Assembly (NCBI RefSeq): GCF_001889025.1
Contig: NZ_CP018154.1
Location: 1,044,501 to 1,108,500 of the forward strand
Direction: 5' to 3'
Source: Sphingorhabdus lutea
GTDB lineage: Bacteria > Pseudomonadota > Alphaproteobacteria > Sphingomonadales > Sphingomonadaceae
Length of the DNA: 64,000 bases
Shown here in pieces: positions 1-64,000 of the stretch (positions within the stretch are counted from its first letter, which is position 1; every line of letters starts with the position of its first letter). The notes under the pieces are model-generated. The model did no database searches and was not told the DNA's origin. It saw only the letters and a program-made list of their open reading frames with translations. Both the position numbers and the translations under genes were made by a program.

Positions 1-140
1 AGAGCAAAAAGATAGTTTATATTTGCCAAACAAACCCACAATATTTGGCCGTAAAAGGACATGATGCGAATGTCAGTGCTGGGGGCGTTGATAAAGCAGC
101 TTGCATTTGGAAGTCTGGGCTGTCAATTTTACCCTTATGA
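1..140 (+). CDS. 3' end of an unidentified gene (partial)
   Basis: An open frame runs in from the left edge (first full codon at base 3) and ends at TGA 138-140, giving the last 45 residues of a protein ending in ...LSILPL. I do not recognise the family. The reading is supported by the junction: the stop overlaps the ATG of the next gene in an ATGA arrangement (137-140), typical of translationally coupled genes, and no other frame crosses this stretch cleanly. It contains two cysteines (in ICQT and AACIW). Function cannot be assigned without the upstream sequence. Confidence 0.55.
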   Translation, partial: SKKIVYICQTNPQYLAVKGHDANVSAGGVDKAACIWKSGLSILPL

Positions 141-346
141 CACCAGTAGTAAAAATCATCCTCATCACCATCCTTTTATTTATCGGATTTAATCTGTTCC
201 TTTATGGGCGGTTTCGCCGTGTGATGCGCGAAATTAAAAAACAGGCCGAATTACAAGCAGATGCAGCAGAGGCCGAAGCAAGGGGGCAAATTATTGAAGG
301 CTCAGCCAGTATAAAAAAGGCCAGCATAAAAGAAGATGATGCATGA
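137..346 (+). CDS. small single-pass membrane protein
   Basis: A 69-residue protein with a hydrophobic segment near the N-terminus (about residues 4-22, VKIILITILLFIGFNLFLYG), then a basic stretch (RFRRVMREIKK) and a charged, alanine-rich helical tail. This predicts a membrane anchor with a cytoplasmic helix. I chose ATG 137 over a TTG at 101 because it makes an ATGA overlap with the upstream stop. The gene ends in another ATGA overlap with the OsmC gene, so the three are probably one transcript. The family is not recognised and no function is inferred beyond membrane localisation. Confidence 0.6.
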   Translation: MTPVVKIILITILLFIGFNLFLYGRFRRVMREIKKQAELQADAAEAEARGQIIEGSASIKKASIKEDDA

Positions 347-780
347 GCGATCATCCAAATCCCATCGCCATTGTTGAAAGCAGTGATGGCCAATATGCAC
401 AGGCCATAAAATCGCGCATGCATCATTGGAATGCGGGTGAGCCAGAAAGTTTGGGCGGCACAGATAACGGCCCAACACCATATGAATTATTATTATCTGC
501 ATTGGGTGCTTGCACATCCATAACATTGGAAATGTATGCCGCGCGCAAGGGGTGGCCGCTTACAAAAGTGCATGTCATATTGGAGCATAGCCGCGAGGTG
601 CGCAAGGGCGCATCCGGACAGGAAAATGACGGCAAACCGATCGATATGATTGACCGGATTGTTACATTGGAAGGTGATTTGAACGAGCAGCAGCGCGCGC
701 GTTTAATTGAAATAGCCGAAAAATGCCCGGTGCATCGCACCTTGATGAACCAGATTATTATTTCAACCCAGCTTATATAA
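343..780 (+). CDS. OsmC/Ohr family peroxiredoxin-like protein
   Basis: A 145-residue OsmC-family protein. It has the two family cysteines: C57 in SALGACTS, at the start of the long central helix, and C128 in EKCPVHRTL. In this family the pair reduces organic or fatty-acid hydroperoxides in the cytosol. The surroundings of C57 (LLSALGACTSITLEMYA) and the CPVH motif fit the OsmC/YhfA-like subgroup rather than classical Ohr; the physiological substrate is not visible. The start overlaps the stop of the upstream membrane protein by 4 bp. Length is normal for the family. Confidence 0.88.
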   Translation: MSDHPNPIAIVESSDGQYAQAIKSRMHHWNAGEPESLGGTDNGPTPYELLLSALGACTSITLEMYAARKGWPLTKVHVILEHSREVRKGASGQENDGKPIDMIDRIVTLEGDLNEQQRARLIEIAEKCPVHRTLMNQIIISTQLI

Positions 781-795
781 TATTATAAAATAAAG

Positions 796-848
796 AAAAA
801 CATCCGGTCGGGTGAGCAATCAGGGAGGGGTGCTGCTCACCCGACCGG
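796..848 (-). terminator. strong intrinsic terminator for the 47-aa gene
   Basis: A perfect 15-bp inverted repeat (804-818 with 834-848, arm CCGGTCGGGTGAGCA) encloses a 15-base loop. Read on the minus strand it is followed by a T-rich run (complement of 796-800). It lies just downstream of the small minus-strand ORF at 875-1018 and also separates it from the OsmC gene. Confidence 0.75.
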
Positions 849-874
849 AGTGAGTCGGCTGATTAAGATGGGGT

Positions 875-1018
875 TTATCTTAACAGCCAAAAAATAATAC
901 GGTTACCCGTGGGCCAAAAACCCACACTGCCTTCATGACGGAGGGAGCTTTTCCCGCCTTTTTGCTTTGCAACGCCAAAGCCGAATTGATGTGCAAATTT
1001 TTTTGCGATTGCCGTCAT
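875..1018 (-). CDS. 47-residue basic small protein (hypothetical)
   Basis: A short minus-strand ORF starting at ATG 1016-1018 and ending at TAA 875-877. It encodes a basic peptide beginning MTAIAKKFAHQFGFG and ending NRIIFWLLR. A purine-rich Shine-Dalgarno (ATAGGGG) lies about 7 bases upstream of the ATG, and a strong intrinsic terminator follows about 30 bases after the stop, so it looks like a complete monocistronic unit. The peptide has aromatic and basic residues and a hydrophobic C-terminus. The family is not recognised. It could instead be a small RNA with a fortuitous ORF, but the start signals favour coding. Confidence 0.5.
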   Translation of the reverse strand: MTAIAKKFAHQFGFGVAKQKGGKSSLRHEGSVGFWPTGNRIIFWLLR

Positions 1019-1156
1019 GATATGCCCCTATATTTTTATTTCGATAACAATGTGAATAGCGATAGGATGTGACAGGGTGGCGCAGCATTTGTGACAGAAA
1101 TTTGAAAATGCGATTTTTTTTTAGTTTTTTTGCGGGAGGTCAATATCCGCTTATAT

Positions 1157-1252
1157 ATGATGACAAAGATTGACCCCGCGTCATGCGGGCGATATATCGC
1201 AAAAATATATTGATGATGCGGCCCTGAAACTGGCCGCCTTTTTTTATTTTTT
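1157..1252 (+). promoter_or_regulatory. structured argD leader with intrinsic terminator
   Basis: Between the divergent small gene and argD lie three possible hairpins in a row: CCCGC/GCGGG near 1174-1189, the palindrome GCGATATATCGC at 1189-1200, and an all-GC 6-bp stem (GCGGCC 1218-1223 with GGCCGC 1232-1237) followed by seven T (1239-1245). The last is a textbook intrinsic terminator placed 23-30 bases before the argD ATG and its AGGAAGG ribosome site. An 18-codon ORF (1157-1213) ends right in front of it but has no well-spaced ribosome site. This could be a transcription attenuator for the arg operon or the end of a small RNA. Confidence 0.5.
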
Positions 1253-1275
1253 CTTTAAGCACAGGAAGGTTTTTT

Positions 1276-2475
1276 ATGACTATTACACCATTAATGCCCG
1301 TTTATCCGCGTTGTGGCTTTCGTCCTGTGCGAGGAGAGGGCGCATGGTTGATAAGCGAGGATGGCAGCCGCGCATTGGATTTTGCCAGTGGTATTGCGGT
1401 GAATCTATTGGGGCATGGCCACCCACATTTGACCAAGGCGATACAGGAACAGGCCGCCACCTTAATGCATGTGTCCAACCTATATGGCAGCCCGCAGGGG
1501 GAAAAATTTGCCCAGCGGTTGGTTGATTCCACCTTTGCCGATACCGTATTTTTCACCAATAGCGGGGCTGAGGCGGTGGAATGTGCGATTAAAACCGCCC
1601 GCGCCTATCACCAAAATGGACCAGAAGGCAGCGCCAGCGATCGACATGAAATAATCACTTTCAAAAATGCCTTTCATGGCCGCACCTTGGCCACGATTAG
1701 CGCGTCAAATCAGGATAAAATGCATAAAGGATTTGCCCCATTATTAAATGGTTTCAAATATGTTGATTTTGATGATTTAGAAGGGGTAAAGGCCGCCATT
1801 ACCGATAAAACAGCGGGCTTTTTGGTTGAGCCTGTTCAAGGCGAGGGCGGCGTTCGTCCTGCATCTGTTGAATTTATGAAGGGGCTTCGCGCTTTGGCGG
1901 ATGAGCATGATTTGATGCTTGTTCTGGACGAAGTGCAATGCGGCGTGGCCCGCACGGGCACATTATATGCGTATGAACAATATGGCATTGTCCCCGACAT
2001 TATGGCCAGTGCAAAGGGCATTGGCGGCGGTTTTCCCTTTGGCGCATGCCTTGCCACGCAAAAGGCAGCGCGCGGCATGGTTATCGGTACGCATGGCAGC
2101 ACCTATGGCGGCAATCCATTGGCGATGGCGGCGGGCAATGCAGTGTGGGATATTGTGGCAAATGATGAATTTTTGGCACAGGTGCGCGAAACAGCCGAGA
2201 AATTGCGCAGTGCATTGGAACAATTTATTGGCAATTATCCCGATTTATTTGAATTTGTGCGCGGCATGGGTTTGATGATGGGTATTAAAATGACGCATGA
2301 GGCACGTGCCTTTGTGGCGCATTTGCGCGATAATCATGGGCTGCTTACCGTGGCGGCGGGCGATAATACGCTGCGTATTTTGCCACCATTAAATATTACA
2401 GAAGGCGACATATCGACCTTTATTGAAAAATTATCAGCAGGGAGCGCCGATTATATTCGGCCAGATGCGGCATGA
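1276..2475 (+). CDS. argD: acetylornithine aminotransferase
   Basis: A class-III PLP aminotransferase of 399 residues that converts N-acetylglutamate semialdehyde to N-acetylornithine in arginine synthesis (cytosol); members may also act in lysine synthesis. The cofactor site is clear: NSGAEAVE near residues 95-102, D218 in LDEVQ for the pyridine nitrogen, and the Schiff-base lysine K247 in SAKGIGGG. Length is normal. The start is set by AGGAAGG 8 bases upstream. The stop overlaps the argF start (ATGA), so argD and argF are co-translated. A leader with an intrinsic terminator precedes the gene. Confidence 0.96.
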
Positions 2476-3431
2476 GTTTAACAAAAAAACGTGACTTTTT
2501 GAATTTATCCGACGCGGGCGGCAATGCGATTGCCGCAATGATAAATGATGCGATGGCGCGAAAGGCTGCGCGTAAATTTGCCGATGGCGGCGAATGGCCA
2601 AAAGGTATGGTGGATGATGACGCGCCGCTTAAAGGCCATGTTTTGGGCATGATTTTTGAAAAAAACTCCACCCGTACCCGCGTTTCCTTTGACATGGCCA
2701 TCCGCCAGCTTGGCGGGACCAGCATTGTGATGGATGCGGGCGGGATGCAGCTTGGTCGCGGGGAAAGCATTGCCGATACCGCGCGGGTTTTATCACGTTA
2801 TGTAGATGCCATTATGATCCGCACCGATGATCATGAAAAAATTGAACAAATGGCGAAATATGCCAGCGTTCCGGTGATAAATGGCTTAACCGATTTGTCG
2901 CACCCATGCCAAATTATGGCCGATATGTTGACCATAGTGGAACATGGCAAATCGCTTCCCGGCTTAAATATTGCATGGTTTGGTGATGGGAATAATGTGC
3001 TGCATTCCATATTGGAAGCAGCGGCATTAATGAAATTTAATGTCCGTATCGCCGTGCCGCAGGGATATGAACCCGATGCGGCCTTTATGGACATGGCAAA
3101 AAATGCAGGAGCAGAGATTTTGCTGACCCGCGATGCAGCCGAGGCGGCAAAGGATGCAGATATTATCGTTACCGATACATGGGTGTCTATGGGGCAGGAA
3201 CATGCCCATAATAAATTGGCTGCCATGGCCCCATATCAGGTTAATGATGATTTGATGAAGCAGGCAAAATCGGGCGCACTTTTCCTACACTGCCTTCCCG
3301 CCCATGTCGGCGAAGAGGTTAGCGAAGAAGTGATAGAGGGCGTGCAATCGGTTGTGTTTGATGAGGCAGAAAACCGCCTGCATGCACAAAAATCCGTTCT
3401 TTTATGGTGTTTTGGAAAAATAAATGGCTGA
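2472..3431 (+). CDS. argF: ornithine carbamoyltransferase
   Basis: A 319-residue transcarbamoylase that makes citrulline from ornithine and carbamoyl phosphate (arginine pathway, cytosol). Signature residues are intact: the carbamoyl-phosphate motif STRTR at 66-70, HPCQ at 144-147 and the ornithine-binding HCLP at 273-276. The gene starts inside the last codons of argD (4-bp overlap) and its own end overlaps hslO by 8 bp, giving a tight three-gene operon. ArgF rather than aspartate transcarbamoylase is indicated by HCLPAH and by the neighbouring argD. Confidence 0.96.
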
Positions 3432-4335
3432 AACTGACATTTTCGTTGATCAGCCTTTGCGCTTTTCCCTGCCAGAATTAAATGCGCGGGGTCGTTTGGT
3501 GCGTCTTGATGCATTATTGGCCGATATTTTGGGAACGCATAATTACCCCCCTGCGGTTGAGAAATTATTGGCAGAGGCGCTGGTCATTGCCGTTTTGCTT
3601 GGCTCACTGTTAAAAGATGCGGGCGGCCAATTGACGATGCAGGCGCAAACCGAAAATGGCCCAATTCGGTTATTGGTATGTGATTTTAAACAATCAACCG
3701 TGCGCGGCCATGTGCAATTTGATGCAGATGCGGTCGCCGCCTTGCCTGTTAATACTTCGCTTTTTGCCTTATTTGGCAAGGGGTTCTTGGCCATTACCTT
3801 TGATCAGGAAAAACAAATGGGCAGCGAAGGGCGATATCAAGGCATTGTCCCGTTGGAGGGGGAATCGCTGGCCCATGCTACCGAATATTATTTTGCGCAA
3901 TCGGAACAATTGCCCACCTTATTACGCGTGGCGGTGGACCATGTTGATGGAAAATGTGTTGCGGCGGGCATGATTGTTCAACATTTGGCAGAGGGTGAAG
4001 AAGGGCGTGAGCGCCTGCACACCAAAATGGATCATCCTGCATGGGAACATGTTCGTGCGCTTGGCGAAACAATTTCCGCCGATGAATTGGTTGACCCTGG
4101 CTTGTCGATGCAAGATATAATCTGGCGTTTATTTCATGAAAGCGAAATACGGGTCGAAAATGGAACATTTTTGACCAAAGGTTGCCGTTGTGACATTGGC
4201 CATATTCGCAATGTTATTGGTAAATTCCCCGCCGATGAACGCGCCGAAATGGCCAATGATGCTGGCGATATTTTGGTGCATTGCGAATTTTGTTCAAAGG
4301 ATTTCCCTTTGTCTTTGAACAGTTTTAATAATTAA
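3424..4335 (+). CDS. hslO: Hsp33 redox-regulated chaperone
   Basis: A 303-residue Hsp33-family holdase that is activated when its C-terminal zinc centre is oxidised. The four zinc cysteines are C254 and C256 (GCRCD) and C287 and C290 (CEFC), the normal CxC...CxxC arrangement. The N-terminal Hsp33 core precedes them. The gene overlaps argF by 8 bp, a pairing seen in many alphaproteobacteria, so it is probably co-transcribed with argD-argF although its role is oxidative and heat stress protection in the cytosol. Confidence 0.95.
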
Positions 4336-4461
4336 ACCCAATATAAATAAGCCAAATATTGTCACAGATATGACAAAATTTGTTCATATTCTGCCCATTA
4401 GAATCGGTTATAAGTAAAATATTAAAGTCGCATATATCCATCATTTTAGGAAAATATTGAT

Positions 4462-4932
4462 ATGCAATTTTACCGGGGCAGATTTCAAAATATGGTGAAA
4501 CTTTCCACTTCATTGGCATGGCGGCGTATCCAATGTGTCTTGGGCGCTGTGGCCTTTTTGGGGGTTAGCACCGCCGGATTGGCCGCAGCTGCTTTGGCAA
4601 TGGCGGATGATAATAAACTGTCATCTTTGGCAATTGGTAAATGGTCATTTAAGATGACATCTGGAAATTTGGATCAAAATAGCATTTGTGTGCGTGACCA
4701 AAGCAAATTGTTAATATTAAAACATGGCAATATGGTGTGTGACACGAATTTCCTGCGCGCAAATGCAAATAGCATGACCTATAGCTATAGCTGTGCAGGG
4801 ACAGCGCAGGGAATTACCACCATTCGGATTGAGCATAGCCGATTGGTGCATATTCATTCGCAAGGCGTGCATAATGGTGCGCCCTATTCCTTTGCCGCAG
4901 AGGGGCGGCATATGTCGACCAGTTGCCGTTAA
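4462..4932 (+). CDS. exported DUF3617-like protein
   Basis: A 156-residue protein with an N-terminal hydrophobic segment (about residues 26-47, ending near AALAMA) that looks like a signal peptide, followed by a small domain with paired cysteines (SICV, MVCD, YSCAG, STSC). The pattern GKWSFKM...C...C and the ending in ...SCR resemble the DUF3617 family of small periplasmic proteins found in sphingomonads; no enzymatic function is known. A weak AGGAAA site lies upstream of ATG 4462. It is followed by a terminator at 5054-5089 and appears to be monocistronic. Confidence 0.7.
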   Translation: MQFYRGRFQNMVKLSTSLAWRRIQCVLGAVAFLGVSTAGLAAAALAMADDNKLSSLAIGKWSFKMTSGNLDQNSICVRDQSKLLILKHGNMVCDTNFLRANANSMTYSYSCAGTAQGITTIRIEHSRLVHIHSQGVHNGAPYSFAAEGRHMSTSCR

Positions 4933-4994
4933 GCATTTAATTTAATTAAAAATATAAATTTAACCAAAAATTAACCATATTTGGGTTAAAAGGA

Positions 4995-5090
4995 AATTGT
5001 TGTATCTCCTTGGATACACTTTCCTCCCTAACTCGCTTTTTGTTAAAGCAAAAGGGCCATTTGCAACTATGCAGATGGCCCATTTTTTTG
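4995..5090 (+). ncRNA. candidate small RNA with CCUCC motif
   Basis: In the 210-base gap between convergent genes there is a short inverted repeat TGTATC/GATACA (near 5010-5028), then an unpaired pyrimidine stretch containing CCTCCC (near 5033), then a strong intrinsic terminator. This layout (5' hairpin, anti-Shine-Dalgarno-like loop, terminator) is seen in several alphaproteobacterial trans-acting small RNAs. No clear promoter was found, so it may simply be the 3' untranslated end of the DUF3617-like transcript. Confidence 0.3.
5054..5089 (+). terminator. intrinsic terminator
   Basis: GGGCCAT (5054-5060) pairs with ATGGCCC (5075-5081), with additional TGC/GCA pairing inside, and is followed by seven T (5083-5089). 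It ends plus-strand transcription (DUF3617-like gene or the candidate small RNA) ahead of the convergent gcdH. Confidence 0.8.
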
Positions 5091-5142
5091 CCTTATTTAC
5101 AGCAAAATTTACAGCAAATGATGATTTACATGATGCCGATTA

Positions 5143-6318
5143 TCAAAAAGCAGCAATTCCGGTAATGGCGCGGCCCATGATTAACGCATGGACATCATGC
5201 GCCCCTTCATATGTGTTGACCGTTTCTAAATTGGTCATGTGGCGCATTACCTGATATTCCTCTGAAATACCATTGCCGCCATGCATATCGCGTGCTTGGC
5301 GGGCAATATCCAATGCCTTGCCTACATTGTTACGTTTGACGATGGAAATCATTTCAGGTGCAAATTTATGTTCATCCATTAAACGGCCCACACGCAAAGA
5401 CGCCTGAAGACCCAATGAAATATCGGTTTGCATATCGGCCAATTTTTTCTGAAATAATTGGGTGGCGGCCAATGGGCGGCCAAATTGATGCCGATCCAAC
5501 CCATATTGCCGCGCGGCGTGGAAACAAAATTCCGCCGCGCCCAATGCACCCCAGCTAATGCCATAACGCGCACGGTTAAGGCAGCTAAATGGTCCTTTTA
5601 ATCCCGAAATTTCGGGGAACATCGCATCTTCGCTCACCTCTACCTCATCCATCATGATCATGCCGGTGGTGGAGGCGCGAAGCGACAATTTTCCCTCAAT
5701 CTTTGGGGCGCTTAATCCCTTCATCCCTTTTTCAAGGACAAAGCCGCGTATTGCGCCGCCATGTGCCTCTGATTTTGCCCAAATGACAAAAACATCGGCA
5801 AAGGGCGCGTTGGAAATCCATGTTTTGCTGCCCGAAATGCTATATCCGCCGTCAATTTTTTTGGCCACGGTGCGCATTCCGGCGGGGTCGGACCCTGCAT
5901 CAGGTTCGGTTAAGCCAAAACAGCCGATAAGCTCCCCTGAACATAATCCGGGTAAATATTTGCGTTTTTGTTCTTCATTGCCAAAGGCGGAAATGGGGTA
6001 AATAACCAAGGAGCTTTGCACCGACATCATCGAGCGATAGCCGGAATCCACACGCTCCACCTCACGCGCGACAAGGCCATAGGCAACATAGCTTGCCCCT
6101 GCGCCGCCATATTCAGGGTCCAATGTCGCGCCCAATAGGCCGGTTTGACCCATTAGGGGGAAAAGCTCTGGCGCGTCCAATTCCTCGCGATAGGCGGCAA
6201 TAACGCGCGGTTGCAATTCGCTTTGCGCAAAATCATGCGCGGTGTCGCGGATCATCCTTTCATCATCGGTCAATTGATCGTTGATGAAAAAGGGATCGCT
6301 CCAATCAAATGGGGTCAT
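5143..6318 (-). CDS. gcdH: glutaryl-CoA dehydrogenase
   Basis: A 391-residue flavin acyl-CoA dehydrogenase. The subfamily is read from [12 protein letters not shown] near residue 90 and the C-terminal [20 protein letters not shown], both characteristic of glutaryl-CoA dehydrogenase; the catalytic base is E371 of that motif. The enzyme oxidises and decarboxylates glutaryl-CoA to crotonyl-CoA in lysine/tryptophan and dicarboxylate breakdown, passing electrons to ETF. The flavin and substrate motif [12 protein letters not shown] is present. Length is normal. It is followed on the minus strand by convergent sequence with a plus-strand terminator. Confidence 0.93.
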
Positions 6319-6351
6319 GATGTAAAAATGCTCCGATTAAATAAATAAATT

Positions 6352-6873
6352 TTATGGCATCATACGTTGCAGTAGGGGCAAACGTTCAATAAATTGATGT
6401 TTTAACGCGCCCAATAAATGCAGCACAATCAATATTAACATGGCCTTTCCGCCAATTTCATGCCCCTCATGCGCGATGTCGGCCAATGCCTTATTGCCCA
6501 CAACGGGCAGCACAGGCATGTCGAACAACCCAAACATGTTGATGGGCGCAGGATAGGTGGACATCCACAACCATCCGCCAAGCGGCAGACCAATCATCAA
6601 TGCATAAAAAATAAAATGCGCCGCCTTGGCCATGCTGGTTTCCCAGCCGGAAATTTGTTCCATGGGGGCGGGGCGTTTATGCGTGACGCGCCAATAAAGG
6701 CGAAAGAGGGAGAAAAATAAAATGCAAATACCCAATGATTTATGCAAATCCATATAGGGCGCTCTTGCGGTCTTGCCTAAATCTTCGGTCAATTCGGCAA
6801 GGCCGATATTGGTGATGATTGCCGCAGCAATAATCCAATGAAGCAAGATGGCGATTTTACTATATTTTGTCAT
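6352..6873 (-). CDS. cytochrome b561-type membrane protein
   Basis: A 173-residue integral membrane protein with four hydrophobic segments and histidines placed for two b hemes: H12 (LLHW), H44 (DLHKSLG), and H152/H159 (VLHLLGALKHQF) near the end. This is the bacterial cytochrome b561 (YodB/CybB-like) family, which moves electrons between quinol and partners in the inner membrane; one proposed role is superoxide:quinone oxidoreduction. I chose ATG 6873 because GGGGGAGAG lies just upstream, rather than an earlier start 39 bases upstream. The gene upstream on the same strand is SapC; no functional link is evident. Confidence 0.85.
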   Translation of the reverse strand: MTKYSKIAILLHWIIAAAIITNIGLAELTEDLGKTARAPYMDLHKSLGICILFFSLFRLYWRVTHKRPAPMEQISGWETSMAKAAHFIFYALMIGLPLGGWLWMSTYPAPINMFGLFDMPVLPVVGNKALADIAHEGHEIGGKAMLILIVLHLLGALKHQFIERLPLLQRMMP

Positions 6874-6957
6874 TTCTCTACTCTCCCCCTTAAAAATTAT
6901 AAAGATTAACAAATTTTTTAAGGGAGGCCATATGAAATAGCCTCCCCAAAATATAAT

Positions 6958-7737
6958 TTAAGCAGCAGGCGCTTCGGTCACCTGTGGTGCTTTGCCCTGC
7001 GCCACTTGAGCGGCAAATAAATCACGCATCAACTGCAGTGAAAATAAATGGGCATAAAGCAAAGGCAAAAGGCCATTTTGATTGATTTTGCGAAGTTCAT
7101 CACCGCGCATTTCGCGCAATTTTTCTTCGTCAATCATTTTGAAACCGCGATATACAAATGGTTGCTCACGGCCTTCTTGTTGAATCGCGACTTCGCCGTC
7201 CATCAACAGACCCAATTTTTTAATTTCTTCGACAAATGATTGTGTGCGTGCGCCAGCTGTTTCGAAATCTTCACAAAATTTCAAAATATTTTTTGTGGTT
7301 TCGGTTGGCTTGCCATCTTCAAATAATGTGTCGCCGGTTTCATATGCGCCAATACCATCTGATGTTGGGTCAAAACAAAGTGACAATTCCTCGCTTTCGG
7401 GTGACAATTTCGCCAATAGGAAAGGGTAGCGGCGAATATATGCAGGGATATAAACAGGCGAGGTGAATTTGCCGTCTGCATCCATAAATGTATTGACGCC
7501 TTCATTCATGCCCATCAACACCAATGGCACGGGGTTTTCGCTGTCCGAAAAAATAATCGGATAATGGCGGCCTGCTTGCGCAAATTCGTCAATGGTTAAT
7601 GGGATGGCATGATGCCCTTCCATAAATTTTGCGTCGTCAAAAGTTTTGGTGCGATATTTGCCATGTTCATTGCTGTTCAACGGCATTAAATCTTTATAAA
7701 GCAGTGGTAAGTTATTCGCTGGTGCGGCCGTGGCCAT
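6958..7737 (-). CDS. SapC family protein
   Basis: A 259-residue protein beginning MATAAPANNLPLLYKDL and matching the SapC family (the S-layer associated protein name comes from Campylobacter). Family members are common in sphingomonads, caulobacters and marine gammaproteobacteria, often near TonB-dependent receptors. Their biochemical role is not established; no signal peptide is seen. The start is at ATG 7737, preceded by TTGGAGA. Features visible are the HYPIIFSDSENPVPLVLMG segment and a hydrophobic C-terminal third. Confidence 0.85.
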   Translation of the reverse strand: MATAAPANNLPLLYKDLMPLNSNEHGKYRTKTFDDAKFMEGHHAIPLTIDEFAQAGRHYPIIFSDSENPVPLVLMGMNEGVNTFMDADGKFTSPVYIPAYIRRYPFLLAKLSPESEELSLCFDPTSDGIGAYETGDTLFEDGKPTETTKNILKFCEDFETAGARTQSFVEEIKKLGLLMDGEVAIQQEGREQPFVYRGFKMIDEEKLREMRGDELRKINQNGLLPLLYAHLFSLQLMRDLFAAQVAQGKAPQVTEAPAA

Positions 7738-7849
7738 AAAATTCTCCAATATTATATAGTGACTCAAAAAAAAATTAGCATTGCTTTACGTGGGCAAGGC
7801 CGCGCTGGCAAGGGCAAAGCAAATAGGGGCGGATTGCCATATTTACTTA

Positions 7850-9280
7850 TTAAGAAATTAATTTGCCGGGGTTCATGATATTATCAGGATCAATGGCAGT
7901 TTTAATTGCGCGCAACATGGTCATACGTGCGGGCGAGGATAAACGCCTTAAACAATCGCTTTTCACCTGACCAATGCCATGTTCGGCGGAAATTGACCCG
8001 CCAAATTCCTCCACCATGTCATAAACAAAATCCGAAATGGCATGGGCATCGCCATTATACCAGCTTTCGGCGTCCACGCCCGGGGGCGCTTTGACATGGA
8101 AATGCACATTGCCATCGCCCAAATGCCCAAAGGATAGGGGCAGGCAGCCTGCAAATTTTTGCTGAACCGCTGCGCCTGCTTGGTCAATAAAGCGCGGCAT
8201 ATCGACCACAGGCACGCTGATATCATGTTGTACGGCAGGGCCTTTTTTACGTTCGGCCTCCGATATACTGTCGCGGATAGTCCAAAAATCCAGCACATGT
8301 TGTTCATTTTGAGATAGGGTGGCGTTGGAAATTAACCCTGCGTCAAAAGCCTTCTCAAAAATTTTCTCTCCCAAATCATTGGGCGAAGTCATGTCTGATT
8401 GATCGCGAACAAATTCGATTAAAATATGCCATGGATATTCACCATCCAACGGACTTTTCATCGCAGGAATATGGTCCATAACCGCCGAAATGGCGGATTG
8501 GGGCATGATTTCAAATCCTTCCAACTGAGGTCCGGCCATGGCATCAATCATCATCAATAAATCATATGCCTTTTGCGTGCTGTCCGTCCCGCACCAAAGG
8601 ACGCATCGATCGATTAAGGCAGGAACGGTGCGCAAGGTTGCGCCCGTGACAATGCCCAAACTGCCCTCTGCGCCCAAAATTAAATGGCGAATATCATAAC
8701 CACGATTATCTTTTTTTAACGGGGCCATGCCGTTAAATATACTGCCATCGGGCAGGACAAATTCAATCCCATCGACCAAGGCACGCATCGTGCCATGCCG
8801 CAAAACCTGTGTTCCGCCCGCATTGGTGGAAATAAGCCCGCCAATTGTGGCTGATCCTTTGCCGCCAAGGGTAAGGGGGAAACGGCGGCCAATTTTTTCG
8901 GCATGTTCGTGCAAATGTTGCAAAATAACGCCTGCTTCGCATTTTATCGCGCCGCTTTGCGGATCGGCTGAAATAAATTTGTTCATCCGGCGTAGCGATA
9001 GCAAAACCGACCGTCCGCTTTTATCGGGTGTGGCGCCGCCTACCATGCCGCTATTGCCGCCTTGCGGGACAATGGGTAGTTTATGTTCGGCGCAAATTTT
9101 GACTATTTCAGAAACCTGCTGCGTTGTCGCGGGGGATAATAAAGCCAATGTCGTGCCGGTATATCGGCCGCGCCAATCGGTCAACCATGGTTCAATATCC
9201 GCGATATTTTGGGTAAAAGCTTTATCCCCCAAAATCTGGGATAATTTTTCCATGGCGATATTATCATGCTGCGCGGTCAA
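7850..9280 (-). CDS. FAD-linked 2-hydroxyacid dehydrogenase (GlcD/D2HGDH-like)
   Basis: A flavoprotein of about 476 residues in the vanillyl-alcohol-oxidase/FAD-linked oxidase superfamily. The N-terminal PCMH FAD domain has PQGGNSGMVGGATP and GGKGSATIGGLISTNAGG; the C-terminal domain has HLGDGNVHFHV and SAEHGIG, the metal and substrate motifs of D-2-hydroxyglutarate and D-lactate dehydrogenases. It probably oxidises a D-2-hydroxyacid and feeds electrons to ETF or quinone. The exact substrate cannot be read. The start is uncertain: TTG 9280 (weak GAG site) or ATG 9253, which has no ribosome site. Confidence 0.85.
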   Translation of the reverse strand: MTAQHDNIAMEKLSQILGDKAFTQNIADIEPWLTDWRGRYTGTTLALLSPATTQQVSEIVKICAEHKLPIVPQGGNSGMVGGATPDKSGRSVLLSLRRMNKFISADPQSGAIKCEAGVILQHLHEHAEKIGRRFPLTLGGKGSATIGGLISTNAGGTQVLRHGTMRALVDGIEFVLPDGSIFNGMAPLKKDNRGYDIRHLILGAEGSLGIVTGATLRTVPALIDRCVLWCGTDSTQKAYDLLMMIDAMAGPQLEGFEIMPQSAISAVMDHIPAMKSPLDGEYPWHILIEFVRDQSDMTSPNDLGEKIFEKAFDAGLISNATLSQNEQHVLDFWTIRDSISEAERKKGPAVQHDISVPVVDMPRFIDQAGAAVQQKFAGCLPLSFGHLGDGNVHFHVKAPPGVDAESWYNGDAHAISDFVYDMVEEFGGSISAEHGIGQVKSDCLRRLSSPARMTMLRAIKTAIDPDNIMNPGKLIS

Positions 9281-9463
9281 AATATGTCTCTTTATATATT
9301 ATTGTGTCATTTAGTAAGTAATTCATCCTTTGTTCAATCTCAATGCTTAAACAAGGATATATTAAGAATCATTTTGCAAATTCTCATTTAATTTTGCACT
9401 ATAGAATATCGATTTTTGCGGGAATCTCCCCCTATATAATTTTAGGATGTTTTTTTAATCATT

Positions 9464-9985
9464 ATGCGGAATTTCTTCATCATCCTTTTGGCGATTTTAT
9501 GCATCGGCATTGGCGCTGTGGGCGTGAATGCGATGCAAAATAATGATGCAGGATTGGTGAATTTCCCTTATATTAACGTGGCGAAAAATGATAAATTTTA
9601 TCAGGTGCGGATTGAACAGCGCGTGATTATCCGTTTCCCACGGCCAAAGGTGGGGCCAGCCAGCACTATGGTGCGGACATCCGGCGGGGCAGGTGACGCA
9701 GTGCCCACAAAATTTAAAGAAAAAAAGGTGGGTAAATGTCTGTGGCTGGACAGGTTGGCCGGCGTCGTGCCCGGCCCGAATGAAAGTTTGGAAATAATTA
9801 CCAAGGATAATCACCGCGTAAAGGCATATTTGGCCGATAAATGTTCGGCGCGGGATTTTTACGCAGGTGCCTATGTCGAACGATCGGCGGATGGAAAATT
9901 ATGTGTTGACCGTGATGAAATTCATTCACGCACCGGCACATTGTGCAAAATTGATAAATTGCGCTTGCTTGTTCCGGAAAATTAA
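9464..9985 (+). CDS. exported or membrane-anchored Cys-containing protein (hypothetical)
   Basis: A 173-residue protein with an N-terminal hydrophobic stretch (residues 4-23, FFIILLAILCIGIGAVGV) that acts as signal or anchor, followed by a soluble domain with four cysteines (KCLW, DKCSAR, LCVD, LCKI) that could form two disulfides in the periplasm. I do not recognise the family. It stands alone, with about 180 bases of AT-rich sequence upstream and the DEAD helicase 138 bases downstream. Confidence 0.7.
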   Translation: MRNFFIILLAILCIGIGAVGVNAMQNNDAGLVNFPYINVAKNDKFYQVRIEQRVIIRFPRPKVGPASTMVRTSGGAGDAVPTKFKEKKVGKCLWLDRLAGVVPGPNESLEIITKDNHRVKAYLADKCSARDFYAGAYVERSADGKLCVDRDEIHSRTGTLCKIDKLRLLVPEN

Positions 9986-10123
9986 GGTGCTGCTATCGGC
10001 ACATTATGGGGTAATGCGGTAAATATCTTGACATTTGATGTTAAAATGGGCAACGAAAATAATATAAATATTATTTCATTAAGCGAATAATATTTTACAT
10101 TTTCTCCTTACAATTGGATATTT

Positions 10124-11494
10124 ATGAAATTTGCCGATCTCGGCCTATCAACTGAACTGCTAAAATCGCTCGATGATGCGGGCTATAGCGAGCCGACTCC
10201 TATTCAGGCACAGGCAATCCCTCCCATTTTAATGATGCGCGATTTAATTGGCATTGCACAAACCGGAACGGGTAAAACCGCATCCTTTGTATTGCCCATG
10301 ATTGATATTTTGTCGCAGGGGCGTTCACGCGCGCGTATGCCACGCAGTTTAATCCTTGAACCCACGCGCGAATTGGCCGCGCAGGTGGCGGAAAATTTTG
10401 AAAAATATGGCAAATATACCAAATTAAACATGGCGTTGTTAATTGGCGGCGTGTCGATGGGCGATCAAATTGCCGCATTGGAACGCGGCGTGGACGTTTT
10501 AATCGCTACTCCTGGCCGATTGATGGATTTGTTTGAACGCGGTAATATTTTGCTGACCGGTTGTGATTTATTGGTAATTGATGAGGCGGATCGGATGCTC
10601 GACATGGGGTTCATTCCCGATATTGAACATATTTGCACCAAATTGCCTGCCACGCGCCAAACCATGTTATTTTCGGCGACCATGCCGCCGCCGATTAAAA
10701 AATTGTCGGACAAATTCCTAAATAATCCCAAATATGTGGAGGTTTCACGTCCGGCCACAGCCAATAATAATATTGAACAATTTTTGGTCGATGTCGCGCC
10801 GATAAAAAAGCGGCAATTATTGCGCGATTTATTAAATAGCGAAAATATTCAAAATGCGATTATTTTTTGCAATCGTAAGACCACGGTTCGCGAATTAAAT
10901 AAAAGTTTGAAACGCCATGGTTTCCGTTCGGGCGAAATACATGGCGATATTGATCAGGCGCAAAGACAGGCTGAATTAGAAGCGTTTAAAAATGGCGATA
11001 TAAATTTGCTGGTCGCATCCGATGTCGCCGCGCGCGGCATCGATGTTAAAAATGTCAGCCATGTTTTTAATTTCGACACGCCATGGCATGCCGATGATTA
11101 TGTGCACCGCATTGGCCGCACGGGCCGCGCAGGGGCAAAGGGGCGGGCGTTTAGTTTCCTGACCAAGGCAGATGATGAGGCGATTGACGCGATTAAAAAA
11201 TTGCTGAAAATGGACATTCCGCGCTTTGCCTATAATCCTGGAGCAAAGAAAAAAGCCAAAGAAGATTTGGATAATGATGGCGATGATATTAAGGCGGAAA
11301 AGCCAAAATCACGCAGGGTCAAATCGGAAAAGCCGGAAAAATCGGATAATCGCCGCCGTTATAAATCTGATGAAAATCAATCTATGCAATCGGATAAAAG
11401 GCCCGCCCCCTATAAACAAATTGATGCAAAGGAAGATGGCGCCTGGAATGGCCCTGTTCCGACATTTTTTGATATTGGGATTGAGCTAGATTAA
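10124..11494 (+). CDS. DEAD-box ATP-dependent RNA helicase (RhlE-like)
   Basis: A 456-residue helicase with every motif in place: Q motif GYSEPTPIQ, Walker A AQTGTGKT (45-52), PTRELA, DEAD at 153-156 (VIDEADRMLDMGF), SAT, then the C-terminal domain with IIFCNRK, ASDVAARGID and HRIGRTGRAG. A basic, low-complexity tail (about residues 374-440, many K/S/E) would bind RNA. It most resembles RhlE and related helicases that act in ribosome assembly, RNA decay or cold adaptation. The upstream region is AT-rich with an 8-bp inverted repeat (AATAATAT/ATATTATT near 10060-10077), possibly a structured 5' leader. Confidence 0.92.
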   Translation: MKFADLGLSTELLKSLDDAGYSEPTPIQAQAIPPILMMRDLIGIAQTGTGKTASFVLPMIDILSQGRSRARMPRSLILEPTRELAAQVAENFEKYGKYTKLNMALLIGGVSMGDQIAALERGVDVLIATPGRLMDLFERGNILLTGCDLLVIDEADRMLDMGFIPDIEHICTKLPATRQTMLFSATMPPPIKKLSDKFLNNPKYVEVSRPATANNNIEQFLVDVAPIKKRQLLRDLLNSENIQNAIIFCNRKTTVRELNKSLKRHGFRSGEIHGDIDQAQRQAELEAFKNGDINLLVASDVAARGIDVKNVSHVFNFDTPWHADDYVHRIGRTGRAGAKGRAFSFLTKADDEAIDAIKKLLKMDIPRFAYNPGAKKKAKEDLDNDGDDIKAEKPKSRRVKSEKPEKSDNRRRYKSDENQSMQSDKRPAPYKQIDAKEDGAWNGPVPTFFDIGIELD

Positions 11495-11652
11495 GCTGCA
11501 TTAAGCCGCACCGCATTATATTTTTTAAATGCCCGCAAAGGAATATGTCCAATTAAGGCAATTTTCGATGCGGGTGCATAGCTGCGCCAAAGAGCTGCGC
11601 CCGAAATAGCGCCAATATTTTTAGGTTGCGTAGATATTAAGCCGCGCGCCAA
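11491..11652 (-). CDS. possible small ORF or gene remnant near tRNA-Trp
   Basis: The minus strand holds a 53-codon open frame from a TTG at 11652 to TAA 11491-11493 with protein-like composition (ISGAALWRSYAPASK, then IALIGHIPLRAF). It overlaps the helicase stop codon. There is no ATG and no ribosome site; an in-frame stop lies a few codons further upstream. It may be the decayed C-terminus of a gene lost beside the tRNA, or chance. Family not recognised. Confidence 0.2.
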   Translation of the reverse strand: MARGLISTQPKNIGAISGAALWRSYAPASKIALIGHIPLRAFKKYNAVRLNAA

Positions 11653-11691
11653 GAATTTTTGACCGCTTTTTCAAATATTTATCAGAAAAAA

Positions 11692-11767
11692 TGGCAGGAG
11701 TTGAGGGACTCGAACCCACGGCCCTCGGTTTTGGAGACCGATGCTCTACCAACTGAGCTAAACTCCT
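11692..11767 (-). tRNA. tRNA-Trp (CCA)
   Basis: A 76-base cloverleaf on the minus strand. The acceptor arms AGGAGTT and AACTCCT pair over 7 bp, the 3' CCA is encoded, the D-arm is TAGCTCAGTTGGTAGAGCA, the anticodon loop CTCCAAA gives CCA (tryptophan), and the T-arm contains GGTTCGAGTCC. In many alphaproteobacteria this tRNA precedes secE-nusG; here nothing of that kind follows it, only the helicase end. Confidence 0.97.
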
Positions 11768-11878
11768 GCAGATTGATTCTCATCAATCAGATGGTGCTTT
11801 AGCGGCGTTATACGGCCTGTGCAACCCATCAAATGACAAAGATGGCAGAGAATATATATTATTGCATTGCCCAATAAA

Positions 11879-11904
11879 AAAGGGCGACATAATTGCCGCC
11901 CTTT
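11879..11904 (-). terminator. bidirectional intrinsic terminator
   Basis: AAAGGGCG (11879-11886) pairs with CGCCCTTT (11897-11904) across a 10-base loop. On the minus strand it ends in a run of T and closes the TonB receptor transcript; on the plus strand it also has a T run. Confidence 0.75.
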
Positions 11905-11930
11905 TCCTAATCATATAAAAATGGCGTGGA

Positions 11931-14195
11931 TTAAAATTTAACGCCCGCTTCAACGCCCCAAATGCGCGGTTCGTTAACAAAGCCTGTTAAATTATTAAAA
12001 TCAATCGCGCCAACGGCGGAAACATCATTGGTAATATTGCGTCCGAAAAAGGCAAAATCATATTTATCGGTTTTATACCCAATACGCAGGCCGCCCTCAA
12101 TCATGCTATCGTCGCTAAATTCAACCGATTCATACAGGAAGAAGTTGATTTTTGAACGATATGCCCAATCGGTAAAGGCGTAAATTTCGCCATTGCCAAC
12201 CGGCCTTGCATAGCGCGCGGTCCAATTGACTGTCCATTTTGGTGCTTGGGGAAGTTGATTGCCGTCAATGGAGTAAATGCCGGTTGAGCCAGCACGCACC
12301 GGATCGGTAATGGTGCATGGCGCACCGCAACCGGTGATAAATGCATTGGCATCGTCAATTTTTGCGTCATTATAGCCAATACCTGCGGTCAAGGTTAAGG
12401 CGTCAAATGGGCGTGCTTCAAATTCAGCTTCAAAGCCTTTGCCTTCAACTGCATTAACATTGATAAGTTTTGCCGCATTGCTTGCGCCGCCCACTGCGGT
12501 TAATTGTGCGTCCTTCATCCGATAATAAAAACCGGAAAGGTTGAAACGAACCATGTCGTTAAATTGGGTTTTAATGCCCGCTTCATATGACATGGTGGTT
12601 TCGCTGCTTGCCTTTGAAACCGCATCTTGAACAGTGGTAAAAACAAATAATGCGCGGCCCTGAATTGACGGGGCGCGATAACCACGTGCAACACGAGCAT
12701 ATAAGTTCACATCATCGCTGGCTTTATATCCCGCGCTGACATCCCATGTCACATTGCTTTCATGGACACGGTCGCTGCCCGAACCAATTGCGCCAAAAAA
12801 GCCAGAGCGTGTCACGTCAAAACGGCGTCTGTCATTATTATAACGAACGCCGCCCGTGACAGACAATTGCTCGCTAAGCGGAATGGTGGCCGAACCAAAC
12901 ATACCAAATGCAGATGATTCCTGACGCTGGTCAACGGTTACGCTTGGGCTTGTTCCTTGCGGTGTGTCAAAATTGAATGAACGAATATCCAATTTTTCGT
13001 TGAAAATGAAGATGCCGCCTTGCCAGCTGATTTCGCCTTCGCCGCTATTTGATGCTAAGCGCACTTCTTGTGTAAATTGGTCTAGGCTTGGCACTTCATC
13101 CTGCGATTGTGCAGGAAATGGAATGAAACCTGGGCCAGAAACAGGCAGGAATGATGCGCCAAATCCGCCATCAATATCGCCCCGGCTTTTATATTTGCCG
13201 TTCCAATATGCACTGACCGCGGTTAAAGTGACAGGACCGAAATCATATTCCAAATTATGGGCAAGATTAAATAATTGCAGTTTTTGGAAGTTAATGCCGT
13301 CGGTGCGCACTTTGTCACGTTCAAATTTTGTGCCTGCGCCGCCAAGGCCGATTAACTCATTTGAACCAGCGGCAAAGACATTTGCACGGAAAACACGCGC
13401 CGAACCAGTATAATCGCGATATTGTCCAGTCAAGCGCATGGTCAGCGCATCACTTGGCTTTAATTGAATTTGGCCGCGCAGAGCGATATCGCCATATCCT
13501 TCCAAATCATTGTCAAATGGGCTTTCAATATTATCCACCCAATCAGAACGGCGTTGATACATGGCAGAAAAACGAGCCGAAACAACGTCATTTATTTCGC
13601 CGCCATAGGCGCCTTCCAAAGTTAAAGAACGAAAGCTGCCGATGCTGCCCTTGGCATAGCCGCCTTCTTCATCGGGGCGCACGCTGTCAAATTTGACGAT
13701 GCCGGCGGGGGTGTTGCGGCCAAATAAAGTTCCCTGTGGACCGCGCAAAACCTCTACACGGTCAAGGTCAAAAATTGGAAAGCCCTTTAAAATGGGATTT
13801 TCCAACACGACATCATCATAAACCAAGCTGACGGGTTGAGAAGCGTTTAAGTCAAAATCGGTATTGCCCAAACCGCGAATATAAAAACGGGGAAATGTGC
13901 GGCCAAATGAGCTTTCAATATTAAGGCTGGGCACACGTCCGGCAAGGCCACGAATATCCGAACCACCAGTGGCCAATGCTTCTAATTTATCGCCATTTAC
14001 CACGTCGATGGACAAGGGGATGTCTTGCAAATTTTCGCTGCGGCGTTGTGCGGTAACAACAATTTGGCCAAGGCCATTATTTTCGGATGAATTTGTATCT
14101 TCATTATTTTGTGCAAAAGCAGGCATGGTTGACGCCAATGTCATGGCCACGGCCATTGCGGTAAATGATGATTTAATATGATTAAATTTAGCCAT
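11931..14195 (-). CDS. TonB-dependent outer membrane receptor
   Basis: A 754-residue outer-membrane receptor. There is a signal peptide (cleavage near AFA-QNN, residue 28), a TonB-box-like IVVTAQRR at about 47-54, a plug domain (DIRGLAGRVPSLNI through VEVLRGPQGTLFGRNTPAG) and a long beta-barrel ending in the expected aromatic residue (GVEAGVKF). It belongs to the large sphingomonad family often annotated as iron-siderophore or carbohydrate/terpenoid receptors; the ligand cannot be read from sequence. GGAG precedes ATG 14195. An operator-like repeat region lies about 145-190 bases upstream. No transporter partner is adjacent. Confidence 0.93.
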   Translation of the reverse strand: MAKFNHIKSSFTAMAVAMTLASTMPAFAQNNEDTNSSENNGLGQIVVTAQRRSENLQDIPLSIDVVNGDKLEALATGGSDIRGLAGRVPSLNIESSFGRTFPRFYIRGLGNTDFDLNASQPVSLVYDDVVLENPILKGFPIFDLDRVEVLRGPQGTLFGRNTPAGIVKFDSVRPDEEGGYAKGSIGSFRSLTLEGAYGGEINDVVSARFSAMYQRRSDWVDNIESPFDNDLEGYGDIALRGQIQLKPSDALTMRLTGQYRDYTGSARVFRANVFAAGSNELIGLGGAGTKFERDKVRTDGINFQKLQLFNLAHNLEYDFGPVTLTAVSAYWNGKYKSRGDIDGGFGASFLPVSGPGFIPFPAQSQDEVPSLDQFTQEVRLASNSGEGEISWQGGIFIFNEKLDIRSFNFDTPQGTSPSVTVDQRQESSAFGMFGSATIPLSEQLSVTGGVRYNNDRRRFDVTRSGFFGAIGSGSDRVHESNVTWDVSAGYKASDDVNLYARVARGYRAPSIQGRALFVFTTVQDAVSKASSETTMSYEAGIKTQFNDMVRFNLSGFYYRMKDAQLTAVGGASNAAKLINVNAVEGKGFEAEFEARPFDALTLTAGIGYNDAKIDDANAFITGCGAPCTITDPVRAGSTGIYSIDGNQLPQAPKWTVNWTARYARPVGNGEIYAFTDWAYRSKINFFLYESVEFSDDSMIEGGLRIGYKTDKYDFAFFGRNITNDVSAVGAIDFNNLTGFVNEPRIWGVEAGVKF

Positions 14196-14339
14196 TTAGG
14201 ATATACTCCAAAAATTGGGAGAGAAGAGAAAAATTATATGGAGAAATATGTTATTTCAACATGCGCGCCTATATGTTGAAAAGAAATTAAGAGTCAATTA
14301 AGGGTCGCCGCAAACAGCCACTTTCTGGGCCATTTGTGA

Positions 14340-14385
14340 CATTTAAGTGACTCAATAAATGTGGAAATAAGTCATTTAGTAAATG
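14340..14385. promoter_or_regulatory. repeat cluster upstream of the TonB receptor
   Basis: Two inverted repeats with the same half-site lie in tandem: CATTTA...TAAATG is spaced 10 bases at 14340-14361 and forms a perfect 13-bp palindrome (CATTTAGTAAATG) at 14373-14385. AAGTGACT and AAGTCATTT repeats are interleaved. The position, 145-190 bases upstream of the receptor ATG and just after the gshA stop, suits an operator. The binding protein is unknown. Confidence 0.35.
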
Positions 14386-14406
14386 TGAAAAATGCTTGGG
14401 TTAAAT

Positions 14407-15795
14407 TTAAAAGCTCATTTCATCATAAATATGGCTGATGTCGCCATGCCATTGCCCATGAAAACGTTGCAAAAGCTGATCTGCGGGGGTTTTACCCGTG
14501 GCTATCACCTCGCGCAGGGGATCAAGAAAGCCGCCTTCATGATCGCCGCTGCTGTTTAATCTATTGCGATTGGCAAGGCCCATTGCTGCAATTTTAATCA
14601 CCACTGCGCCCAATTCGCGCAAAGTGCCGCCACCAGGAACGGGGGTAGTAAGGCCCATTTTAGGCACATTATTACGCAAATTTTCGCGTTCTTCCATGCT
14701 CCAATTTTTGACCAAATCCCACGCGGCGTCCAATGCCGCGCCATCATATAATAACCCCACCCAAAATGCCGGAAGTGCACAAATGCGGTTCCATGGGCCG
14801 CCATCCGCGCCGCGCATTTCAAGGAAGGATTTCAAACGAACCTCTGGAAATGCGGTGGAAAGATGGTCTGTCCAATCGGACTGCCGTGGTTTTTCCCCCG
14901 GCAAGACGGATAATTTTCCGTCCATAAAATCACGGAAACTTAATCCCGCTGCATCAATATATTGTCCATTACGATAGACAAAATACATTGGCACATCGAG
15001 CATATAGTCAACATAGCGTTCATAGCCAAAGCCGTCTTCGAAAACAAAGGGCAACATGCCGGTGCGGTGGGGGTCGGTGTCGGACCAAATGTGGCTGCGA
15101 TAAGATGTAAATCCATTTGGTTGCCCCTCCAAAAAGGGGGAATTGGCGAATAATGCGGTGGCCAGCGGTTGCAGGGCAAGGCCGACACGGAATTTTTTGG
15201 CCATATCCGCCTCCGACGAATAATCCAAATTTACCTGTATGGTGCAGGTGCGCAGCATCATGTCCAATCCCATGCTGCCAACACGCGGCATATGGTTTAA
15301 CATGATTTTATATCGCCCCTTTGGCATGATGGGCAATTCTTCGCGTTTTTTGTCGGGCCATAAACCCATGCCCAAAAAACCTTTTCCCGTTTTTGCGCCT
15401 ATTGCCTTTACCTGTGCCAAATGGCGGCCCGTTTCGGCGCATGTTTCGTGAATATTATCCAATGGAGCGCCGGAAAGTTCCAATTGTCCTGCGGGTTCTA
15501 AACTAACCGTGCCGTCACTGCCCGACATGGCGATTATATTGACTGTGCCATCGGGGGCGGTTTCCTCAACCGGTTTCCACCCAAATTCGCCCAGCGCGAT
15601 TAACATATCGCGAATGCCGCCTTCTTCATCATAGGATGGCGCCTTAAAAGTTTCGCGGCAATAAACGAATTTTTCATGTTCAGTGCCAATTTTCCATCGT
15701 TCAATTGGTTTTTCGCCATTGGCCATGGGTTGTATTAAATCGGCCTTGCTTTCGATGAAGGGGTCATCTGAATGTGAAATGTTTCTTGTGCTCAT
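14407..15795 (-). CDS. gshA: glutamate-cysteine ligase
   Basis: The first enzyme of glutathione synthesis, joining glutamate and cysteine with ATP in the cytosol. The protein (462 residues from ATG 15795) belongs to the plant/alphaproteobacterial GshA class: IGTEHEKFVY near the N-terminus, MLNHMPRVGSMGLDMM, TCTIQVNLDYSSE and SFRDFMDG are class signatures. ATG 15795 was preferred over upstream in-frame ATGs at 15801 and 15816 because homologues usually start shortly before this point; no clear ribosome site separates them. The gene stands alone. Confidence 0.93.
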   Translation of the reverse strand: MSTRNISHSDDPFIESKADLIQPMANGEKPIERWKIGTEHEKFVYCRETFKAPSYDEEGGIRDMLIALGEFGWKPVEETAPDGTVNIIAMSGSDGTVSLEPAGQLELSGAPLDNIHETCAETGRHLAQVKAIGAKTGKGFLGMGLWPDKKREELPIMPKGRYKIMLNHMPRVGSMGLDMMLRTCTIQVNLDYSSEADMAKKFRVGLALQPLATALFANSPFLEGQPNGFTSYRSHIWSDTDPHRTGMLPFVFEDGFGYERYVDYMLDVPMYFVYRNGQYIDAAGLSFRDFMDGKLSVLPGEKPRQSDWTDHLSTAFPEVRLKSFLEMRGADGGPWNRICALPAFWVGLLYDGAALDAAWDLVKNWSMEERENLRNNVPKMGLTTPVPGGGTLRELGAVVIKIAAMGLANRNRLNSSGDHEGGFLDPLREVIATGKTPADQLLQRFHGQWHGDISHIYDEMSF

Positions 15796-15884
15796 AATCA
15801 TATATGTAAGCAGCAAATATGACAGTTTCCAGCATTAAATAGCGCTTTGAAACTTATATTGCTTTTAACCGCTATGAAAGGGGG

Positions 15885-17936
15885 TTAATTTACCGTGACG
15901 GTATAGGTTAAAACAAATGATGTACTGGCGGCCAATGTCGGGGCGACGGCGGTAATGACATTGCCGGAAATGGACGCACCATATGGGTCGCTTTCATCCG
16001 TGCCGGTGTTGTTATCATCCTCCACTGTGCTGGCCGCGCCGCACGATGCGCCGGACCGCATTGACCCTGCAACATATGTCACATTGGTGGGCATCGTATC
16101 GGTTGCCGATAAATTTGTTAATGGTGCGGCGCCGCCATTGGTCATGGTGATGCAATATCGCACAACTGCACCGGGAATTGCTTTGGGGTTACTGGCGCTT
16201 ACTGGGTCGCTCAACACATTATTTATTTTTGTGACATTAAAATTGGCGGCGATGACATTAAATAATATTTCATCTATATTCCAATAATTTGCCTCTATTT
16301 GAGCGGTGGGCAGGGAATTTCTTTTGGCCAAACCATTATTCGCAGCGCCATTTGTGCTGGTGCTGGCATCTTTGGCAAAAACCCGCACTGTCCAATTTGA
16401 TGATGGGGAAACAACCGGAATAGTATAGGTTGGATTGCCCGAATCGCTGCCATTATTGGTCCATATTGCGTCATTGGCGGTGACATCGCCATGCGTGCCA
16501 TCATTATATAAACGGATGTTTGATGCGACCAGAGCGCCGCTATTATCATAGACGTTGGCTGTCATGGGGTTGGTGGCGGCGCTTGGGTTGGCATCCACCT
16601 GAGCGGTAATGGTCATATTGGTGCCGGGGTAAAATGATGCCCCCGCTATTGGCGCGGTTATCACCGTGCCAAATGCCTCTGCTGTTCCCAAAGTGCCATT
16701 GACAATTGACCATTCAATATCGTCAATTAAATACCAGCTTTTATATAATGTCGCGTTAAATGTACGAAATTGTATGGTAATTGTTTGTCCGGCATAGGCG
16801 GCAAGGGAGAAATTGGCGGTAAACCAATTTTCGCTGCCCTGTGCGATGGTCATGCCTGCAGTATGTGTGCCCGTTGATGTTGTGTCCCAACCATTATATT
16901 GGCCATAGCCAGGGGCGGAGGCGCTGACCGCGCCCGTTCCCATATTGGGTGAAAATGGGTTGGTGACATAATTTCCTGCTGTCGGCCCGATAAGTTCGTT
17001 GGTGGTCGCGCCATTTACAATTTCCGCGCGAATCCAATCCCATTGGGTCGTTGCGCCATTGACGCTGCCGTCCCAACCCTGTGGTTTCCATCTTATGGTA
17101 ATATTTCCCGGATTGGTGGCTGGCACGGTGATGGTGCGGGATAATGTTGTTGCGGGCGCGCCTGCGGCGGGTTCATTATTTGTCCGCGCACCAAGCAAAT
17201 AGGAAAAATTACCGCTATTGGCATTGCCGTTGGTACTGCGTGTTTGGTTTGCGCCATCGGTGGTGACTGAAACAGTTTCATTCGGGCGAACCTGCGCATC
17301 AAAATTGGCATTTGTTTTTGTGCCGGACCAGTTGGTTGGATCTTCCTGTCCGGTGGCAGAAAATTCAAAATTGCCGTTAATAACGGGCTGCGCATTGGCG
17401 CTTTTTGTGCCATTTTGCGTGATGTCAAAATAGATATAATAGGTTTGCGCGCCGCCATCTTGAACAATCCATTTAACCTCACCACGATTATTTGATGCGG
17501 CATCGGTGGCATTATTAAAAATAGTATCGGTATATTCCTGAACCGCGGCAATTGTGCCATTGGGCCGAACAACCCGAACCGAATTAATGTCAAAACTTCC
17601 CGAAATACTCAATTGCGCCATTAAAACGGCAAAATCGACATTCACTTTTGCTGTGCTGTTTACCGAAGAAGTGGCGGGCAGGGTAACCGGCACACGGTAA
17701 TGCCAATCTTGACCAGAGGCCACACCATCGGGATCCCACCAACCGGGCGGAGACGGTGTGCGTAAATCAGCATCTGCGCGGAAAATGATACCAAATATCA
17801 GGCCGAAAAATAAAAATGATAAGACAAGGTTTTTTGGCGAGAATAAACGCCCGAAAAATGATGTAAAATCATTTAATCTGAATATATTACCTGCCGCAAT
17901 TGCGGGGTTTATAGAATTAATTTTTTCTTTCATCAT
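15885..17936 (-). CDS. large exported protein with DUF11-type repeat
   Basis: A 683-residue protein with a positively charged N-terminus and a hydrophobic signal/anchor segment at about residues 37-53 (LVLSFLFFGLIFGIIF). An N-terminal beta-rich domain (YRVPVTLP...AQTYYIYFD) resembles DUF2341-like modules; the middle part (GTNMTITAQVD...DGTHGDVTANDAIW) resembles a choice-of-anchor X domain; the last 110 residues (KINNVLSDPVSASNP...TDTMPTNVTYVAGS) match a DUF11 Ig-like repeat. It is Asn/Thr/Ala-rich with few cysteines. It is probably surface-exposed or secreted, but no sorting signal is visible at the C-terminus and the role is unknown. It stands alone between gshA and rsmE. Confidence 0.7.
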   Translation of the reverse strand: MMKEKINSINPAIAAGNIFRLNDFTSFFGRLFSPKNLVLSFLFFGLIFGIIFRADADLRTPSPPGWWDPDGVASGQDWHYRVPVTLPATSSVNSTAKVNVDFAVLMAQLSISGSFDINSVRVVRPNGTIAAVQEYTDTIFNNATDAASNNRGEVKWIVQDGGAQTYYIYFDITQNGTKSANAQPVINGNFEFSATGQEDPTNWSGTKTNANFDAQVRPNETVSVTTDGANQTRSTNGNANSGNFSYLLGARTNNEPAAGAPATTLSRTITVPATNPGNITIRWKPQGWDGSVNGATTQWDWIRAEIVNGATTNELIGPTAGNYVTNPFSPNMGTGAVSASAPGYGQYNGWDTTSTGTHTAGMTIAQGSENWFTANFSLAAYAGQTITIQFRTFNATLYKSWYLIDDIEWSIVNGTLGTAEAFGTVITAPIAGASFYPGTNMTITAQVDANPSAATNPMTANVYDNSGALVASNIRLYNDGTHGDVTANDAIWTNNGSDSGNPTYTIPVVSPSSNWTVRVFAKDASTSTNGAANNGLAKRNSLPTAQIEANYWNIDEILFNVIAANFNVTKINNVLSDPVSASNPKAIPGAVVRYCITMTNGGAAPLTNLSATDTMPTNVTYVAGSMRSGASCGAASTVEDDNNTGTDESDPYGASISGNVITAVAPTLAASTSFVLTYTVTVN

Positions 17937-18082
17937 TTTATGTCTTGAATGACATATGCCATCAAAAGGTTTATTAATTATAAAAATTGCAAGTTTCTAG
18001 GCATTTGCGATGTAAATAATGTCAAATTTAGTTAATTTTGTAAATTATATGGGCTTTGTAAATTATATGGGCAAGGCCTATT

Positions 18083-18856
18083 CTATTGCGCGGCCATCCA
18101 CACCGAAATTGCGCACATGGCTGCGGTTTCGGCGCGCAGGATTAACGGTCCTAAACTTATGGGAATGGTAAAGGCTTGGGCGCGTAACAGCGCATTTTCA
18201 CTGTCGGTAAACCCGCCCTCTGGCCCAATTAAAATCGCCGCTGGTCCGGTAAATTTACCAAATGCCTGTAACATTGGCATGGCCTGCATCCCGCCATCAA
18301 AGCTGCGCTCATCGGCAAAAAATAAATGACGCGGCGCGGGGTTTATCATATCCCAATTTTTCAACATATCGGTCAAATTCATCATGTCGGATATTTGAGG
18401 CAGGGCAGTTCGTTCGCATTGTTCGGCGGCCTCTATCATCCGGCTGGCCAACCGATCGGGTTTTATTTTATCCACCACGCATCTTTGTGTGATGATGGGC
18501 TGAAAAATATCGACCCCCAATTCGCAGGATTTTTCGGCGATAAGGTCAAATTTATCCCTTTTTATCGCGGCCTGACACAGCCATAAATTGGCGACATTTT
18601 CTCTATCCTTTATTTTTTCACTTACCTGCATCGCGCCATGACGTTTTGATTTGGCGGTAATGTGGGCTAAAAATTCGCCATTTATATTATCAAAAATTTT
18701 AACTGCATCGCCAATGTCCAATCGCATGACGGTGAATAAATATTGTGCGGCATTTCCATCTATAATTTGCGTACCGCCAATGATGATGGGCGTTTCCACA
18801 TATAAACGCGGCGTGGAACGGGCAATATTTTTCGGGCTGTTCTTATCGTGCGGCAT
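18083..18856 (-). CDS. rsmE: 16S rRNA (uracil-1498-N3)-methyltransferase
   Basis: A 257-residue RsmE-family SPOUT methyltransferase that methylates U1498 of 16S rRNA using SAM. The trefoil-knot SAM site is visible: LIGPEGGFTDSE followed by SLGPLILRAETAAM near the C-terminus. The N-terminal PUA-like domain covers roughly residues 15-80. It faces ubiA divergently, with 116 bases between the two start codons. Length is normal. Confidence 0.94.
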   Translation of the reverse strand: MPHDKNSPKNIARSTPRLYVETPIIIGGTQIIDGNAAQYLFTVMRLDIGDAVKIFDNINGEFLAHITAKSKRHGAMQVSEKIKDRENVANLWLCQAAIKRDKFDLIAEKSCELGVDIFQPIITQRCVVDKIKPDRLASRMIEAAEQCERTALPQISDMMNLTDMLKNWDMINPAPRHLFFADERSFDGGMQAMPMLQAFGKFTGPAAILIGPEGGFTDSENALLRAQAFTIPISLGPLILRAETAAMCAISVWMAAQ

Positions 18857-18972
18857 GGAAACTGGCTATGTCAATTTATAGGGCAAATCAAGCGGGCAAT
18901 TTATTGCGCAAATCCTATTGCCCTATAAACTAAGCACATGACGGCCATATGATTATTTGATAATGAGGCGTC

Positions 18973-19932
18973 ATGAATGATAGCATTTCAAAAAATAAGA
19001 TTAAGGCAGATGCTGCGGCGCAAAATATCATGCCGCAGGATAGCCAAGATGGCGGATGGATTGCCGCTTTATCTGAACCATTTCGTTCGCTTGGTTTATT
19101 GGCAAGATTTGATCGCCCCATTGGCATTTGGTTGCTATTTTGGCCCTGTATTTGGGGATGGGGGCTTGCCGGCGGGCGTATAAATGATGCGCTGGCTTGG
19201 CCGTTAATTTTGTGGTTTTTATTGGGCGCAGCGGCCATGCGCGGGGCGGGCTGTGTGATAAATGATATTATCGACCGTGATTTGGATGCACAGGTTGCAC
19301 GCACCGCCGCGCGTCCATTGGCGGCAAAGACTATTTCGGTTCGCGCGGCCTATATATGGCTTGGCGTTTTATGCCTTGTCGGTTTGTTGGTACTCTTACA
19401 ATTAAGGGTGGAGGCGCAAATAGCCGCCTTAATCAGCATCATTCCCGTGGCGGTTTACCCCATGATGAAACGTATAACATGGTGGCCGCAAATCTGGCTT
19501 GGCATGGTTTTTTCATGGGGCAGTTTGGTCGGATATTTGGCCATTGCGGGCACGCCAAATGCGGCCATGTGGTTATTATATCTGGGCAATATGGCATGGG
19601 TAGTGGGATATGATAGCATTTATGCGATGCAGGACAGGGAGGATGATGCGCTGGTCGGGATTAAATCAAGCGCGCTGCGCATGGGGGGCAATATCCGCAT
19701 TGGTGTGGCGATTTTTTATGCAGCGGCGATAATTTGTTGGGTATGCGCATTTTGGACAGTGCGGCCACATATTTTGGTGTTGGCCGCGTTAATTCCCGCT
19801 GCACTGCATATGATATGGCAATTATTGCATCTGCATGTCGATGGCCGAAATGCGATTATTTTATTTCGCCGAAATGCGGGGCTTGGCCTATTCATGGCGC
19901 TTGCTTGCATCACAATTGGGATGTCTGCTTAA
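18973..19932 (+). CDS. ubiA: 4-hydroxybenzoate polyprenyltransferase
   Basis: A 319-residue membrane prenyltransferase that attaches the polyprenyl chain to 4-hydroxybenzoate in ubiquinone synthesis. The first Asp-rich motif NDIIDRDLD (with the following ARTAARPLA) and the second motif YAMQDREDD, which bind Mg-diphosphate, are both present, with about eight hydrophobic segments. The N-terminal 45 residues are polar and longer than usual. The 3' end overlaps the convergent minus-strand gene by 23 bp. Confidence 0.94.
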   Translation: MNDSISKNKIKADAAAQNIMPQDSQDGGWIAALSEPFRSLGLLARFDRPIGIWLLFWPCIWGWGLAGGRINDALAWPLILWFLLGAAAMRGAGCVINDIIDRDLDAQVARTAARPLAAKTISVRAAYIWLGVLCLVGLLVLLQLRVEAQIAALISIIPVAVYPMMKRITWWPQIWLGMVFSWGSLVGYLAIAGTPNAAMWLLYLGNMAWVVGYDSIYAMQDREDDALVGIKSSALRMGGNIRIGVAIFYAAAIICWVCAFWTVRPHILVLAALIPAALHMIWQLLHLHVDGRNAIILFRRNAGLGLFMALACITIGMSA

Positions 19933-20314
19933 AAAGTTCGGGCGCTTCATCAACATTTTTTGATGCCACTAAAGTCGCAATTTTGCGTTCTTCCAAATGT
20001 GGGTTTTCTACTATATCATCTTCGTCGCTATGCCTCCATGCCATTTGAAATTGATAATATAGGATGAAAAAATGGACCAATGCGGGCAATGTATAGGCCG
20101 CCAATAATCCGATTAAAAGAGCGCCCGTCGAATATATATCATTAAATTTCATGCTGATAAATATGGCAATGGCGATGCAGATGGCCATGCTCATCAACGC
20201 GGTTAATATTGCTCTTTTTAACGGCTTGTCATTGTGGAACGCATATGCCTTTACCGCAAAACCAATGACAAAATTCATCACTAAACCGAAAAAGAAAAAT
20301 TTAATATAGTCCAT
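19910..20314 (-). CDS. multi-pass membrane protein (hypothetical)
   Basis: A 134-residue protein with hydrophobic segments at about residues 4-22 (IKFFFFGLVMNFVIGFAVKAY), 35-53 and 60-95, and a charged C-terminal tail (HSDEDDIVENPHLEERK). GGGAGG lies just before ATG 20314. I do not recognise the family. It starts 33 bases before the smc stop on the same strand and overlaps ubiA convergently by 23 bp, so it may be the last gene of the smc transcript. Confidence 0.6.
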   Translation of the reverse strand: MDYIKFFFFGLVMNFVIGFAVKAYAFHNDKPLKRAILTALMSMAICIAIAIFISMKFNDIYSTGALLIGLLAAYTLPALVHFFILYYQFQMAWRHSDEDDIVENPHLEERKIATLVASKNVDEAPELFKQTSQL

Positions 20315-20347
20315 TTGAAACCTCCCTAATGAATTTATTCTTTGTTT

Positions 20348-23300
20348 CTAGTTACTTGTTAATAAATTTTCTGCCTGCCCCAAATCAACCGAAACCAAAC
20401 GGCTGACCCCCTGTTCAATCATGGTCACACCAAATAAACGGTGCATCCTGCTCATTGTCACGGCATTATGCGTCACGATTAAATATCTTGTGTTGGTTTC
20501 CTTGGTCATTGCGTCCAACAGGTCGCAAAATCGTTCAATATTGGCATCATCCAATGGCGCATCCACCTCATCCAACACGCAAATGGGGGCAGGATTGGTT
20601 AAAAATAACCCAAAGATAAGCGCGACCGCGGTCAATGCCTGTTCCCCGCCGGAAAGCAGGGTAAGCGAGGTTAATTTTTTACCCGGCGGCTGCGCCATAA
20701 TTTCCAGCCCCGCCTGTAATGGGTCTTCATCATCAATCAATTCCAAATGCGCCTGTCCACCATTGAATAAAGTGGTGAATAAACGTCTGAAATGTTCATT
20801 TACCGCTTCAAATGCGGCCAGTAAACGGGCGCGCCCCTCGCGGTTAAGCGACCCTATTGAGCCGCGCAATTGATTGATGGCAAGCGTCAATTCCTCTGCC
20901 TCGCTGCGGCCCCTATGTTGATCATCCTCCAATGCGGCCAATTCATCCGCCGCGACAAGGTTGACCGGGCCAATGCGTTCGCGTTCGGATTGTAACTTTT
21001 CCAATGTTGCGGATTCATGTGCGGCATCGCGCAATAAATTTTCATCAAATTCCAATTTTTCGGGTAATAATGGCGGCGGACATGAAAAACGCTCACCCGA
21101 TATGCGGCCCATTTCAATCCGGCGGCTTTCCTGATTTTCGGCGCGTGCCTGTGCCCCCGCGCGGGCTTCGCGCGCACTGGATAAAATTTCTGCGGCCTTG
21201 TGCAGATCACCCTCAATGGATTTTACCGCAATTTGGAGCATATTTTCCTGTTCCAAAATTAACGTCAATTTTTCTTGACGCTGCTCCATCTTTGTTTGTT
21301 CGGCAATGATGTCGCGCTGTAAATAGGCGGGGCGTTCACATAAAATATCTCGTTCCACCTCTATATCGGCAAGTTGAGATTTCATGGCGGCAATGCGTGT
21401 TTCCGCCTCGCCCGCGCGGTCCTGCCAATTGCGGATATTGGCCTGTGTTACCGCGCGTTTTTCCTTTATTTGCGCAATGCGTTGTTCCTGTGATGATAAT
21501 GCGGCCTGACGGGCCAGTAAATCCGCGCGGCCATTATCCAATTGGACGGAAATTTCGGCCAATTTCTGGTGAATATAATCGGCGGAAGGCAGGGCATTTC
21601 TTGCTTTTTTTGCTTCCTCATATTCGCTTTGCATCGGGGCAATATCCGTGCTTATGCCTGCAATTTCTTCATCTAACCTTTTAATATTGCCAGACATTCG
21701 TTCATGTTCCAACCGGGCCTTATCCCCATCGCGCAATGCGGTGCGATATAAATTTTCGCATTGGTTTTTCTGGGCAGAAATGTCGCCATGCATGCGGGAC
21801 AATTTGCCAATTTCATCGCCCATTTGCGAACATGATTGTTCGGCCAAATTCACCTTTTTTTGGGCAGTTTCTATTTCTTTTAGCAATGTTTTTTGCCGAT
21901 TTGCCTGTTGCAAATTGCGCGCAATAATCGCGCCATCGCCCTTTGTGATAAATCCATCCCATCGGCGCATGATGCCCGATAATGTTACCAATCTTTGCCC
22001 TTGATCCAATATGCGGCCATCGTCATGCTCTGCGACGATAATTTGTGCCAATCGGCGGTGCAATATGGACGGAGCGTCAACAAAATGGATTAACCTGTCC
22101 GCGCCAATGCTATTAAAATCAACGCCAAGGGCATTTGCATCATGTGGAAAAATACTCCAACGCCGATCGGCTATTTCGTCCATTTCGGCAAATAAATCAT
22201 CGCCCATCACACTGGCCAAGGCGGTTTCATAACCCGGCTGCGCGGTTATTTTTTGCACGATGCCGCCTTCATGCGATTGACGGGCCATTTCCTTGGACAG
22301 GGCGTTATTTTCGCTTTGCAATGCGGCCAATATGCTATCTTCGCTGGACCGTTGACGCTGTGCCTCATAATATTGCTCATCGGCGATTTTACGCTTTTGG
22401 GCTATATCTTCAATTTGCTGATTAATGATTTGTAATTGCTGTTCATTTTGTGCGGCATTGGTTTCAAATATTTGAATATTTTGGGACAATATTTCTATAT
22501 CTGGTAGGGCGGCCTTGGCCGATAATGCCCTTTGTTGCGCCGAATATAATCGGTCCATTTGCGTGCGGAGCGTCGTAACCCTATTATCGGCAACGCGAAT
22601 GTCTGCCTCCACCCGTGCTTGGTCGGCCAATGCGCGGGCATGGCTTAAATCATATTTGCGCACATCTTCCTCTGATTTGGCCAATGCTTTTTCAAATGCC
22701 GGACGCGCAGCTTCTTCTGCCCTTAAATCATCGGTCAAATCGGCCAACATGCTGCGTGAATCATCCAAATTTTGGGCCGCATCATGCGTCATTTTATCAT
22801 CGCGGGTTAATTCGTCCTGCAATCTTAACTGTTGACGTTCTAAATCATTTAATTTTTGCGCGGCTAAATTTGCCTCGCCTTGTAATTTCACCAAATTTTG
22901 GCTGGCATCATTGACGGCATCACGCGCAGCCAATGATTGCGCACGCTGACTGGCCAAATTTTTAATCGCCTCATCATTTTGGGCGGATAATTTTTGATGC
23001 GCGGCATGTGCCTCCTCCACTGCAATGGCGGCGGCCTGTGCCTCTGCTTTGGCAATATCTGCGGCGGACTTTGCCTCTTTCCACCGCACAAAAATCAATT
23101 TTGCTTCGGCCTGTTTAATTTGATCGGACAATTTGCGATATTTTTCGGCCTGACGTGCTTGTCTTTTTAAATTGCTGGCCCGCAATTCCATTTCGGATAA
23201 AATTAAATCCAGCTTTGATAAATTACTCTCCGCCGCACGTAATTTCTGTTCGGCATCTTTACGCCGCACATGTAATCCGGAAATGCCGGCTGCTTCCTCC

Positions 23301-23785
23301 AACATTTGGCGGCGCTCGGCAGGCTTTGCCGCGATAATCGCGCTAATTTTTCCTTGGCTGACCAATGCGGGGCTGTGTGCACCGGTGGCGGCGTCGGCGA
23401 AAATCAATGATATATCTTTGGCCCGAACATCGCGGCCATTTGCGCGATATGCGCTGCCCGCGCCGCGTTCAATTCGGCGGATGACTTCTAAATCCTCGGC
23501 GCTGCCATCCTTCCCATCGGGGACATATTGTTCGGCGGTTAAGGCAACTTCGGCAAAATTTCGTGCTGGGCGGGTCGATGTTCCAGCAAAGATGACATCC
23601 TCCATCCCGCCGCCGCGCATTGATTTGGGGGAGCTTTCCCCCATCACCCATCTTATCGCTTCTAATAAATTGGATTTTCCACATCCATTTGGCCCGACAA
23701 TGCCGGTTAGCCCTTTTAAAATATGCAGTTCCGCAGGCTCAACAAAGCTTTTAAAACCGGTAAGCTTTAACCGTTTAATTTGCAT
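20348..23785 (-). CDS. smc: chromosome segregation protein SMC
   Basis: A 1145-residue SMC ATPase that, with ScpA and ScpB, forms the bacterial condensin. The N-terminal Walker A is GPNGCGKS (31-38); two long coiled coils flank a hinge (around QPGYETALASVMGDDLFAEMDE); the C-terminal head has the signature LSGGEQAL and Walker B VLDEVDAPLDD. ATG 23785 (MQIKRLKLTGFKSF) was chosen over a TTG 57 bases upstream because SMC proteins start here; the ribosome site is weak. It follows two DsbA-like genes on the same strand, a sphingomonad arrangement, with a 21-bp palindrome between. Confidence 0.96.
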   Translation of the reverse strand: MQIKRLKLTGFKSFVEPAELHILKGLTGIVGPNGCGKSNLLEAIRWVMGESSPKSMRGGGMEDVIFAGTSTRPARNFAEVALTAEQYVPDGKDGSAEDLEVIRRIERGAGSAYRANGRDVRAKDISLIFADAATGAHSPALVSQGKISAIIAAKPAERRQMLEEAAGISGLHVRRKDAEQKLRAAESNLSKLDLILSEMELRASNLKRQARQAEKYRKLSDQIKQAEAKLIFVRWKEAKSAADIAKAEAQAAAIAVEEAHAAHQKLSAQNDEAIKNLASQRAQSLAARDAVNDASQNLVKLQGEANLAAQKLNDLERQQLRLQDELTRDDKMTHDAAQNLDDSRSMLADLTDDLRAEEAARPAFEKALAKSEEDVRKYDLSHARALADQARVEADIRVADNRVTTLRTQMDRLYSAQQRALSAKAALPDIEILSQNIQIFETNAAQNEQQLQIINQQIEDIAQKRKIADEQYYEAQRQRSSEDSILAALQSENNALSKEMARQSHEGGIVQKITAQPGYETALASVMGDDLFAEMDEIADRRWSIFPHDANALGVDFNSIGADRLIHFVDAPSILHRRLAQIIVAEHDDGRILDQGQRLVTLSGIMRRWDGFITKGDGAIIARNLQQANRQKTLLKEIETAQKKVNLAEQSCSQMGDEIGKLSRMHGDISAQKNQCENLYRTALRDGDKARLEHERMSGNIKRLDEEIAGISTDIAPMQSEYEEAKKARNALPSADYIHQKLAEISVQLDNGRADLLARQAALSSQEQRIAQIKEKRAVTQANIRNWQDRAGEAETRIAAMKSQLADIEVERDILCERPAYLQRDIIAEQTKMEQRQEKLTLILEQENMLQIAVKSIEGDLHKAAEILSSAREARAGAQARAENQESRRIEMGRISGERFSCPPPLLPEKLEFDENLLRDAAHESATLEKLQSERERIGPVNLVAADELAALEDDQHRGRSEAEELTLAINQLRGSIGSLNREGRARLLAAFEAVNEHFRRLFTTLFNGGQAHLELIDDEDPLQAGLEIMAQPPGKKLTSLTLLSGGEQALTAVALIFGLFLTNPAPICVLDEVDAPLDDANIERFCDLLDAMTKETNTRYLIVTHNAVTMSRMHRLFGVTMIEQGVSRLVSVDLGQAENLLTSN

Positions 23786-23862
23786 ATTCAGGGCCAGATA
23801 AATTGATCCAGAATAGGGATTGGCCCGTGATGATTTGGCCAAAAAGAGGGCGGCAATATTTC

Positions 23863-23883
23863 CCTGCTATATAATATAGCAGG
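23863..23883. promoter_or_regulatory. perfect 21-bp palindrome upstream of smc
   Basis: CCTGCTATAT, one central base, then ATATAGCAGG: perfect 10-bp arms, 78 bases before the smc start and 39 bases after the stop of the DsbA-like lipoprotein gene. There is no T run, so it is not an ordinary terminator. It could be an operator or an mRNA hairpin in the intergenic region. Confidence 0.45.
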
Positions 23884-23921
23884 CCGAATATTTGAATTGA
23901 TACCGCCCCCATCATTGGTGG

Positions 23922-24665
23922 TTATCGTGCTCCGGCTTCCTGCAATTTTTCTTTTACCTGCGGCCATGTGGCGGCGTCCAATTTCACGCCGTTAATGAAA
24001 AATGATGGGGTTGATGTAACGCCCTTATCCTTGCTTGCGGTTTTGGTGACCGCGATCAATTTATCAATCGCCTTTGTATCGGATAGGCAAGCCTTTGCCT
24101 GATCCGCCGAGACGCCGACAGTTTGGAAAAATTCGCCAACGCCCAATAAATCGGCCATTTGGACAAAACGTTGATCGGGAGGTAAATTACCAATAGCTGC
24201 CCATTTATTTTGATCCACAGTTTTCAATTTGGCCATATTGGCATCCCAATTTGCATACCATGCCTCGGTCAATCCAAAATATGCATCCGGTCCGTTACAG
24301 CGGGTTAAAATTGATGATGGTAAATCATGAATGCCGAGCATGAAGTTCCTAAATTCAAAGCTCATTTGGCCGGTATCGACCATTTTTTTCATCTCTTCCA
24401 TAGAGGCAATTTCAAAATCCTTACAATGGACACAGCTTAACGCGCCATATTCCACCAATTTAACCGGCGCATTTGGGTTGCCCATAACATATCCGCCATC
24501 CGCGCTTTCCGCGACGGTTGTGGACCAGCTTGTTCCTGCTGGTGCGGCTACCTTTGCGGCGGTTTCACCCTTGCCAAGGGTGGCGTTATTCTGGTCACTA
24601 CCCCCGCAAGAGGCGAGGGATAGCGCCAAAATGGCAATGGCTGTGTGGGATAAAATTTTCTTCAC
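23922..24665 (-). CDS. DsbA-like thioredoxin-fold lipoprotein
   Basis: A 247-residue thioredoxin-fold oxidoreductase. It has a lipoprotein signal with lipobox LASC (lipid-modified C20) and a DsbA-type active site C78-V-H-C81 in YGALSCVHCKDFE, with the cis-proline region STPSFFINGV near the end. It should act in the periplasm on disulfides, tethered to a membrane. The gene next to it on the same strand is a second DsbA-like protein (CGHC active site) and smc follows, a conserved sphingomonad order. Oxidase versus isomerase activity cannot be decided. Confidence 0.88.
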   Translation of the reverse strand: MKKILSHTAIAILALSLASCGGSDQNNATLGKGETAAKVAAPAGTSWSTTVAESADGGYVMGNPNAPVKLVEYGALSCVHCKDFEIASMEEMKKMVDTGQMSFEFRNFMLGIHDLPSSILTRCNGPDAYFGLTEAWYANWDANMAKLKTVDQNKWAAIGNLPPDQRFVQMADLLGVGEFFQTVGVSADQAKACLSDTKAIDKLIAVTKTASKDKGVTSTPSFFINGVKLDAATWPQVKEKLQEAGAR

Positions 24666-24776
24666 TTCATTCTCCTAAAATATAGGCTAAATTTAATTTG
24701 GGTTTAATTTGGTAAATAATATGGCGCATAATAGGGCATATTTCATATACCAAATGCAAGGATTATTGCCTAATTT

Positions 24777-25583
24777 CTATTCTTTTGGCAGAAAAGGGAT
24801 CATGCTGGCAAGATCATATATTTGTTTATTATGCTGCTCATTTACCAAAAATGATGGGGTGGCGTTAATTTGTTTCTCATAATTGGCCTGATCAGTCATT
24901 GCGATAACCGCATTATAGGATGGGGTGCTGGTTAAACAGGCCATAATTTCCCCCTCGCTATATCCATTTATCTGCATCAATTGGAACATGCCAACATCTT
25001 TGGCCACGCCAATCATCATGCCGGTAACATTGCGATTTTGGCTTTGTAATTTGGTTTCTTCCGAAATATTGGCGGCATTTGTGCCCCAAATTTTCGAACG
25101 CGACATTAATTCATAATGATTGGCAAAAAATTTCTCTGGCCCGCCACAACGCGCCAAGACCGCAGCCGTCAAATCTATGGCATCGCGCGCCAAATTGCGC
25201 ATTTCATAGCTGACATTGCCCGATGCTACATATTTTAATTTTAATGTCGGCGCGTCATTCACCTCAAAATTTGCGCAGTGACCGCAGGTGTAGCTGGCAT
25301 ATTCGACAATTTTTGTCGGCGCAGCGGGATTGCCCAATATATGCCCGCCAATGGCCGATATATTGACCATTTTACTCCAATTTTCTGGCGATGTTTCAAC
25401 AATATTATCCGGCGCGCTAATCGCAGATCCTGCCTGTGCCTCTGCTTGTAAATCTTTTTCTGCATTAGCATTTATAGGTGAAGAAAGTCCATTATCATGT
25501 GATGCTGAATTTTCTTGCGAAAAGGCTGTTGAGGCAAAGCAAAGGCTGCTTGCTGCCATTAAAAATAAAAGATGTTTTTTCAT
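24777..25583 (-). CDS. DsbA family periplasmic thiol oxidoreductase
   Basis: A 268-residue protein (from ATG 25583) with a cleavable signal peptide (MKKHLLFLMAASSLCFASTAFS) and a DsbA-fold domain whose active site is C100-G-H-C103 (ASYTCGHCANFE); the cis-Pro loop is NATPSFLVN. It is paralogous to the lipoprotein downstream. ATG 25583 was preferred over a start 30 bases upstream because it begins a canonical signal sequence. A 40-residue linker precedes the domain. Likely role: disulfide formation or repair in the periplasm. Confidence 0.88.
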   Translation of the reverse strand: MKKHLLFLMAASSLCFASTAFSQENSASHDNGLSSPINANAEKDLQAEAQAGSAISAPDNIVETSPENWSKMVNISAIGGHILGNPAAPTKIVEYASYTCGHCANFEVNDAPTLKLKYVASGNVSYEMRNLARDAIDLTAAVLARCGGPEKFFANHYELMSRSKIWGTNAANISEETKLQSQNRNVTGMMIGVAKDVGMFQLMQINGYSEGEIMACLTSTPSYNAVIAMTDQANYEKQINATPSFLVNEQHNKQIYDLASMIPFLPKE

Positions 25584-25658
25584 AAAAATTATCGACCCAA
25601 TAATGTAAGCCAATCTATATATTTATTTCAAACTTTCGCTAGTGTGAATATGATATGA

Positions 25659-26279
25659 TTATTTTTTGGGCTTATCCTGATTGCCTGACGCATTTTCCAA
25701 TGATTGCGCCAAAGATTGCAATACTGCCGATAATTCAGGATCACCAATGGAGCGCAGCCCGTCGCCCAATTCGGGGGTTAGGGGTTTTAATATAGGGGCG
25801 GCCTTCGCCTTTCGTTCATTGGGGTTGGGCGGGGCAACATATCCTTGGGCAATTTTCACCTTTGACACGGCGTTATAGCCAAAAAATCGGTTCACCCTTT
25901 CCATGATAACGGGGATGACATGTTGCATCATGGGAGCGTGTGCGCCAATGACCGTTAATTCCAATGTTCCGCCAGATTTCTGCCCGCGCGGAAAACGGAT
26001 CATTTCGGGTGCAGAGACGGCGGCATATTTTTCGCCGACAATTTCATCCCATCGGCTGACGATACTGCTTTGCACAAAACCAAATCGGCGAAATGCCGCG
26101 CGGCCAATATCGGGCATTAAATCGGATATTTGACGAACGCCCATGCCGCGAGGGCGTTGATATTCATTTTTTTTGCCATGCCCTTTTTTTGGGGAATTGG
26201 CCTTATTTACGGCCTTGCCGTCCCGCTTTACGCTGGTTTTTTTTGCCTTTTCTGGCTTATCGCTCTTGTCGCTGTCCAT
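25659..26279 (-). CDS. DUF721 protein (DciA-like)
   Basis: A 206-residue protein with a Lys-rich, disordered N-terminus (about 45 residues) followed by a DUF721 domain (AAFRRFGFVQSSIVSRWDEIVGEKYAAVSAP...GTLELTVIGAHAPMMQHV). DUF721 includes DciA, the ancestral loader of the DnaB replicative helicase; KH-like fold and basic tails in this family bind nucleic acid and helicase. It is divergent from mutY, with 22 bp between the start codons, and heads the minus-strand run DUF721, dsbA-like, dsbA-like, smc. Confidence 0.8.
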   Translation of the reverse strand: MDSDKSDKPEKAKKTSVKRDGKAVNKANSPKKGHGKKNEYQRPRGMGVRQISDLMPDIGRAAFRRFGFVQSSIVSRWDEIVGEKYAAVSAPEMIRFPRGQKSGGTLELTVIGAHAPMMQHVIPVIMERVNRFFGYNAVSKVKIAQGYVAPPNPNERKAKAAPILKPLTPELGDGLRSIGDPELSAVLQSLAQSLENASGNQDKPKK

Positions 26280-26301
26280 AATTTATATCATGACATGAAC
26301 A

Positions 26302-27402
26302 ATGGTCCGCGTCCAACATCAAAACGAAAATAATGTGCATATTTGTAATGCGCTTTTATCCTATTATCGGAAACATGCCCGGATTTTACCATGGCGTATA
26401 ACGCCGCAGCAAAGGGATATGGGAGAAATGCCCAATCCCTATCATGTTTGGTTGTCCGAAATTATGCTGCAACAAACCACGGTCGCGACGGTGTTGCCGC
26501 GTTTTGCCGCATTTATTCAGCGTTGGCCGGATTTTAATGCATTGGCGGGTGCACAGGATGAGGAGGTGATGGCTGAATGGGCGGGGCTGGGATATTATGC
26601 GCGGGCACGAAATTTAATTAAATGCGCGAAAACCATTGCCGAAAATTTTGATGGTCAATTACCGCAATCTGCGGAAATTTTATTAACTCTGCCTGGAATT
26701 GGGCCATATAGCGCGGCGGCAATTTCCGCCATTTCATTTGGGCATAGGCAGGTGATTGTTGATGCAAATGTTGAGCGGGTTATGTCCCGCCTATGCGCCA
26801 TTGAAACGGCTTTGCCCGTATCAAAACCGCTGATTAAGGCCGCAACTGAAGGGATGACGCCCAATGACAATTCGGGTGATTTTGCACAAGCGATAATGGA
26901 TTTGGGAACAGCTATTTGCACGGCAAAATCGCCAAAATGCAATATTTGTCCATTAGAGAAATATTGTGAGGCAAGGGCGAAAAATATTGCCGAAAAATTA
27001 CCTGTTAAGGCCGCAAAAAAACATAAACCACAAAGGAAGGGCCGTGTTTTTGCGATTATATGCGATGGGCATATTTGGTTGGAAAAACGTGCCGAGAAAG
27101 GGATGCTTGGCGGCATGATGGCATTGCCCGATGATGGGTGGTCAAAGGCGGCAGATGGCGATGGAGTCGCCCCGAAACAGGGGGATTGGCAAATATTGAA
27201 CAAGCAGGTTCGGCATGTTTTTACGCATTTCACTCTAAATATCGACATTGCGATTTTGCATCTGCCCTTACGGCAAGGGGATGTGCGCCCGTTAATCACG
27301 GATAAAGGCAATTGGTGGCAATTAAAAACACTCGACAAAGCGGGGCTGCCGACCCTATTTTCAAAGGCAGTAGAGGAAATAAGGCGGCATTTATCATCTT
27401 AA
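26302..27402 (+). CDS. mutY: A/G-specific adenine glycosylase
   Basis: A 366-residue MutY that removes adenine mispaired with 8-oxoguanine. The catalytic glutamate is E53 (WLSEIMLQQT), the helix-hairpin-helix is LPGIGPYSAAAI with catalytic D154 in VDANVERV, and the [4Fe-4S] cluster ligands are C206, C213, C216 and C222 (C-x6-C-x2-C-x5-C). The C-terminal NUDIX-like domain that recognises oxoG covers about residues 245-360. It is divergent from DUF721 with a very short shared promoter region. Confidence 0.95.
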   Translation: MVRVQHQNENNVHICNALLSYYRKHARILPWRITPQQRDMGEMPNPYHVWLSEIMLQQTTVATVLPRFAAFIQRWPDFNALAGAQDEEVMAEWAGLGYYARARNLIKCAKTIAENFDGQLPQSAEILLTLPGIGPYSAAAISAISFGHRQVIVDANVERVMSRLCAIETALPVSKPLIKAATEGMTPNDNSGDFAQAIMDLGTAICTAKSPKCNICPLEKYCEARAKNIAEKLPVKAAKKHKPQRKGRVFAIICDGHIWLEKRAEKGMLGGMMALPDDGWSKAADGDGVAPKQGDWQILNKQVRHVFTHFTLNIDIAILHLPLRQGDVRPLITDKGNWWQLKTLDKAGLPTLFSKAVEEIRRHLSS

Positions 27403-27436
27403 ATAATGGCCGCATGACATAATTAGGAGAGAAAAG

Positions 27437-28858
27437 ATGGATTTTATTAATGCGGATTATGGCAAAGCGCCCAATATGGATGCCTATATTGATCCCAAAC
27501 ATCCCTTCATATTGCAAAGGGCGCAATATCGCCAAAATATTGAGGCATCTTTTCAGGGGGAATCCATTGGCAGCAGCGCTTTTGCAAGGCGTTCATTTTT
27601 GGCATTATCGGCGGCCAGCGCGGCCATGCTTGCCATGCCATTTCCTGCCCGCGCCATGGCGGCTAGCGATTATCCCACCGTTGCCAAAATGTCGGCCAAA
27701 TTGGTGGCGGATAAGAAAATTCCAAATGCGTTAATTTCCATCGGCTTTGGCACGGGGGATAGTGATGTTTTGGCCTATGGCGGGCGATCATTTGGCGATA
27801 CATCCACGGTCAATATGGACAGCCTATGGCGCGTATATTCAATGACAAAGCCGGTAACAGGCATGGCGGCGATGATTTTAATTGGCCAAGGTAAATTGGG
27901 GCTGGACCAACCCATTTCGGATTTCATCCCCGAATTTGCCGAAATGCGCGTTTTAACCGATCCAGAAAATAGCTTGGATAGTGTGCCAGCAAAAACGCAA
28001 ATTACCGTGCGCCATTTGTTGACCCACACGGCGGGGCTTGGTTATTCCATCATTACCAAAGGGCCATTGCTGCAGGAATATTTGAAAAACGGAATTTTAC
28101 CCGGCGTGGTCAGCCGTTTTCCCCTGCCCGGATTTGAAAATGCCGTGCCCGTTCCCGACATTGCCACCTTTGCCAAGCGGTTGGCGAAGCTGCCCTTAAT
28201 CGCAGAGCCGGGGACAAAATGGTCCTATTCAATCTCCCTTGATTTATTGGGGCATGTCATCGGCCTTGCCAGTGGGATGAGTTTTGAGGCATTTTTGCAA
28301 GAAAATATTTTCAATCCATTGGGAATGAACAGCACATTTTTCCAATTACCAGCGGATAAGGTGTCAAGATTTGTTGATAATTATGCCGGATTTAACGGCG
28401 CGCTCATCCCCATTGATCCGGCATCCGCGTCCATTTATTTGGATAAACCCGCCTTTGCCTTTGGCGGAGCAGGCTTGATAAGTTCTGCGCGCGATTTTGA
28501 CAGATTTTTAACGATGCTGGCCAATGGCGGAAAATTTGATGATGTTCAGGTGATGGACAGCGACATGGTGAAATTGGGTATGTCCAATTTATTGCCCGAA
28601 GGGGTGGTTTATAAAGGGTTTAATAATCAGGAAGAGCCCCAAGGATTTGGCGCGGGTGGCCGTGCGGGAATTGGTGCAAATGCCGGTCAATATGGCTGGG
28701 GCGGGGCGGCCGGAACGGTCGCGGCGGTGGACACGAAATCGGGAATGCGCCTTGTCGGGATGACCCAGTTAATGACCGAAAAAAACCCCTTCCAAAATGG
28801 ATTGACCGATTGGGTATTAACCGATTTAAGGGCAAAAATGATGGCGACAGCTGCTTAA
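27437..28858 (+). CDS. Tat-exported beta-lactamase-family serine hydrolase
   Basis: A 473-residue serine hydrolase of the class-C beta-lactamase/EstB esterase family. The nucleophile motif is S135-M-T-K138 (VYSMTKPVTG), with the second motif YSI in KWSYSISLDLLG and a GWGGAAGT segment near the C-terminus. A twin-arginine signal (ARRSFLALSAA) lies at about residues 50-60, unusually deep: 49 residues precede it. An AGGAG site 7 bases before ATG 27437 supports the start. The substrate (ester, peptide or beta-lactam) is not determined. It is followed by nudC with no gap. Confidence 0.88.
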   Translation: MDFINADYGKAPNMDAYIDPKHPFILQRAQYRQNIEASFQGESIGSSAFARRSFLALSAASAAMLAMPFPARAMAASDYPTVAKMSAKLVADKKIPNALISIGFGTGDSDVLAYGGRSFGDTSTVNMDSLWRVYSMTKPVTGMAAMILIGQGKLGLDQPISDFIPEFAEMRVLTDPENSLDSVPAKTQITVRHLLTHTAGLGYSIITKGPLLQEYLKNGILPGVVSRFPLPGFENAVPVPDIATFAKRLAKLPLIAEPGTKWSYSISLDLLGHVIGLASGMSFEAFLQENIFNPLGMNSTFFQLPADKVSRFVDNYAGFNGALIPIDPASASIYLDKPAFAFGGAGLISSARDFDRFLTMLANGGKFDDVQVMDSDMVKLGMSNLLPEGVVYKGFNNQEEPQGFGAGGRAGIGANAGQYGWGGAAGTVAAVDTKSGMRLVGMTQLMTEKNPFQNGLTDWVLTDLRAKMMATAA

Positions 28859-28859
28859 T

Positions 28860-29780
28860 ATGACGGAAATAATATCGTTAAATGCAAATTGGCCAAAAGA
28901 GCTTCCTCTGCCTGGTTTTACAGGCGAAATTTTTGATCGCGCCGACCAAATTAGGGTGAGCGAAGAAAAATTGCGCGTTGCAATGATGCGGCCCAATGCG
29001 CGATTATTAAAGATGCAGGGGCTTGATCCCGTCATTGGTGATGATGGCGCTTTGTCATGGACGAGCTTTGCTTATTTACCCGATAATGCCGTGCCATTAT
29101 TCCTTGGCCTAGATGGGGATGTCCCTTTATTTGCCGCGATAGAAAAGGTGGAGGCTGCGCCCTATCCAAATCCCCGATTATGGCAGGTAATTGCCCATTT
29201 GTCCGCAAAGGATGCCGCCATTTATGCCAGCACGCGCAGCGTGATTGATTGGCATAATCGGCATCAATTTTGCGCGGTTTGCGGCGGGCAAAGCCATGTG
29301 ATAAAATGCGGTTGGGCGCGTAAATGCGGCGGATGCGGCGCGGAACATTTTCCCCGTGTTGATCCGGTTACCATCATGCTTGCCGAACATGATGGGCATA
29401 TATTATTGGGGCGTCAGCCGCGTTTCCCACCCAAAAGATATAGCGCCCTTGCCGGATTTGTCGAACCAGGTGAATCATTGGAAGGGGCGGTGGCCCGCGA
29501 AATGTTTGAAGAAGCCGGCGTGCGGCTTCATTCCATTCAATATGTCGCCAGCCAGCCATGGCCATTTCCTTCTTCATTGATGATGGGCTTTATTGGTCAA
29601 GCGGACAGCCGTGAAATTGTCTTGGATGTGGAAGAATTGGAAGATGCGATTTGGGTAAGCGAGGCAGAAGTCCGCGCCGCGATGAACGGTGATGAAAATG
29701 CGCCCTTTATTGCGCCGCCGCCCTTGGCAATTGCGCATAGTCTGTTAAGCTATTGGCTTCATATCCGTGGGAAGGGATGA
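28860..29780 (+). CDS. nudC: NAD(+) diphosphatase / RNA decapping NUDIX hydrolase
   Basis: A 306-residue NudC family protein that hydrolyses NADH/NAD and removes NAD caps from RNA. The zinc ribbon has C138, C141, C156 and C159; the NUDIX box occupies 199-221 (GFVEPGESL to EEAGV) with all catalytic Glu residues. The NudC motif SQPWPFPSSLM, which distinguishes it from other NUDIX proteins, is present downstream. It starts right after the serine hydrolase stop and is 16 bases ahead of the FrnE-like gene, so the three form an operon. Confidence 0.94.
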   Translation: MTEIISLNANWPKELPLPGFTGEIFDRADQIRVSEEKLRVAMMRPNARLLKMQGLDPVIGDDGALSWTSFAYLPDNAVPLFLGLDGDVPLFAAIEKVEAAPYPNPRLWQVIAHLSAKDAAIYASTRSVIDWHNRHQFCAVCGGQSHVIKCGWARKCGGCGAEHFPRVDPVTIMLAEHDGHILLGRQPRFPPKRYSALAGFVEPGESLEGAVAREMFEEAGVRLHSIQYVASQPWPFPSSLMMGFIGQADSREIVLDVEELEDAIWVSEAEVRAAMNGDENAPFIAPPPLAIAHSLLSYWLHIRGKG

Positions 29781-29796
29781 TGAAGGAGAAACGCGG

Positions 29797-30480
29797 ATGA
29801 CGCGCAAATTACGTTTTGACATTGTGTCGGACATTGTCTGCCCATGGTGTATTATTGGCTATAAACAGGTGGAAAAGGCAATTGCGGCATTAAATACCGC
29901 CGCCGATGAGGCTGATAAAATTCAAGCGGAATTTTATTGGCACCCATTTGAATTAAACCCAAATATGCCCGCAGGCGGCGAAAATGCGGCAGAGCATATT
30001 GCGCGTAAATATGGCCGCACCGTGGAACAGGGCAGACAAGCACGTCAGGCTTTGGTGGATAAGGGCGCAGCGCTTGGCTTTACCTTTAACTATGGTGATG
30101 ACATGCACGTATATAATAGTTTTGGCGGGCATAAATTAATCCACTGGGCGGGCGCATCATTTGGTCCGGCGGCGCAAACACGCATGAAATTGGCATTATT
30201 TAACGCATATTTTACCGAGGGTAAAAATATTGATGATATGGATGTCTTGCTGGCCACCGCGATGAAGGCGGGTTTTGAAAGCGAAGGGGCAAGGGCGGCT
30301 TTGTTGGATGAAGAAATTACGCGGGCGGTGCGGGCGGAGCAACATATGTGGCGCGAACGCGATATTCAGGGCGTGCCCGCCATTATCATTGCCGAAAAAT
30401 ATATGGTTCCTGGCGCACAGGATGCGGATGTTTTTCAAAATATCATTAAAAATATTCTGGCCAAAGAGGCGGCCGCGTAA
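29797..30480 (+). CDS. DsbA family oxidoreductase (FrnE-like)
   Basis: A 227-residue cytosolic protein without a signal peptide, related to FrnE/2-hydroxychromene-2-carboxylate isomerase-like DsbA proteins: SDIVCPWCIIG with active cysteines C15 and C18, ending in IQGVPAIIIAEKYMVPGAQ. ATG 29797 was selected over an in-frame start 30 bases upstream because AAGGAG is 8 bases before it. FrnE members are thiol oxidoreductases linked to oxidative stress. It sits between nudC and polA. Confidence 0.88.
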   Translation: MTRKLRFDIVSDIVCPWCIIGYKQVEKAIAALNTAADEADKIQAEFYWHPFELNPNMPAGGENAAEHIARKYGRTVEQGRQARQALVDKGAALGFTFNYGDDMHVYNSFGGHKLIHWAGASFGPAAQTRMKLALFNAYFTEGKNIDDMDVLLATAMKAGFESEGARAALLDEEITRAVRAEQHMWRERDIQGVPAIIIAEKYMVPGAQDADVFQNIIKNILAKEAAA

Positions 30481-30542
30481 AAAATTATTCGATTTTTTGT
30501 AAAAAGGCTGACCTTATCATCTATCATTGATATGGTCGCTTC

Positions 30543-33419
30543 ATGACAAATATTGATACAGACGAATCCAGCGCGGGAAATAATAACCAACGCCCCAATC
30601 ATCTTTACCTTATCGATGGGTCGGCATATATTTTTCGTGCCTATCACCGATTACCGCCATTGACCAATATTCATGGTGAGCCGGTGGGCGCGGTATATGG
30701 ATATACGTCAATGTTGTGGAAATTGGCGGATGATTTGCACGCCGCCGACGGGCCAACCCATATGGCGGTGGTGCTGGATAAATCCAGCAAAAGTTTCCGC
30801 AATGATATTTATGATCAATATAAGGCGAACCGCCCCCCCGCGCCAGAGGATTTGCGCCCGCAATTTCCCATGATACGCGACGCAACCAACGCATTCTCCC
30901 TCCCGTTAATTGAGGAGGAAAATGTGGAGGCGGACGACATGATTGCCAGCTATACCAAGGCGGCAATTGCCGCCGGATGGCGCGTCACCATTGTCAGTTC
31001 GGACAAGGATTTGATGCAGTTAATCGAACCGGTTGAGGATAGCCGCGTCGACATGCTGGATACCATGAAAAATGCCCGTATTGGCGATGCAGGGGTGCGG
31101 GCCAAATTTGATGTTGGGCCAGATAAGGTTGGCGATGTGCTGGCATTAATGGGGGATAGCGCGGATAATGTGCCCGGTGTGCCGGGGGTTGGGCCGAAAA
31201 CCGCATCAAAACTAATCAATGAATTTGGCGATTTGGAAAGCGTGTTGGCCGCCGCGCCGGAAATGAAGAAATCCAAAATGCGCGAAAACCTTATCGAACA
31301 TAGTGATAAAGCGCGTTTGTCCAAAATTTTGGTGACGTTGAAAGATGATTGCCCGCTGCCCATTGCTTTGGAAGATATGCCTTTGCGGGATATTCCGCCC
31401 GAACCATTGGCCGAATTTTTAACCTATCATGGGTTTAATTCATTGTTAAAAAGAATTGGCCAATTATCCGATGTTTCCGCCGCTAATAAAGCGATTGCAG
31501 GGACAAGAGGCGCTGACCATGACAAGGTTAAAATTGACGCGGCAGGTGCTATAATGGCCGGACAGGCTGCAAAGCCGCCCGAAATGCCGCCGATAAATAT
31601 TGATGATTATGTCATGGTGACGGACGCGGAGGATTTGCAAAAATGGGTGGACCGCGCCCGCGCCATTGGCCATTTTGCCTTTGACACCGAAACCGATAGT
31701 TTGGAGGCAGTGACCGCCAATTTAATCGGCTTTTCCATGGCGATAACAGCGGGGGAGGCATGTTATGTCCCCTTGGCCCATGGCGGCACAGATTTGTTGG
31801 CGCAGCGTCCCGAAATGGTGGAGATGAAAACTGCGCTGGACATTATTCGTCCATTATTGGCCGATGATAGCGTTTTGAAAATTGGTCAAAATTTGAAATA
31901 TGATAAGCTGGTTTTGGCGCAGCATGATATTATCATCAACAATATTGATGACACGATGGTGATGAGTTTCAACCTTGATGCGGGTAAACATGGCCATGGC
32001 ATGGATGAGCTTGCCAAACGGCATTTGGGGCATGAATGTATCAGCTATAAATCACTTACCGGCACGGGTAAAAAACAGATTAGCTTTGCCGAAGTCCCCG
32101 TGGAGGATGCGACAAAATATGCCGCCGAAGATGCGGATGTGACCCTGCGCCTGTGGCAACATTTGAAATTGCGTTTGCCCGCCGAAGGGGCAAGCAAAAT
32201 TTACCAAATGGTTGACCGCCCATTGGTGGATGTCATCGCCAAGATGGAGGGTGAGGGCATATTGGTTGACCGCGAAAAATTGGCAAAGTTAAGCCATGAT
32301 TTTGCCGGTGAAATGGCGCGTTTGGAACAGGAAATTTACGCGATTGCGGGTGAGGAATTTACGCTGGGCAGTCCCAAACAATTGGGCGAAATTTTATTTG
32401 GTAAAATGGGCCTGAAAGGTGGGAAAAAAGGAAAATCGGGACAATTTAGCACCGACGTCACCGTATTGGAAGATTTGGCCAGCAATGGTGTAGAGATAGC
32501 GCAAAAAATCCTTGATTGGCGGCAATTGGCCAAATTAAAATCCACCTATACCGACGCACTGCAGGCGCAAATCAACCCCAAAACGGGGCGCGTGCATACC
32601 AGCTATAGCTTGGTCGGGGCACAGACGGGGCGGCTTTCCTCCACCGATCCCAATTTGCAAAATATCCCGATACGAACTGAAATAGGTCGTCAAATACGCC
32701 ATGCCTTTGTTGCGGATAAGGGTAATGTCATATTGGCGGCGGATTATAGCCAAATTGAGCTTCGGCTTGCCGCGCATATTGCCAATATTGCGCCGCTTAA
32801 AGAAGCGTTTGAGGCAGGGGAAGATATTCACGCCCGCACCGCGCAGGAGCTGTTCGGGGAGGTGACGCGCGAAAGCCGTGGCCGTGCAAAGACGATAAAT
32901 TTTGCCATTCTTTATGGCATATCGCGTTGGGGATTGGCCAAAAGATTGGAAGTAACACCCGATGAAGCCCAAGCGATGATTGACATATATTTTGCCCGTT
33001 TCCCTGGTATTTCCGCCTATATTCAGGAAACCACGACAAGGGTGAAGGAATGCGAATATACCGAAACATTATTTGGCCGAAAAACGCATTTTCCGCGTAT
33101 CAATTCATCCAATGGCGCAGAGCGTCAGGGCAGTGAACGTGCCGCGATAAACGCTCCGATACAGGGGACATGCGCGGATATTATCAAACGGGCAATGGCA
33201 CGAATGGTTCCTGCTTTACAACATGCCGGATTGGGTGATGTCAAAATGTTGCTGCAGGTGCATGATGAATTGGTTTTTGAATGTCCGCAGGATAAAATCG
33301 ATGCCGCCAGCAAGGTGATAAATGATGTCATGGCCAATGCGGCCTTGCCCTATTTAACGCTTTCCATCCCCCTTGGCGTGGATATTGGCACGGGGGCAAG
33401 CTGGGGCGAGGCGCATTAA
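30543..33419 (+). CDS. polA: DNA polymerase I
   Basis: A 958-residue three-domain polymerase: 5'-3' exonuclease (LYLIDGSAYIFRAYH onwards, ~280 residues), an intact 3'-5' proofreading domain (FDTETD, GQNLKYDK, YAAEDADVT retain the D/E/Y ligands), and the polymerase domain with motif A DYSQIELRLAA, O-helix RGRAKTINFAILYG (Phe at the ddNTP-discriminating position) and motif C QVHDELVFE. It fills gaps after repair and removes RNA primers. Length and order are normal for alphaproteobacteria. Confidence 0.97.
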   Translation: MTNIDTDESSAGNNNQRPNHLYLIDGSAYIFRAYHRLPPLTNIHGEPVGAVYGYTSMLWKLADDLHAADGPTHMAVVLDKSSKSFRNDIYDQYKANRPPAPEDLRPQFPMIRDATNAFSLPLIEEENVEADDMIASYTKAAIAAGWRVTIVSSDKDLMQLIEPVEDSRVDMLDTMKNARIGDAGVRAKFDVGPDKVGDVLALMGDSADNVPGVPGVGPKTASKLINEFGDLESVLAAAPEMKKSKMRENLIEHSDKARLSKILVTLKDDCPLPIALEDMPLRDIPPEPLAEFLTYHGFNSLLKRIGQLSDVSAANKAIAGTRGADHDKVKIDAAGAIMAGQAAKPPEMPPINIDDYVMVTDAEDLQKWVDRARAIGHFAFDTETDSLEAVTANLIGFSMAITAGEACYVPLAHGGTDLLAQRPEMVEMKTALDIIRPLLADDSVLKIGQNLKYDKLVLAQHDIIINNIDDTMVMSFNLDAGKHGHGMDELAKRHLGHECISYKSLTGTGKKQISFAEVPVEDATKYAAEDADVTLRLWQHLKLRLPAEGASKIYQMVDRPLVDVIAKMEGEGILVDREKLAKLSHDFAGEMARLEQEIYAIAGEEFTLGSPKQLGEILFGKMGLKGGKKGKSGQFSTDVTVLEDLASNGVEIAQKILDWRQLAKLKSTYTDALQAQINPKTGRVHTSYSLVGAQTGRLSSTDPNLQNIPIRTEIGRQIRHAFVADKGNVILAADYSQIELRLAAHIANIAPLKEAFEAGEDIHARTAQELFGEVTRESRGRAKTINFAILYGISRWGLAKRLEVTPDEAQAMIDIYFARFPGISAYIQETTTRVKECEYTETLFGRKTHFPRINSSNGAERQGSERAAINAPIQGTCADIIKRAMARMVPALQHAGLGDVKMLLQVHDELVFECPQDKIDAASKVINDVMANAALPYLTLSIPLGVDIGTGASWGEAH

Positions 33420-33499
33420 ATTGCGCCTTCATTTGACATCGCAACTTACCATCACATGAAAATCTAACAATCATTGTCATTGGACAGATTTACCCGATT

Positions 33500-33529
33500 T
33501 TGTTTAAATTACGCCTTATTCACTATAAT
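33500..33529 (+). promoter_or_regulatory. possible sigma-70 promoter for the Sel1 genes
   Basis: TTGTTT (33500-33505) and a perfect TATAAT (33524-33529) are separated by 18 bases. The predicted start would leave only about 11 bases before ATG 33547, so either the transcript is nearly leaderless or translation starts slightly later. Confidence 0.35.
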
Positions 33530-33546
33530 AATATGGCGGGAATATT

Positions 33547-34785
33547 ATGGGCAGGGCGCAAATAAAATCTGCATTGGCAAAATCAGCATTAGCAATTTTA
33601 TTAATAATCGGATTTTGCATTACGGCGTTGCTATTTCCCGCCTTTGCACAAACCAATGATGCAGTGTCCATTGCGGCATCCGAAACCTATAAAAAGGGAA
33701 TAGAGCAATATAGGGTAAAAAATTATTCTTCTGCCAAAAATTACTTTCAGCAGGCGTGCACGGCAAATTATGGCCTTGGCTGTTGGGGTGTGGGATATTT
33801 GGCGGAAAAGGGAGAGGGAGAGGCCGTAAACCATGCAAATGCACGCGAAGCCTATGCCAAAGGGTGCAATATTTCAGATGAACTTTCCTGTTCTTATTTA
33901 GGGTTAATGCAATTTAATGGGCGTGGCGGGCCAAAAGATTATACGAGTGCACGGTTAAATTATCAAAAAGCATGCAATGGTAAAAAAAACCAAAAACGCG
34001 GCTGTCATAATTTGGGTTTAATTTACGAATTTGGCCATGGAACGATAATCAATTTATTTGAAGCAAGAAAATTATATGAAAAAAGCTGCAACCTTGGCGA
34101 TGCTGAGGGATGTTGGCGTGCGGGCGGTTTCTACAAAGAAGCAAAAGGCGGTGCTGAAAATTTAACTTTATCCCGTAATTTATTTGAAAAATCATGCAAT
34201 GGTGATTTTAACAAGGGATGCGGTGCAATAGGGTTTATGTATGAAAGGGGAATTGGCGGTGCCATAAATATGCCTATGGCACGGCAATATTATGCAAAAT
34301 CCTGCGATTTGAAAGCCAGCGAAGGATGTTTTAATTTTGGTATATTGTTAAAAGAACAAGCTGTCACTGCTGATGAATATGAAAAAGCAAGGGCTAGTTT
34401 TAAACAATCATGCATATTAAAATATTATACCGCCTGTGCGTCCTATTCCGAAATGATGCGGTATAGCAAATATGGGCCGGTCAATCCGCAATTGGGATAT
34501 ACATATGCACAAATCGGCTGTGATATAGGGGAAAAGAAAAGCTGCTTTCAAACTGGATATGCGAAACATAAAGGCATTGGCACTGCGGTGAATATCAAAA
34601 ATGCATTGGTCGATTATGAAAAATCCTGCGCACAAAATGAAAATACATCCTGTTATAATATCGGTGTAATTTATTATAATGGGGAAGGTGCACCCAAGGA
34701 TTTGGTCATGGCAAAAACCTGGTTTCAAAAGGCTTGCGATTTGCAGCATGAAGCAGGGTGCGAGGTTTTGAAAAAATATAAATAA
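33547..34785 (+). CDS. exported Cys-rich Sel1 repeat protein (Hcp-like)
   Basis: A 412-residue protein with a signal peptide (LLIIGFCITALLFPAFAQ) followed by about nine Sel1-like repeats. Each repeat carries cysteines about 8-10 residues apart (ACTANYGLGC, GCNISDELSC, SCNLGDAEGC), the spacing used for the intra-repeat disulfides of Helicobacter Hcp proteins. This predicts a periplasmic, disulfide-stabilised solenoid for protein or peptidoglycan contacts; the partner is unknown. A second, paralogous gene follows 39 bases downstream, so this is a tandem duplication. Confidence 0.88.
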   Translation: MGRAQIKSALAKSALAILLIIGFCITALLFPAFAQTNDAVSIAASETYKKGIEQYRVKNYSSAKNYFQQACTANYGLGCWGVGYLAEKGEGEAVNHANAREAYAKGCNISDELSCSYLGLMQFNGRGGPKDYTSARLNYQKACNGKKNQKRGCHNLGLIYEFGHGTIINLFEARKLYEKSCNLGDAEGCWRAGGFYKEAKGGAENLTLSRNLFEKSCNGDFNKGCGAIGFMYERGIGGAINMPMARQYYAKSCDLKASEGCFNFGILLKEQAVTADEYEKARASFKQSCILKYYTACASYSEMMRYSKYGPVNPQLGYTYAQIGCDIGEKKSCFQTGYAKHKGIGTAVNIKNALVDYEKSCAQNENTSCYNIGVIYYNGEGAPKDLVMAKTWFQKACDLQHEAGCEVLKKYK

Positions 34786-34824
34786 AGTTTTTCTTAAAGT
34801 GAAATGGAAAAAGGATGGCGAGTC

Positions 34825-35976
34825 ATGATATTAAGACAAAATAGGATGAACAAAGGGCAAAAAATTTCTATCAGCATAATATTGGCGATTATAATGTTGA
34901 GTATAGGTCTGCTTGCCTATCCTGCTTTGGCATATGCAGCACCCGCACAATCGGGCACGGCACAGCGCCCAGACATTGATATTTATAATGAAGCACTGGA
35001 AAATTTTAAATCAGGCAATTATGCCGCCGCCTATTCCAGTTTTGATCAATTATGCACGGTTCGCAAATATGGGCTTGGATGTTGGGCAAGGGGGTCGATG
35101 GAGGAATCGGGCAATGGGCGTACTGCGGATGCGGTAAAGGCACGGGCCAGCTATGCCCAAGGATGCAATATTGGCGATGAGATATCATGTTCAGATTTGG
35201 CCGCTATGCAATATAATGGCAATGGCGGGCCACGCGATATTTTTAACGCCAAGGCAAATTATACCAAGGCATGTAATGGGCAAAAAAACCAAAAATCGGG
35301 CTGTTATTATCTTGGCACCATGGCCGAAAAGGGCGAAGGGCAGGAGGTAAATCAGAGTTTGGCGCTAAGTTTATTTAAAAAAGCCTGTAATTTGGGTGAC
35401 CCAAGAGGGTGCAATGATACGGGCCGATTTTATAAAAATGGTTTTGGCGTCGCGATGGACAAAGCGATGGCAGGCACATTTTTCCAAACCGCCTGTAATG
35501 GTGATAATAAATATGGATGTTTTAATTTGGCGCAGGCACAAATGAAAGGCGAAGGAACGGCGTTAAATTATGCACTGGCAAAAACAAATTACGAAAAATC
35601 ATGTAATTTAGGATATGCTGAATCATGCGGTGCACTTGCCTATGTTTTAAGGATGGTGAAATATGGCACGGTTGAATATGCAAAGGCATATCAATTTGCC
35701 CGCAAGGGGTGCGACCAATCAAATCCATATAGCTGTTTTCAATCGGGATATTTACAGCAATTGGGATTGGGCATGGCGATAAAAATTGATGGGGCAATTG
35801 CCGATTATATTATCAGCTGTAACGGAAAAAATGACACAGCTTGTAATAATTTGGGCGTTATTTACAATTCAGGGCAGGGCGTTACCAAAAATACACAATT
35901 GGCAAAAACCTATTACCAAAAATCATGTGATTTAGGGTATAAGGATGCATGCGACCGTGCGGCAGCAATTAAATAA
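34825..35976 (+). CDS. exported Cys-rich Sel1 repeat protein, tandem paralogue
   Basis: A 383-residue paralogue of the preceding gene: signal segment (ISIIILAIIMLSIGL through YAAP), then Sel1/Hcp-type repeats with the same Cys spacing (RKYGLGC, GCNIGDEISC, ACNLGDPRGC, SCDLGYKDAC). ATG 34825 was chosen because AAGGA lies 9 bases before it; an ATG 21 bases upstream has no ribosome site. The shared repeat order suggests duplication followed by divergence. Likely periplasmic and acting with the first copy. Function unknown. Confidence 0.87.
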   Translation: MILRQNRMNKGQKISISIILAIIMLSIGLLAYPALAYAAPAQSGTAQRPDIDIYNEALENFKSGNYAAAYSSFDQLCTVRKYGLGCWARGSMEESGNGRTADAVKARASYAQGCNIGDEISCSDLAAMQYNGNGGPRDIFNAKANYTKACNGQKNQKSGCYYLGTMAEKGEGQEVNQSLALSLFKKACNLGDPRGCNDTGRFYKNGFGVAMDKAMAGTFFQTACNGDNKYGCFNLAQAQMKGEGTALNYALAKTNYEKSCNLGYAESCGALAYVLRMVKYGTVEYAKAYQFARKGCDQSNPYSCFQSGYLQQLGLGMAIKIDGAIADYIISCNGKNDTACNNLGVIYNSGQGVTKNTQLAKTYYQKSCDLGYKDACDRAAAIK

Positions 35977-35993
35977 GCTGTTATTATATTGTA

Positions 35994-36959
35994 TTAAAAG
36001 CCAACAATCACCGTAACACGTGACAAGGTGTCGGTTTTCTCCCGTCCAGCGGGCGGGTTGGTTTCATGTTTCACCTGATAGGATAGCCTTGCGGTTAAAT
36101 TATCGCTTAATTTCGCGTCCAATGCGCTTAACGCGGCAAGGCTGCTATTGCCCGATTGAACATAGGCGGAGGCGTCCTGACGAAAAATGATATTTGATGC
36201 GATATTGGTTTTAAAATTGGCCGCCGCCAATCCCGCAATGCTGACATCTGAACGGCCATCGGTGAATTTTGTATCGCGCCATGCCGGACCTGCCTTTACA
36301 TCCAATTGCACGATGTCAGTTTTGATAATCTGATAACCCAAACCGCCGGATAAAGTATATCTTTCCAAGAATCCTTGAAATTTATCGCGTTCAAATTGGG
36401 TCAAGCCATAGGCGAATAACCGATCATTGATGACATAATGCGGTTCCAAACCCACAATAATTTGTTCGCGGCTGGTCACGCCATTGCTGCGTTGAAAATC
36501 ACCCTGTGCGTTAAATTTTAATCGCCAGCTTTTGCTTTCTTTTAATAATTTAATGCCCGCCGATATGCCTATATTTTCGCTATTCCCGCTGGATTGAAAT
36601 GCGCCAAATTCCCCGCTTCCATGCCAATTTTGGAATAAATTGCCTTTAAGCTTCTCTGCCTTGGCCAATTGGTTTTTTTCCGCTTTGGCGGCCTTATACT
36701 CCTCTGCTTTTTTGGTAATATTGGGGTTATTTTTGCTATATTTGGCAATGGCGTCAACGGCGCTTTCATCATCGGCGGCAATGGCAGCATCCAAAATATC
36801 CTCTATGCCTTGTTTTTGCGCTTCTTGCCCATTTTCTTCCTTATCCTCGGTGCTATTTTGGCTTTGCTGAGCATGTGCAAGGGGTATGCTATATGAAAAT
36901 GCGCCCAGACATGCCGATAAATATGCCGCAGAGATGGCCGCTTTGGGGAGAATGTGCAT
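35994..36959 (-). CDS. DUF481 outer membrane beta-barrel protein
   Basis: A 321-residue protein with a signal peptide (AYLSACLGAFSYSIPLAHAQ), an acidic, helical stretch (residues ~35-105, rich in A/E/K) and a C-terminal DUF481/YdiY-like barrel ending in TVIVGF with a terminal Phe typical of outer-membrane insertion. DUF481 proteins are salt-induced outer-membrane proteins of unknown transport role. An AAGGA site precedes ATG 36959. Alternating hydrophobic strands (HYVINDRLFAYGLTQFERD) support the barrel reading. Confidence 0.85.
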   Translation of the reverse strand: MHILPKAAISAAYLSACLGAFSYSIPLAHAQQSQNSTEDKEENGQEAQKQGIEDILDAAIAADDESAVDAIAKYSKNNPNITKKAEEYKAAKAEKNQLAKAEKLKGNLFQNWHGSGEFGAFQSSGNSENIGISAGIKLLKESKSWRLKFNAQGDFQRSNGVTSREQIIVGLEPHYVINDRLFAYGLTQFERDKFQGFLERYTLSGGLGYQIIKTDIVQLDVKAGPAWRDTKFTDGRSDVSIAGLAAANFKTNIASNIIFRQDASAYVQSGNSSLAALSALDAKLSDNLTARLSYQVKHETNPPAGREKTDTLSRVTVIVGF

Positions 36960-37051
36960 TTCAAATCCTTATGCCGTTTTTTGTACAGCATAAACAATCA
37001 GATGAATATTTCAATATTGAAGCAAATGGCTCACCGCCCATAAGGCGCAAT

Positions 37052-38005
37052 TTAACGCTGTTTCCTTTGGATAATTTGGTCCAGCATGATGCCGTCAATG
37101 TCGGTGTTTATTTGAATCCATAGGGGCAAATGATCCGATAATTCATATGTAAATGCGCGTTTATCCAAATCGGGGAAAAGGGGTTTATGATCGCTGGCAT
37201 AAAAATCCAAAACCCCGCCCGCATTGGTAAAATTATCGGGATAACGCGCCAAATGTAATATTTGATCATAACGTTTATTACGCGCCAAATTTGTGCCAAA
37301 ATCATCGGCGATTAACGCATGGGGTAATTCCAGTCCGGTGGAGGTGATGGCGGCAAACATCGGGTCATTGCGGCTGGGTATATTAAAGTCGCCCATGACG
37401 ATAATATCCTTATCCTCGGCATGTTTTTCCTTTATTTTTGCGCCGACCCAATTGGCCAGCCCCTGTATTTCGCTCTGTCTTGCCGCTAAGTCATCGCCCC
37501 ATCGCACATGGGTGGTAAAGGCCAAAAAGTCAAAATTACCCGATTTAAATGACGCGACATAGGGCGCGCGCCACCAGCTTTCGGCGCTTAAATATTCGGT
37601 GCCGCGTTTCTTGCGCGGGGGGCTTGCCTCTGCCGCCATGCCGTTAAATCGCACGGTGCGGCTGTCATAAATATAGCATATACGTTCGCGGTTGCCCCCT
37701 GCGTCGGGAATGGCATCGGAATATACCGCATCCCAATATGGCCCTAAAATCGGTAAAATCCGGTTTAGGTCGGATAAATTGTCGCGCAGTTCGACCAATC
37801 CGACAAAGTCAAATTGGCCGATAATTTCGGCAATATAATGGATGGCGGCATCACTGCGTTTCTTTTTGCCAAATTCGCGAATATTCCATGTCGCAATATT
37901 TAATGTTTCATCCAATTTTGACGGGGGAATATTGGCCGCATTGATACGTTTGCGAAGAAGCTTTAACCCTTCGGCAATTTCCAAACTAACATTACCATGA
38001 AACAT
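37052..38005 (-). CDS. endonuclease/exonuclease/phosphatase family protein
   Basis: A 317-residue EEP superfamily hydrolase. The catalytic motifs are complete: NIATWNIREF (Asn), GLVELRD (metal-binding Glu), THVRW (His), VMGDFNIPS (Asp-Asn) and LSDHLPLW (Asp-His). No signal peptide is seen, so action is cytosolic; the substrate (nucleic acid, phospholipid or inositol phosphate) is not readable. GGGGAGGA lies just upstream of ATG 38005. It stands alone between DUF481 and trxB. Confidence 0.85.
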   Translation of the reverse strand: MFHGNVSLEIAEGLKLLRKRINAANIPPSKLDETLNIATWNIREFGKKKRSDAAIHYIAEIIGQFDFVGLVELRDNLSDLNRILPILGPYWDAVYSDAIPDAGGNRERICYIYDSRTVRFNGMAAEASPPRKKRGTEYLSAESWWRAPYVASFKSGNFDFLAFTTHVRWGDDLAARQSEIQGLANWVGAKIKEKHAEDKDIIVMGDFNIPSRNDPMFAAITSTGLELPHALIADDFGTNLARNKRYDQILHLARYPDNFTNAGGVLDFYASDHKPLFPDLDKRAFTYELSDHLPLWIQINTDIDGIMLDQIIQRKQR

Positions 38006-38135
38006 GACTCATCCTCCCCAAAAATATGTGCGTCAAATTAAGAACGCCAAAATATGCGTGGATGCGACCTTTGAAACAAAGCCTATGTGATTATAATATT
38101 TGGGTCAATATGGAAAATATTGCGTATAATTTGGG

Positions 38136-39173
<1,038 letters not shown>

Positions 39174-39282
39174 TTATATGTTTTGATAGGGATATGATTT
39201 ATTTCAAATAGGCAAAATAATATATTTGCATCATGGGGCAGGGCGGCTATTGCGATAATGTAATTATTTATTGGAGTATATT

Positions 39283-39600
39283 ATGCCGACCATCAATGTC
39301 ATCGACCGCAGCGGCGCAAAGCGCGAAGTAGAAGCCGAAATGGGCCTCAGCGTGATGGAAGTTATTCGCGATAATGGTTTTGACGAGCTTTTGGCGCTTT
39401 GCGGTGGGTGCAGCTCTTGTGCGACATGCCATGTATATATTGATGCGGAATATGCCGATAAAATCCCCGCTATGCAGGAAGATGAGGATGATTTGTTGGA
39501 AAGCACCGATCACCGCAATGCGACATCGCGCCTATCCTGCCAAATTGAGGTGTCGGACGCGATTGACGGGATGACGGTGACAATTGCGCCAGAGGATTAA
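39283..39600 (+). CDS. adrenodoxin-type 2Fe-2S ferredoxin
   Basis: A 105-residue ferredoxin. The cluster ligands of the adrenodoxin class are C40, C46, C49 and C86 (C-x5-C-x2-C...C) in LLALCGGCSSCATCHVY and RLSCQI; C43 is an additional cysteine in the loop. Such ferredoxins supply electrons to cytochromes P450, dioxygenases or Fe-S assembly. ATG 39283 was chosen over a TTG 12 bases earlier because TTGGAG lies upstream. The 3' end overlaps the convergent gene at 39597 by 4 bp. Confidence 0.93.
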   Translation: MPTINVIDRSGAKREVEAEMGLSVMEVIRDNGFDELLALCGGCSSCATCHVYIDAEYADKIPAMQEDEDDLLESTDHRNATSRLSCQIEVSDAIDGMTVTIAPED

Positions 39601-40013
39601 TCCTCTGATAAAAAGGTGTTTTGATAAAAAACTTCCCATTCAGGGCCAAGTTCCTCGCGCATTCTGGTGGCCAATGCTTCCCCCCTGCGGTTAAAATGAT
39701 CATGGGGGAAAAGCGGGCTTTCCTCATATAGAGTATAACCTTCGCTTATATCCTGCCCAAAATATTGATAATCGTGATTCCATCTTTCAATATCGCGGCA
39801 TAAGGAGGGCGATATGGGCAGGGTATCGGCAATGGTGCTTTCCCCCTCTCCATTGTAAATGCCATAACTGCTATATTCCAACATTATACGCACATAACGA
39901 GGGCGTGAATTATATTCATCCCATTGGGCCAAAGTGCCCGGTTCATGGACATAGGCCCTTTCGCCATCCGCGTCTTCACATGCACATGCCCAATGAGGTA
40001 TTTCTAAAGCCAT
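39597..40013 (-). CDS. hypothetical protein (138 aa)
   Basis: A soluble, acidic 138-residue protein rich in tyrosine (13 or so) with no signal peptide or membrane segment (motifs RYVRIMLEYSSYGIYNGEGE and YQYFGQDISEGYTLYEESP). I do not recognise the family. Its stop overlaps the ferredoxin stop by 4 bp (convergent). The next gene upstream on this strand is the nucleoside transporter, so it may be an independent short unit. Confidence 0.6.
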   Translation of the reverse strand: MALEIPHWACACEDADGERAYVHEPGTLAQWDEYNSRPRYVRIMLEYSSYGIYNGEGESTIADTLPISPSLCRDIERWNHDYQYFGQDISEGYTLYEESPLFPHDHFNRRGEALATRMREELGPEWEVFYQNTFLSED

Positions 40014-40050
40014 AGAATATCTATAATATAATTATGAATAATTGAACATA

Positions 40051-41328
40051 TTAAATTGGTGTAATTATACCCACAATCGCCCCCGTCATCATGGTGGCGA
40101 AATTACCTGCTATCCAACTTTTGACGCCCAATGCGGCAACCTCTGCCCGCCTTTCGGGGCATAATGTCCCGATGGTGGAGACAAGCAGGCCAATGCTGGC
40201 CAAATTTGCCACCCCGCAAAGCGCATAGGTGATGATAAGCATGGAGCGCGGGGGAAAGGCGTCCTTGCCCAATGCAGCCAAATCCAAATAGGCGACATAT
40301 TCATTTAATATCGCCTTTGTTCCCATTAACGCACCGGCATTGCCCGCATCATCCCACGGCACGCCAATGGCCCACATTAACGGGGCAAATATCCACCCGA
40401 ATATGCCGCGCAGGGTAATGGGTTGTCCATCAATATGGGGCAGGGTGGCCAAAATTTGGTCGGCCAAGGCGACCAGTGCAAAAACCACAATGATAATGGC
40501 AATTACGGCCAAAAATAATTGCATCCCATCCATTGTTCCTTTGATGACGGCGTCAATGCTATTATCATATTTTAGGTCGGCTTCAGGGGGGTGAAAATTA
40601 TTATTCTCACCTTCTTCATCATTATTGGGCACGATTAACCGCGCGACCAAAATCGCGGCGGGCAGGGATATGATGGAGGCCGCAATCATATGGCCCACGG
40701 CATTATCCAATGTTTTTGACAATGTTTGGGCATAAAGGATTAAAATCGCGCCCGATATGGTGGACATGGCCAATACCATAATCATAAATAATTCGCCGCG
40801 CGGCATTTTGGCAAAATATGCCCGCACGACAAGCGGCGATTCCACCACGCCCAAAAATATATTCGCCCCACCGGACAGGCCGACAACGCCGCTAACCTTC
40901 ATGGTTTTTTGCAATGCCCAGCTTAGGCCGCGAACAATGGCGGGCAAAATGCGCCAATGCCAAAAAAGCGCCGCCAATGCGGAAAATACGATAACCAAGG
41001 GCAATATTTGAAATGCGATTATCAATGGCGCGGTCTGGCCCTCTTTTACATTAAACGGCAATTCGCCGCCGCCAATATATCCAAACATATAGGATGAACC
41101 GACCAATGTCGCCTTTTCCACCGCGCTGACCGCATGATTTGCCAAGGCGATAATATCCCAAATGACGGGCACGCGTGTAATCATAAAGGCAAGGCAAAGC
41201 TGAATTGCCAATGCACCCAATATCCACATTTTTTTGGGTTTATTGAAGCGGTTTTCGGATATTATCCATGCAAGGGCAAGGATAAGCGCGATGCCAATCA
41301 CGCCTTGAAATTGTGTAAAAATATTCAT
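40051..41328 (-). CDS. concentrative nucleoside transporter (CNT/NupC family)
   Basis: A 425-residue inner-membrane protein with many hydrophobic segments that imports nucleosides with Na+ or H+. Family markers are the QILPLVIVFSAL segment, GLSGGANIFLGVVESPLVVR (substrate-binding ESP/L motif) and MGTKAILNEYVAYLDL near the C-terminus. ATG 41328 was chosen over TTG 41331. It immediately follows a NUDIX hydrolase on the same strand with no gap, so the pair is co-transcribed. Confidence 0.92.
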   Translation of the reverse strand: MNIFTQFQGVIGIALILALAWIISENRFNKPKKMWILGALAIQLCLAFMITRVPVIWDIIALANHAVSAVEKATLVGSSYMFGYIGGGELPFNVKEGQTAPLIIAFQILPLVIVFSALAALFWHWRILPAIVRGLSWALQKTMKVSGVVGLSGGANIFLGVVESPLVVRAYFAKMPRGELFMIMVLAMSTISGAILILYAQTLSKTLDNAVGHMIAASIISLPAAILVARLIVPNNDEEGENNNFHPPEADLKYDNSIDAVIKGTMDGMQLFLAVIAIIIVVFALVALADQILATLPHIDGQPITLRGIFGWIFAPLMWAIGVPWDDAGNAGALMGTKAILNEYVAYLDLAALGKDAFPPRSMLIITYALCGVANLASIGLLVSTIGTLCPERRAEVAALGVKSWIAGNFATMMTGAIVGIITPI

Positions 41329-41331
41329 CAA

Positions 41332-42141
41332 TCAACCCCGCATCGCGCTTGATAAATGTTCCTCGGTTACGGGATATCCATGCCCATCGGGGATGCATAG
41401 CCATTTGCCATCGGCGCGTTCGTCAATATATGTCATCACCATTTCAACCGGATGGTCCAGCGCATGGGCATTTGCCGCATCAAATACATCAAATTGGGCA
41501 AGGCGTTCCAAATTTCGTCTGGTGGGGAAAATAACCTTTATCTCCCCCTTATCCGCCATGTGCAAAGCCTGTTCAGCGCTGCCCCAAAATAGGGATTTAT
41601 TTTCGGTTGCATCAACCTTTGCCTCCATCGGCACATTGCCGGCATTGATAAGGTAAAAACGTGTATCAAAAACCCGCTTTTCCAATAAGGGTGGCCGCCA
41701 CCTTGCCCATGGGGTAAGTGACAATATATCGGGTTGCCAGCGCATTTTTGCGCAAATATCGGCAAAGGATATCGCCTCATGCGCCATCGCCCGTGCTTCG
41801 GCCACCTGATGCGGGTCATGCGCGCCCACAATGCCAAGGGCAAGGCCCGTTTCTTCCAATGTTTCACGAATGGCGGCCAATCGCGCGGCAATTTCATCCG
41901 TAGGCAGGATAAGCGATTGCTGCTTTATTATATGGGAGGCAAAATCAACATCTGCATCATCCACCTTGCCCCCTGGAAATACCGCCGCCCCGCCGGCAAA
42001 GGCCATTGATTGCGCGCGTACCACCATTAACAATTCCGATTGATGGCCATGCGGCGCATCACGGTAAATTATTAATGTGGCCGCAGGGATGGCCGGTGGT
42101 AAGGGTTCACCCGTTTTGGGGTGCAGGGTTGATATTGTCAT
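41332..42141 (-). CDS. NUDIX hydrolase (NUDT19/RP2p-like)
   Basis: A 269-residue NUDIX protein with an interrupted NUDIX box: FPGGKVDDADVDF at about residues 55-67 and, after an insertion, RLAAIRETLEETGL at ~86-99, the organisation of the NUDT19/CoA-diphosphatase-like branch. The substrate (CoA esters or other nucleoside diphosphate linkage) is inferred only. It directly precedes the nucleoside transporter, which could suggest nucleotide salvage or a metabolic clean-up role, but this is conjecture. Confidence 0.82.
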   Translation of the reverse strand: MTISTLHPKTGEPLPPAIPAATLIIYRDAPHGHQSELLMVVRAQSMAFAGGAAVFPGGKVDDADVDFASHIIKQQSLILPTDEIAARLAAIRETLEETGLALGIVGAHDPHQVAEARAMAHEAISFADICAKMRWQPDILSLTPWARWRPPLLEKRVFDTRFYLINAGNVPMEAKVDATENKSLFWGSAEQALHMADKGEIKVIFPTRRNLERLAQFDVFDAANAHALDHPVEMVMTYIDERADGKWLCIPDGHGYPVTEEHLSSAMRG

Positions 42142-42261
42142 GCGAGGAATAAAGCCGATTAAGCCTTCATTATCCAGTTAAATTTTCATCTAAAAAATGA
42201 TCGCGGCCTTGCATAATTAAACCAATATGTCAGGATGCAGCGATATTGGGGGAGAGGCGAT

Positions 42262-42873
42262 ATGGGCTTGATTGAATTATTGGGATTGGCAGGCAGTATC
42301 AGCCTGCTTTCAGGATGGCGATTATATTTGACCATTTTTGCCACCGGACTTGCCATGCGTACCGGATGGATTGATTTGCCGCAAAATTTACAAATGCTTT
42401 CCGCCTTGGCCAATCCGTGGGTTTTGGGGATAAGCGCATTGGGCGCAATTGCCGAATTTTTTGCCGATAAGGTGGCATGGCTTGATAGCATATGGGATGG
42501 GTTGCATACCCTTATCCGACCCATTGGCGGCGCATTATTGGCGCTGGCCGTGGTGGATAGCGGCGATGGCGCGTGGCAGGTTGTGGCATTTTTATTGGGC
42601 GGCGGCGCTGCATTTGCCAGCCATGCGACCAAGGCTGGCGCACGCGCGACCATAAATAGCAGCCCCGAACCGGTCAGCAATATTGTTATGTCATCGGCGG
42701 AGGATGTGGCCACGGGGGGGTTATTATATCTTGCACTGGCCAATCCGGTGGCAGCGATTATCATCGCGCTTATCCTTACCCTTATAGCGGCGGCGGGGCT
42801 TTATTTTATCTATCGCATATTTCGGCGTTTTTCCGCGCATACAGAGATGGGGGATGAGGGCAAACAGAAATAG
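42262..42873 (+). CDS. DUF4126 membrane protein
   Basis: A 203-residue integral membrane protein matching DUF4126: GSISLLSGWRLYLTIFATGLAM at the N-terminus, several hydrophobic segments (LLALAVVDSGDG, VVAFLLGGGAAFASHATKAGAR, AAIIIALILTLIAAAGLYFIYRIF). The function of the family is not known. ATG 42262 has GGGGGAGAGG just upstream, preferred to an ATG 27 bases earlier. It is divergent from the NUDIX gene. A LexA-type box lies 54 bases after its stop and belongs to uvrA. Confidence 0.8.
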   Translation: MGLIELLGLAGSISLLSGWRLYLTIFATGLAMRTGWIDLPQNLQMLSALANPWVLGISALGAIAEFFADKVAWLDSIWDGLHTLIRPIGGALLALAVVDSGDGAWQVVAFLLGGGAAFASHATKAGARATINSSPEPVSNIVMSSAEDVATGGLLYLALANPVAAIIIALILTLIAAAGLYFIYRIFRRFSAHTEMGDEGKQK

Positions 42874-42926
42874 ACACTGCGCGGATATTTATGCTTGTAA
42901 ATTTATAAATTGGCGATATAAATTTA

Positions 42927-42941
42927 GAACAAAATAAGAAC
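42927..42941 (+). promoter_or_regulatory. LexA (SOS) box upstream of uvrA
   Basis: GAAC-aaaataa-GAAC is a perfect match to the alphaproteobacterial LexA site (GTTC-N7-GTTC, here read on the opposite strand). It is 195 bases before the uvrA start. uvrA is a known LexA target in alphaproteobacteria, so SOS control is well supported. Confidence 0.8.
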
Positions 42942-42998
42942 ATAAAAATGATCCTTAATATTGACCCTAATAATATGTAAAATGGGGGCTATATTTAT

Positions 42999-43063
42999 CC
43001 ATCTGTCCTGTTTGGGAGGTGGGTGCTGTTTTATTTTGTCCACCTGTCCTTTTAGGGCGGTGG
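42999..43063 (+). repeat. tandem hairpin repeat in the uvrA leader
   Basis: Two related 24-base units (42999-43022 and 43040-43063), both beginning CCA, sharing CTGTCCT and ending GGTGG, can each fold through CCAxC/GGTGG arms; copy 2 has a perfect 7-bp stem when the flanking G and C are included. They lie between the LexA box and the uvrA start, so they are in the 5' leader. No T run follows copy 2. Confidence 0.45.
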
Positions 43064-43135
43064 ACTTTGGCTCTCAATATTGCGAATAGTAAAAAAACTA
43101 AATTCTCTTTCATCCAAGGCAGGAAATAATTTTCG

Positions 43136-46027
43136 ATGAGTTTGACACATATTAAAGTGCGCGGGGCACGGGAACATAATCTTCAGGGTGTGGATATTGA
43201 CCTGCCGCGTGATAAATTAATTGTGATTACCGGCCTTTCCGGATCGGGGAAAAGCTCGCTTGCATTTGATACCATATATGCAGAGGGGCAGAGGCGCTAT
43301 GTGGAAAGCCTGTCTGCCTATGCCCGCCAATTTTTGGAAATGATGCAAAAACCAGATGTGGAACATATTGAGGGATTATCCCCCGCCATTTCCATTGAAC
43401 AAAAAACCACCAGCCGCAACCCGCGTTCCACCGTGGCGACTGTCACCGAAATTTATGATTATATGCGGCTTTTATGGGCGCGGGTCGGTGTGCCCTATTC
43501 GCCCACAACGGGTGAACCTATTTCTGCCCAATCGGTCAGCCAGATGGTGGACCGTGTGATGCAATTGCCCGATGATACAAGGCTATACTTGCTTGCCCCG
43601 GTGGTGCGTGGGCGCAAGGGTGAATATCGCAAAGAATTGGCCGAATGGCAAAAGGCGGGCTTTACCCGTGTGCGGATTGATGGCGAAATTTATGCGATAG
43701 AGGACGCCCCCACGCTCGATAAAAAATATAAGCATGATATTGAAGTGGTGGTTGACCGGCTTGTCGTGAAACGCGATTTAGAGCAGCGACTGGCCGATAG
43801 TTTTGAAACCGCATTAAAATTGGCCGATGGGCTTGCCTATATTGATTTGGTCGATGCTGTGGTGGAGGGCAGGGAAGAAAATGAATCCACCGGAAAAAAT
43901 ATGAAGGGTGCTGGCTTGCCCGCCAATCGCATTGTTTTTTCACAGCGTTTTGCCTGTCCGGTATCCGGATTTACCATTGCCGAAATTGAACCGCGTTTGT
44001 TCAGTTTTAACTCCCCCCATGGGGCGTGCCCCGCCTGTGATGGACTTGGCGAGAAATTGGAATTTGACCCGCAATTGGTTGTGCCGAATGAGGGGCTTAC
44101 CCTGAAAAAAGGGGCAATTGTTCCATGGGCAAAATCCAATCCGCCCAGCCCATATTATATGCAAGTGTTGGAAAGCCTTGGCCGTGCCTATGGTTTTGAT
44201 ATGGAAACGCCGTGGAATGAGCTTTCGGGCGAGGTGCGTCTTGTCATCCTATATGGCACGGGAGGTAAGAAAATTGAGCTGACTTTTAAAGACGGGCGTA
44301 AATCATATAATGTGATGAAGGCTTTTGAAGGCGTTATCGGCAATTTGAACCGCCGTATGTTGCAAACAGATAGCAATTGGATGCGCGAGGAATTGGGCAA
44401 ATTCCAAACATCTCAACCATGTGAAATATGCGATGGTGCGCGGTTGAAACCGGAATCACTGGCGGTAAAAATAGCCGGATGCCATATTGCACAGCCCACG
44501 AAGATGAGCGTGGCCGACGCCCTGCATTGGTTTGGCAATTTGGAGGAGAAATTAACCAGTCAGCAACAACAAATTGCCAAGGCGATTTTGAAGGAAATAA
44601 ACGAGCGGCTTGGCTTTTTGAACAATGTCGGCCTTGATTATTTGAACCTTGACCGCACGTCGGGCACATTGTCCGGCGGGGAATCGCAACGCATCCGTTT
44701 GGCCAGCCAAATCGGCTCTGGCCTGTCGGGGGTTTTATATGTGCTGGATGAACCCAGCATTGGCCTTCACCAAAAAGATAATGACCGATTATTGGCCACG
44801 CTGCGGCGGCTGCGCGATTTGGGCAATACGGTGATTGTGGTGGAACATGATGAAGATGCGATACGCACCGCCGATTGGGTCGTGGACCTTGGCCCGGGGG
44901 CGGGCGTGCATGGCGGCAAAGTCATGGCCGAAGGACCGCTCAACAAAATATTAAAGGCAAAGGGGTCGATGACCGCCGCTTATCTTAACGGCACGCGCAA
45001 AATTGATGTTCCGGAAAAACGGCGCAAGGGCAATGGCAAAAAATTAACCGTCCATGGCGCACGGGCCAATAATCTGCAAAATGTCACCGCCTCCATCCCT
45101 CTTGGCACATTTACATGTGTGACGGGTGTTTCGGGATCGGGTAAGTCCAGTTTCACCATAGATACATTATATGCCGCTGCCGCGCGTTCATTAAATGGGG
45201 CGCGGGTGATTGCGGGGGCGCATGACAAAATTACTGGATTGGAACATTGTGATAAGGTGATTGACATTGACCAATCGCCCATTGGCCGCACGCCGCGATC
45301 CAACCCCGCCACCTATACCGGTGCCTTTACCAATATTCGTGATTGGTTTGCCGGCCTGCCCGAATCTCAGGCACGGGGATATAAGCCGGGCCGCTTTAGC
45401 TTTAACGTAAAGGGCGGGCGGTGCGAAACATGCAGCGGCGACGGGGTGATTAAAATTGAAATGCATTTCCTTCCCGATGTGTATGTCACCTGTGAACAAT
45501 GTAATGGCAAACGCTATAACCGCGAAACATTGGAGGTAAAATGGCGCGGCATGTCCATCGCCGATGTGTTGGACATGACGGTGGAGGATGCGGTTGAAAC
45601 ATTTAAGGCTGTGCCGCCCATAAGAGACAAAATGGCGATGCTATATGAAGTTGGCCTTGGCTATATAAAGGTGGGGCAACAGGCAACTACGCTTTCAGGG
45701 GGTGAGGCACAGCGGGTAAAATTGGCCAAGGAATTATCCAAACGCTCCACAGGCAAAACATTATATATTTTGGATGAACCAACCACGGGCCTGCATTTTG
45801 AAGATGTGCGTAAATTATTGGAGGTGCTGCACCGCTTGGTGGATCAGGGCAATAGCGTGGTGGTGATTGAACATAATTTGGACGTGATTAAAACCGCTGA
45901 TTATCTTATCGACCTTGGCCCGGATGGCGGGGTAAAGGGCGGCGAAATCATCGCCGCCGGCACACCGGAACAAGTGGTGAAAGAACCGCGATCCCACACG
46001 GGGCATTATTTAAAGGATATGTTGTAG
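43136..46027 (+). CDS. uvrA: excinuclease ABC subunit A
   Basis: A 963-residue UvrA, the damage-sensing ATPase of nucleotide excision repair. Two ABC modules are visible: first Walker [13 protein letters not shown] and ABC signature [16 protein letters not shown] with DEPSIGLHQ; second Walker [12 protein letters not shown] and signature [15 protein letters not shown] with DEPTTGLHF. Zinc modules have CPxCDGLG and CETCSGDG...CEQCNGK. An AGGAAAT site precedes ATG 43136. A LexA box and hairpin leader lie upstream. Confidence 0.97.
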
Positions 46028-46038
46028 GTTACAAAAAT

Positions 46039-46587
46039 ATGTACCGTAAAGAGTTTCGTAATGCTGCTTTAATATTTGCGGATATTAGCACGGATATGAC
46101 AGAAAAAGGTTATCAACCCCCAATTTTGGTTGGTGGGGCTGCAGTAGAATTATATACGCAAAGTGAAATTGCTACTGGTGATTTTGATGTTGTAACTGGA
46201 CGACAGAATATTTTTGAAGAAATAATGCTGAAACATGGCTTTGAGCGGCCCAATGGTATTGGCCATTGCTCACCTGCTTGGATTAATAGTAATTTGGCAT
46301 TGGCATTCGAAGTTGTCGGCAGTCAATTGCTGGATGGCCGAGCGGATAGAGAAAGGATTAAAATATTTAAAGTATCCAAAGGCAGAGAATTTGCTGTAAT
46401 TTCTCCAGAAGATTTGATTGCAGACCGTATGGGGCAATATGCTTCGGGGACTGCTCCGGAAATGCTGCAGCAGGCATATTTATTGTTTACACTTTCTAAA
46501 GACCTTGATTTATATTATATGGATTTAAGGATTCGCTTTGAGACAAATGATGAATATGGAATTGAAGACCTCAAAAAAGAAAAATAA
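46039..46587 (+). CDS. predicted nucleotidyltransferase (AbiEii/DUF6036-like)
   Basis: A 182-residue protein with a minimal nucleotidyltransferase core: GG at 32-33 (LVGGAAVEL), the metal-binding D48-F-D50 and a third acidic residue near E91 (LALAFEVVG), then VISPEDLIADRMGQY (residues 120-134), a motif shared by AbiEii-type and DUF6036 nucleotidyltransferases. Such enzymes often act as toxins or antitoxins in two-gene modules. It starts 11 bases after uvrA with no terminator between. Codons end in T/A more often than the neighbours (gct, att, gat), suggesting recent acquisition. The partner is the overlapping small gene that follows. Confidence 0.65.
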   Translation: MYRKEFRNAALIFADISTDMTEKGYQPPILVGGAAVELYTQSEIATGDFDVVTGRQNIFEEIMLKHGFERPNGIGHCSPAWINSNLALAFEVVGSQLLDGRADRERIKIFKVSKGREFAVISPEDLIADRMGQYASGTAPEMLQQAYLLFTLSKDLDLYYMDLRIRFETNDEYGIEDLKKEK

Positions 46588-46750
46588 GTCCGTTTCATTT
46601 CAGGATTTTGGGCTAGGTTTGGCGCGTCTGCGTGCAGAGAAAGAAGCCGTGCTTCCGTCAATTCAAATTTTAAGAAATAATGGCAAGCGTCGCTCTGAAA
46701 CCAAAAAAATAATTTTAGAAGCTCTAAATAAAGCGGGTAGTAATTGGTAA
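46547..46750 (+). CDS. small basic partner protein (hypothetical)
   Basis: A short basic protein (67 residues from ATG 46547; 64 from ATG 46556) with a Lys-rich start (LKTSKKKNKSV), a predicted helix (GLARLRAEKEAVLPSIQIL) and a basic C-terminal helix (KKIILEALNKAG). It overlaps the end of the nucleotidyltransferase by 41 bp, so the two are translationally linked. No known family was recognised. The size and charge suit an antitoxin or nucleic-acid-binding partner, which is inference. Confidence 0.5.
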   Translation: MMNMELKTSKKKNKSVSFQDFGLGLARLRAEKEAVLPSIQILRNNGKRRSETKKIILEALNKAGSNW

Positions 46751-46783
46751 ATATATTTACTGACTATATGGCAGTAATATTTC

Positions 46784-47569
46784 TTAATCAACCTTGATAT
46801 AGCTCGCAATGTCGGTGCCGCGCAGGTATAATGCGCGGTCATGTTCCACGCTGTTGGTTAGGTTGTAAAATGCGCGGGCTTTATCCTCGCTCATCCCCAT
46901 GTCGCGGTAAAAATTGATATAATCGGCATGGATGGGGTCATTTGCGGCGAAATCATCCGCTTCCATCCCATCTTCATCGCGCCAGCTATGCACCGCAAAT
47001 TCTGCCTTTGGGTCGGCTTTGCGCGCCGCGCCCGCCAAAAATAATTCCACCCCGCCCGAACGCACCGATCCGCCCGCCGGAACAAAGGTAGTGATGCCGG
47101 CTTTCCTAATCATACGGGCAAGGGCAAGATTTGCCTCATCATCCACTGTGCCGCCACATTCGACCATATCAATTTGTTTCAGCGCAGGATAATCGCGCAG
47201 CATCGCGGCGAATAAAGCGGGGCTATAGCTGTCCACTTCGCCATTTAATATGGCGCGGTTGCCCGTCACCATGTAAAATGGGCCATATGATTTTGAAATG
47301 GGTTTTTCGTGCGAAAAGTCGTTAAAGGCCGGCGCGTCATTATCTTCGCCAAATTGTGTTTCATCGCTGCTATAGGATGTGCTGTCATCCTCTACCCAAA
47401 TTTCGCTATATTCTTCATAGCTGATATTGGTGGTTAATGATGCCGAAGCGGCGGCGGATTGCTGGCCCAACCCGCCTACAGCAAATGGCGCTAAAATTGC
47501 GGTAGATAATGCAATTTTTGCTGCCCTTGCTGTAAATGGCAAAGCAATAATCTGTCTCAGCAACGCCAT
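46784..47569 (-). CDS. exported ClpP/crotonase-fold protein (COG3904-like)
   Basis: A 261-residue protein with an N-terminal signal-like segment (AAKIALSTAILAPFAVGGL), an acidic linker and a C-terminal domain with the ClpP-like pattern: ILNGEVDSYSPALFAAMLRDYP, then a Ser in GGSVRSGGVELFLAGA and a His in FAVHSW, arranged like the predicted periplasmic ClpP-fold proteins of COG3904. Whether it is an active protease is unknown. It is convergent with the small gene at 46547-46750 and lies 101 bases downstream of gmk on the same strand. Confidence 0.7.
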   Translation of the reverse strand: MALLRQIIALPFTARAAKIALSTAILAPFAVGGLGQQSAAASASLTTNISYEEYSEIWVEDDSTSYSSDETQFGEDNDAPAFNDFSHEKPISKSYGPFYMVTGNRAILNGEVDSYSPALFAAMLRDYPALKQIDMVECGGTVDDEANLALARMIRKAGITTFVPAGGSVRSGGVELFLAGAARKADPKAEFAVHSWRDEDGMEADDFAANDPIHADYINFYRDMGMSEDKARAFYNLTNSVEHDRALYLRGTDIASYIKVD

Positions 47570-47670
47570 TTTTTAACCCCTAATTTGTCATTAAGGGGCA
47601 TTTTACCAAAGGGTGATTATAAAGCAGTAACCCAATATGGCTTAAATCATGTTAACCATATGCAGATATT

Positions 47671-48336
47671 TTAATCGCGCATCAATTCGCGGGTAAAGCC
47701 TATAAGCCCCTTTTGACGGGACCTTTTCAGGCGCTCTGCCTCCAATATATGCTGAACCTTGACGAAACAGCTTTCCACATCGGCATTAATAAGCACATAA
47801 TCATATCCATCCCAGTGGCCAATTTCGGACTTTGCCCGCGCCATGCGCCCTTCTATCACTTCCTCGCTATCTGTGCCGCGAGAGCGCAGCCGCCGCGCCA
47901 ATTCATCGATGGAGGGGGGCAGGATGAAAACCCGCACAATATCATTGCCCGCTTCTTGGAAAAGCTGCTGCGTCCCCTGCCAATCAATGTCGAACAACAC
48001 ATCACGGCCAGAGGCAAGCAACGCCTCCACCGGTGCCTTTGGCGTGCCATAACGATGGTCAAAAACATGCGCCCATTCCAAAAATTCGCCATCGGCAACC
48101 ATTTGTTTAAATGTGGGAACATCAACAAAATGATAATCCACGCCGTCAACTTCGCCCGGGCGGGGCGGGCGGGTGGTGGCGGATACTGACAGGCCGATTT
48201 TATCATCGCTTAACAATAATTTCTTGGCCAAGGTAGATTTGCCCGCGCCAGAGGGCGAGGACAGCACAAATAATAGACCGCGCCGGTCCAATATAATATC
48301 GCTGGATTTGGATGATATGTTTTTCTGTTCGGCCAT
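47671..48336 (-). CDS. gmk: guanylate kinase
   Basis: A 221-residue kinase that phosphorylates GMP to GDP. The P-loop SSPSGAGKST begins at about residue 26; the GMP-binding region includes STTRPPRPGEVDGVDYHFV and HVFDHRYGTPKAPVEALL; the lid has RLRSRGTDSEEVIEGRMARA. AGGGCAGG lies before ATG 48336. Length is normal. Confidence 0.95.
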   Translation of the reverse strand: MAEQKNISSKSSDIILDRRGLLFVLSSPSGAGKSTLAKKLLLSDDKIGLSVSATTRPPRPGEVDGVDYHFVDVPTFKQMVADGEFLEWAHVFDHRYGTPKAPVEALLASGRDVLFDIDWQGTQQLFQEAGNDIVRVFILPPSIDELARRLRSRGTDSEEVIEGRMARAKSEIGHWDGYDYVLINADVESCFVKVQHILEAERLKRSRQKGLIGFTRELMRD

Positions 48337-48417
48337 ATTCGCACCTGCCCTAAATTAACGGGTCTCGTCAAGAGGGAAGGAAGGGAAATATACGAAAAAA
48401 ATTCCTCTTAGGAAAAC

Positions 48418-48714
48418 TTATTTCGTCTCTAATTTGGGCTGTTTATTTGCTGCTTTTATATCAGCCCTATTTTCAATCATTGGGGCGTCGATATTTGCGT
48501 CAGTTTTATCGTGTGAAAGAAGTTGTTTATTTTTACGGGCATCATAAATTGTTTTGCCGATTAACAAACCGCCAATTAACGCCGCGCCAGGCAGTGATTT
48601 TGAAGCGATGCGGCCCGCAACCATGCCCAAACCTGCGCCAATAATGCCGCTGCCCTTTGATTTTTGGGCAATGACCGAACCAATAATGGCAGAGGTGATA
48701 GGGCGTATTTTCAT
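48418..48714 (-). CDS. small Gly-rich hydrophobic protein (hypothetical)
   Basis: A 98-residue protein with a Gly/Ala-rich hydrophobic core (GSGIIGAGLGMVAGRIASKSLPGAALIGGLLIG) and a hydrophilic tail. The pattern suggests one or two membrane-associated helices. It overlaps the sspB stop by 4 bp (ATGA), so the two are co-translated. No family recognised. Confidence 0.55.
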   Translation of the reverse strand: MKIRPITSAIIGSVIAQKSKGSGIIGAGLGMVAGRIASKSLPGAALIGGLLIGKTIYDARKNKQLLSHDKTDANIDAPMIENRADIKAANKQPKLETK

Positions 48715-49226
48715 TTTCTTTTGCCAAAATCGACATTGACGACATTTGACCCACTATCATCTGGTCCCCTGCCATCTGAACTCTGGCCGTCTTTGCTTAC
48801 GGATGTTTCCGCCTCATCATTTTGTGCGGCCTCATGAGCGCCGGGTTCTTCCACGGCAGCATCAACATGAAATTGCAGGGCAAAGTCAACTGCTGGATCA
48901 ACAAAGGCGGTTATCGCGGAATAGGGAATATAAAGATGCGATGGAATGCCGCTGAACGACAGGCCAACCTCAAAATGCGCGTCGCCAATTTTTAAATCCC
49001 AATATTTATGTTGTAAAACAATGGTCATTTCATCGGGGAAACGTTCGATTAAATGTGTGGGGATGACAACATCTGGTGCCTGTGTTTTGAAGGTGATGTA
49101 AAAATGATGATCACCGGGCAGGCCGCCCGCCTCTATATCGCGCAATACACGGCCAACCACGGCGCGAAGTGCATCTTGCACAATATCATCATAGGGAATC
49201 AGGCTATCAGGGGTATCTTGTGTCAT
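48711..49226 (-). CDS. sspB: SspB-like ClpXP adaptor
   Basis: A 171-residue homologue of SspB, which hands ssrA-tagged and other substrates to ClpXP. The SspB core is recognisable ([28 protein letters not shown], then [31 protein letters not shown]). The C-terminal tail ends in VNVDFGKRK, a ClpX-docking-like XB motif. It is divergent from hisB. The alphaproteobacterial SspB is shorter in its tail than the enterobacterial protein. Confidence 0.88.
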
Positions 49227-49331
49227 AATCGCTATTGGTGGACGTTCATCGCCATGAAATCAAGTATGATTTGTGCAAAAAAGGGAATAAGAAATATTGT
49301 ATATTTATGCGGTCATATTATAGCAAATAAT

Positions 49332-49925
49332 ATGAGAACAGCATCTATTGAACGCAACACCAAGGAAACCGAAATTTCCGTGACCGTAAATTTGGACGGA
49401 ACGGGGGCATATAATGTGTCCACCGGCATTGGTTTTTTGGACCATATGATTGAACAATTATCGCGTCATTCGCTTATCGATATTGATTTGCGGGTAAAGG
49501 GCGATTTGCATGTTGACCAACATCATACCGCAGAGGATAGCGCGATTGCCATTGGCGAGGCTATATCAAAGGCATTGGGCGATAAGGCAGGGATTATGCG
49601 TTATGGCAATGCATATTCGCCGATGGATGAAACATTATCGCGGGTTGCATTGGATTTATCGGGGCGTCCATATTTGGTGTGGCAGGCCGCCTTTACCCAA
49701 GAAAAATTGGGCGAAATGGATACTGAATTGTTCAAGCATTGGTTTCACAGCTTTGCCGATGGGGCAGGGGTGACGCTGCATATCTCGTTAATTCATGGTG
49801 AAAATAATCATCATATTGCCGAAAGTATTTTTAAGGGCACGGCCCGCGCCCTGCGCCAAGCGGTGGAAATTGACCCGCGTAAAAATGGCGCAATTCCATC
49901 AACCAAGGGGATGTTGGCAAGCTGA
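49332..49925 (+). CDS. hisB: imidazoleglycerol-phosphate dehydratase
   Basis: A 197-residue monofunctional HisB that dehydrates imidazoleglycerol phosphate in histidine synthesis. The manganese motifs are clear: [31 protein letters not shown] and the second HH in [17 protein letters not shown] 49332 was chosen over a longer in-frame start at 49053, which would run into the divergent sspB gene. It begins the hisBHAF operon; the stop overlaps hisH by one base. Confidence 0.94.
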
Positions 49926-50536
49926 TGATTGCGCTGATTGATTATGGCGCAGGTAATCTGCATTCGGTGCGTAGCGCATTGGTGAAGGCAGGGGCGGATA
50001 ATGTCCATATTACCAGCAATGTGGATGATGTGGCGCGCGCGGACAAAATTGTCTTGCCCGGTGTGGGTGCATTTGGGGCATGTGCATCGGCGCTGCGCGC
50101 GCTTGACGGGATGGAAGATGCGCTGAACCAGCGCGTATTACATGGCGGCGTTCCATTTTTGGGCATATGTGTGGGCATGCAATTATTGGCCGATGAGGGG
50201 TTGGAATTTGGCGGCGCAAAGGGGCTTGGCTGGATTGAAGGAAAAGTGCGCGAATTGGATGGCGATGCGCGCGGCGTGAAAGTGCCGCATATGGGATGGA
50301 ATGATGTAATTTTATCCACGCAAAATGGCCTAATCCAATCGGGTGAGGCATATTTTTTGCACAGTTTCCATTTTGATGCTGAAAACCCCGCCCATATCAT
50401 TGCCACCACCGACCATGGCGGTCCATTGGTCGCCGCCGTGGGGCGCGATAATATTTTGGGAGTGCAATTTCATCCCGAAAAAAGCCAGCATTATGGAATT
50501 GAATTTTTATCCCGTTTTTTGGAGTGGACCGCATGA
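49925..50536 (+). CDS. hisH: imidazole glycerol phosphate synthase, glutaminase subunit
   Basis: A 203-residue class-I glutaminase that supplies ammonia to HisF. The catalytic cysteine is in FLGICVGMQLL, and the catalytic His-Glu pair in GVQFHPEKSQ near the C-terminus. The start overlaps hisB by one base and the stop overlaps hisA by four (ATGA), so translation is coupled across the operon. Confidence 0.95.
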   Translation: MIALIDYGAGNLHSVRSALVKAGADNVHITSNVDDVARADKIVLPGVGAFGACASALRALDGMEDALNQRVLHGGVPFLGICVGMQLLADEGLEFGGAKGLGWIEGKVRELDGDARGVKVPHMGWNDVILSTQNGLIQSGEAYFLHSFHFDAENPAHIIATTDHGGPLVAAVGRDNILGVQFHPEKSQHYGIEFLSRFLEWTA

Positions 50537-51261
50537 TTGTTTTTCCCGCAATTGATTTGAAAAATGGCCAAGTTGTCCGTTTGGCAGAGGGTGATATGAA
50601 CCGCGCCACCATTTATGCGGGAAATCCGGCAAAGCAGGCGGCGGCATTTGCCGCGCAGGGCGCAGAATTTTTGCATGTGGTTGACCTTGACGGGGCATTT
50701 GCCGGAAAACCGGAAAATGCCAGCGCGGTTGAGGCGATTATTGATGCGTTTGATGGGCATATTCAACTTGGTGGCGGGATAAGAAATCGTGAAACGGTGG
50801 AACGTTGGTTCACCCTTGGCGTGTCGCGTTTGGTTATTGGCACGGCGGCGTTAAAAGATCCTGAATTTGTCAAAGATATGGCACATGAATTTGAAGGCGG
50901 CATTGTGGTCGCGGTGGATGCGTGGGACGGATTTGTCGCCACCGAAGGATGGGCAGAGGTGTCCGATATGCCCGTGGTTGATCTTGCCCGCCGATTTGAG
51001 GATGCGGGCGTTGCGTCCATTTTATTTACCGATGTGGGCCGTGATGGCATGTTAAAAGGGTGCAATATTGACGCAACGGTCGATTTGGCGCGGCAAATTA
51101 ACATGCCCGTTATCGCCAGTGGCGGGGTAAAGGGAATTGACGATATCCACATGCTGTCCAATTTCGCGGATGAGGGGATTGAGGGCGTGATTACAGGCCG
51201 CGCCATTTTTGAAGGGCGACTGGACCTTGCCACCGCCATTGCAATGGCCGAACGTAATTAA
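50533..51261 (+). CDS. hisA: ProFAR isomerase
   Basis: A 242-residue TIM barrel that isomerises ProFAR to PRFAR. MIVFPAIDLKNGQVVRL with the catalytic Asp begins the protein, and the second catalytic Asp lies in GGIVVAVDAWDG (about residue 127). ATG 50533 was chosen because GGAG precedes it and the homologues start here; a GTG 9 bases upstream is the alternative. It is 17 bases ahead of hisF. Confidence 0.95.
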   Translation: MIVFPAIDLKNGQVVRLAEGDMNRATIYAGNPAKQAAAFAAQGAEFLHVVDLDGAFAGKPENASAVEAIIDAFDGHIQLGGGIRNRETVERWFTLGVSRLVIGTAALKDPEFVKDMAHEFEGGIVVAVDAWDGFVATEGWAEVSDMPVVDLARRFEDAGVASILFTDVGRDGMLKGCNIDATVDLARQINMPVIASGGVKGIDDIHMLSNFADEGIEGVITGRAIFEGRLDLATAIAMAERN

Positions 51262-51278
51262 CGAAGGGCGTGTAAATT

Positions 51279-52058
51279 ATGACCGTTAAAACACGCATCA
51301 TCCCCTGTTTGGACGTGGCCAATGGCCGCGTGGTAAAGGGCGTGAATTTTGTAAATTTGGTCGATGCGGGCGATCCGGTTGAACAGGCAAAGGCATATGA
51401 TGATGCCGGCGCGGATGAGCTTTGCTTTTTAGATATTTCCGCGACCAGTGACGGGCGCGGCACTTTATTGGACATGGTGCGCCGCACGGCAGAGGTATGT
51501 TTCATGCCATTAACCGTGGGCGGCGGGGTGCGCAGCGATGATGATGCGCGCGCATTATTATTGGCCGGCGCGGATAAGGTTGCGGTGAACAGCGCGGCGG
51601 TTTCCCGCCCCGAATTGGTGGGCGATATTGCACAAAGATTTGGCAGCCAATGCTGTGTTGCCTCCGTCGATGCGCGGCGCAGTATGAAAGAAGATGGCAC
51701 ATGGACCGGCAAATGGGAAATTTTCACCCATGGCGGGCGCAAGGCCACGGGAATTGATGCGGTGGACCATGCATTGAACCTAACCCGCCTTGGCGCGGGG
51801 GAATTATTGGTGACCAGCATGGATGGTGATGGCACAAAGGCGGGATATGATTTGGAGTTAATCCGCACCATATCCGATCAGGTGAACATTCCCGTGGTGG
51901 CCAGCGGCGGGGTTGGCAATTTGGACCATTTGGTTGACGGCGTGATAAAGGGACATGCCAGTGCGGTGTTGGCCGCATCTATTTTCCATTTTGGCGAATA
52001 TAGCATCGCGGAGGCAAAGGCCGCCCTGCGTAAAGCGGGAATATCTGCGCGGTCTTAA
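51279..52058 (+). CDS. hisF: imidazole glycerol phosphate synthase, cyclase subunit
   Basis: A 259-residue TIM barrel that uses ammonia from HisH to cyclise PRFAR, giving imidazole glycerol phosphate and AICAR. Catalytic Asp residues are in [15 protein letters not shown] (about D11) and in the [10 protein letters not shown] strand near residue 130; [11 protein letters not shown] is the phosphate site. It is the last gene of hisBHAF and is convergent with nrsF, 36 bases away. Confidence 0.95.
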
Positions 52059-52094
52059 TCGCCCAATATCCCCGTCTTTATTTTGAAATCCATA

Positions 52095-52730
52095 TTACCA
52101 ACGGATAAGGCGCGGGACGATAATCCGGCCCAATATTGCCGATATGGTAACGGCCAATCCATAATATAGGCCGATATAGGTAATATCGTTAAAAGGGCAG
52201 TGCAGATTATACGCAAATCCGCCAAACCCGCCTGCTGCTATTCCGGTTAACCAGCCCGCACGTTCGGGCGACGTTGGCGCACCTTTGCGCAGGTGCAGCA
52301 CCATGGGCACAGAAATGGCCAGTGCGGAAATTAACGATAATTGCAGGCATTCTGCGCCATATTGCGCCATGCTTGCTGCCACGCCCGGCCCGTTAATGAC
52401 GGCAAGGACAAGGCCGACAATGGGAAATAACGCCGCCGCGCCCAATGCAATGACCCAGCCATTATTATGCCGTCCCACCGATGGCGATGCCATGGCCAAT
52501 AATGCATGTGCCGTGACCCCGCCCAATAAAATTAACATGCCGGAACGCAGCAAAAACATGGGCGCTGGTTGCCCCGCCGCCAAATCGCCGCGCATACCTG
52601 TGCCAAAAATAATCGCCGCCATAGCAAGAATGACAACAATTGAAATTATGGCAAAACCGGTACGGCGGCTTAACCGCTTAACAGGCCTTAAATCATCAAC
52701 CAGATTGTCAATAAAGTTAAACTCATTCAT
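52095..52730 (-). CDS. nrsF: NrsF-like membrane anti-sigma factor (DUF1109)
   Basis: A 211-residue protein with a short cytosolic N-terminus and about six hydrophobic segments, matching DUF1109/NrsF. In Caulobacter NrsF holds sigma F at the membrane until metals attack two conserved cysteines (C131 and C181). Here C128 (YGAECLQ) and C178 (NLHCPF) have the same 50-residue spacing. It is adjacent to the sigma factor it should control; ATG 52730 was chosen over a TTG at 52745. Last gene of the transcript. Confidence 0.88.
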   Translation of the reverse strand: MNEFNFIDNLVDDLRPVKRLSRRTGFAIISIVVILAMAAIIFGTGMRGDLAAGQPAPMFLLRSGMLILLGGVTAHALLAMASPSVGRHNNGWVIALGAAALFPIVGLVLAVINGPGVAASMAQYGAECLQLSLISALAISVPMVLHLRKGAPTSPERAGWLTGIAAGGFGGFAYNLHCPFNDITYIGLYYGLAVTISAILGRIIVPRLIRW

Positions 52731-52745
52731 GTCATTCACTCTCAA

Positions 52746-53270
52746 TCATTCCGATTCAATCAACGCGGCCATTTTCTTTAACCCGCGATGTACATTTACC
52801 TTGACCAGCGCCTCGCTTTGGCCTGTTCGTTCACAGGCATCGGCAATGCTATGGCCCTCAATTTTGGTTAACCTTATCACCTCCGCCTGTGCAGGGGGGA
52901 TTTGGTCCAATAAACGCGATATGCCAATATTGGCGATAACCACCTCTTCATGGCTATCTTCCCCAATGGTTTCGGGGATTTCATCGGCCGCATGTTTATA
53001 TTCTTGCCGCAATTTATCGACCCAGCGATAGCGGGCAATGGCGGCCAACCAAGGCAGAAATGCACGGCTGCTATCATAGCTTTGTATTTTTTTATGCACC
53101 GACATCAATGTTTCCTGAATTAAATCATCGACCATATCGGGCGCAATTTTTTGTGCATAATATCGTTTCAACCATTTGGCCGTTTCTTTTAATAAAGCCG
53201 CATAGGAACTTTTATCGCCCTGCTGTGACTTTATCATCAAATCGCGTAATATACTGTCGCTCGCAATCAT
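52746..53270 (-). CDS. sigF: ECF sigma factor (SigF-type)
   Basis: A 174-residue ECF sigma factor. Region 2 is visible in MVDDLIQETLMSVHKKIQSYDSSRAFLPWLAAIARYRWVDKL in part, and region 4 in IEGHSIADACERTGQSEALVKVNVHRG, a helix-turn-helix for the -35 element. Its neighbours, NrsF and the bufferin genes, identify it as the Caulobacter SigF type, which responds to copper, cadmium or chromate. The start overlaps the doxX stop by 4 bp (ATGA). Its own promoter (53770-53795) matches the site in front of bufA1, so it is probably autoregulated. Confidence 0.92.
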   Translation of the reverse strand: MIASDSILRDLMIKSQQGDKSSYAALLKETAKWLKRYYAQKIAPDMVDDLIQETLMSVHKKIQSYDSSRAFLPWLAAIARYRWVDKLRQEYKHAADEIPETIGEDSHEEVVIANIGISRLLDQIPPAQAEVIRLTKIEGHSIADACERTGQSEALVKVNVHRGLKKMAALIESE

Positions 53271-53731
53271 GCTGCGTAACTCTTTCTTGATAAAATATGG
53301 TCAAGCGAGAATAGGCCGCCACCACGAACAATCAAGGTTAAAGCCATGGCGACCCAAATAATATGTACCTGCCACCATGCATCGGGATAAACAAAAAATT
53401 GAATAACCAATGTCATGATTAACAATGCTGTAGCAGAAATCCGCGTGAACAATCCCAAAATTAACAAAATGGGGAATAAATGTTCGGCATAGGTCGCCAT
53501 ATAGGCGGCAATATCAGACGGCAGGGGGACGCCTGCATATTCCTCCTCAAACAGGAATGTCGTGGTTTCACTTAGCTGTAGCCAGCTTCCTTCCTCTACC
53601 TTTGTTCGGCCCGAACGCCAGAATATGCCCGCCAAGGCAACACGCACAAATAAGAGCATCATCGCCTCTGGCACGCGGCCAGATATAAATGCCGCAAATT
53701 GATGGTAGCTATTTTGAATTTTATGTATCAT
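53267..53731 (-). CDS. DoxX family membrane protein
   Basis: A 154-residue DoxX-family protein with four hydrophobic segments (AMMLLFVRVALAGIFW, LFPILLILGLF, TALLIMTLVIQFF, IIWVAMALTLIV). DoxX proteins are widely found with bufferin (DUF692/DUF2063) genes and may provide an electron-transfer step for the oxidase. CAGGGAA precedes ATG 53731; the stop overlaps sigF by 4 bp. An ECF promoter lies directly upstream. Confidence 0.86.
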   Translation of the reverse strand: MIHKIQNSYHQFAAFISGRVPEAMMLLFVRVALAGIFWRSGRTKVEEGSWLQLSETTTFLFEEEYAGVPLPSDIAAYMATYAEHLFPILLILGLFTRISATALLIMTLVIQFFVYPDAWWQVHIIWVAMALTLIVRGGGLFSLDHILSRKSYAA

Positions 53732-53769
53732 CTTATATTCCCTGAATATTTAATCTCTATATATTGATA

Positions 53770-53795
53770 TTCGGGGGAAGGGATGAATAGGTTAC
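53770..53795 (-). promoter_or_regulatory. ECF promoter for doxX-sigF-nrsF
   Basis: Read on the minus strand: GTAACC, exactly 16 bases, then CGAA. The predicted start is about 30 bases before doxX. The element has the same bases and spacing as that before bufA1 and agrees with the consensus I recall for Caulobacter sigma F (GTAACC-N16-CGAA). Confidence 0.7.
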
Positions 53796-53832
53796 AATTA
53801 TGTAATTTTATTTTATTGCGACTTAAAAATAT

Positions 53833-54579
53833 TTATGGCTCAATCGACAATATCTGCATTTGGATAATGTCAATTAAAATGGGCAGGGGGTCATTAAAGC
53901 CCATTTCCTGAATAATATGGGATAGGATATTTTCAATTTTCGTTCCCTTATCAATCATGTTAATTAACTGGTATTGAACATGATTTAAGGGGATAAACAG
54001 CAGCTGTTCATGGGGGCGGTGAACGGCGATTGCCGCAACATCTGATGCGCTCATATCACCCAATATTTCATGCAAATCACCATGTAATGGCGCGTTGAGC
54101 GGGATTTGGAAAAATGAATATGTCGTTCGCAACATGGCCGATAATAGGCCCGCTTCGTCAAACCGGCCCAATTGTTCCAATGTTAAAATGTCATCGGCCA
54201 TGGCATGATAGCTTTTGAGCCAGGCCCATTCAATTTTGGCCAGATCGATGATGGCAATATCTTGCCCTTCTTCCTGCAAATAATCTGCAAAGCCATGTCC
54301 AATATCGCCATTATGACATATGCGTATATGCGGCAGTTCAATATATTTTCGCGAAATTTGGTTGAAATTATCTTCGCCCATCGCTGTGCGGGTCATGGGG
54401 AAAGTTTCTTCCAATGCCACCAACCGCGCATGGTTGATGGTGTTGGCATGAGCCATTAAGCCCAAAAATACGCGGTCTATTGGCCCTTTATACAGGCGTT
54501 CATCAATGCTATTTGGCCCTAAATTGATGCTATTGACAATATTGTCCAAAATATATTTGAAATTGGGCGGATTATCCAT
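53833..54579 (-). CDS. bufC: BufC/HvfC-like protein (DUF2063)
   Basis: A 248-residue protein with a DUF2063-type N-terminus (LVALEETFPMTRTAMGEDNFNQISRKYIE...ADYLQEEGQDIAIIDLAKIEWAWL), the partner of DUF692 oxidases. BufC helps deliver the precursor peptide to the modifying enzyme. Its start overlaps the bufB stop by 8 bp. It is followed by doxX after 100 bases that contain an ECF promoter. Confidence 0.85.
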   Translation of the reverse strand: MDNPPNFKYILDNIVNSINLGPNSIDERLYKGPIDRVFLGLMAHANTINHARLVALEETFPMTRTAMGEDNFNQISRKYIELPHIRICHNGDIGHGFADYLQEEGQDIAIIDLAKIEWAWLKSYHAMADDILTLEQLGRFDEAGLLSAMLRTTYSFFQIPLNAPLHGDLHEILGDMSASDVAAIAVHRPHEQLLFIPLNHVQYQLINMIDKGTKIENILSHIIQEMGFNDPLPILIDIIQMQILSIEP

Positions 54580-55504
54580 TTTGGCCAGCCTGTTGCTTAT
54601 TAACTGCCTGCTCTATAATGCGCCGCGCCTTTTTCACTTCATCCATTAAAATATCATATTGCGGGATATTATTATCCCATTCAATCAATATGGGGCAAGG
54701 AGGTGATTTGGACAGATAATATGAAAATAAATCCCAGCAATCATCATTGGGCGCGCGGCCATGATCGTCAATCAATAATGGGCCGCTATCATGATGTTCG
54801 ACAAAATGGCCGGCAAGGTGGATTTCGCCGACATGTTCGGGATTGATTTGGCCCAAATATTCATAGGCACTTAATCCCAAATTTTTGCAAGACACATCCA
54901 CATTATTTATGTCCAATATCATGCCGCATCCGGAAAGCTGACATAATATATCCATAAAGGTGGTTTCATCCATTTCATCATGGGTAAATGCCAAATAACG
55001 TGACGGATTTTCGATTAAAATTTTGCGGCCAAGCTCATGCTGCACAATATCAACCTGCGCGGCAAAATGCGTCAGCATTTCGGCGGTATAGGGGATGGGC
55101 AGTAAATCGGCAAAACGATCATGGGCATTGCCTGAAAAACTTAAATGGTCCGAAACGCTTGCGGGACTATATCGCGCGCAAATTTGTTTTAATCTGCGCA
55201 GTTCCTCGCGGTCAACGCCATCTGGAGAACCAAGGGACAGGGCGACAGAATGAAAACTTAATGGGTAAATTTCGGCAATGGCGGCTAGCCAATTATGTGA
55301 CGGGCCGCCACCCCATATACCATGAGGGCCGATATAATTTTGCGGATGAAGCTCCACCCATGCGGGTGAGTATATGACCTTATTTGATTCCGAGGAATGT
55401 TGGAGAAGGTTATCATAATGGTCTGGTTTTAAACCAATCCCCACATCATGTGGCAGGGGGGCTGGATTGGTTAATTTGCTTTCCATATGATCGGTGGGCT
55501 TCAT
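54572..55504 (-). CDS. bufB: MNIO oxidase (DUF692, BufB)
   Basis: A 310-residue DUF692 (multinuclear non-heme iron oxidase) protein with a TIM-barrel fold. Signature segments include the N-terminal GIGLKPDHYDNLL, SDHLSFSG, LIENPSRY, MILDINNVDVS and EIHLAGHFVEHHDSGPLLIDDHG, which carry the His/Asp/Glu iron ligands. It modifies cysteines of the bufferin precursor. The start is uncertain between ATG 55504 and ATG 55486; neither has a strong ribosome site. The gene overlaps bufC by 8 bp and follows bufA1 by 19 bases. Confidence 0.93.
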   Translation of the reverse strand: MKPTDHMESKLTNPAPLPHDVGIGLKPDHYDNLLQHSSESNKVIYSPAWVELHPQNYIGPHGIWGGGPSHNWLAAIAEIYPLSFHSVALSLGSPDGVDREELRRLKQICARYSPASVSDHLSFSGNAHDRFADLLPIPYTAEMLTHFAAQVDIVQHELGRKILIENPSRYLAFTHDEMDETTFMDILCQLSGCGMILDINNVDVSCKNLGLSAYEYLGQINPEHVGEIHLAGHFVEHHDSGPLLIDDHGRAPNDDCWDLFSYYLSKSPPCPILIEWDNNIPQYDILMDEVKKARRIIEQAVNKQQAGQNG

Positions 55505-55523
55505 CTACAAAATTACTTAATTT

Positions 55524-55808
55524 TTATTTTTTTGGCTTTGGCGCCATATTGCCGGCTTTTGCTTTTAATGAACCGCCCATTTTAACGCAGCTGCCTTTTG
55601 CTACATATTTCCATGCATTGCCTTGATAATCAACGGTGGATGTTCCTGCACAGCTTGTGCCTGGACCGGCGGCGCAATCATTTTTACCTTTTAATGAAAC
55701 GCCATAGCATTTTTCCTTTGCACCGGCGGCAACCGCAGGGGTTGAAATCAATGCTGCGGCAGCGGTTAAAGAAGCAGCAGCGGCGGTAATTTTCAAAATA
55801 TTATTCAT
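55524..55808 (-). CDS. bufA1: bufferin precursor peptide (BufA1, DUF2282)
   Basis: A 94-residue secreted peptide. A signal peptide (to about AVAA, residue 28) is followed by a core with four cysteines, C34 ([11 protein letters not shown]), C45 (NDCAAG), C53 (TSCAGT) and C74 (KGSCVKMG), the DUF2282 pattern of bufferin copper-binding RiPPs; cysteines are converted to thiooxazoles by BufB. The lysine-rich tail is usual. TTGGAG precedes ATG 55808; an ECF promoter lies about 80 bases upstream. First gene of the bufABC unit. Confidence 0.93.
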
Positions 55809-55890
55809 GTTAATCTCCAAAAAAAAATCTATTTATAATCTTGCCATCATCGGCGCAAATTACGCATCCATTTATGATGTCATAAGGGGT

Positions 55891-55916
55891 TTCGTGGATA
55901 ATGAGAAAAAGGTTAC
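55891..55916 (-). promoter_or_regulatory. ECF promoter for bufA1-bufB-bufC
   Basis: Read on the minus strand: GTAACC (complement of 55911-55916), exactly 16 bases, then CGAA (55891-55894). It is about 80 bases upstream of the bufA1 ATG. It is the same element as that in front of doxX-sigF-nrsF and fits control by the sigF product. Confidence 0.72.
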
Positions 55917-55993
55917 AAATTTTCTTTGAAAAAATATTTTTTTTATCCCTGCTGGCCCTTGACCTTTATTTTTAAAACGCCATATGGGCGATG

Positions 55994-56020
55994 TTAGCAC
56001 TCGATATGATAGAGTGCTAG
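55994..56020 (+). promoter_or_regulatory. CIRCE element (HrcA operator)
   Basis: TTAGCACTC, 9 bases, GAGTGCTAG: the CIRCE inverted repeat with one mismatch in the final base. It is about 100 bases upstream of groES, so HrcA probably represses groESL. Confidence 0.92.
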
Positions 56021-56118
56021 TTTGAAATCAACATATTGTTTTTGGGGCGGTATCGCAGAATTTTTCGCGTTAGCGCATCCAAAATCAATGTATAACCTAT
56101 TGAAAGAAAGGCACGTAT

Positions 56119-56406
56119 ATGACATTTCGTCCATTGCATGACCGCGTTCTTGTTCGCCGTGTAGAAGCAGAAGAAAAGACCGCTGGTGGAATCATTATCC
56201 CTGATAGTGCGCAGGAAAAGCCACAAGAAGGTGAAATTGTTTCCGTTGGAACAGGCACAAAATCAGAAGACGGCAAAGTCACGCCGCTTGATGTAAAGGC
56301 CGGCGACCGCGTGTTATTTGGTAAATGGTCAGGCACCGAAATTAAAGTCGGTGGTGAAGACCTTATCATCATGAAAGAAAGCGATATTTTGGGGATTTTG
56401 GGATAA
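56119..56406 (+). CDS. groES: co-chaperonin GroES
   Basis: A 95-residue GroES, the heptameric lid of GroEL. The mobile loop [19 protein letters not shown] and the start [14 protein letters not shown] are typical. AAAGG precedes ATG 56119. CIRCE lies upstream; groEL follows 70 bases downstream. Confidence 0.97.
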
Positions 56407-56443
56407 TTTATTCCATATAACACGCATATTTCATGCCGTGTAA

Positions 56444-58132
<1,689 letters not shown>

Positions 58133-58165
58133 GCCTTTTTCCACCACGCTAGCGCGTAAAAATAT

Positions 58166-58199
58166 GGCCGGAGGGAGCAATCTTTCCGGCCTTTATTTT
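58166..58199 (+). terminator. groESL intrinsic terminator
   Basis: GGCCGGA (58166-58172) pairs with TCCGGCC (58185-58191) and is followed by TTTATTTT. It lies 34 bases after the groEL stop. Confidence 0.82.
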
Positions 58200-58240
58200 G
58201 GCCGGCATTATTTTGGCCGGCATTATTTTGGTCGGTCATT
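58196..58240. repeat. three tandem 15-bp repeats after groEL
   Basis: The unit TTTTGGCCGGCATTA occurs at 58196-58210 and 58211-58225 exactly, and at 58226-58240 with changes. It overlaps the T run of the groESL terminator, so it probably arose by slippage duplicating the terminator's right arm region. Confidence 0.75.
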
Positions 58241-58295
58241 TTTGCGGGAATATATTTGGGCATATATTTTTATGGCCGCCCCATAATTTGGATAT

Positions 58296-58688
58296 TTAAT
58301 GAATAGTGCCAAATGTGACCTTGTTGGACAGAATGATGATAAGTCGTTCAATTTGCCGCCAACGGGCAAATAAAATATAATTGCCCAAATCGCGATATTT
58401 ATGGGCGCGTTCATTTGCCTCTACGCTTGCCAACATGCCCATTTCATCAATTAATGATTGCGCGATAATGGCGTCTTTGGATTGCACAAATATAGGCAGG
58501 TTGATTGACAAATTTTTTCCCCATTTTATTTTTATGACGCCAATTTGGTCAAAATATATTGGCGTATTTTTTGTGTAAAAATATGTATAGCGCGGCAATA
58601 TGGACGAACATTCAACTTTCATGGTTATTAAAAAGTTATTTTTATTCGGACCATATTTATGCGCAATAGATACTTGCATATTCGCCAT
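58296..58688 (-). CDS. hypothetical protein (about 130 aa)
   Basis: A soluble protein of about 130 residues rich in basic residues and beta-branched residues (ITMKVECSSILPRYTYFYTK, IGVIKIKWGKN, RDLGNYILFARWRQIERLIIIL). I do not recognise it. The start is uncertain among GTG 58697, ATG 58688 and ATG 58679. It is divergent from the 56-residue membrane protein with only about 20 bases between the starts. Base composition is AT-rich relative to groEL, so it may be acquired. Confidence 0.45.
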   Translation of the reverse strand: MANMQVSIAHKYGPNKNNFLITMKVECSSILPRYTYFYTKNTPIYFDQIGVIKIKWGKNLSINLPIFVQSKDAIIAQSLIDEMGMLASVEANERAHKYRDLGNYILFARWRQIERLIIILSNKVTFGTIH

Positions 58689-58708
58689 ATCGCGCACATT
58701 ATAACATC

Positions 58709-58879
58709 ATGGAAAATGACAAAACAAAACAACCATTGGGCGGCGGAATTTTTATTGCCATTGGCATGATATTGGGTGCTTTTATCGGCATATATTTTGG
58801 CCAGCCGACAATTGGTTTTCTCTCCGGAATGGCTTTGGGCTCTATCATTGCGCTCACCATGTGGAAAAAAGGCAAATAA
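58709..58879 (+). CDS. 56-residue membrane protein
   Basis: A short ORF (ATG 58709-58711, TAA 58877-58879) encoding two adjacent hydrophobic helices (GGGIFIAIGMILGAFIGIYFG and GFLSGMALGSIIALTMW in outline) with a charged N-terminus and basic C-terminus, typical of a small inner-membrane protein. No ribosome site is obvious. It lies 60 bases before the sugar dehydrogenase gene on the same strand and may be co-transcribed. Function unknown. Confidence 0.55.
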   Translation: MENDKTKQPLGGGIFIAIGMILGAFIGIYFGQPTIGFLSGMALGSIIALTMWKKGK

Positions 58880-58939
58880 TCTATCTCATGACTGCGCCTA
58901 TCATTATGGATGGCCGCGCCATGAATAAAGGGGCATAAA

Positions 58940-60262
58940 ATGTGGAAACATATTCGTAATCTTTCAATTTTGGTCATTATATTGGCCCTGATTTTTGGAT
59001 GGTGGTTGACCCGACCCGATGTCGCGCAATATAGCACCGCCGATTTAAGCGGCGAGCGGCCCATTATTGGCGAGGCGCGTGAACAAACATTTCCCACCAT
59101 AAATGTCGCCAATGTTGATAGGTGGAAAAAGGACGAATCCCCCATCGTGGCCAAGGGATTGACCGTGACCAGATTCGCCGATGATTTGGACCATCCACGC
59201 AATATTATCGTGCTGCCCAATGGGGATATTTTGGTTGCCGAAACCAATAAACCACCTGCGGATGGCGGCGGCTTAACCGGCATGATGGCCAGATATTTAA
59301 TGGGCAAGGCTGGGGCGGGCGTGCCATCGGCCAACCGCATCACCTTGTTGCGCGATGCAAATGGCGATGGCGTGCCAGAGGTGCGCAGCAAATTTGTTGA
59401 CGGGTTAAATTCCCCATTTGGCATGGCGGTTGTGGGTGATAATTTTTATGTCGCAAATACCGATGCTATTTTGCGTTTTGATTATAAAGAGGGCGATACT
59501 GCCCTGTCTGGCAAGGGTGAGGAAATTTATAAATTAAATGCCACCGCGCCCAACATGCATTGGACACGCAATTTAATCGCCAGCCCGGACGGCAAAAAAT
59601 TATATATTGCCGTGGGTTCAAACAGCAATATTGGCGAAAATGGCATGGATAGCGAAAAAGGCCGCGCCATGATTATCGAATATGATTTGGAAAAGAAAAA
59701 GGCGGGAACTTATTCATCCGGCCTGCGCAACCCTGTTGGCATGGATTGGGATGCAGAGGGGCAATTATGGACCGTTGTCAATGAACGCGACATGCTTGGC
59801 TCTGACCTTGTCCCTGATTATTTGGCCGCAGTTGAATTTGCCGCTGATTATGGCTGGCCACATCATTATTGGGGTGGGTATACCGATTATCGTGTGCAGC
59901 CCGAAATGCCGGAAAAACGTCAATATGAACGCCGTCCTGATTATGCGCTTGGCGCACATACTGCGCCGCTTGGCATTGCTTTTGAAAAATATGGCCTGCT
60001 TGGCGCCAATTATGCGGGCGGTGCATTTATTGCGCGTCATGGTTCGTGGAATAGAGAACCTGCCGCAGGTTATGATGTTGTTTTTGTCCCGTTTAAGGCG
60101 GGCAAGCCAGTGGGCAAGCCAATTGATATTTTGACCGGATTTTTGGATGAAAATGGCAAGGCAAAGGGCCGCCCAACCATTGTTGCCATGGCCAAGGATG
60201 GTAGTTTATTGGTCAGCGACGATGTGGGTAATATTATCTGGCGGGTATCAAAGTCGAAATAA
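58940..60262 (+). CDS. PQQ-dependent sugar (sorbosone-type) dehydrogenase
   Basis: A 440-residue protein with an N-terminal membrane/signal segment (LSILVIILALIFGWWL) followed by a beta-propeller of the L-sorbosone/glucose dehydrogenase family: DHPRNIIVLPNGDILVAETNK, LNSPFGMAVVGDNFYVANTDAILRF and the C-terminal GYDVVFVPFKAGKPVG. It should oxidise sugars or aldehydes in the periplasm with PQQ. An AAGGGGC site precedes ATG 58940. PQQ synthesis genes are not in the window. Confidence 0.88.
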   Translation: MWKHIRNLSILVIILALIFGWWLTRPDVAQYSTADLSGERPIIGEAREQTFPTINVANVDRWKKDESPIVAKGLTVTRFADDLDHPRNIIVLPNGDILVAETNKPPADGGGLTGMMARYLMGKAGAGVPSANRITLLRDANGDGVPEVRSKFVDGLNSPFGMAVVGDNFYVANTDAILRFDYKEGDTALSGKGEEIYKLNATAPNMHWTRNLIASPDGKKLYIAVGSNSNIGENGMDSEKGRAMIIEYDLEKKKAGTYSSGLRNPVGMDWDAEGQLWTVVNERDMLGSDLVPDYLAAVEFAADYGWPHHYWGGYTDYRVQPEMPEKRQYERRPDYALGAHTAPLGIAFEKYGLLGANYAGGAFIARHGSWNREPAAGYDVVFVPFKAGKPVGKPIDILTGFLDENGKAKGRPTIVAMAKDGSLLVSDDVGNIIWRVSKSK

Positions 60263-60287
60263 TTACCGCCATAATTTTGGATAAAAT

Positions 60288-60323
60288 AAAGGCCGCAGAT
60301 AATATCATATCGCGGCCTTTTTT
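60288..60323. terminator. bidirectional terminator between convergent genes
   Basis: AAAGGCCGC (60288-60296) pairs with GCGGCCTTT (60312-60320), with a further T run to 60323. It separates the sugar dehydrogenase from the convergent acyl-CoA dehydrogenase. Confidence 0.85.
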
Positions 60324-60350
60324 ATGTGTAATGCAATTATTTGCAGCGCC

Positions 60351-62096
60351 TTAGGCTGCAAATTCTTCTGCCGATAGGGCATATAGGGGCTGTGCACCCG
60401 ACAATGCGCTATGTTCCAATCCCATGGCCTCACCCACCATCACATTTAGATAATATTGTGCGCTGGCGATTTTTGATTTCAAAAATGGACTGTCGCCTTC
60501 TTGGCTTTGAACCAATTTTGCCGCCTCCAATTGCTGCGCCATTAACCAGCCTGCCGTTGCAACCGACAACATGGTGGTAAAGGCGTAGCTGCCCGCCAAG
60601 CGATCATCGATATTATTATTTTCCACCATAGAAGTGCAAACGCGCATACAGGCATCGGCCAAGCGGGACAGCGCGTCATGGCCGTCTTTTTTCGCGTCAT
60701 TTATGATATGAGAAATATGCTCTTTCAACGCATCACCGCCGCGCATACCCATTTTACGGCCCACTAAATCGGCGGCCTGTATGCCATTTGTGCCTTCATA
60801 AATGGCGGCGATACGAATATCACGATAATATTGGGCGACACCAGTTTCCTCAATATATCCCATGCCGCCATGCACCTGCACACATAGGCTGGCAATCTCG
60901 CTGCCCAAATCGGTGCCATAGGTTTTGGCAAGTGGGGTTAATATATCGACTGCTTCCTTTGCTGCTTCATCGCCCAATGACGCCAAATCAACCTTGCTTG
61001 CCGAATAATATAATAATGCACGTAGCGCCTGTGTGCCCGCCTTCATCCGCATTAACATGCGCCGCACATCGGGATGTTGAATAATGGTGACGGATGATTT
61101 GTCGGCTGCGCCTGCTCTGGCCGATTGCACGCGGTCTTGAGCATAGGAAATGGCGGCCTGTGTCGCCGCCTCGGCAATTTGCACGCCCTGTAAGCCCACA
61201 TTTATCCGCGCATTATTCATCATGGTGAACATGGCCCGCATGCCGCCAAATTCTGGGCCGATTAACTCACCAATGCTTTCGCCATCTTCGCCAAATTGCA
61301 AGACGCAAGTGGGCGAGGCGTTAAGCCCCATTTTATGTTCAATTGAAATGGTTTTTACGCCATTTTCTTCGCCCAAACTGCCATCATCATTCACCCGATA
61401 TTTCGGGACAAGGAATAATGAAATACCGCGCGTTCCCTCTGGTGCATCAGGCGTGCGGGCAAGGACAAGGTGCACGATATTATCGGCCATATCATGATCG
61501 CCAAAGCTGATATAAATTTTTTGTCCTGCAATGGCATATGTGCCATCACCGCGCGGGGTGGCGGTGGATTTTAACGCGCCAACATCCGATCCGGCCTGTG
61601 GCTCGGTTAAATTCATGGTGCCGGTCCATTCACCGCTGGACAATTTGGGCAGATATTTTTCCTTTTGCGCGTCGCTGCCATGATGCAAAATCGCCTCAAT
61701 CGATCCTACTGACAAAATGGGGCAAAGGGTAAAGGCCATATTTGCCGCGCCAAGTGAATCCAGCGCCGCCATCGCCAAAGTAAAGGGCAGGCCCTGTCCG
61801 CCAAATTCGGCAGGGGCGTTAATTGTGCCCCACCCATTTTGCACATAATGTTGATATGCATCGCGATATCCCTGCGGCATGACCACGCGGCCATCCTTCA
61901 TCTGTGCGCCAACCATGTCGCCAACACGGTTTAACGGCGCAAATTCACCCGCCGCAAAATCGCCAATCCCCTCCACAATTGCCTGCACCATATCTTCGCT
62001 GGCGTCGCTAAATGCATTATGGCCGGCCAATTGATCAATTTGGGCAATATGTTTTAGGACGAATAATTGTTCTTGGGTTGGCGCAGTAAATGACAT
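60351..62096 (-). CDS. acyl-CoA dehydrogenase (FadE/DmdC-like)
   Basis: A 581-residue acyl-CoA dehydrogenase of the long subfamily with an extra C-terminal domain, as in 3-methylmercaptopropionyl-CoA (DmdC) and FadE-type enzymes. Flavin and substrate motifs include MNLTEPQAGSDVG, HGGMGYIEETGVAQYYRDIRI and the GTNGIQAADL segment; the catalytic Glu is in YEGTNGIQ. ATG 62096 (AGGAAA upstream) was chosen; the open frame continues for another 219 bases into the divergent sua5 gene and is rejected. Substrate chain length is not readable. Confidence 0.92.
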   Translation of the reverse strand: MSFTAPTQEQLFVLKHIAQIDQLAGHNAFSDASEDMVQAIVEGIGDFAAGEFAPLNRVGDMVGAQMKDGRVVMPQGYRDAYQHYVQNGWGTINAPAEFGGQGLPFTLAMAALDSLGAANMAFTLCPILSVGSIEAILHHGSDAQKEKYLPKLSSGEWTGTMNLTEPQAGSDVGALKSTATPRGDGTYAIAGQKIYISFGDHDMADNIVHLVLARTPDAPEGTRGISLFLVPKYRVNDDGSLGEENGVKTISIEHKMGLNASPTCVLQFGEDGESIGELIGPEFGGMRAMFTMMNNARINVGLQGVQIAEAATQAAISYAQDRVQSARAGAADKSSVTIIQHPDVRRMLMRMKAGTQALRALLYYSASKVDLASLGDEAAKEAVDILTPLAKTYGTDLGSEIASLCVQVHGGMGYIEETGVAQYYRDIRIAAIYEGTNGIQAADLVGRKMGMRGGDALKEHISHIINDAKKDGHDALSRLADACMRVCTSMVENNNIDDRLAGSYAFTTMLSVATAGWLMAQQLEAAKLVQSQEGDSPFLKSKIASAQYYLNVMVGEAMGLEHSALSGAQPLYALSAEEFAA

Positions 62097-62148
62097 TTTG
62101 GCGAAGTTTCCTTTTAATTTTGAATATGCATCTATATAACGCATTAAT

Positions 62149-63111
62149 ATGCAACGCTCAAATCCCCAAGGGAAAAGCCAGATTTTTTCACCCAGCGCCG
62201 AATCATATTCGCGCGCCGTCAATTTATTGCGCAATGGCGCTTTGGTGGCTGCGCCTACCGAAACGGTATATGGCCTGGCCGCCAATGCAAAGGATGATGA
62301 AGCAGTAGCCGCCATTTATCGCGCAAAGGGACGGCCCGATTTTAACCCGTTAATTGTGCATGTGCCCGATATGATGGCGGCGCAAAAATTGGCTGATTTT
62401 AACCCAATTGCCGAAAAATTGGCCGAAAAATTCTGGCCTGGTCCATTGACCATAGTTGCGCCCCTGCGCCATGATGCAGGGGTGGCCGCCGCAGTGACTG
62501 CGGGATTGCCCACCATTGCCATTCGTTGTCCGGCCCATCCGGTTATGCAAACATTATTGCGGCAAAGCGGGCTATATTTGGCCGCGCCCTCTGCGAATAA
62601 AAGCGGGGGGATTAGCCCGACCTGCGCCGCGCATGTCGATGCCAGCCTTGGCCAAAATGTGGACATGATTTTGGATGGCGGAAATTGTGAACGAGGATTG
62701 GAATCCACCATAATCAGGGTGATTGATGAACAAATTTTCATTCTTCGTGAAGGGCCAATTACACGAAATATGCTGTTAACATTTGCGCCAGTAAAAATTT
62801 ATGCGAAAAATGAGGATGGAGTTATCACGGCACCTGGGCAATTAAGCAGTCATTATGCGCCTAATAAACCGCTTAAATTACATGCCACATCGGCAAATGA
62901 GGATGAATTTTATATTGGTTTTGGCAAAATGAAATGCGATGAAAATTTATCTGTTAATGGCGATATGATGGAGGCGGCGGCAAATTTATATGCCGCGCTG
63001 CACCGCGCTGATGCTTCAGAAAAAAATGCAATTGCCATCGCGCCGATTTTTGATGATGATATTGGCGCGGCGATAAATGATCGGTTACAACGCGCCGCCG
63101 CGCCACGGTAA
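62149..63111 (+). CDS. L-threonylcarbamoyladenylate synthase (Sua5/YrdC)
   Basis: A 320-residue Sua5-type enzyme that makes threonylcarbamoyl-AMP for the t6A modification of tRNAs reading ANN codons. The YrdC core is clear: PTETVYGLAANA, IYRAKGRP, NPLIVHV, LAAPSANKSGG and ESTIIRV; the C-terminal Sua5 domain (HYAPNKPL onwards) distinguishes it from short TsaC. It is divergent from the acyl-CoA dehydrogenase and is followed by an M48 protease after 5 bases, so the two are probably an operon. Confidence 0.93.
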   Translation: MQRSNPQGKSQIFSPSAESYSRAVNLLRNGALVAAPTETVYGLAANAKDDEAVAAIYRAKGRPDFNPLIVHVPDMMAAQKLADFNPIAEKLAEKFWPGPLTIVAPLRHDAGVAAAVTAGLPTIAIRCPAHPVMQTLLRQSGLYLAAPSANKSGGISPTCAAHVDASLGQNVDMILDGGNCERGLESTIIRVIDEQIFILREGPITRNMLLTFAPVKIYAKNEDGVITAPGQLSSHYAPNKPLKLHATSANEDEFYIGFGKMKCDENLSVNGDMMEAAANLYAALHRADASEKNAIAIAPIFDDDIGAAINDRLQRAAAPR

Positions 63112-63116
63112 ATATA

Positions 63117-64000
63117 ATGCGAAAAATATCCCATCTTTTGCTTTTTGCGCTTTTATGCTTGGCATTTGCGCCGGTTAATCCTGCCCATGCGGTTATTGAT
63201 GCAGAGCCAAGCCAAACAGAAATTGACGATTATCGCGACTTAATTTCACAAGATGTCCGTTTGGCAGGCATTGGATATCGGCTGGCCAAGGCAAATGCTG
63301 CATATTGTTCGCAAAAAATGCAATATAGCGGCCTTATCCTGCATGATATTGCGCAATATGCCGACCCGCAATTCATCCGGCATATTTTTCCCTTTACCCA
63401 AGAAATTGAAATATCGGGCGTTGTAAAGGACAGTCCCGCCGACAATGCCGGCATTGCAGCAGGAGATGGCGTAATCAATTTTGGCGATAATTTGTGGCAA
63501 TGGGAAAATCATCCCGCGCCTACTTCGTGGCAAAAGGGTTTTGAGCGGCTGGCCGATTTTAAACAAATTTTACGCGGTGCATTTAATGAAAATGCCGCCC
63601 TATCATTCATGCTGCAACGCGGTGTTACCCGGCAACAATTTTTGATTAAATCTGAACAAGTCTGTCTTAGCGAATTTGAGGTCAGCAGCGGTGGAAATTT
63701 AACCGCAGGGGCAAATGGTATAAAAATTCGCATCAGCATGGGTTTGATGAATTATGCACCCAATGATGATGAATTGTCGGTGGTGGTGGCGCATGAAATG
63801 GCGCATAATTTATTGCGCCATCGCCAATTTTTAAAAGAAAATGGCGTAAGCGACGGGATTGGCCGTATTTTTGGTAAAAGTGCGAAATTGCGGCGCGGGA
63901 CAGAGGAGCAGGCGGACCGGCTGGCCATTTGGTTAATATATAATGCCGGATATGACCCGCAAAGCGCGATAAATTTTTGGATTAGATATGGCAAAGAGCA
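63117..64000 (+). CDS. M48 family metalloprotease with PDZ-like region (partial)
   Basis: An open frame from ATG 63117 continues past the right edge (294 codons visible). A signal peptide (LLLFALLCLAFAPVNPAHA) is followed by a PDZ-like segment (SGVVKDSPADNAGIAAGDGVI, about residues 105-125) and a zinc protease domain: H226-E-M-A-H230 with third ligand E263 (EEQAD). This is an exported M48 peptidase, likely in periplasmic protein quality control or outer-membrane assembly. It starts 5 bases after the sua5 stop. The C-terminus lies outside the window. Confidence 0.85.
   Translation, partial: MRKISHLLLFALLCLAFAPVNPAHAVIDAEPSQTEIDDYRDLISQDVRLAGIGYRLAKANAAYCSQKMQYSGLILHDIAQYADPQFIRHIFPFTQEIEISGVVKDSPADNAGIAAGDGVINFGDNLWQWENHPAPTSWQKGFERLADFKQILRGAFNENAALSFMLQRGVTRQQFLIKSEQVCLSEFEVSSGGNLTAGANGIKIRISMGLMNYAPNDDELSVVVAHEMAHNLLRHRQFLKENGVSDGIGRIFGKSAKLRRGTEEQADRLAIWLIYNAGYDPQSAINFWIRYGKE

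Follow-up and report, generated by a model that had tools for sequence, protein, structure and literature searches.

A Buf1 bufferin locus with a putative SigF/NrsF switch in Sphingorhabdus lutea, and predicted promoters of the same type before exported methionine sulfoxide reductase genes

The locus lies in a 64-kb window, meaning the whole stretch of 64 000 nucleotides that was analysed. Coordinates and Pfam matches agree on two consecutive minus-strand units, bufA-bufB-bufC and doxX-sigF-nrsF (Table 1), within the second of which the doxX stop is overlapped by the sigF start. The whole genome has one NrsF gene and one MNIO gene. The bufA product carries four cysteines, at 34, 45, 53 and 74, and an N-terminal leader that is of Sec type, judged by eye only. 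On its Pfam DUF2282 match and these cysteines we file it as a predicted Buf1 precursor; the NCBIfam BufA2 equivalog (NF050166) gave 32.2 bits, short of its cut-off of 60.

Table 1. Features of the bufferin and sigF units; gene coordinates include stop codons
Feature	Position	Strand	Details
CIRCE-type inverted repeat	55994-56020		One mismatch (expectation of zero from 100 shuffles); lies between the buf promoter and groES
bufABC promoter, GTAACC-N16-CGAA	55916-55891	minus	Putative, SigF-type; -10 end 82 nt ahead of bufA ATG
bufA, Buf1 precursor, DUF2282	55808-55524	minus	94 aa; Pfam 84.7 bits, cut-off 22.4
bufB, MNIO enzyme	55504-54572	minus	310 aa frame; Pfam MbnB_TglH_ChrH 286.2 bits, cut-off 25
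bufC, DUF2063 partner protein	54579-53833	minus	248 aa; Pfam 31 bits, cut-off 27.2
doxX-sigF-nrsF promoter, GTAACC-N16-CGAA	53795-53770	minus	Putative, SigF-type; -10 end 38 nt ahead of doxX ATG
doxX	53731-53267	minus	154 aa; Pfam DoxX 67.3 bits, cut-off 23.6
sigF, ECF sigma factor	53270-52746	minus	174 aa; Pfam Sigma70_r2/r4_2 above cut-off
nrsF, anti-sigma factor	52730-52095	minus	211 aa; Pfam NrsF 134.5 bits, cut-off 26.8

Stricter NCBIfam models were not reached by three further products: BufB scored 305 bits with MNIO_BufB, slightly below the cut-off of 310, DoxX 59.8 with the HvfX RiPP-maturation model (cut-off 80) and NrsF 73.3 with AntiSigF_NrsF (cut-off 300). BufB has relatives with solved structures (3bww, 8hci and MbnB); a single-sequence search found none for NrsF or BufA. 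Rfam at gathering scores gave no match in 51500-57500. The inverted repeat upstream follows what we take to be the CIRCE consensus, and we take it to be a groES element outside the SigF circuit.

A DUF2282 precursor with four cysteines and a leader adjoins genes for an MNIO (DUF692) and a DUF2063 protein, and DoxX, a core member of Buf1 clusters, is present in the neighbouring unit. Precursor, MNIO, DUF2063, DoxX, sigma factor and NrsF are all shared with the Buf1 clusters as Antoine 2025 (PMC12452194) describes them, and on the points covered there we see no difference in kind. Gene content and family matches bear out the original prediction that the bufferin genes are complete and come with a SigF/NrsF pair of their own.

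The prediction that one element, GTAACC-N16-CGAA, stands ahead of each unit also holds; the same sequence is reported as the SigF motif of Caulobacter (PMC3511200). If the spacer may be 15-17 bases long, three matches occur in the window where 0.19 would be expected, and no shuffle out of 100 yielded as many. The third match (22575-22599) was dropped as a promoter for its spacer of 15 bases. Relatives keep the exact motif ahead of bufA/bufB in 25 of 40 loci (199 permuted motifs: mean 0.04, maximum 3) and ahead of doxX in 23 of 38 (199 permuted motifs: mean 0.005, maximum 1). Other spacers (13-15 and 17-19) were absent from those loci, except for one of the 40 at spacer 17.

The gene order, with doxX first and the sigma unit downstream of bufC, had been put forward as a notable variant. 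It is common: 13 of the 81 NrsF loci in the family share it, and we reject it as a rarity. It is one of three main orders among these loci, and doxX is also first in the sigma unit of 16 divergent loci.

The NrsF-family anti-sigma gene adjoins the ECF sigma factor gene. As predicted, its cysteines C128 and C178 have the Caulobacter spacing, 50 residues, as reported for C131/C181 (PMC3511200), and 80 of 82 sequences from the 81 loci retain the pair. Caulobacter NrsF is described as having six membrane helices, with the cysteines towards the periplasm, and as holding SigF until stress (PMC3511200). The locus is probably run by a putative ECF16-type SigF/NrsF switch.

A genome-wide search for GTAACC-N16-CGWA gave eight sites, including some outside the window. 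Six stand one each before bufA, doxX, the genes of a microprotein, of an exported MsrA and of a Tat-type MsrB, and a gene whose exported product matches Surface_Ag_2 (site 2258921). Site 869277 is ahead of an ORF without obvious link, and site 221276 is within a gene on the opposite strand. The chance of six of eight sites falling just before genes was computed for two assumed fractions only, 5% and 10%, and our conclusions do not lean on it. MsrA has a PMSR domain (196.7 bits, cut-off 23.7) and MsrB a SelR domain (165.1 bits, cut-off 24.9); their export leaders were judged by eye, with an RR motif in MsrB. In four relatives of the genus, the aconitase gene is preceded by a motif site.

We think it likely that this Buf1 locus is under SigF/NrsF and that the same predicted promoters couple copper capture to envelope methionine repair. 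Read directly from the sequence are the genes, the motifs, their positions and their co-occurrence with NrsF. At rest, inner-membrane NrsF would hold SigF. Stress on the envelope, with copper its likeliest cause, would act on C128/C178 and free SigF, which we infer reads the GTAACC-N16-CGAA/CGTA promoters here. SigF would then raise its own unit, doxX-sigF-nrsF, and bufABC. BufB and BufC would modify the central cysteines of the BufA product, putatively to copper-binding thiooxazoles by analogy with known bufferins, and copper would be chelated in the periplasm. The RiPP had been predicted as secreted; according to PMC12452194, Buf1 bufferins sequester copper within the periplasm, and we give up that part. 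The putative SigF promoter would also drive exported MsrA, Tat-type MsrB and the small membrane-type protein, with methionine repair by MsrA/MsrB in the slot of the SigF-driven MsrPQ of Caulobacter. The same promoter stands before bufABC, msrA, msrB and the microprotein gene, and the response would therefore couple copper capture with envelope methionine repair.

The switch mechanism, copper induction and copper binding are carried over from Caulobacter, in which copper is reported to raise sigF, nrsF, the buf genes and the SigF regulon, MsrPQ among them, and mutation of sigF to make cells sensitive to copper (PMC8224329). The closed circuit of the original prediction, with metal freeing SigF, matches that report; metal is not the sole reported trigger of NrsF-family regulators, since a Brucella relative answers hypochlorous acid (PMC8315932). 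In Sinorhizobium meliloti, RpoE7 drives an operon of the same kind and is described as uninduced by H2O2, Cd and chromate (PMC6180224), which counts against our preferred explanation.

The same circuit might instead have as its natural trigger a chlorine- or oxygen-based oxidant that hits envelope cysteines and methionines, with copper as one route only and the bufferin mainly halting copper-driven oxidation. Exported MsrA and MsrB within the predicted regulon speak for this, as does the Brucella NrsF-family pair BcrS/AbcS, which besides answering hypochlorous acid is reported to drive a methionine-rich peptide and MsrPQ-like genes (PMC8315932). We nevertheless hold it to be rather unlikely: agents making reactive oxygen are reported not to have induced the Caulobacter SigF genes (PMC3511200), whereas copper did (PMC8224329), and the main product here is a predicted copper chelator.

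It is also conceivable that the SigF targets are bufABC and doxX-sigF-nrsF only, and that the motif copies at msrA, at msrB and at the microprotein gene are due to chance or to another regulator. Both Msr sites of the genome have CGTA at their end, which departs from CGAA by one base, and the motif is present somewhere in 138 of 149 family genomes while NrsF is in only 75. Before msrB, the motif with one mismatch allowed was found in 8 of 16 genomes with NrsF and in 0 of 13 without; this association, which speaks for the wider regulon, falls to p = 0.022 once four short leaderless matches are removed from the genomes lacking NrsF. The exact motif gave 3/16 against 0/13, which is not significant (p = 0.23). 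The MsrB trend is weaker than the association of the microprotein with NrsF.

It is the microprotein that makes so narrow a regulon quite improbable. In the genome studied it is a membrane-type protein of 50-56 aa. A single-sequence search found it in 12 of the 149 family genomes; a profile search gave a wider set, 51. Two of the single-sequence matches (L079 and L084) were frames within long ORFs and were rejected; the profile search found other places there. Of 50 regions upstream of the microprotein, 19 contain the exact motif, whereas 2159 permuted motifs averaged 0.008 and reached 1 at most; by spacer there were 19 at 16, one at 15 and none at any remaining length between 12 and 20. Its presence tracks NrsF. 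Of 26 genomes that have NrsF, 18 carry the exact motif ahead of the microprotein (the other 8 lack it), against 1 of 24 that have no NrsF. With the window's genome left out, because its copy was found by its promoter, the counts are 17/25 and 1/24 (p = 3e-6); these motif-versus-NrsF tests count genomes as independent and ignore kinship. Within the genus, with one mismatch allowed, the counts are 9/14 with NrsF and 0/14 without.

That the microprotein is a mere leader ORF coupling translation to msrA, with no role of its own, would fit its place: in 45 of 50 family loci examined it is immediately upstream of msrA and mostly touches or overlaps it. The idea is very improbable for two reasons. 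In the window's genome the microprotein stands alone, with no msrA behind it, and in 7 of 28 genus loci the 1.1 kb read downstream of it contained none. In addition, selection acting on the protein maintains six stand-alone copies (27 codons; 14 pairs not near-identical; 6-21 synonymous against 0-5 non-synonymous changes). The copy of the window's genome has diverged further; compared with those six, the counts are 12.5-18.5 against 18-19.5 changes. This copy matched no family in Pfam or NCBIfam, the copy of a relative (G177) matched none in Pfam, and two other copies had Pfam/NCBIfam matches below the cut-offs only.

Extending the preferred reading, we tentatively propose, with some doubt, that SigF/NrsF governs one copper-and-envelope-oxidation response in Sphingomonadaceae that pairs the bufferin with exported MsrA and MsrB. 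The microprotein (35-60 aa, one hydrophobic stretch, a signature of about [KR]SDLF and then GF-x-x-G) might work with MsrA in the membrane, for instance by anchoring it or helping to deliver electrons, or, in its stand-alone form, act with NrsF in feedback; this role is one we infer.

The closest known system is the SigF-NrsF regulon of Caulobacter vibrioides, comprising sigF-nrsF, CC3254-3257 (bufA-bufB-bufC-doxX), CC2907-2905 and CC2748/MsrPQ. Gene families, the GTAACC-N16-CGAA promoter, the NrsF cysteine spacing and a regulon that takes in repair of periplasmic methionine sulfoxide (here predicted) are shared. Unlike in Caulobacter, doxX heads the sigF unit and there is one MNIO locus, and for repair an exported MsrA and a Tat MsrB are predicted, accompanied by the microprotein. 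The ECF16 systems RpoE7/EcfR7 (Sinorhizobium, PMC6180224) and BcrS/AbcS (Brucella, PMC8315932) are alike in sigma/anti-sigma group and in two conserved cysteines. As reported there, each has one half, RpoE7 driving a DUF692-DUF2063 operon of metallophore genes and BcrS methionine repair genes; for the genome studied we predict both halves, as in Caulobacter.

The core locus is of a known kind and repeats Caulobacter in another bacterial group. The new part is the SigF-type motif also found before genes for predicted exported methionine-repair enzymes and a microprotein without family. We found no open-access literature linking bufferin, methionine sulfoxide reductase and a sigma factor, which does not prove the link unpublished. 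The wider regulon suggests that copper buffering and envelope methionine repair are one response across alphaproteobacteria, in which different repair enzymes would fill one slot, MsrPQ in Caulobacter and MsrA with MsrB here. A conserved microprotein thereby gains a predicted regulon and a partner gene, which makes its role directly testable.

The bufferin locus with SigF and NrsF is of a known kind, and its gene order is normal for Sphingomonadaceae. BufB falls narrowly under its NCBIfam equivalog cut-off (305 versus 310), NrsF clearly under (73.3 versus 300), and BufA below that of the BufA2 model (32.2 versus 60), shortfalls that fit distant yet ordinary members. The four cysteines of BufA follow the Buf1 pattern, in which the outer two form a disulfide and the central two are modified (passages of PMC12452194). 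The whole genome (2.53 Mb, one contig) has a single NrsF and a single MNIO gene. The cysteine pair pointed out in NrsF is retained in 80/82 sequences.

NrsF was found in 75 of 149 sampled family genomes, and we compared 80 stretches around these genes plus the window's own locus, excluding four partial or weak NrsF places. The original prediction held the gene order to be a noteworthy variant, but it is common: bufABC or bufBC precedes doxX-sigF-nrsF on the same strand in 13/81 loci (own counted; bufA was not detected in one, L101), and the same doxX-sigF-nrsF unit has divergent buf genes in 16/81. Bufferin genes lie behind nrsF in 10/81, and the bufB-bufC pair is absent from the fetched stretch in 42/81, eight of these stretches being shorter than 14 kb. 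In divergent loci (stretches L118, L119, L123, L142, L146 and similar) a second BufA-like frame often stands ahead of doxX, and Pfam assigns the one in L126 to DUF2282; in such loci each of the two units may begin with a bufferin.

An ECF element had been noted before both units, and GTAACC-N16-CGAA, the motif published for Caulobacter SigF (in part of PMC3511200), is present at each. In bufB-containing loci, the exact motif was upstream of bufA/bufB in 25/40 and of doxX in 23/38, while 199 permuted motifs gave means of 0.04 loci (maximum 3) and 0.005 (maximum 1), respectively. With spacers of 13–15 and 17–19 the sole match was 1/40, at spacer 17. By this sequence evidence both locus promoters are real signals. 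A CIRCE-type inverted repeat with one mismatch lies between groES and the bufferin promoter, ∼80 bases ahead of the buf −35 element, in an intergenic region common to the heat-shock unit and the copper unit.

Genes of the bufferin locus, SigF-type sites and a neighbouring repeat (52–56 kb: window positions; L, fetched stretches; G000:C1, the window's genome)
Feature	Position	Strand	Remark
bufA	55808-55524	minus	expected Pfam family above cut-off
bufB	55504-54572	minus	expected Pfam family above cut-off
bufC	54579-53833	minus	expected Pfam family above cut-off
doxX	53731-53267	minus	expected Pfam family above cut-off
sigF	53270-52746	minus	expected Pfam family above cut-off
nrsF	52730-52095	minus	expected Pfam family above cut-off
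GTAACC-N16-CGAA	55916-55891	minus	motif search of window
GTAACC-N16-CGAA	53795-53770	minus	motif search of window
CIRCE-type repeat	55994-56020
Site before microprotein ORF	308845-308820	minus	48 nt before 56-codon ORF, or 66 nt before inner ATG (50 codons)
Site before exported MsrA	1542135-1542160	plus	CGTA; 10 or 34 nt upstream; N-terminal leader
Site before MsrB	262044-262019	minus	CGTA; 9 or 24 nt upstream; twin-arginine leader
Exact site before exported protein	G000:C1:2258946-2258921 (L256)	minus	29 or 35 nt upstream
Aconitase-upstream site	L309:1508-1533	plus
Aconitase-upstream site	L310:5518-5543	minus
Aconitase-upstream site	L311:1550-1575	plus
Aconitase-upstream site	L312:1789-1814	plus
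Site before CSSCPP protein	L112:5403-5428		nrsF turned to plus strand
Site before CSSCPP protein	L114:5404-5429		nrsF turned to plus strand
Site before CSSCPP protein	L163:5860-5885		nrsF turned to plus strand

A genome-wide search gave eight GTAACC-N16-CGWA sites, two of them the bufABC and doxX promoters. Three others precede a microprotein, an exported MsrA and an MsrB, the latter two identities confirmed by Pfam and NCBIfam. The genome's other msrA is without a leader like that of the exported MsrA, and its locus has no motif site with fewer than two mismatches. The exported protein behind a further exact site matches Surface_Ag_2 barely above cut-off (24.8 versus 22) and is a possible further regulon member. 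The seventh site is intergenic, ahead of an ORF without clear meaning, and the eighth lies within a gene on the opposite strand.

The microprotein combines a basic start and RSDLF with a hydrophobic, glycine-rich stretch and a short tail, and the copies tested fall in no Pfam or NCBIfam family. A ten-row profile search detected it in 51/149 family genomes, of which 50 were examined (G148 was left out), and msrA follows directly in 45/50. The exact motif occurs ≤200 nt upstream in 18/26 genomes with NrsF versus 1/24 without (Fisher p = 1.4e-6), two genomes with NrsF fragments being scored as without. Dropping the window's genome, where the gene was found via its promoter, leaves 17/25 versus 1/24 (p = 3e-6), and permitting one mismatch gives 21/26 versus 2/24. 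All 2159 permuted motifs averaged 0.008, with at most 1/50, against the 19/50 observed. In the genus, microprotein (32/45 genomes) and NrsF (20/45) were also compared at 28 further loci, where a site with ≤1 mismatch precedes the microprotein in 9/14 with NrsF (exact in three of the nine) versus 0/14 without (p = 0.0006), although many copies are near-identical and these counts not independent. The microprotein is, judged by these comparisons, a conserved gene whose SigF-type promoter follows NrsF presence. One genome (G163, stretch L261) keeps NrsF, and its microprotein, with an in-frame stop and without the motif, is perhaps a decaying copy.

Over 27 aligned codons in 25 genus copies, non-synonymous changes per site are fewer than synonymous ones in each of the 182 moderately divergent pairs (300 pairs in total). 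Among six stand-alone copies, 14 pairs show 6–21 synonymous versus 0–5 non-synonymous changes; the fifteenth is nearly identical. Divergence is greater for the copy in the window's genome (∼0.3 non-synonymous versus 0.6–0.9 synonymous changes per site). The synonymous excess in genus and stand-alone copies argues that the microprotein is translated and is more than a leader for msrA.

The exported MsrB has weaker evidence of the same kind. Thirty genomes were chosen (16 with NrsF and bufB-bufC, 14 without NrsF), and 29 gave a match. A site with ≤1 mismatch lies upstream in 8/16 with NrsF versus 0/13 without (p = 0.003), though four of the 13 look short and leaderless and are poorer controls; without these it is 8/16 versus 0/9 (p = 0.022). 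The exact motif gives 3/16 versus 0/13 (p = 0.23).

Further motifs were seen in relatives. In four genus members with NrsF the exact motif, with changed spacer, lies just upstream of an aconitase gene 15–18 kb from nrsF (Pfam was used to check the L310 protein). Three NrsF loci that lack bufferin genes have the SigF motif upstream of an exported-looking CSSCPP-motif protein encoded ahead of sigF; this protein, which in L112 is DUF1223 by Pfam, is perhaps another thiol-based SigF target.

A link of SigF to exported MsrA, MsrB and the microprotein was not found in published open-access text, and is absent from the sections and passages drawn on from PMC3511200, PMC12452194, PMC8224329, PMC8315932 and PMC6180224. 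According to parts of PMC3511200, Caulobacter NrsF retains SigF until stress, when SigF turns up in the cytoplasm, and C131/C181 of NrsF matter. Passages of PMC8224329 report that copper raises the SigF regulon, including sigF and nrsF, list the MsrPQ pair in the same table, and describe poor growth of a sigF mutant with copper. Bufferins bind periplasmic copper through thiooxazoles (passages of PMC12452194). An oxidant rather than copper as the natural trigger is a serious competing explanation, since a Brucella system of the NrsF family responds to hypochlorous acid (in part of PMC8315932). From sequence, and by analogy with Caulobacter, we infer SigF control of these genes in the window's genome: copper, or an oxidant on the same NrsF cysteines, would free SigF, which would raise its own doxX-sigF-nrsF unit together with the bufferin, the exported enzymes MsrA and MsrB, and the microprotein.
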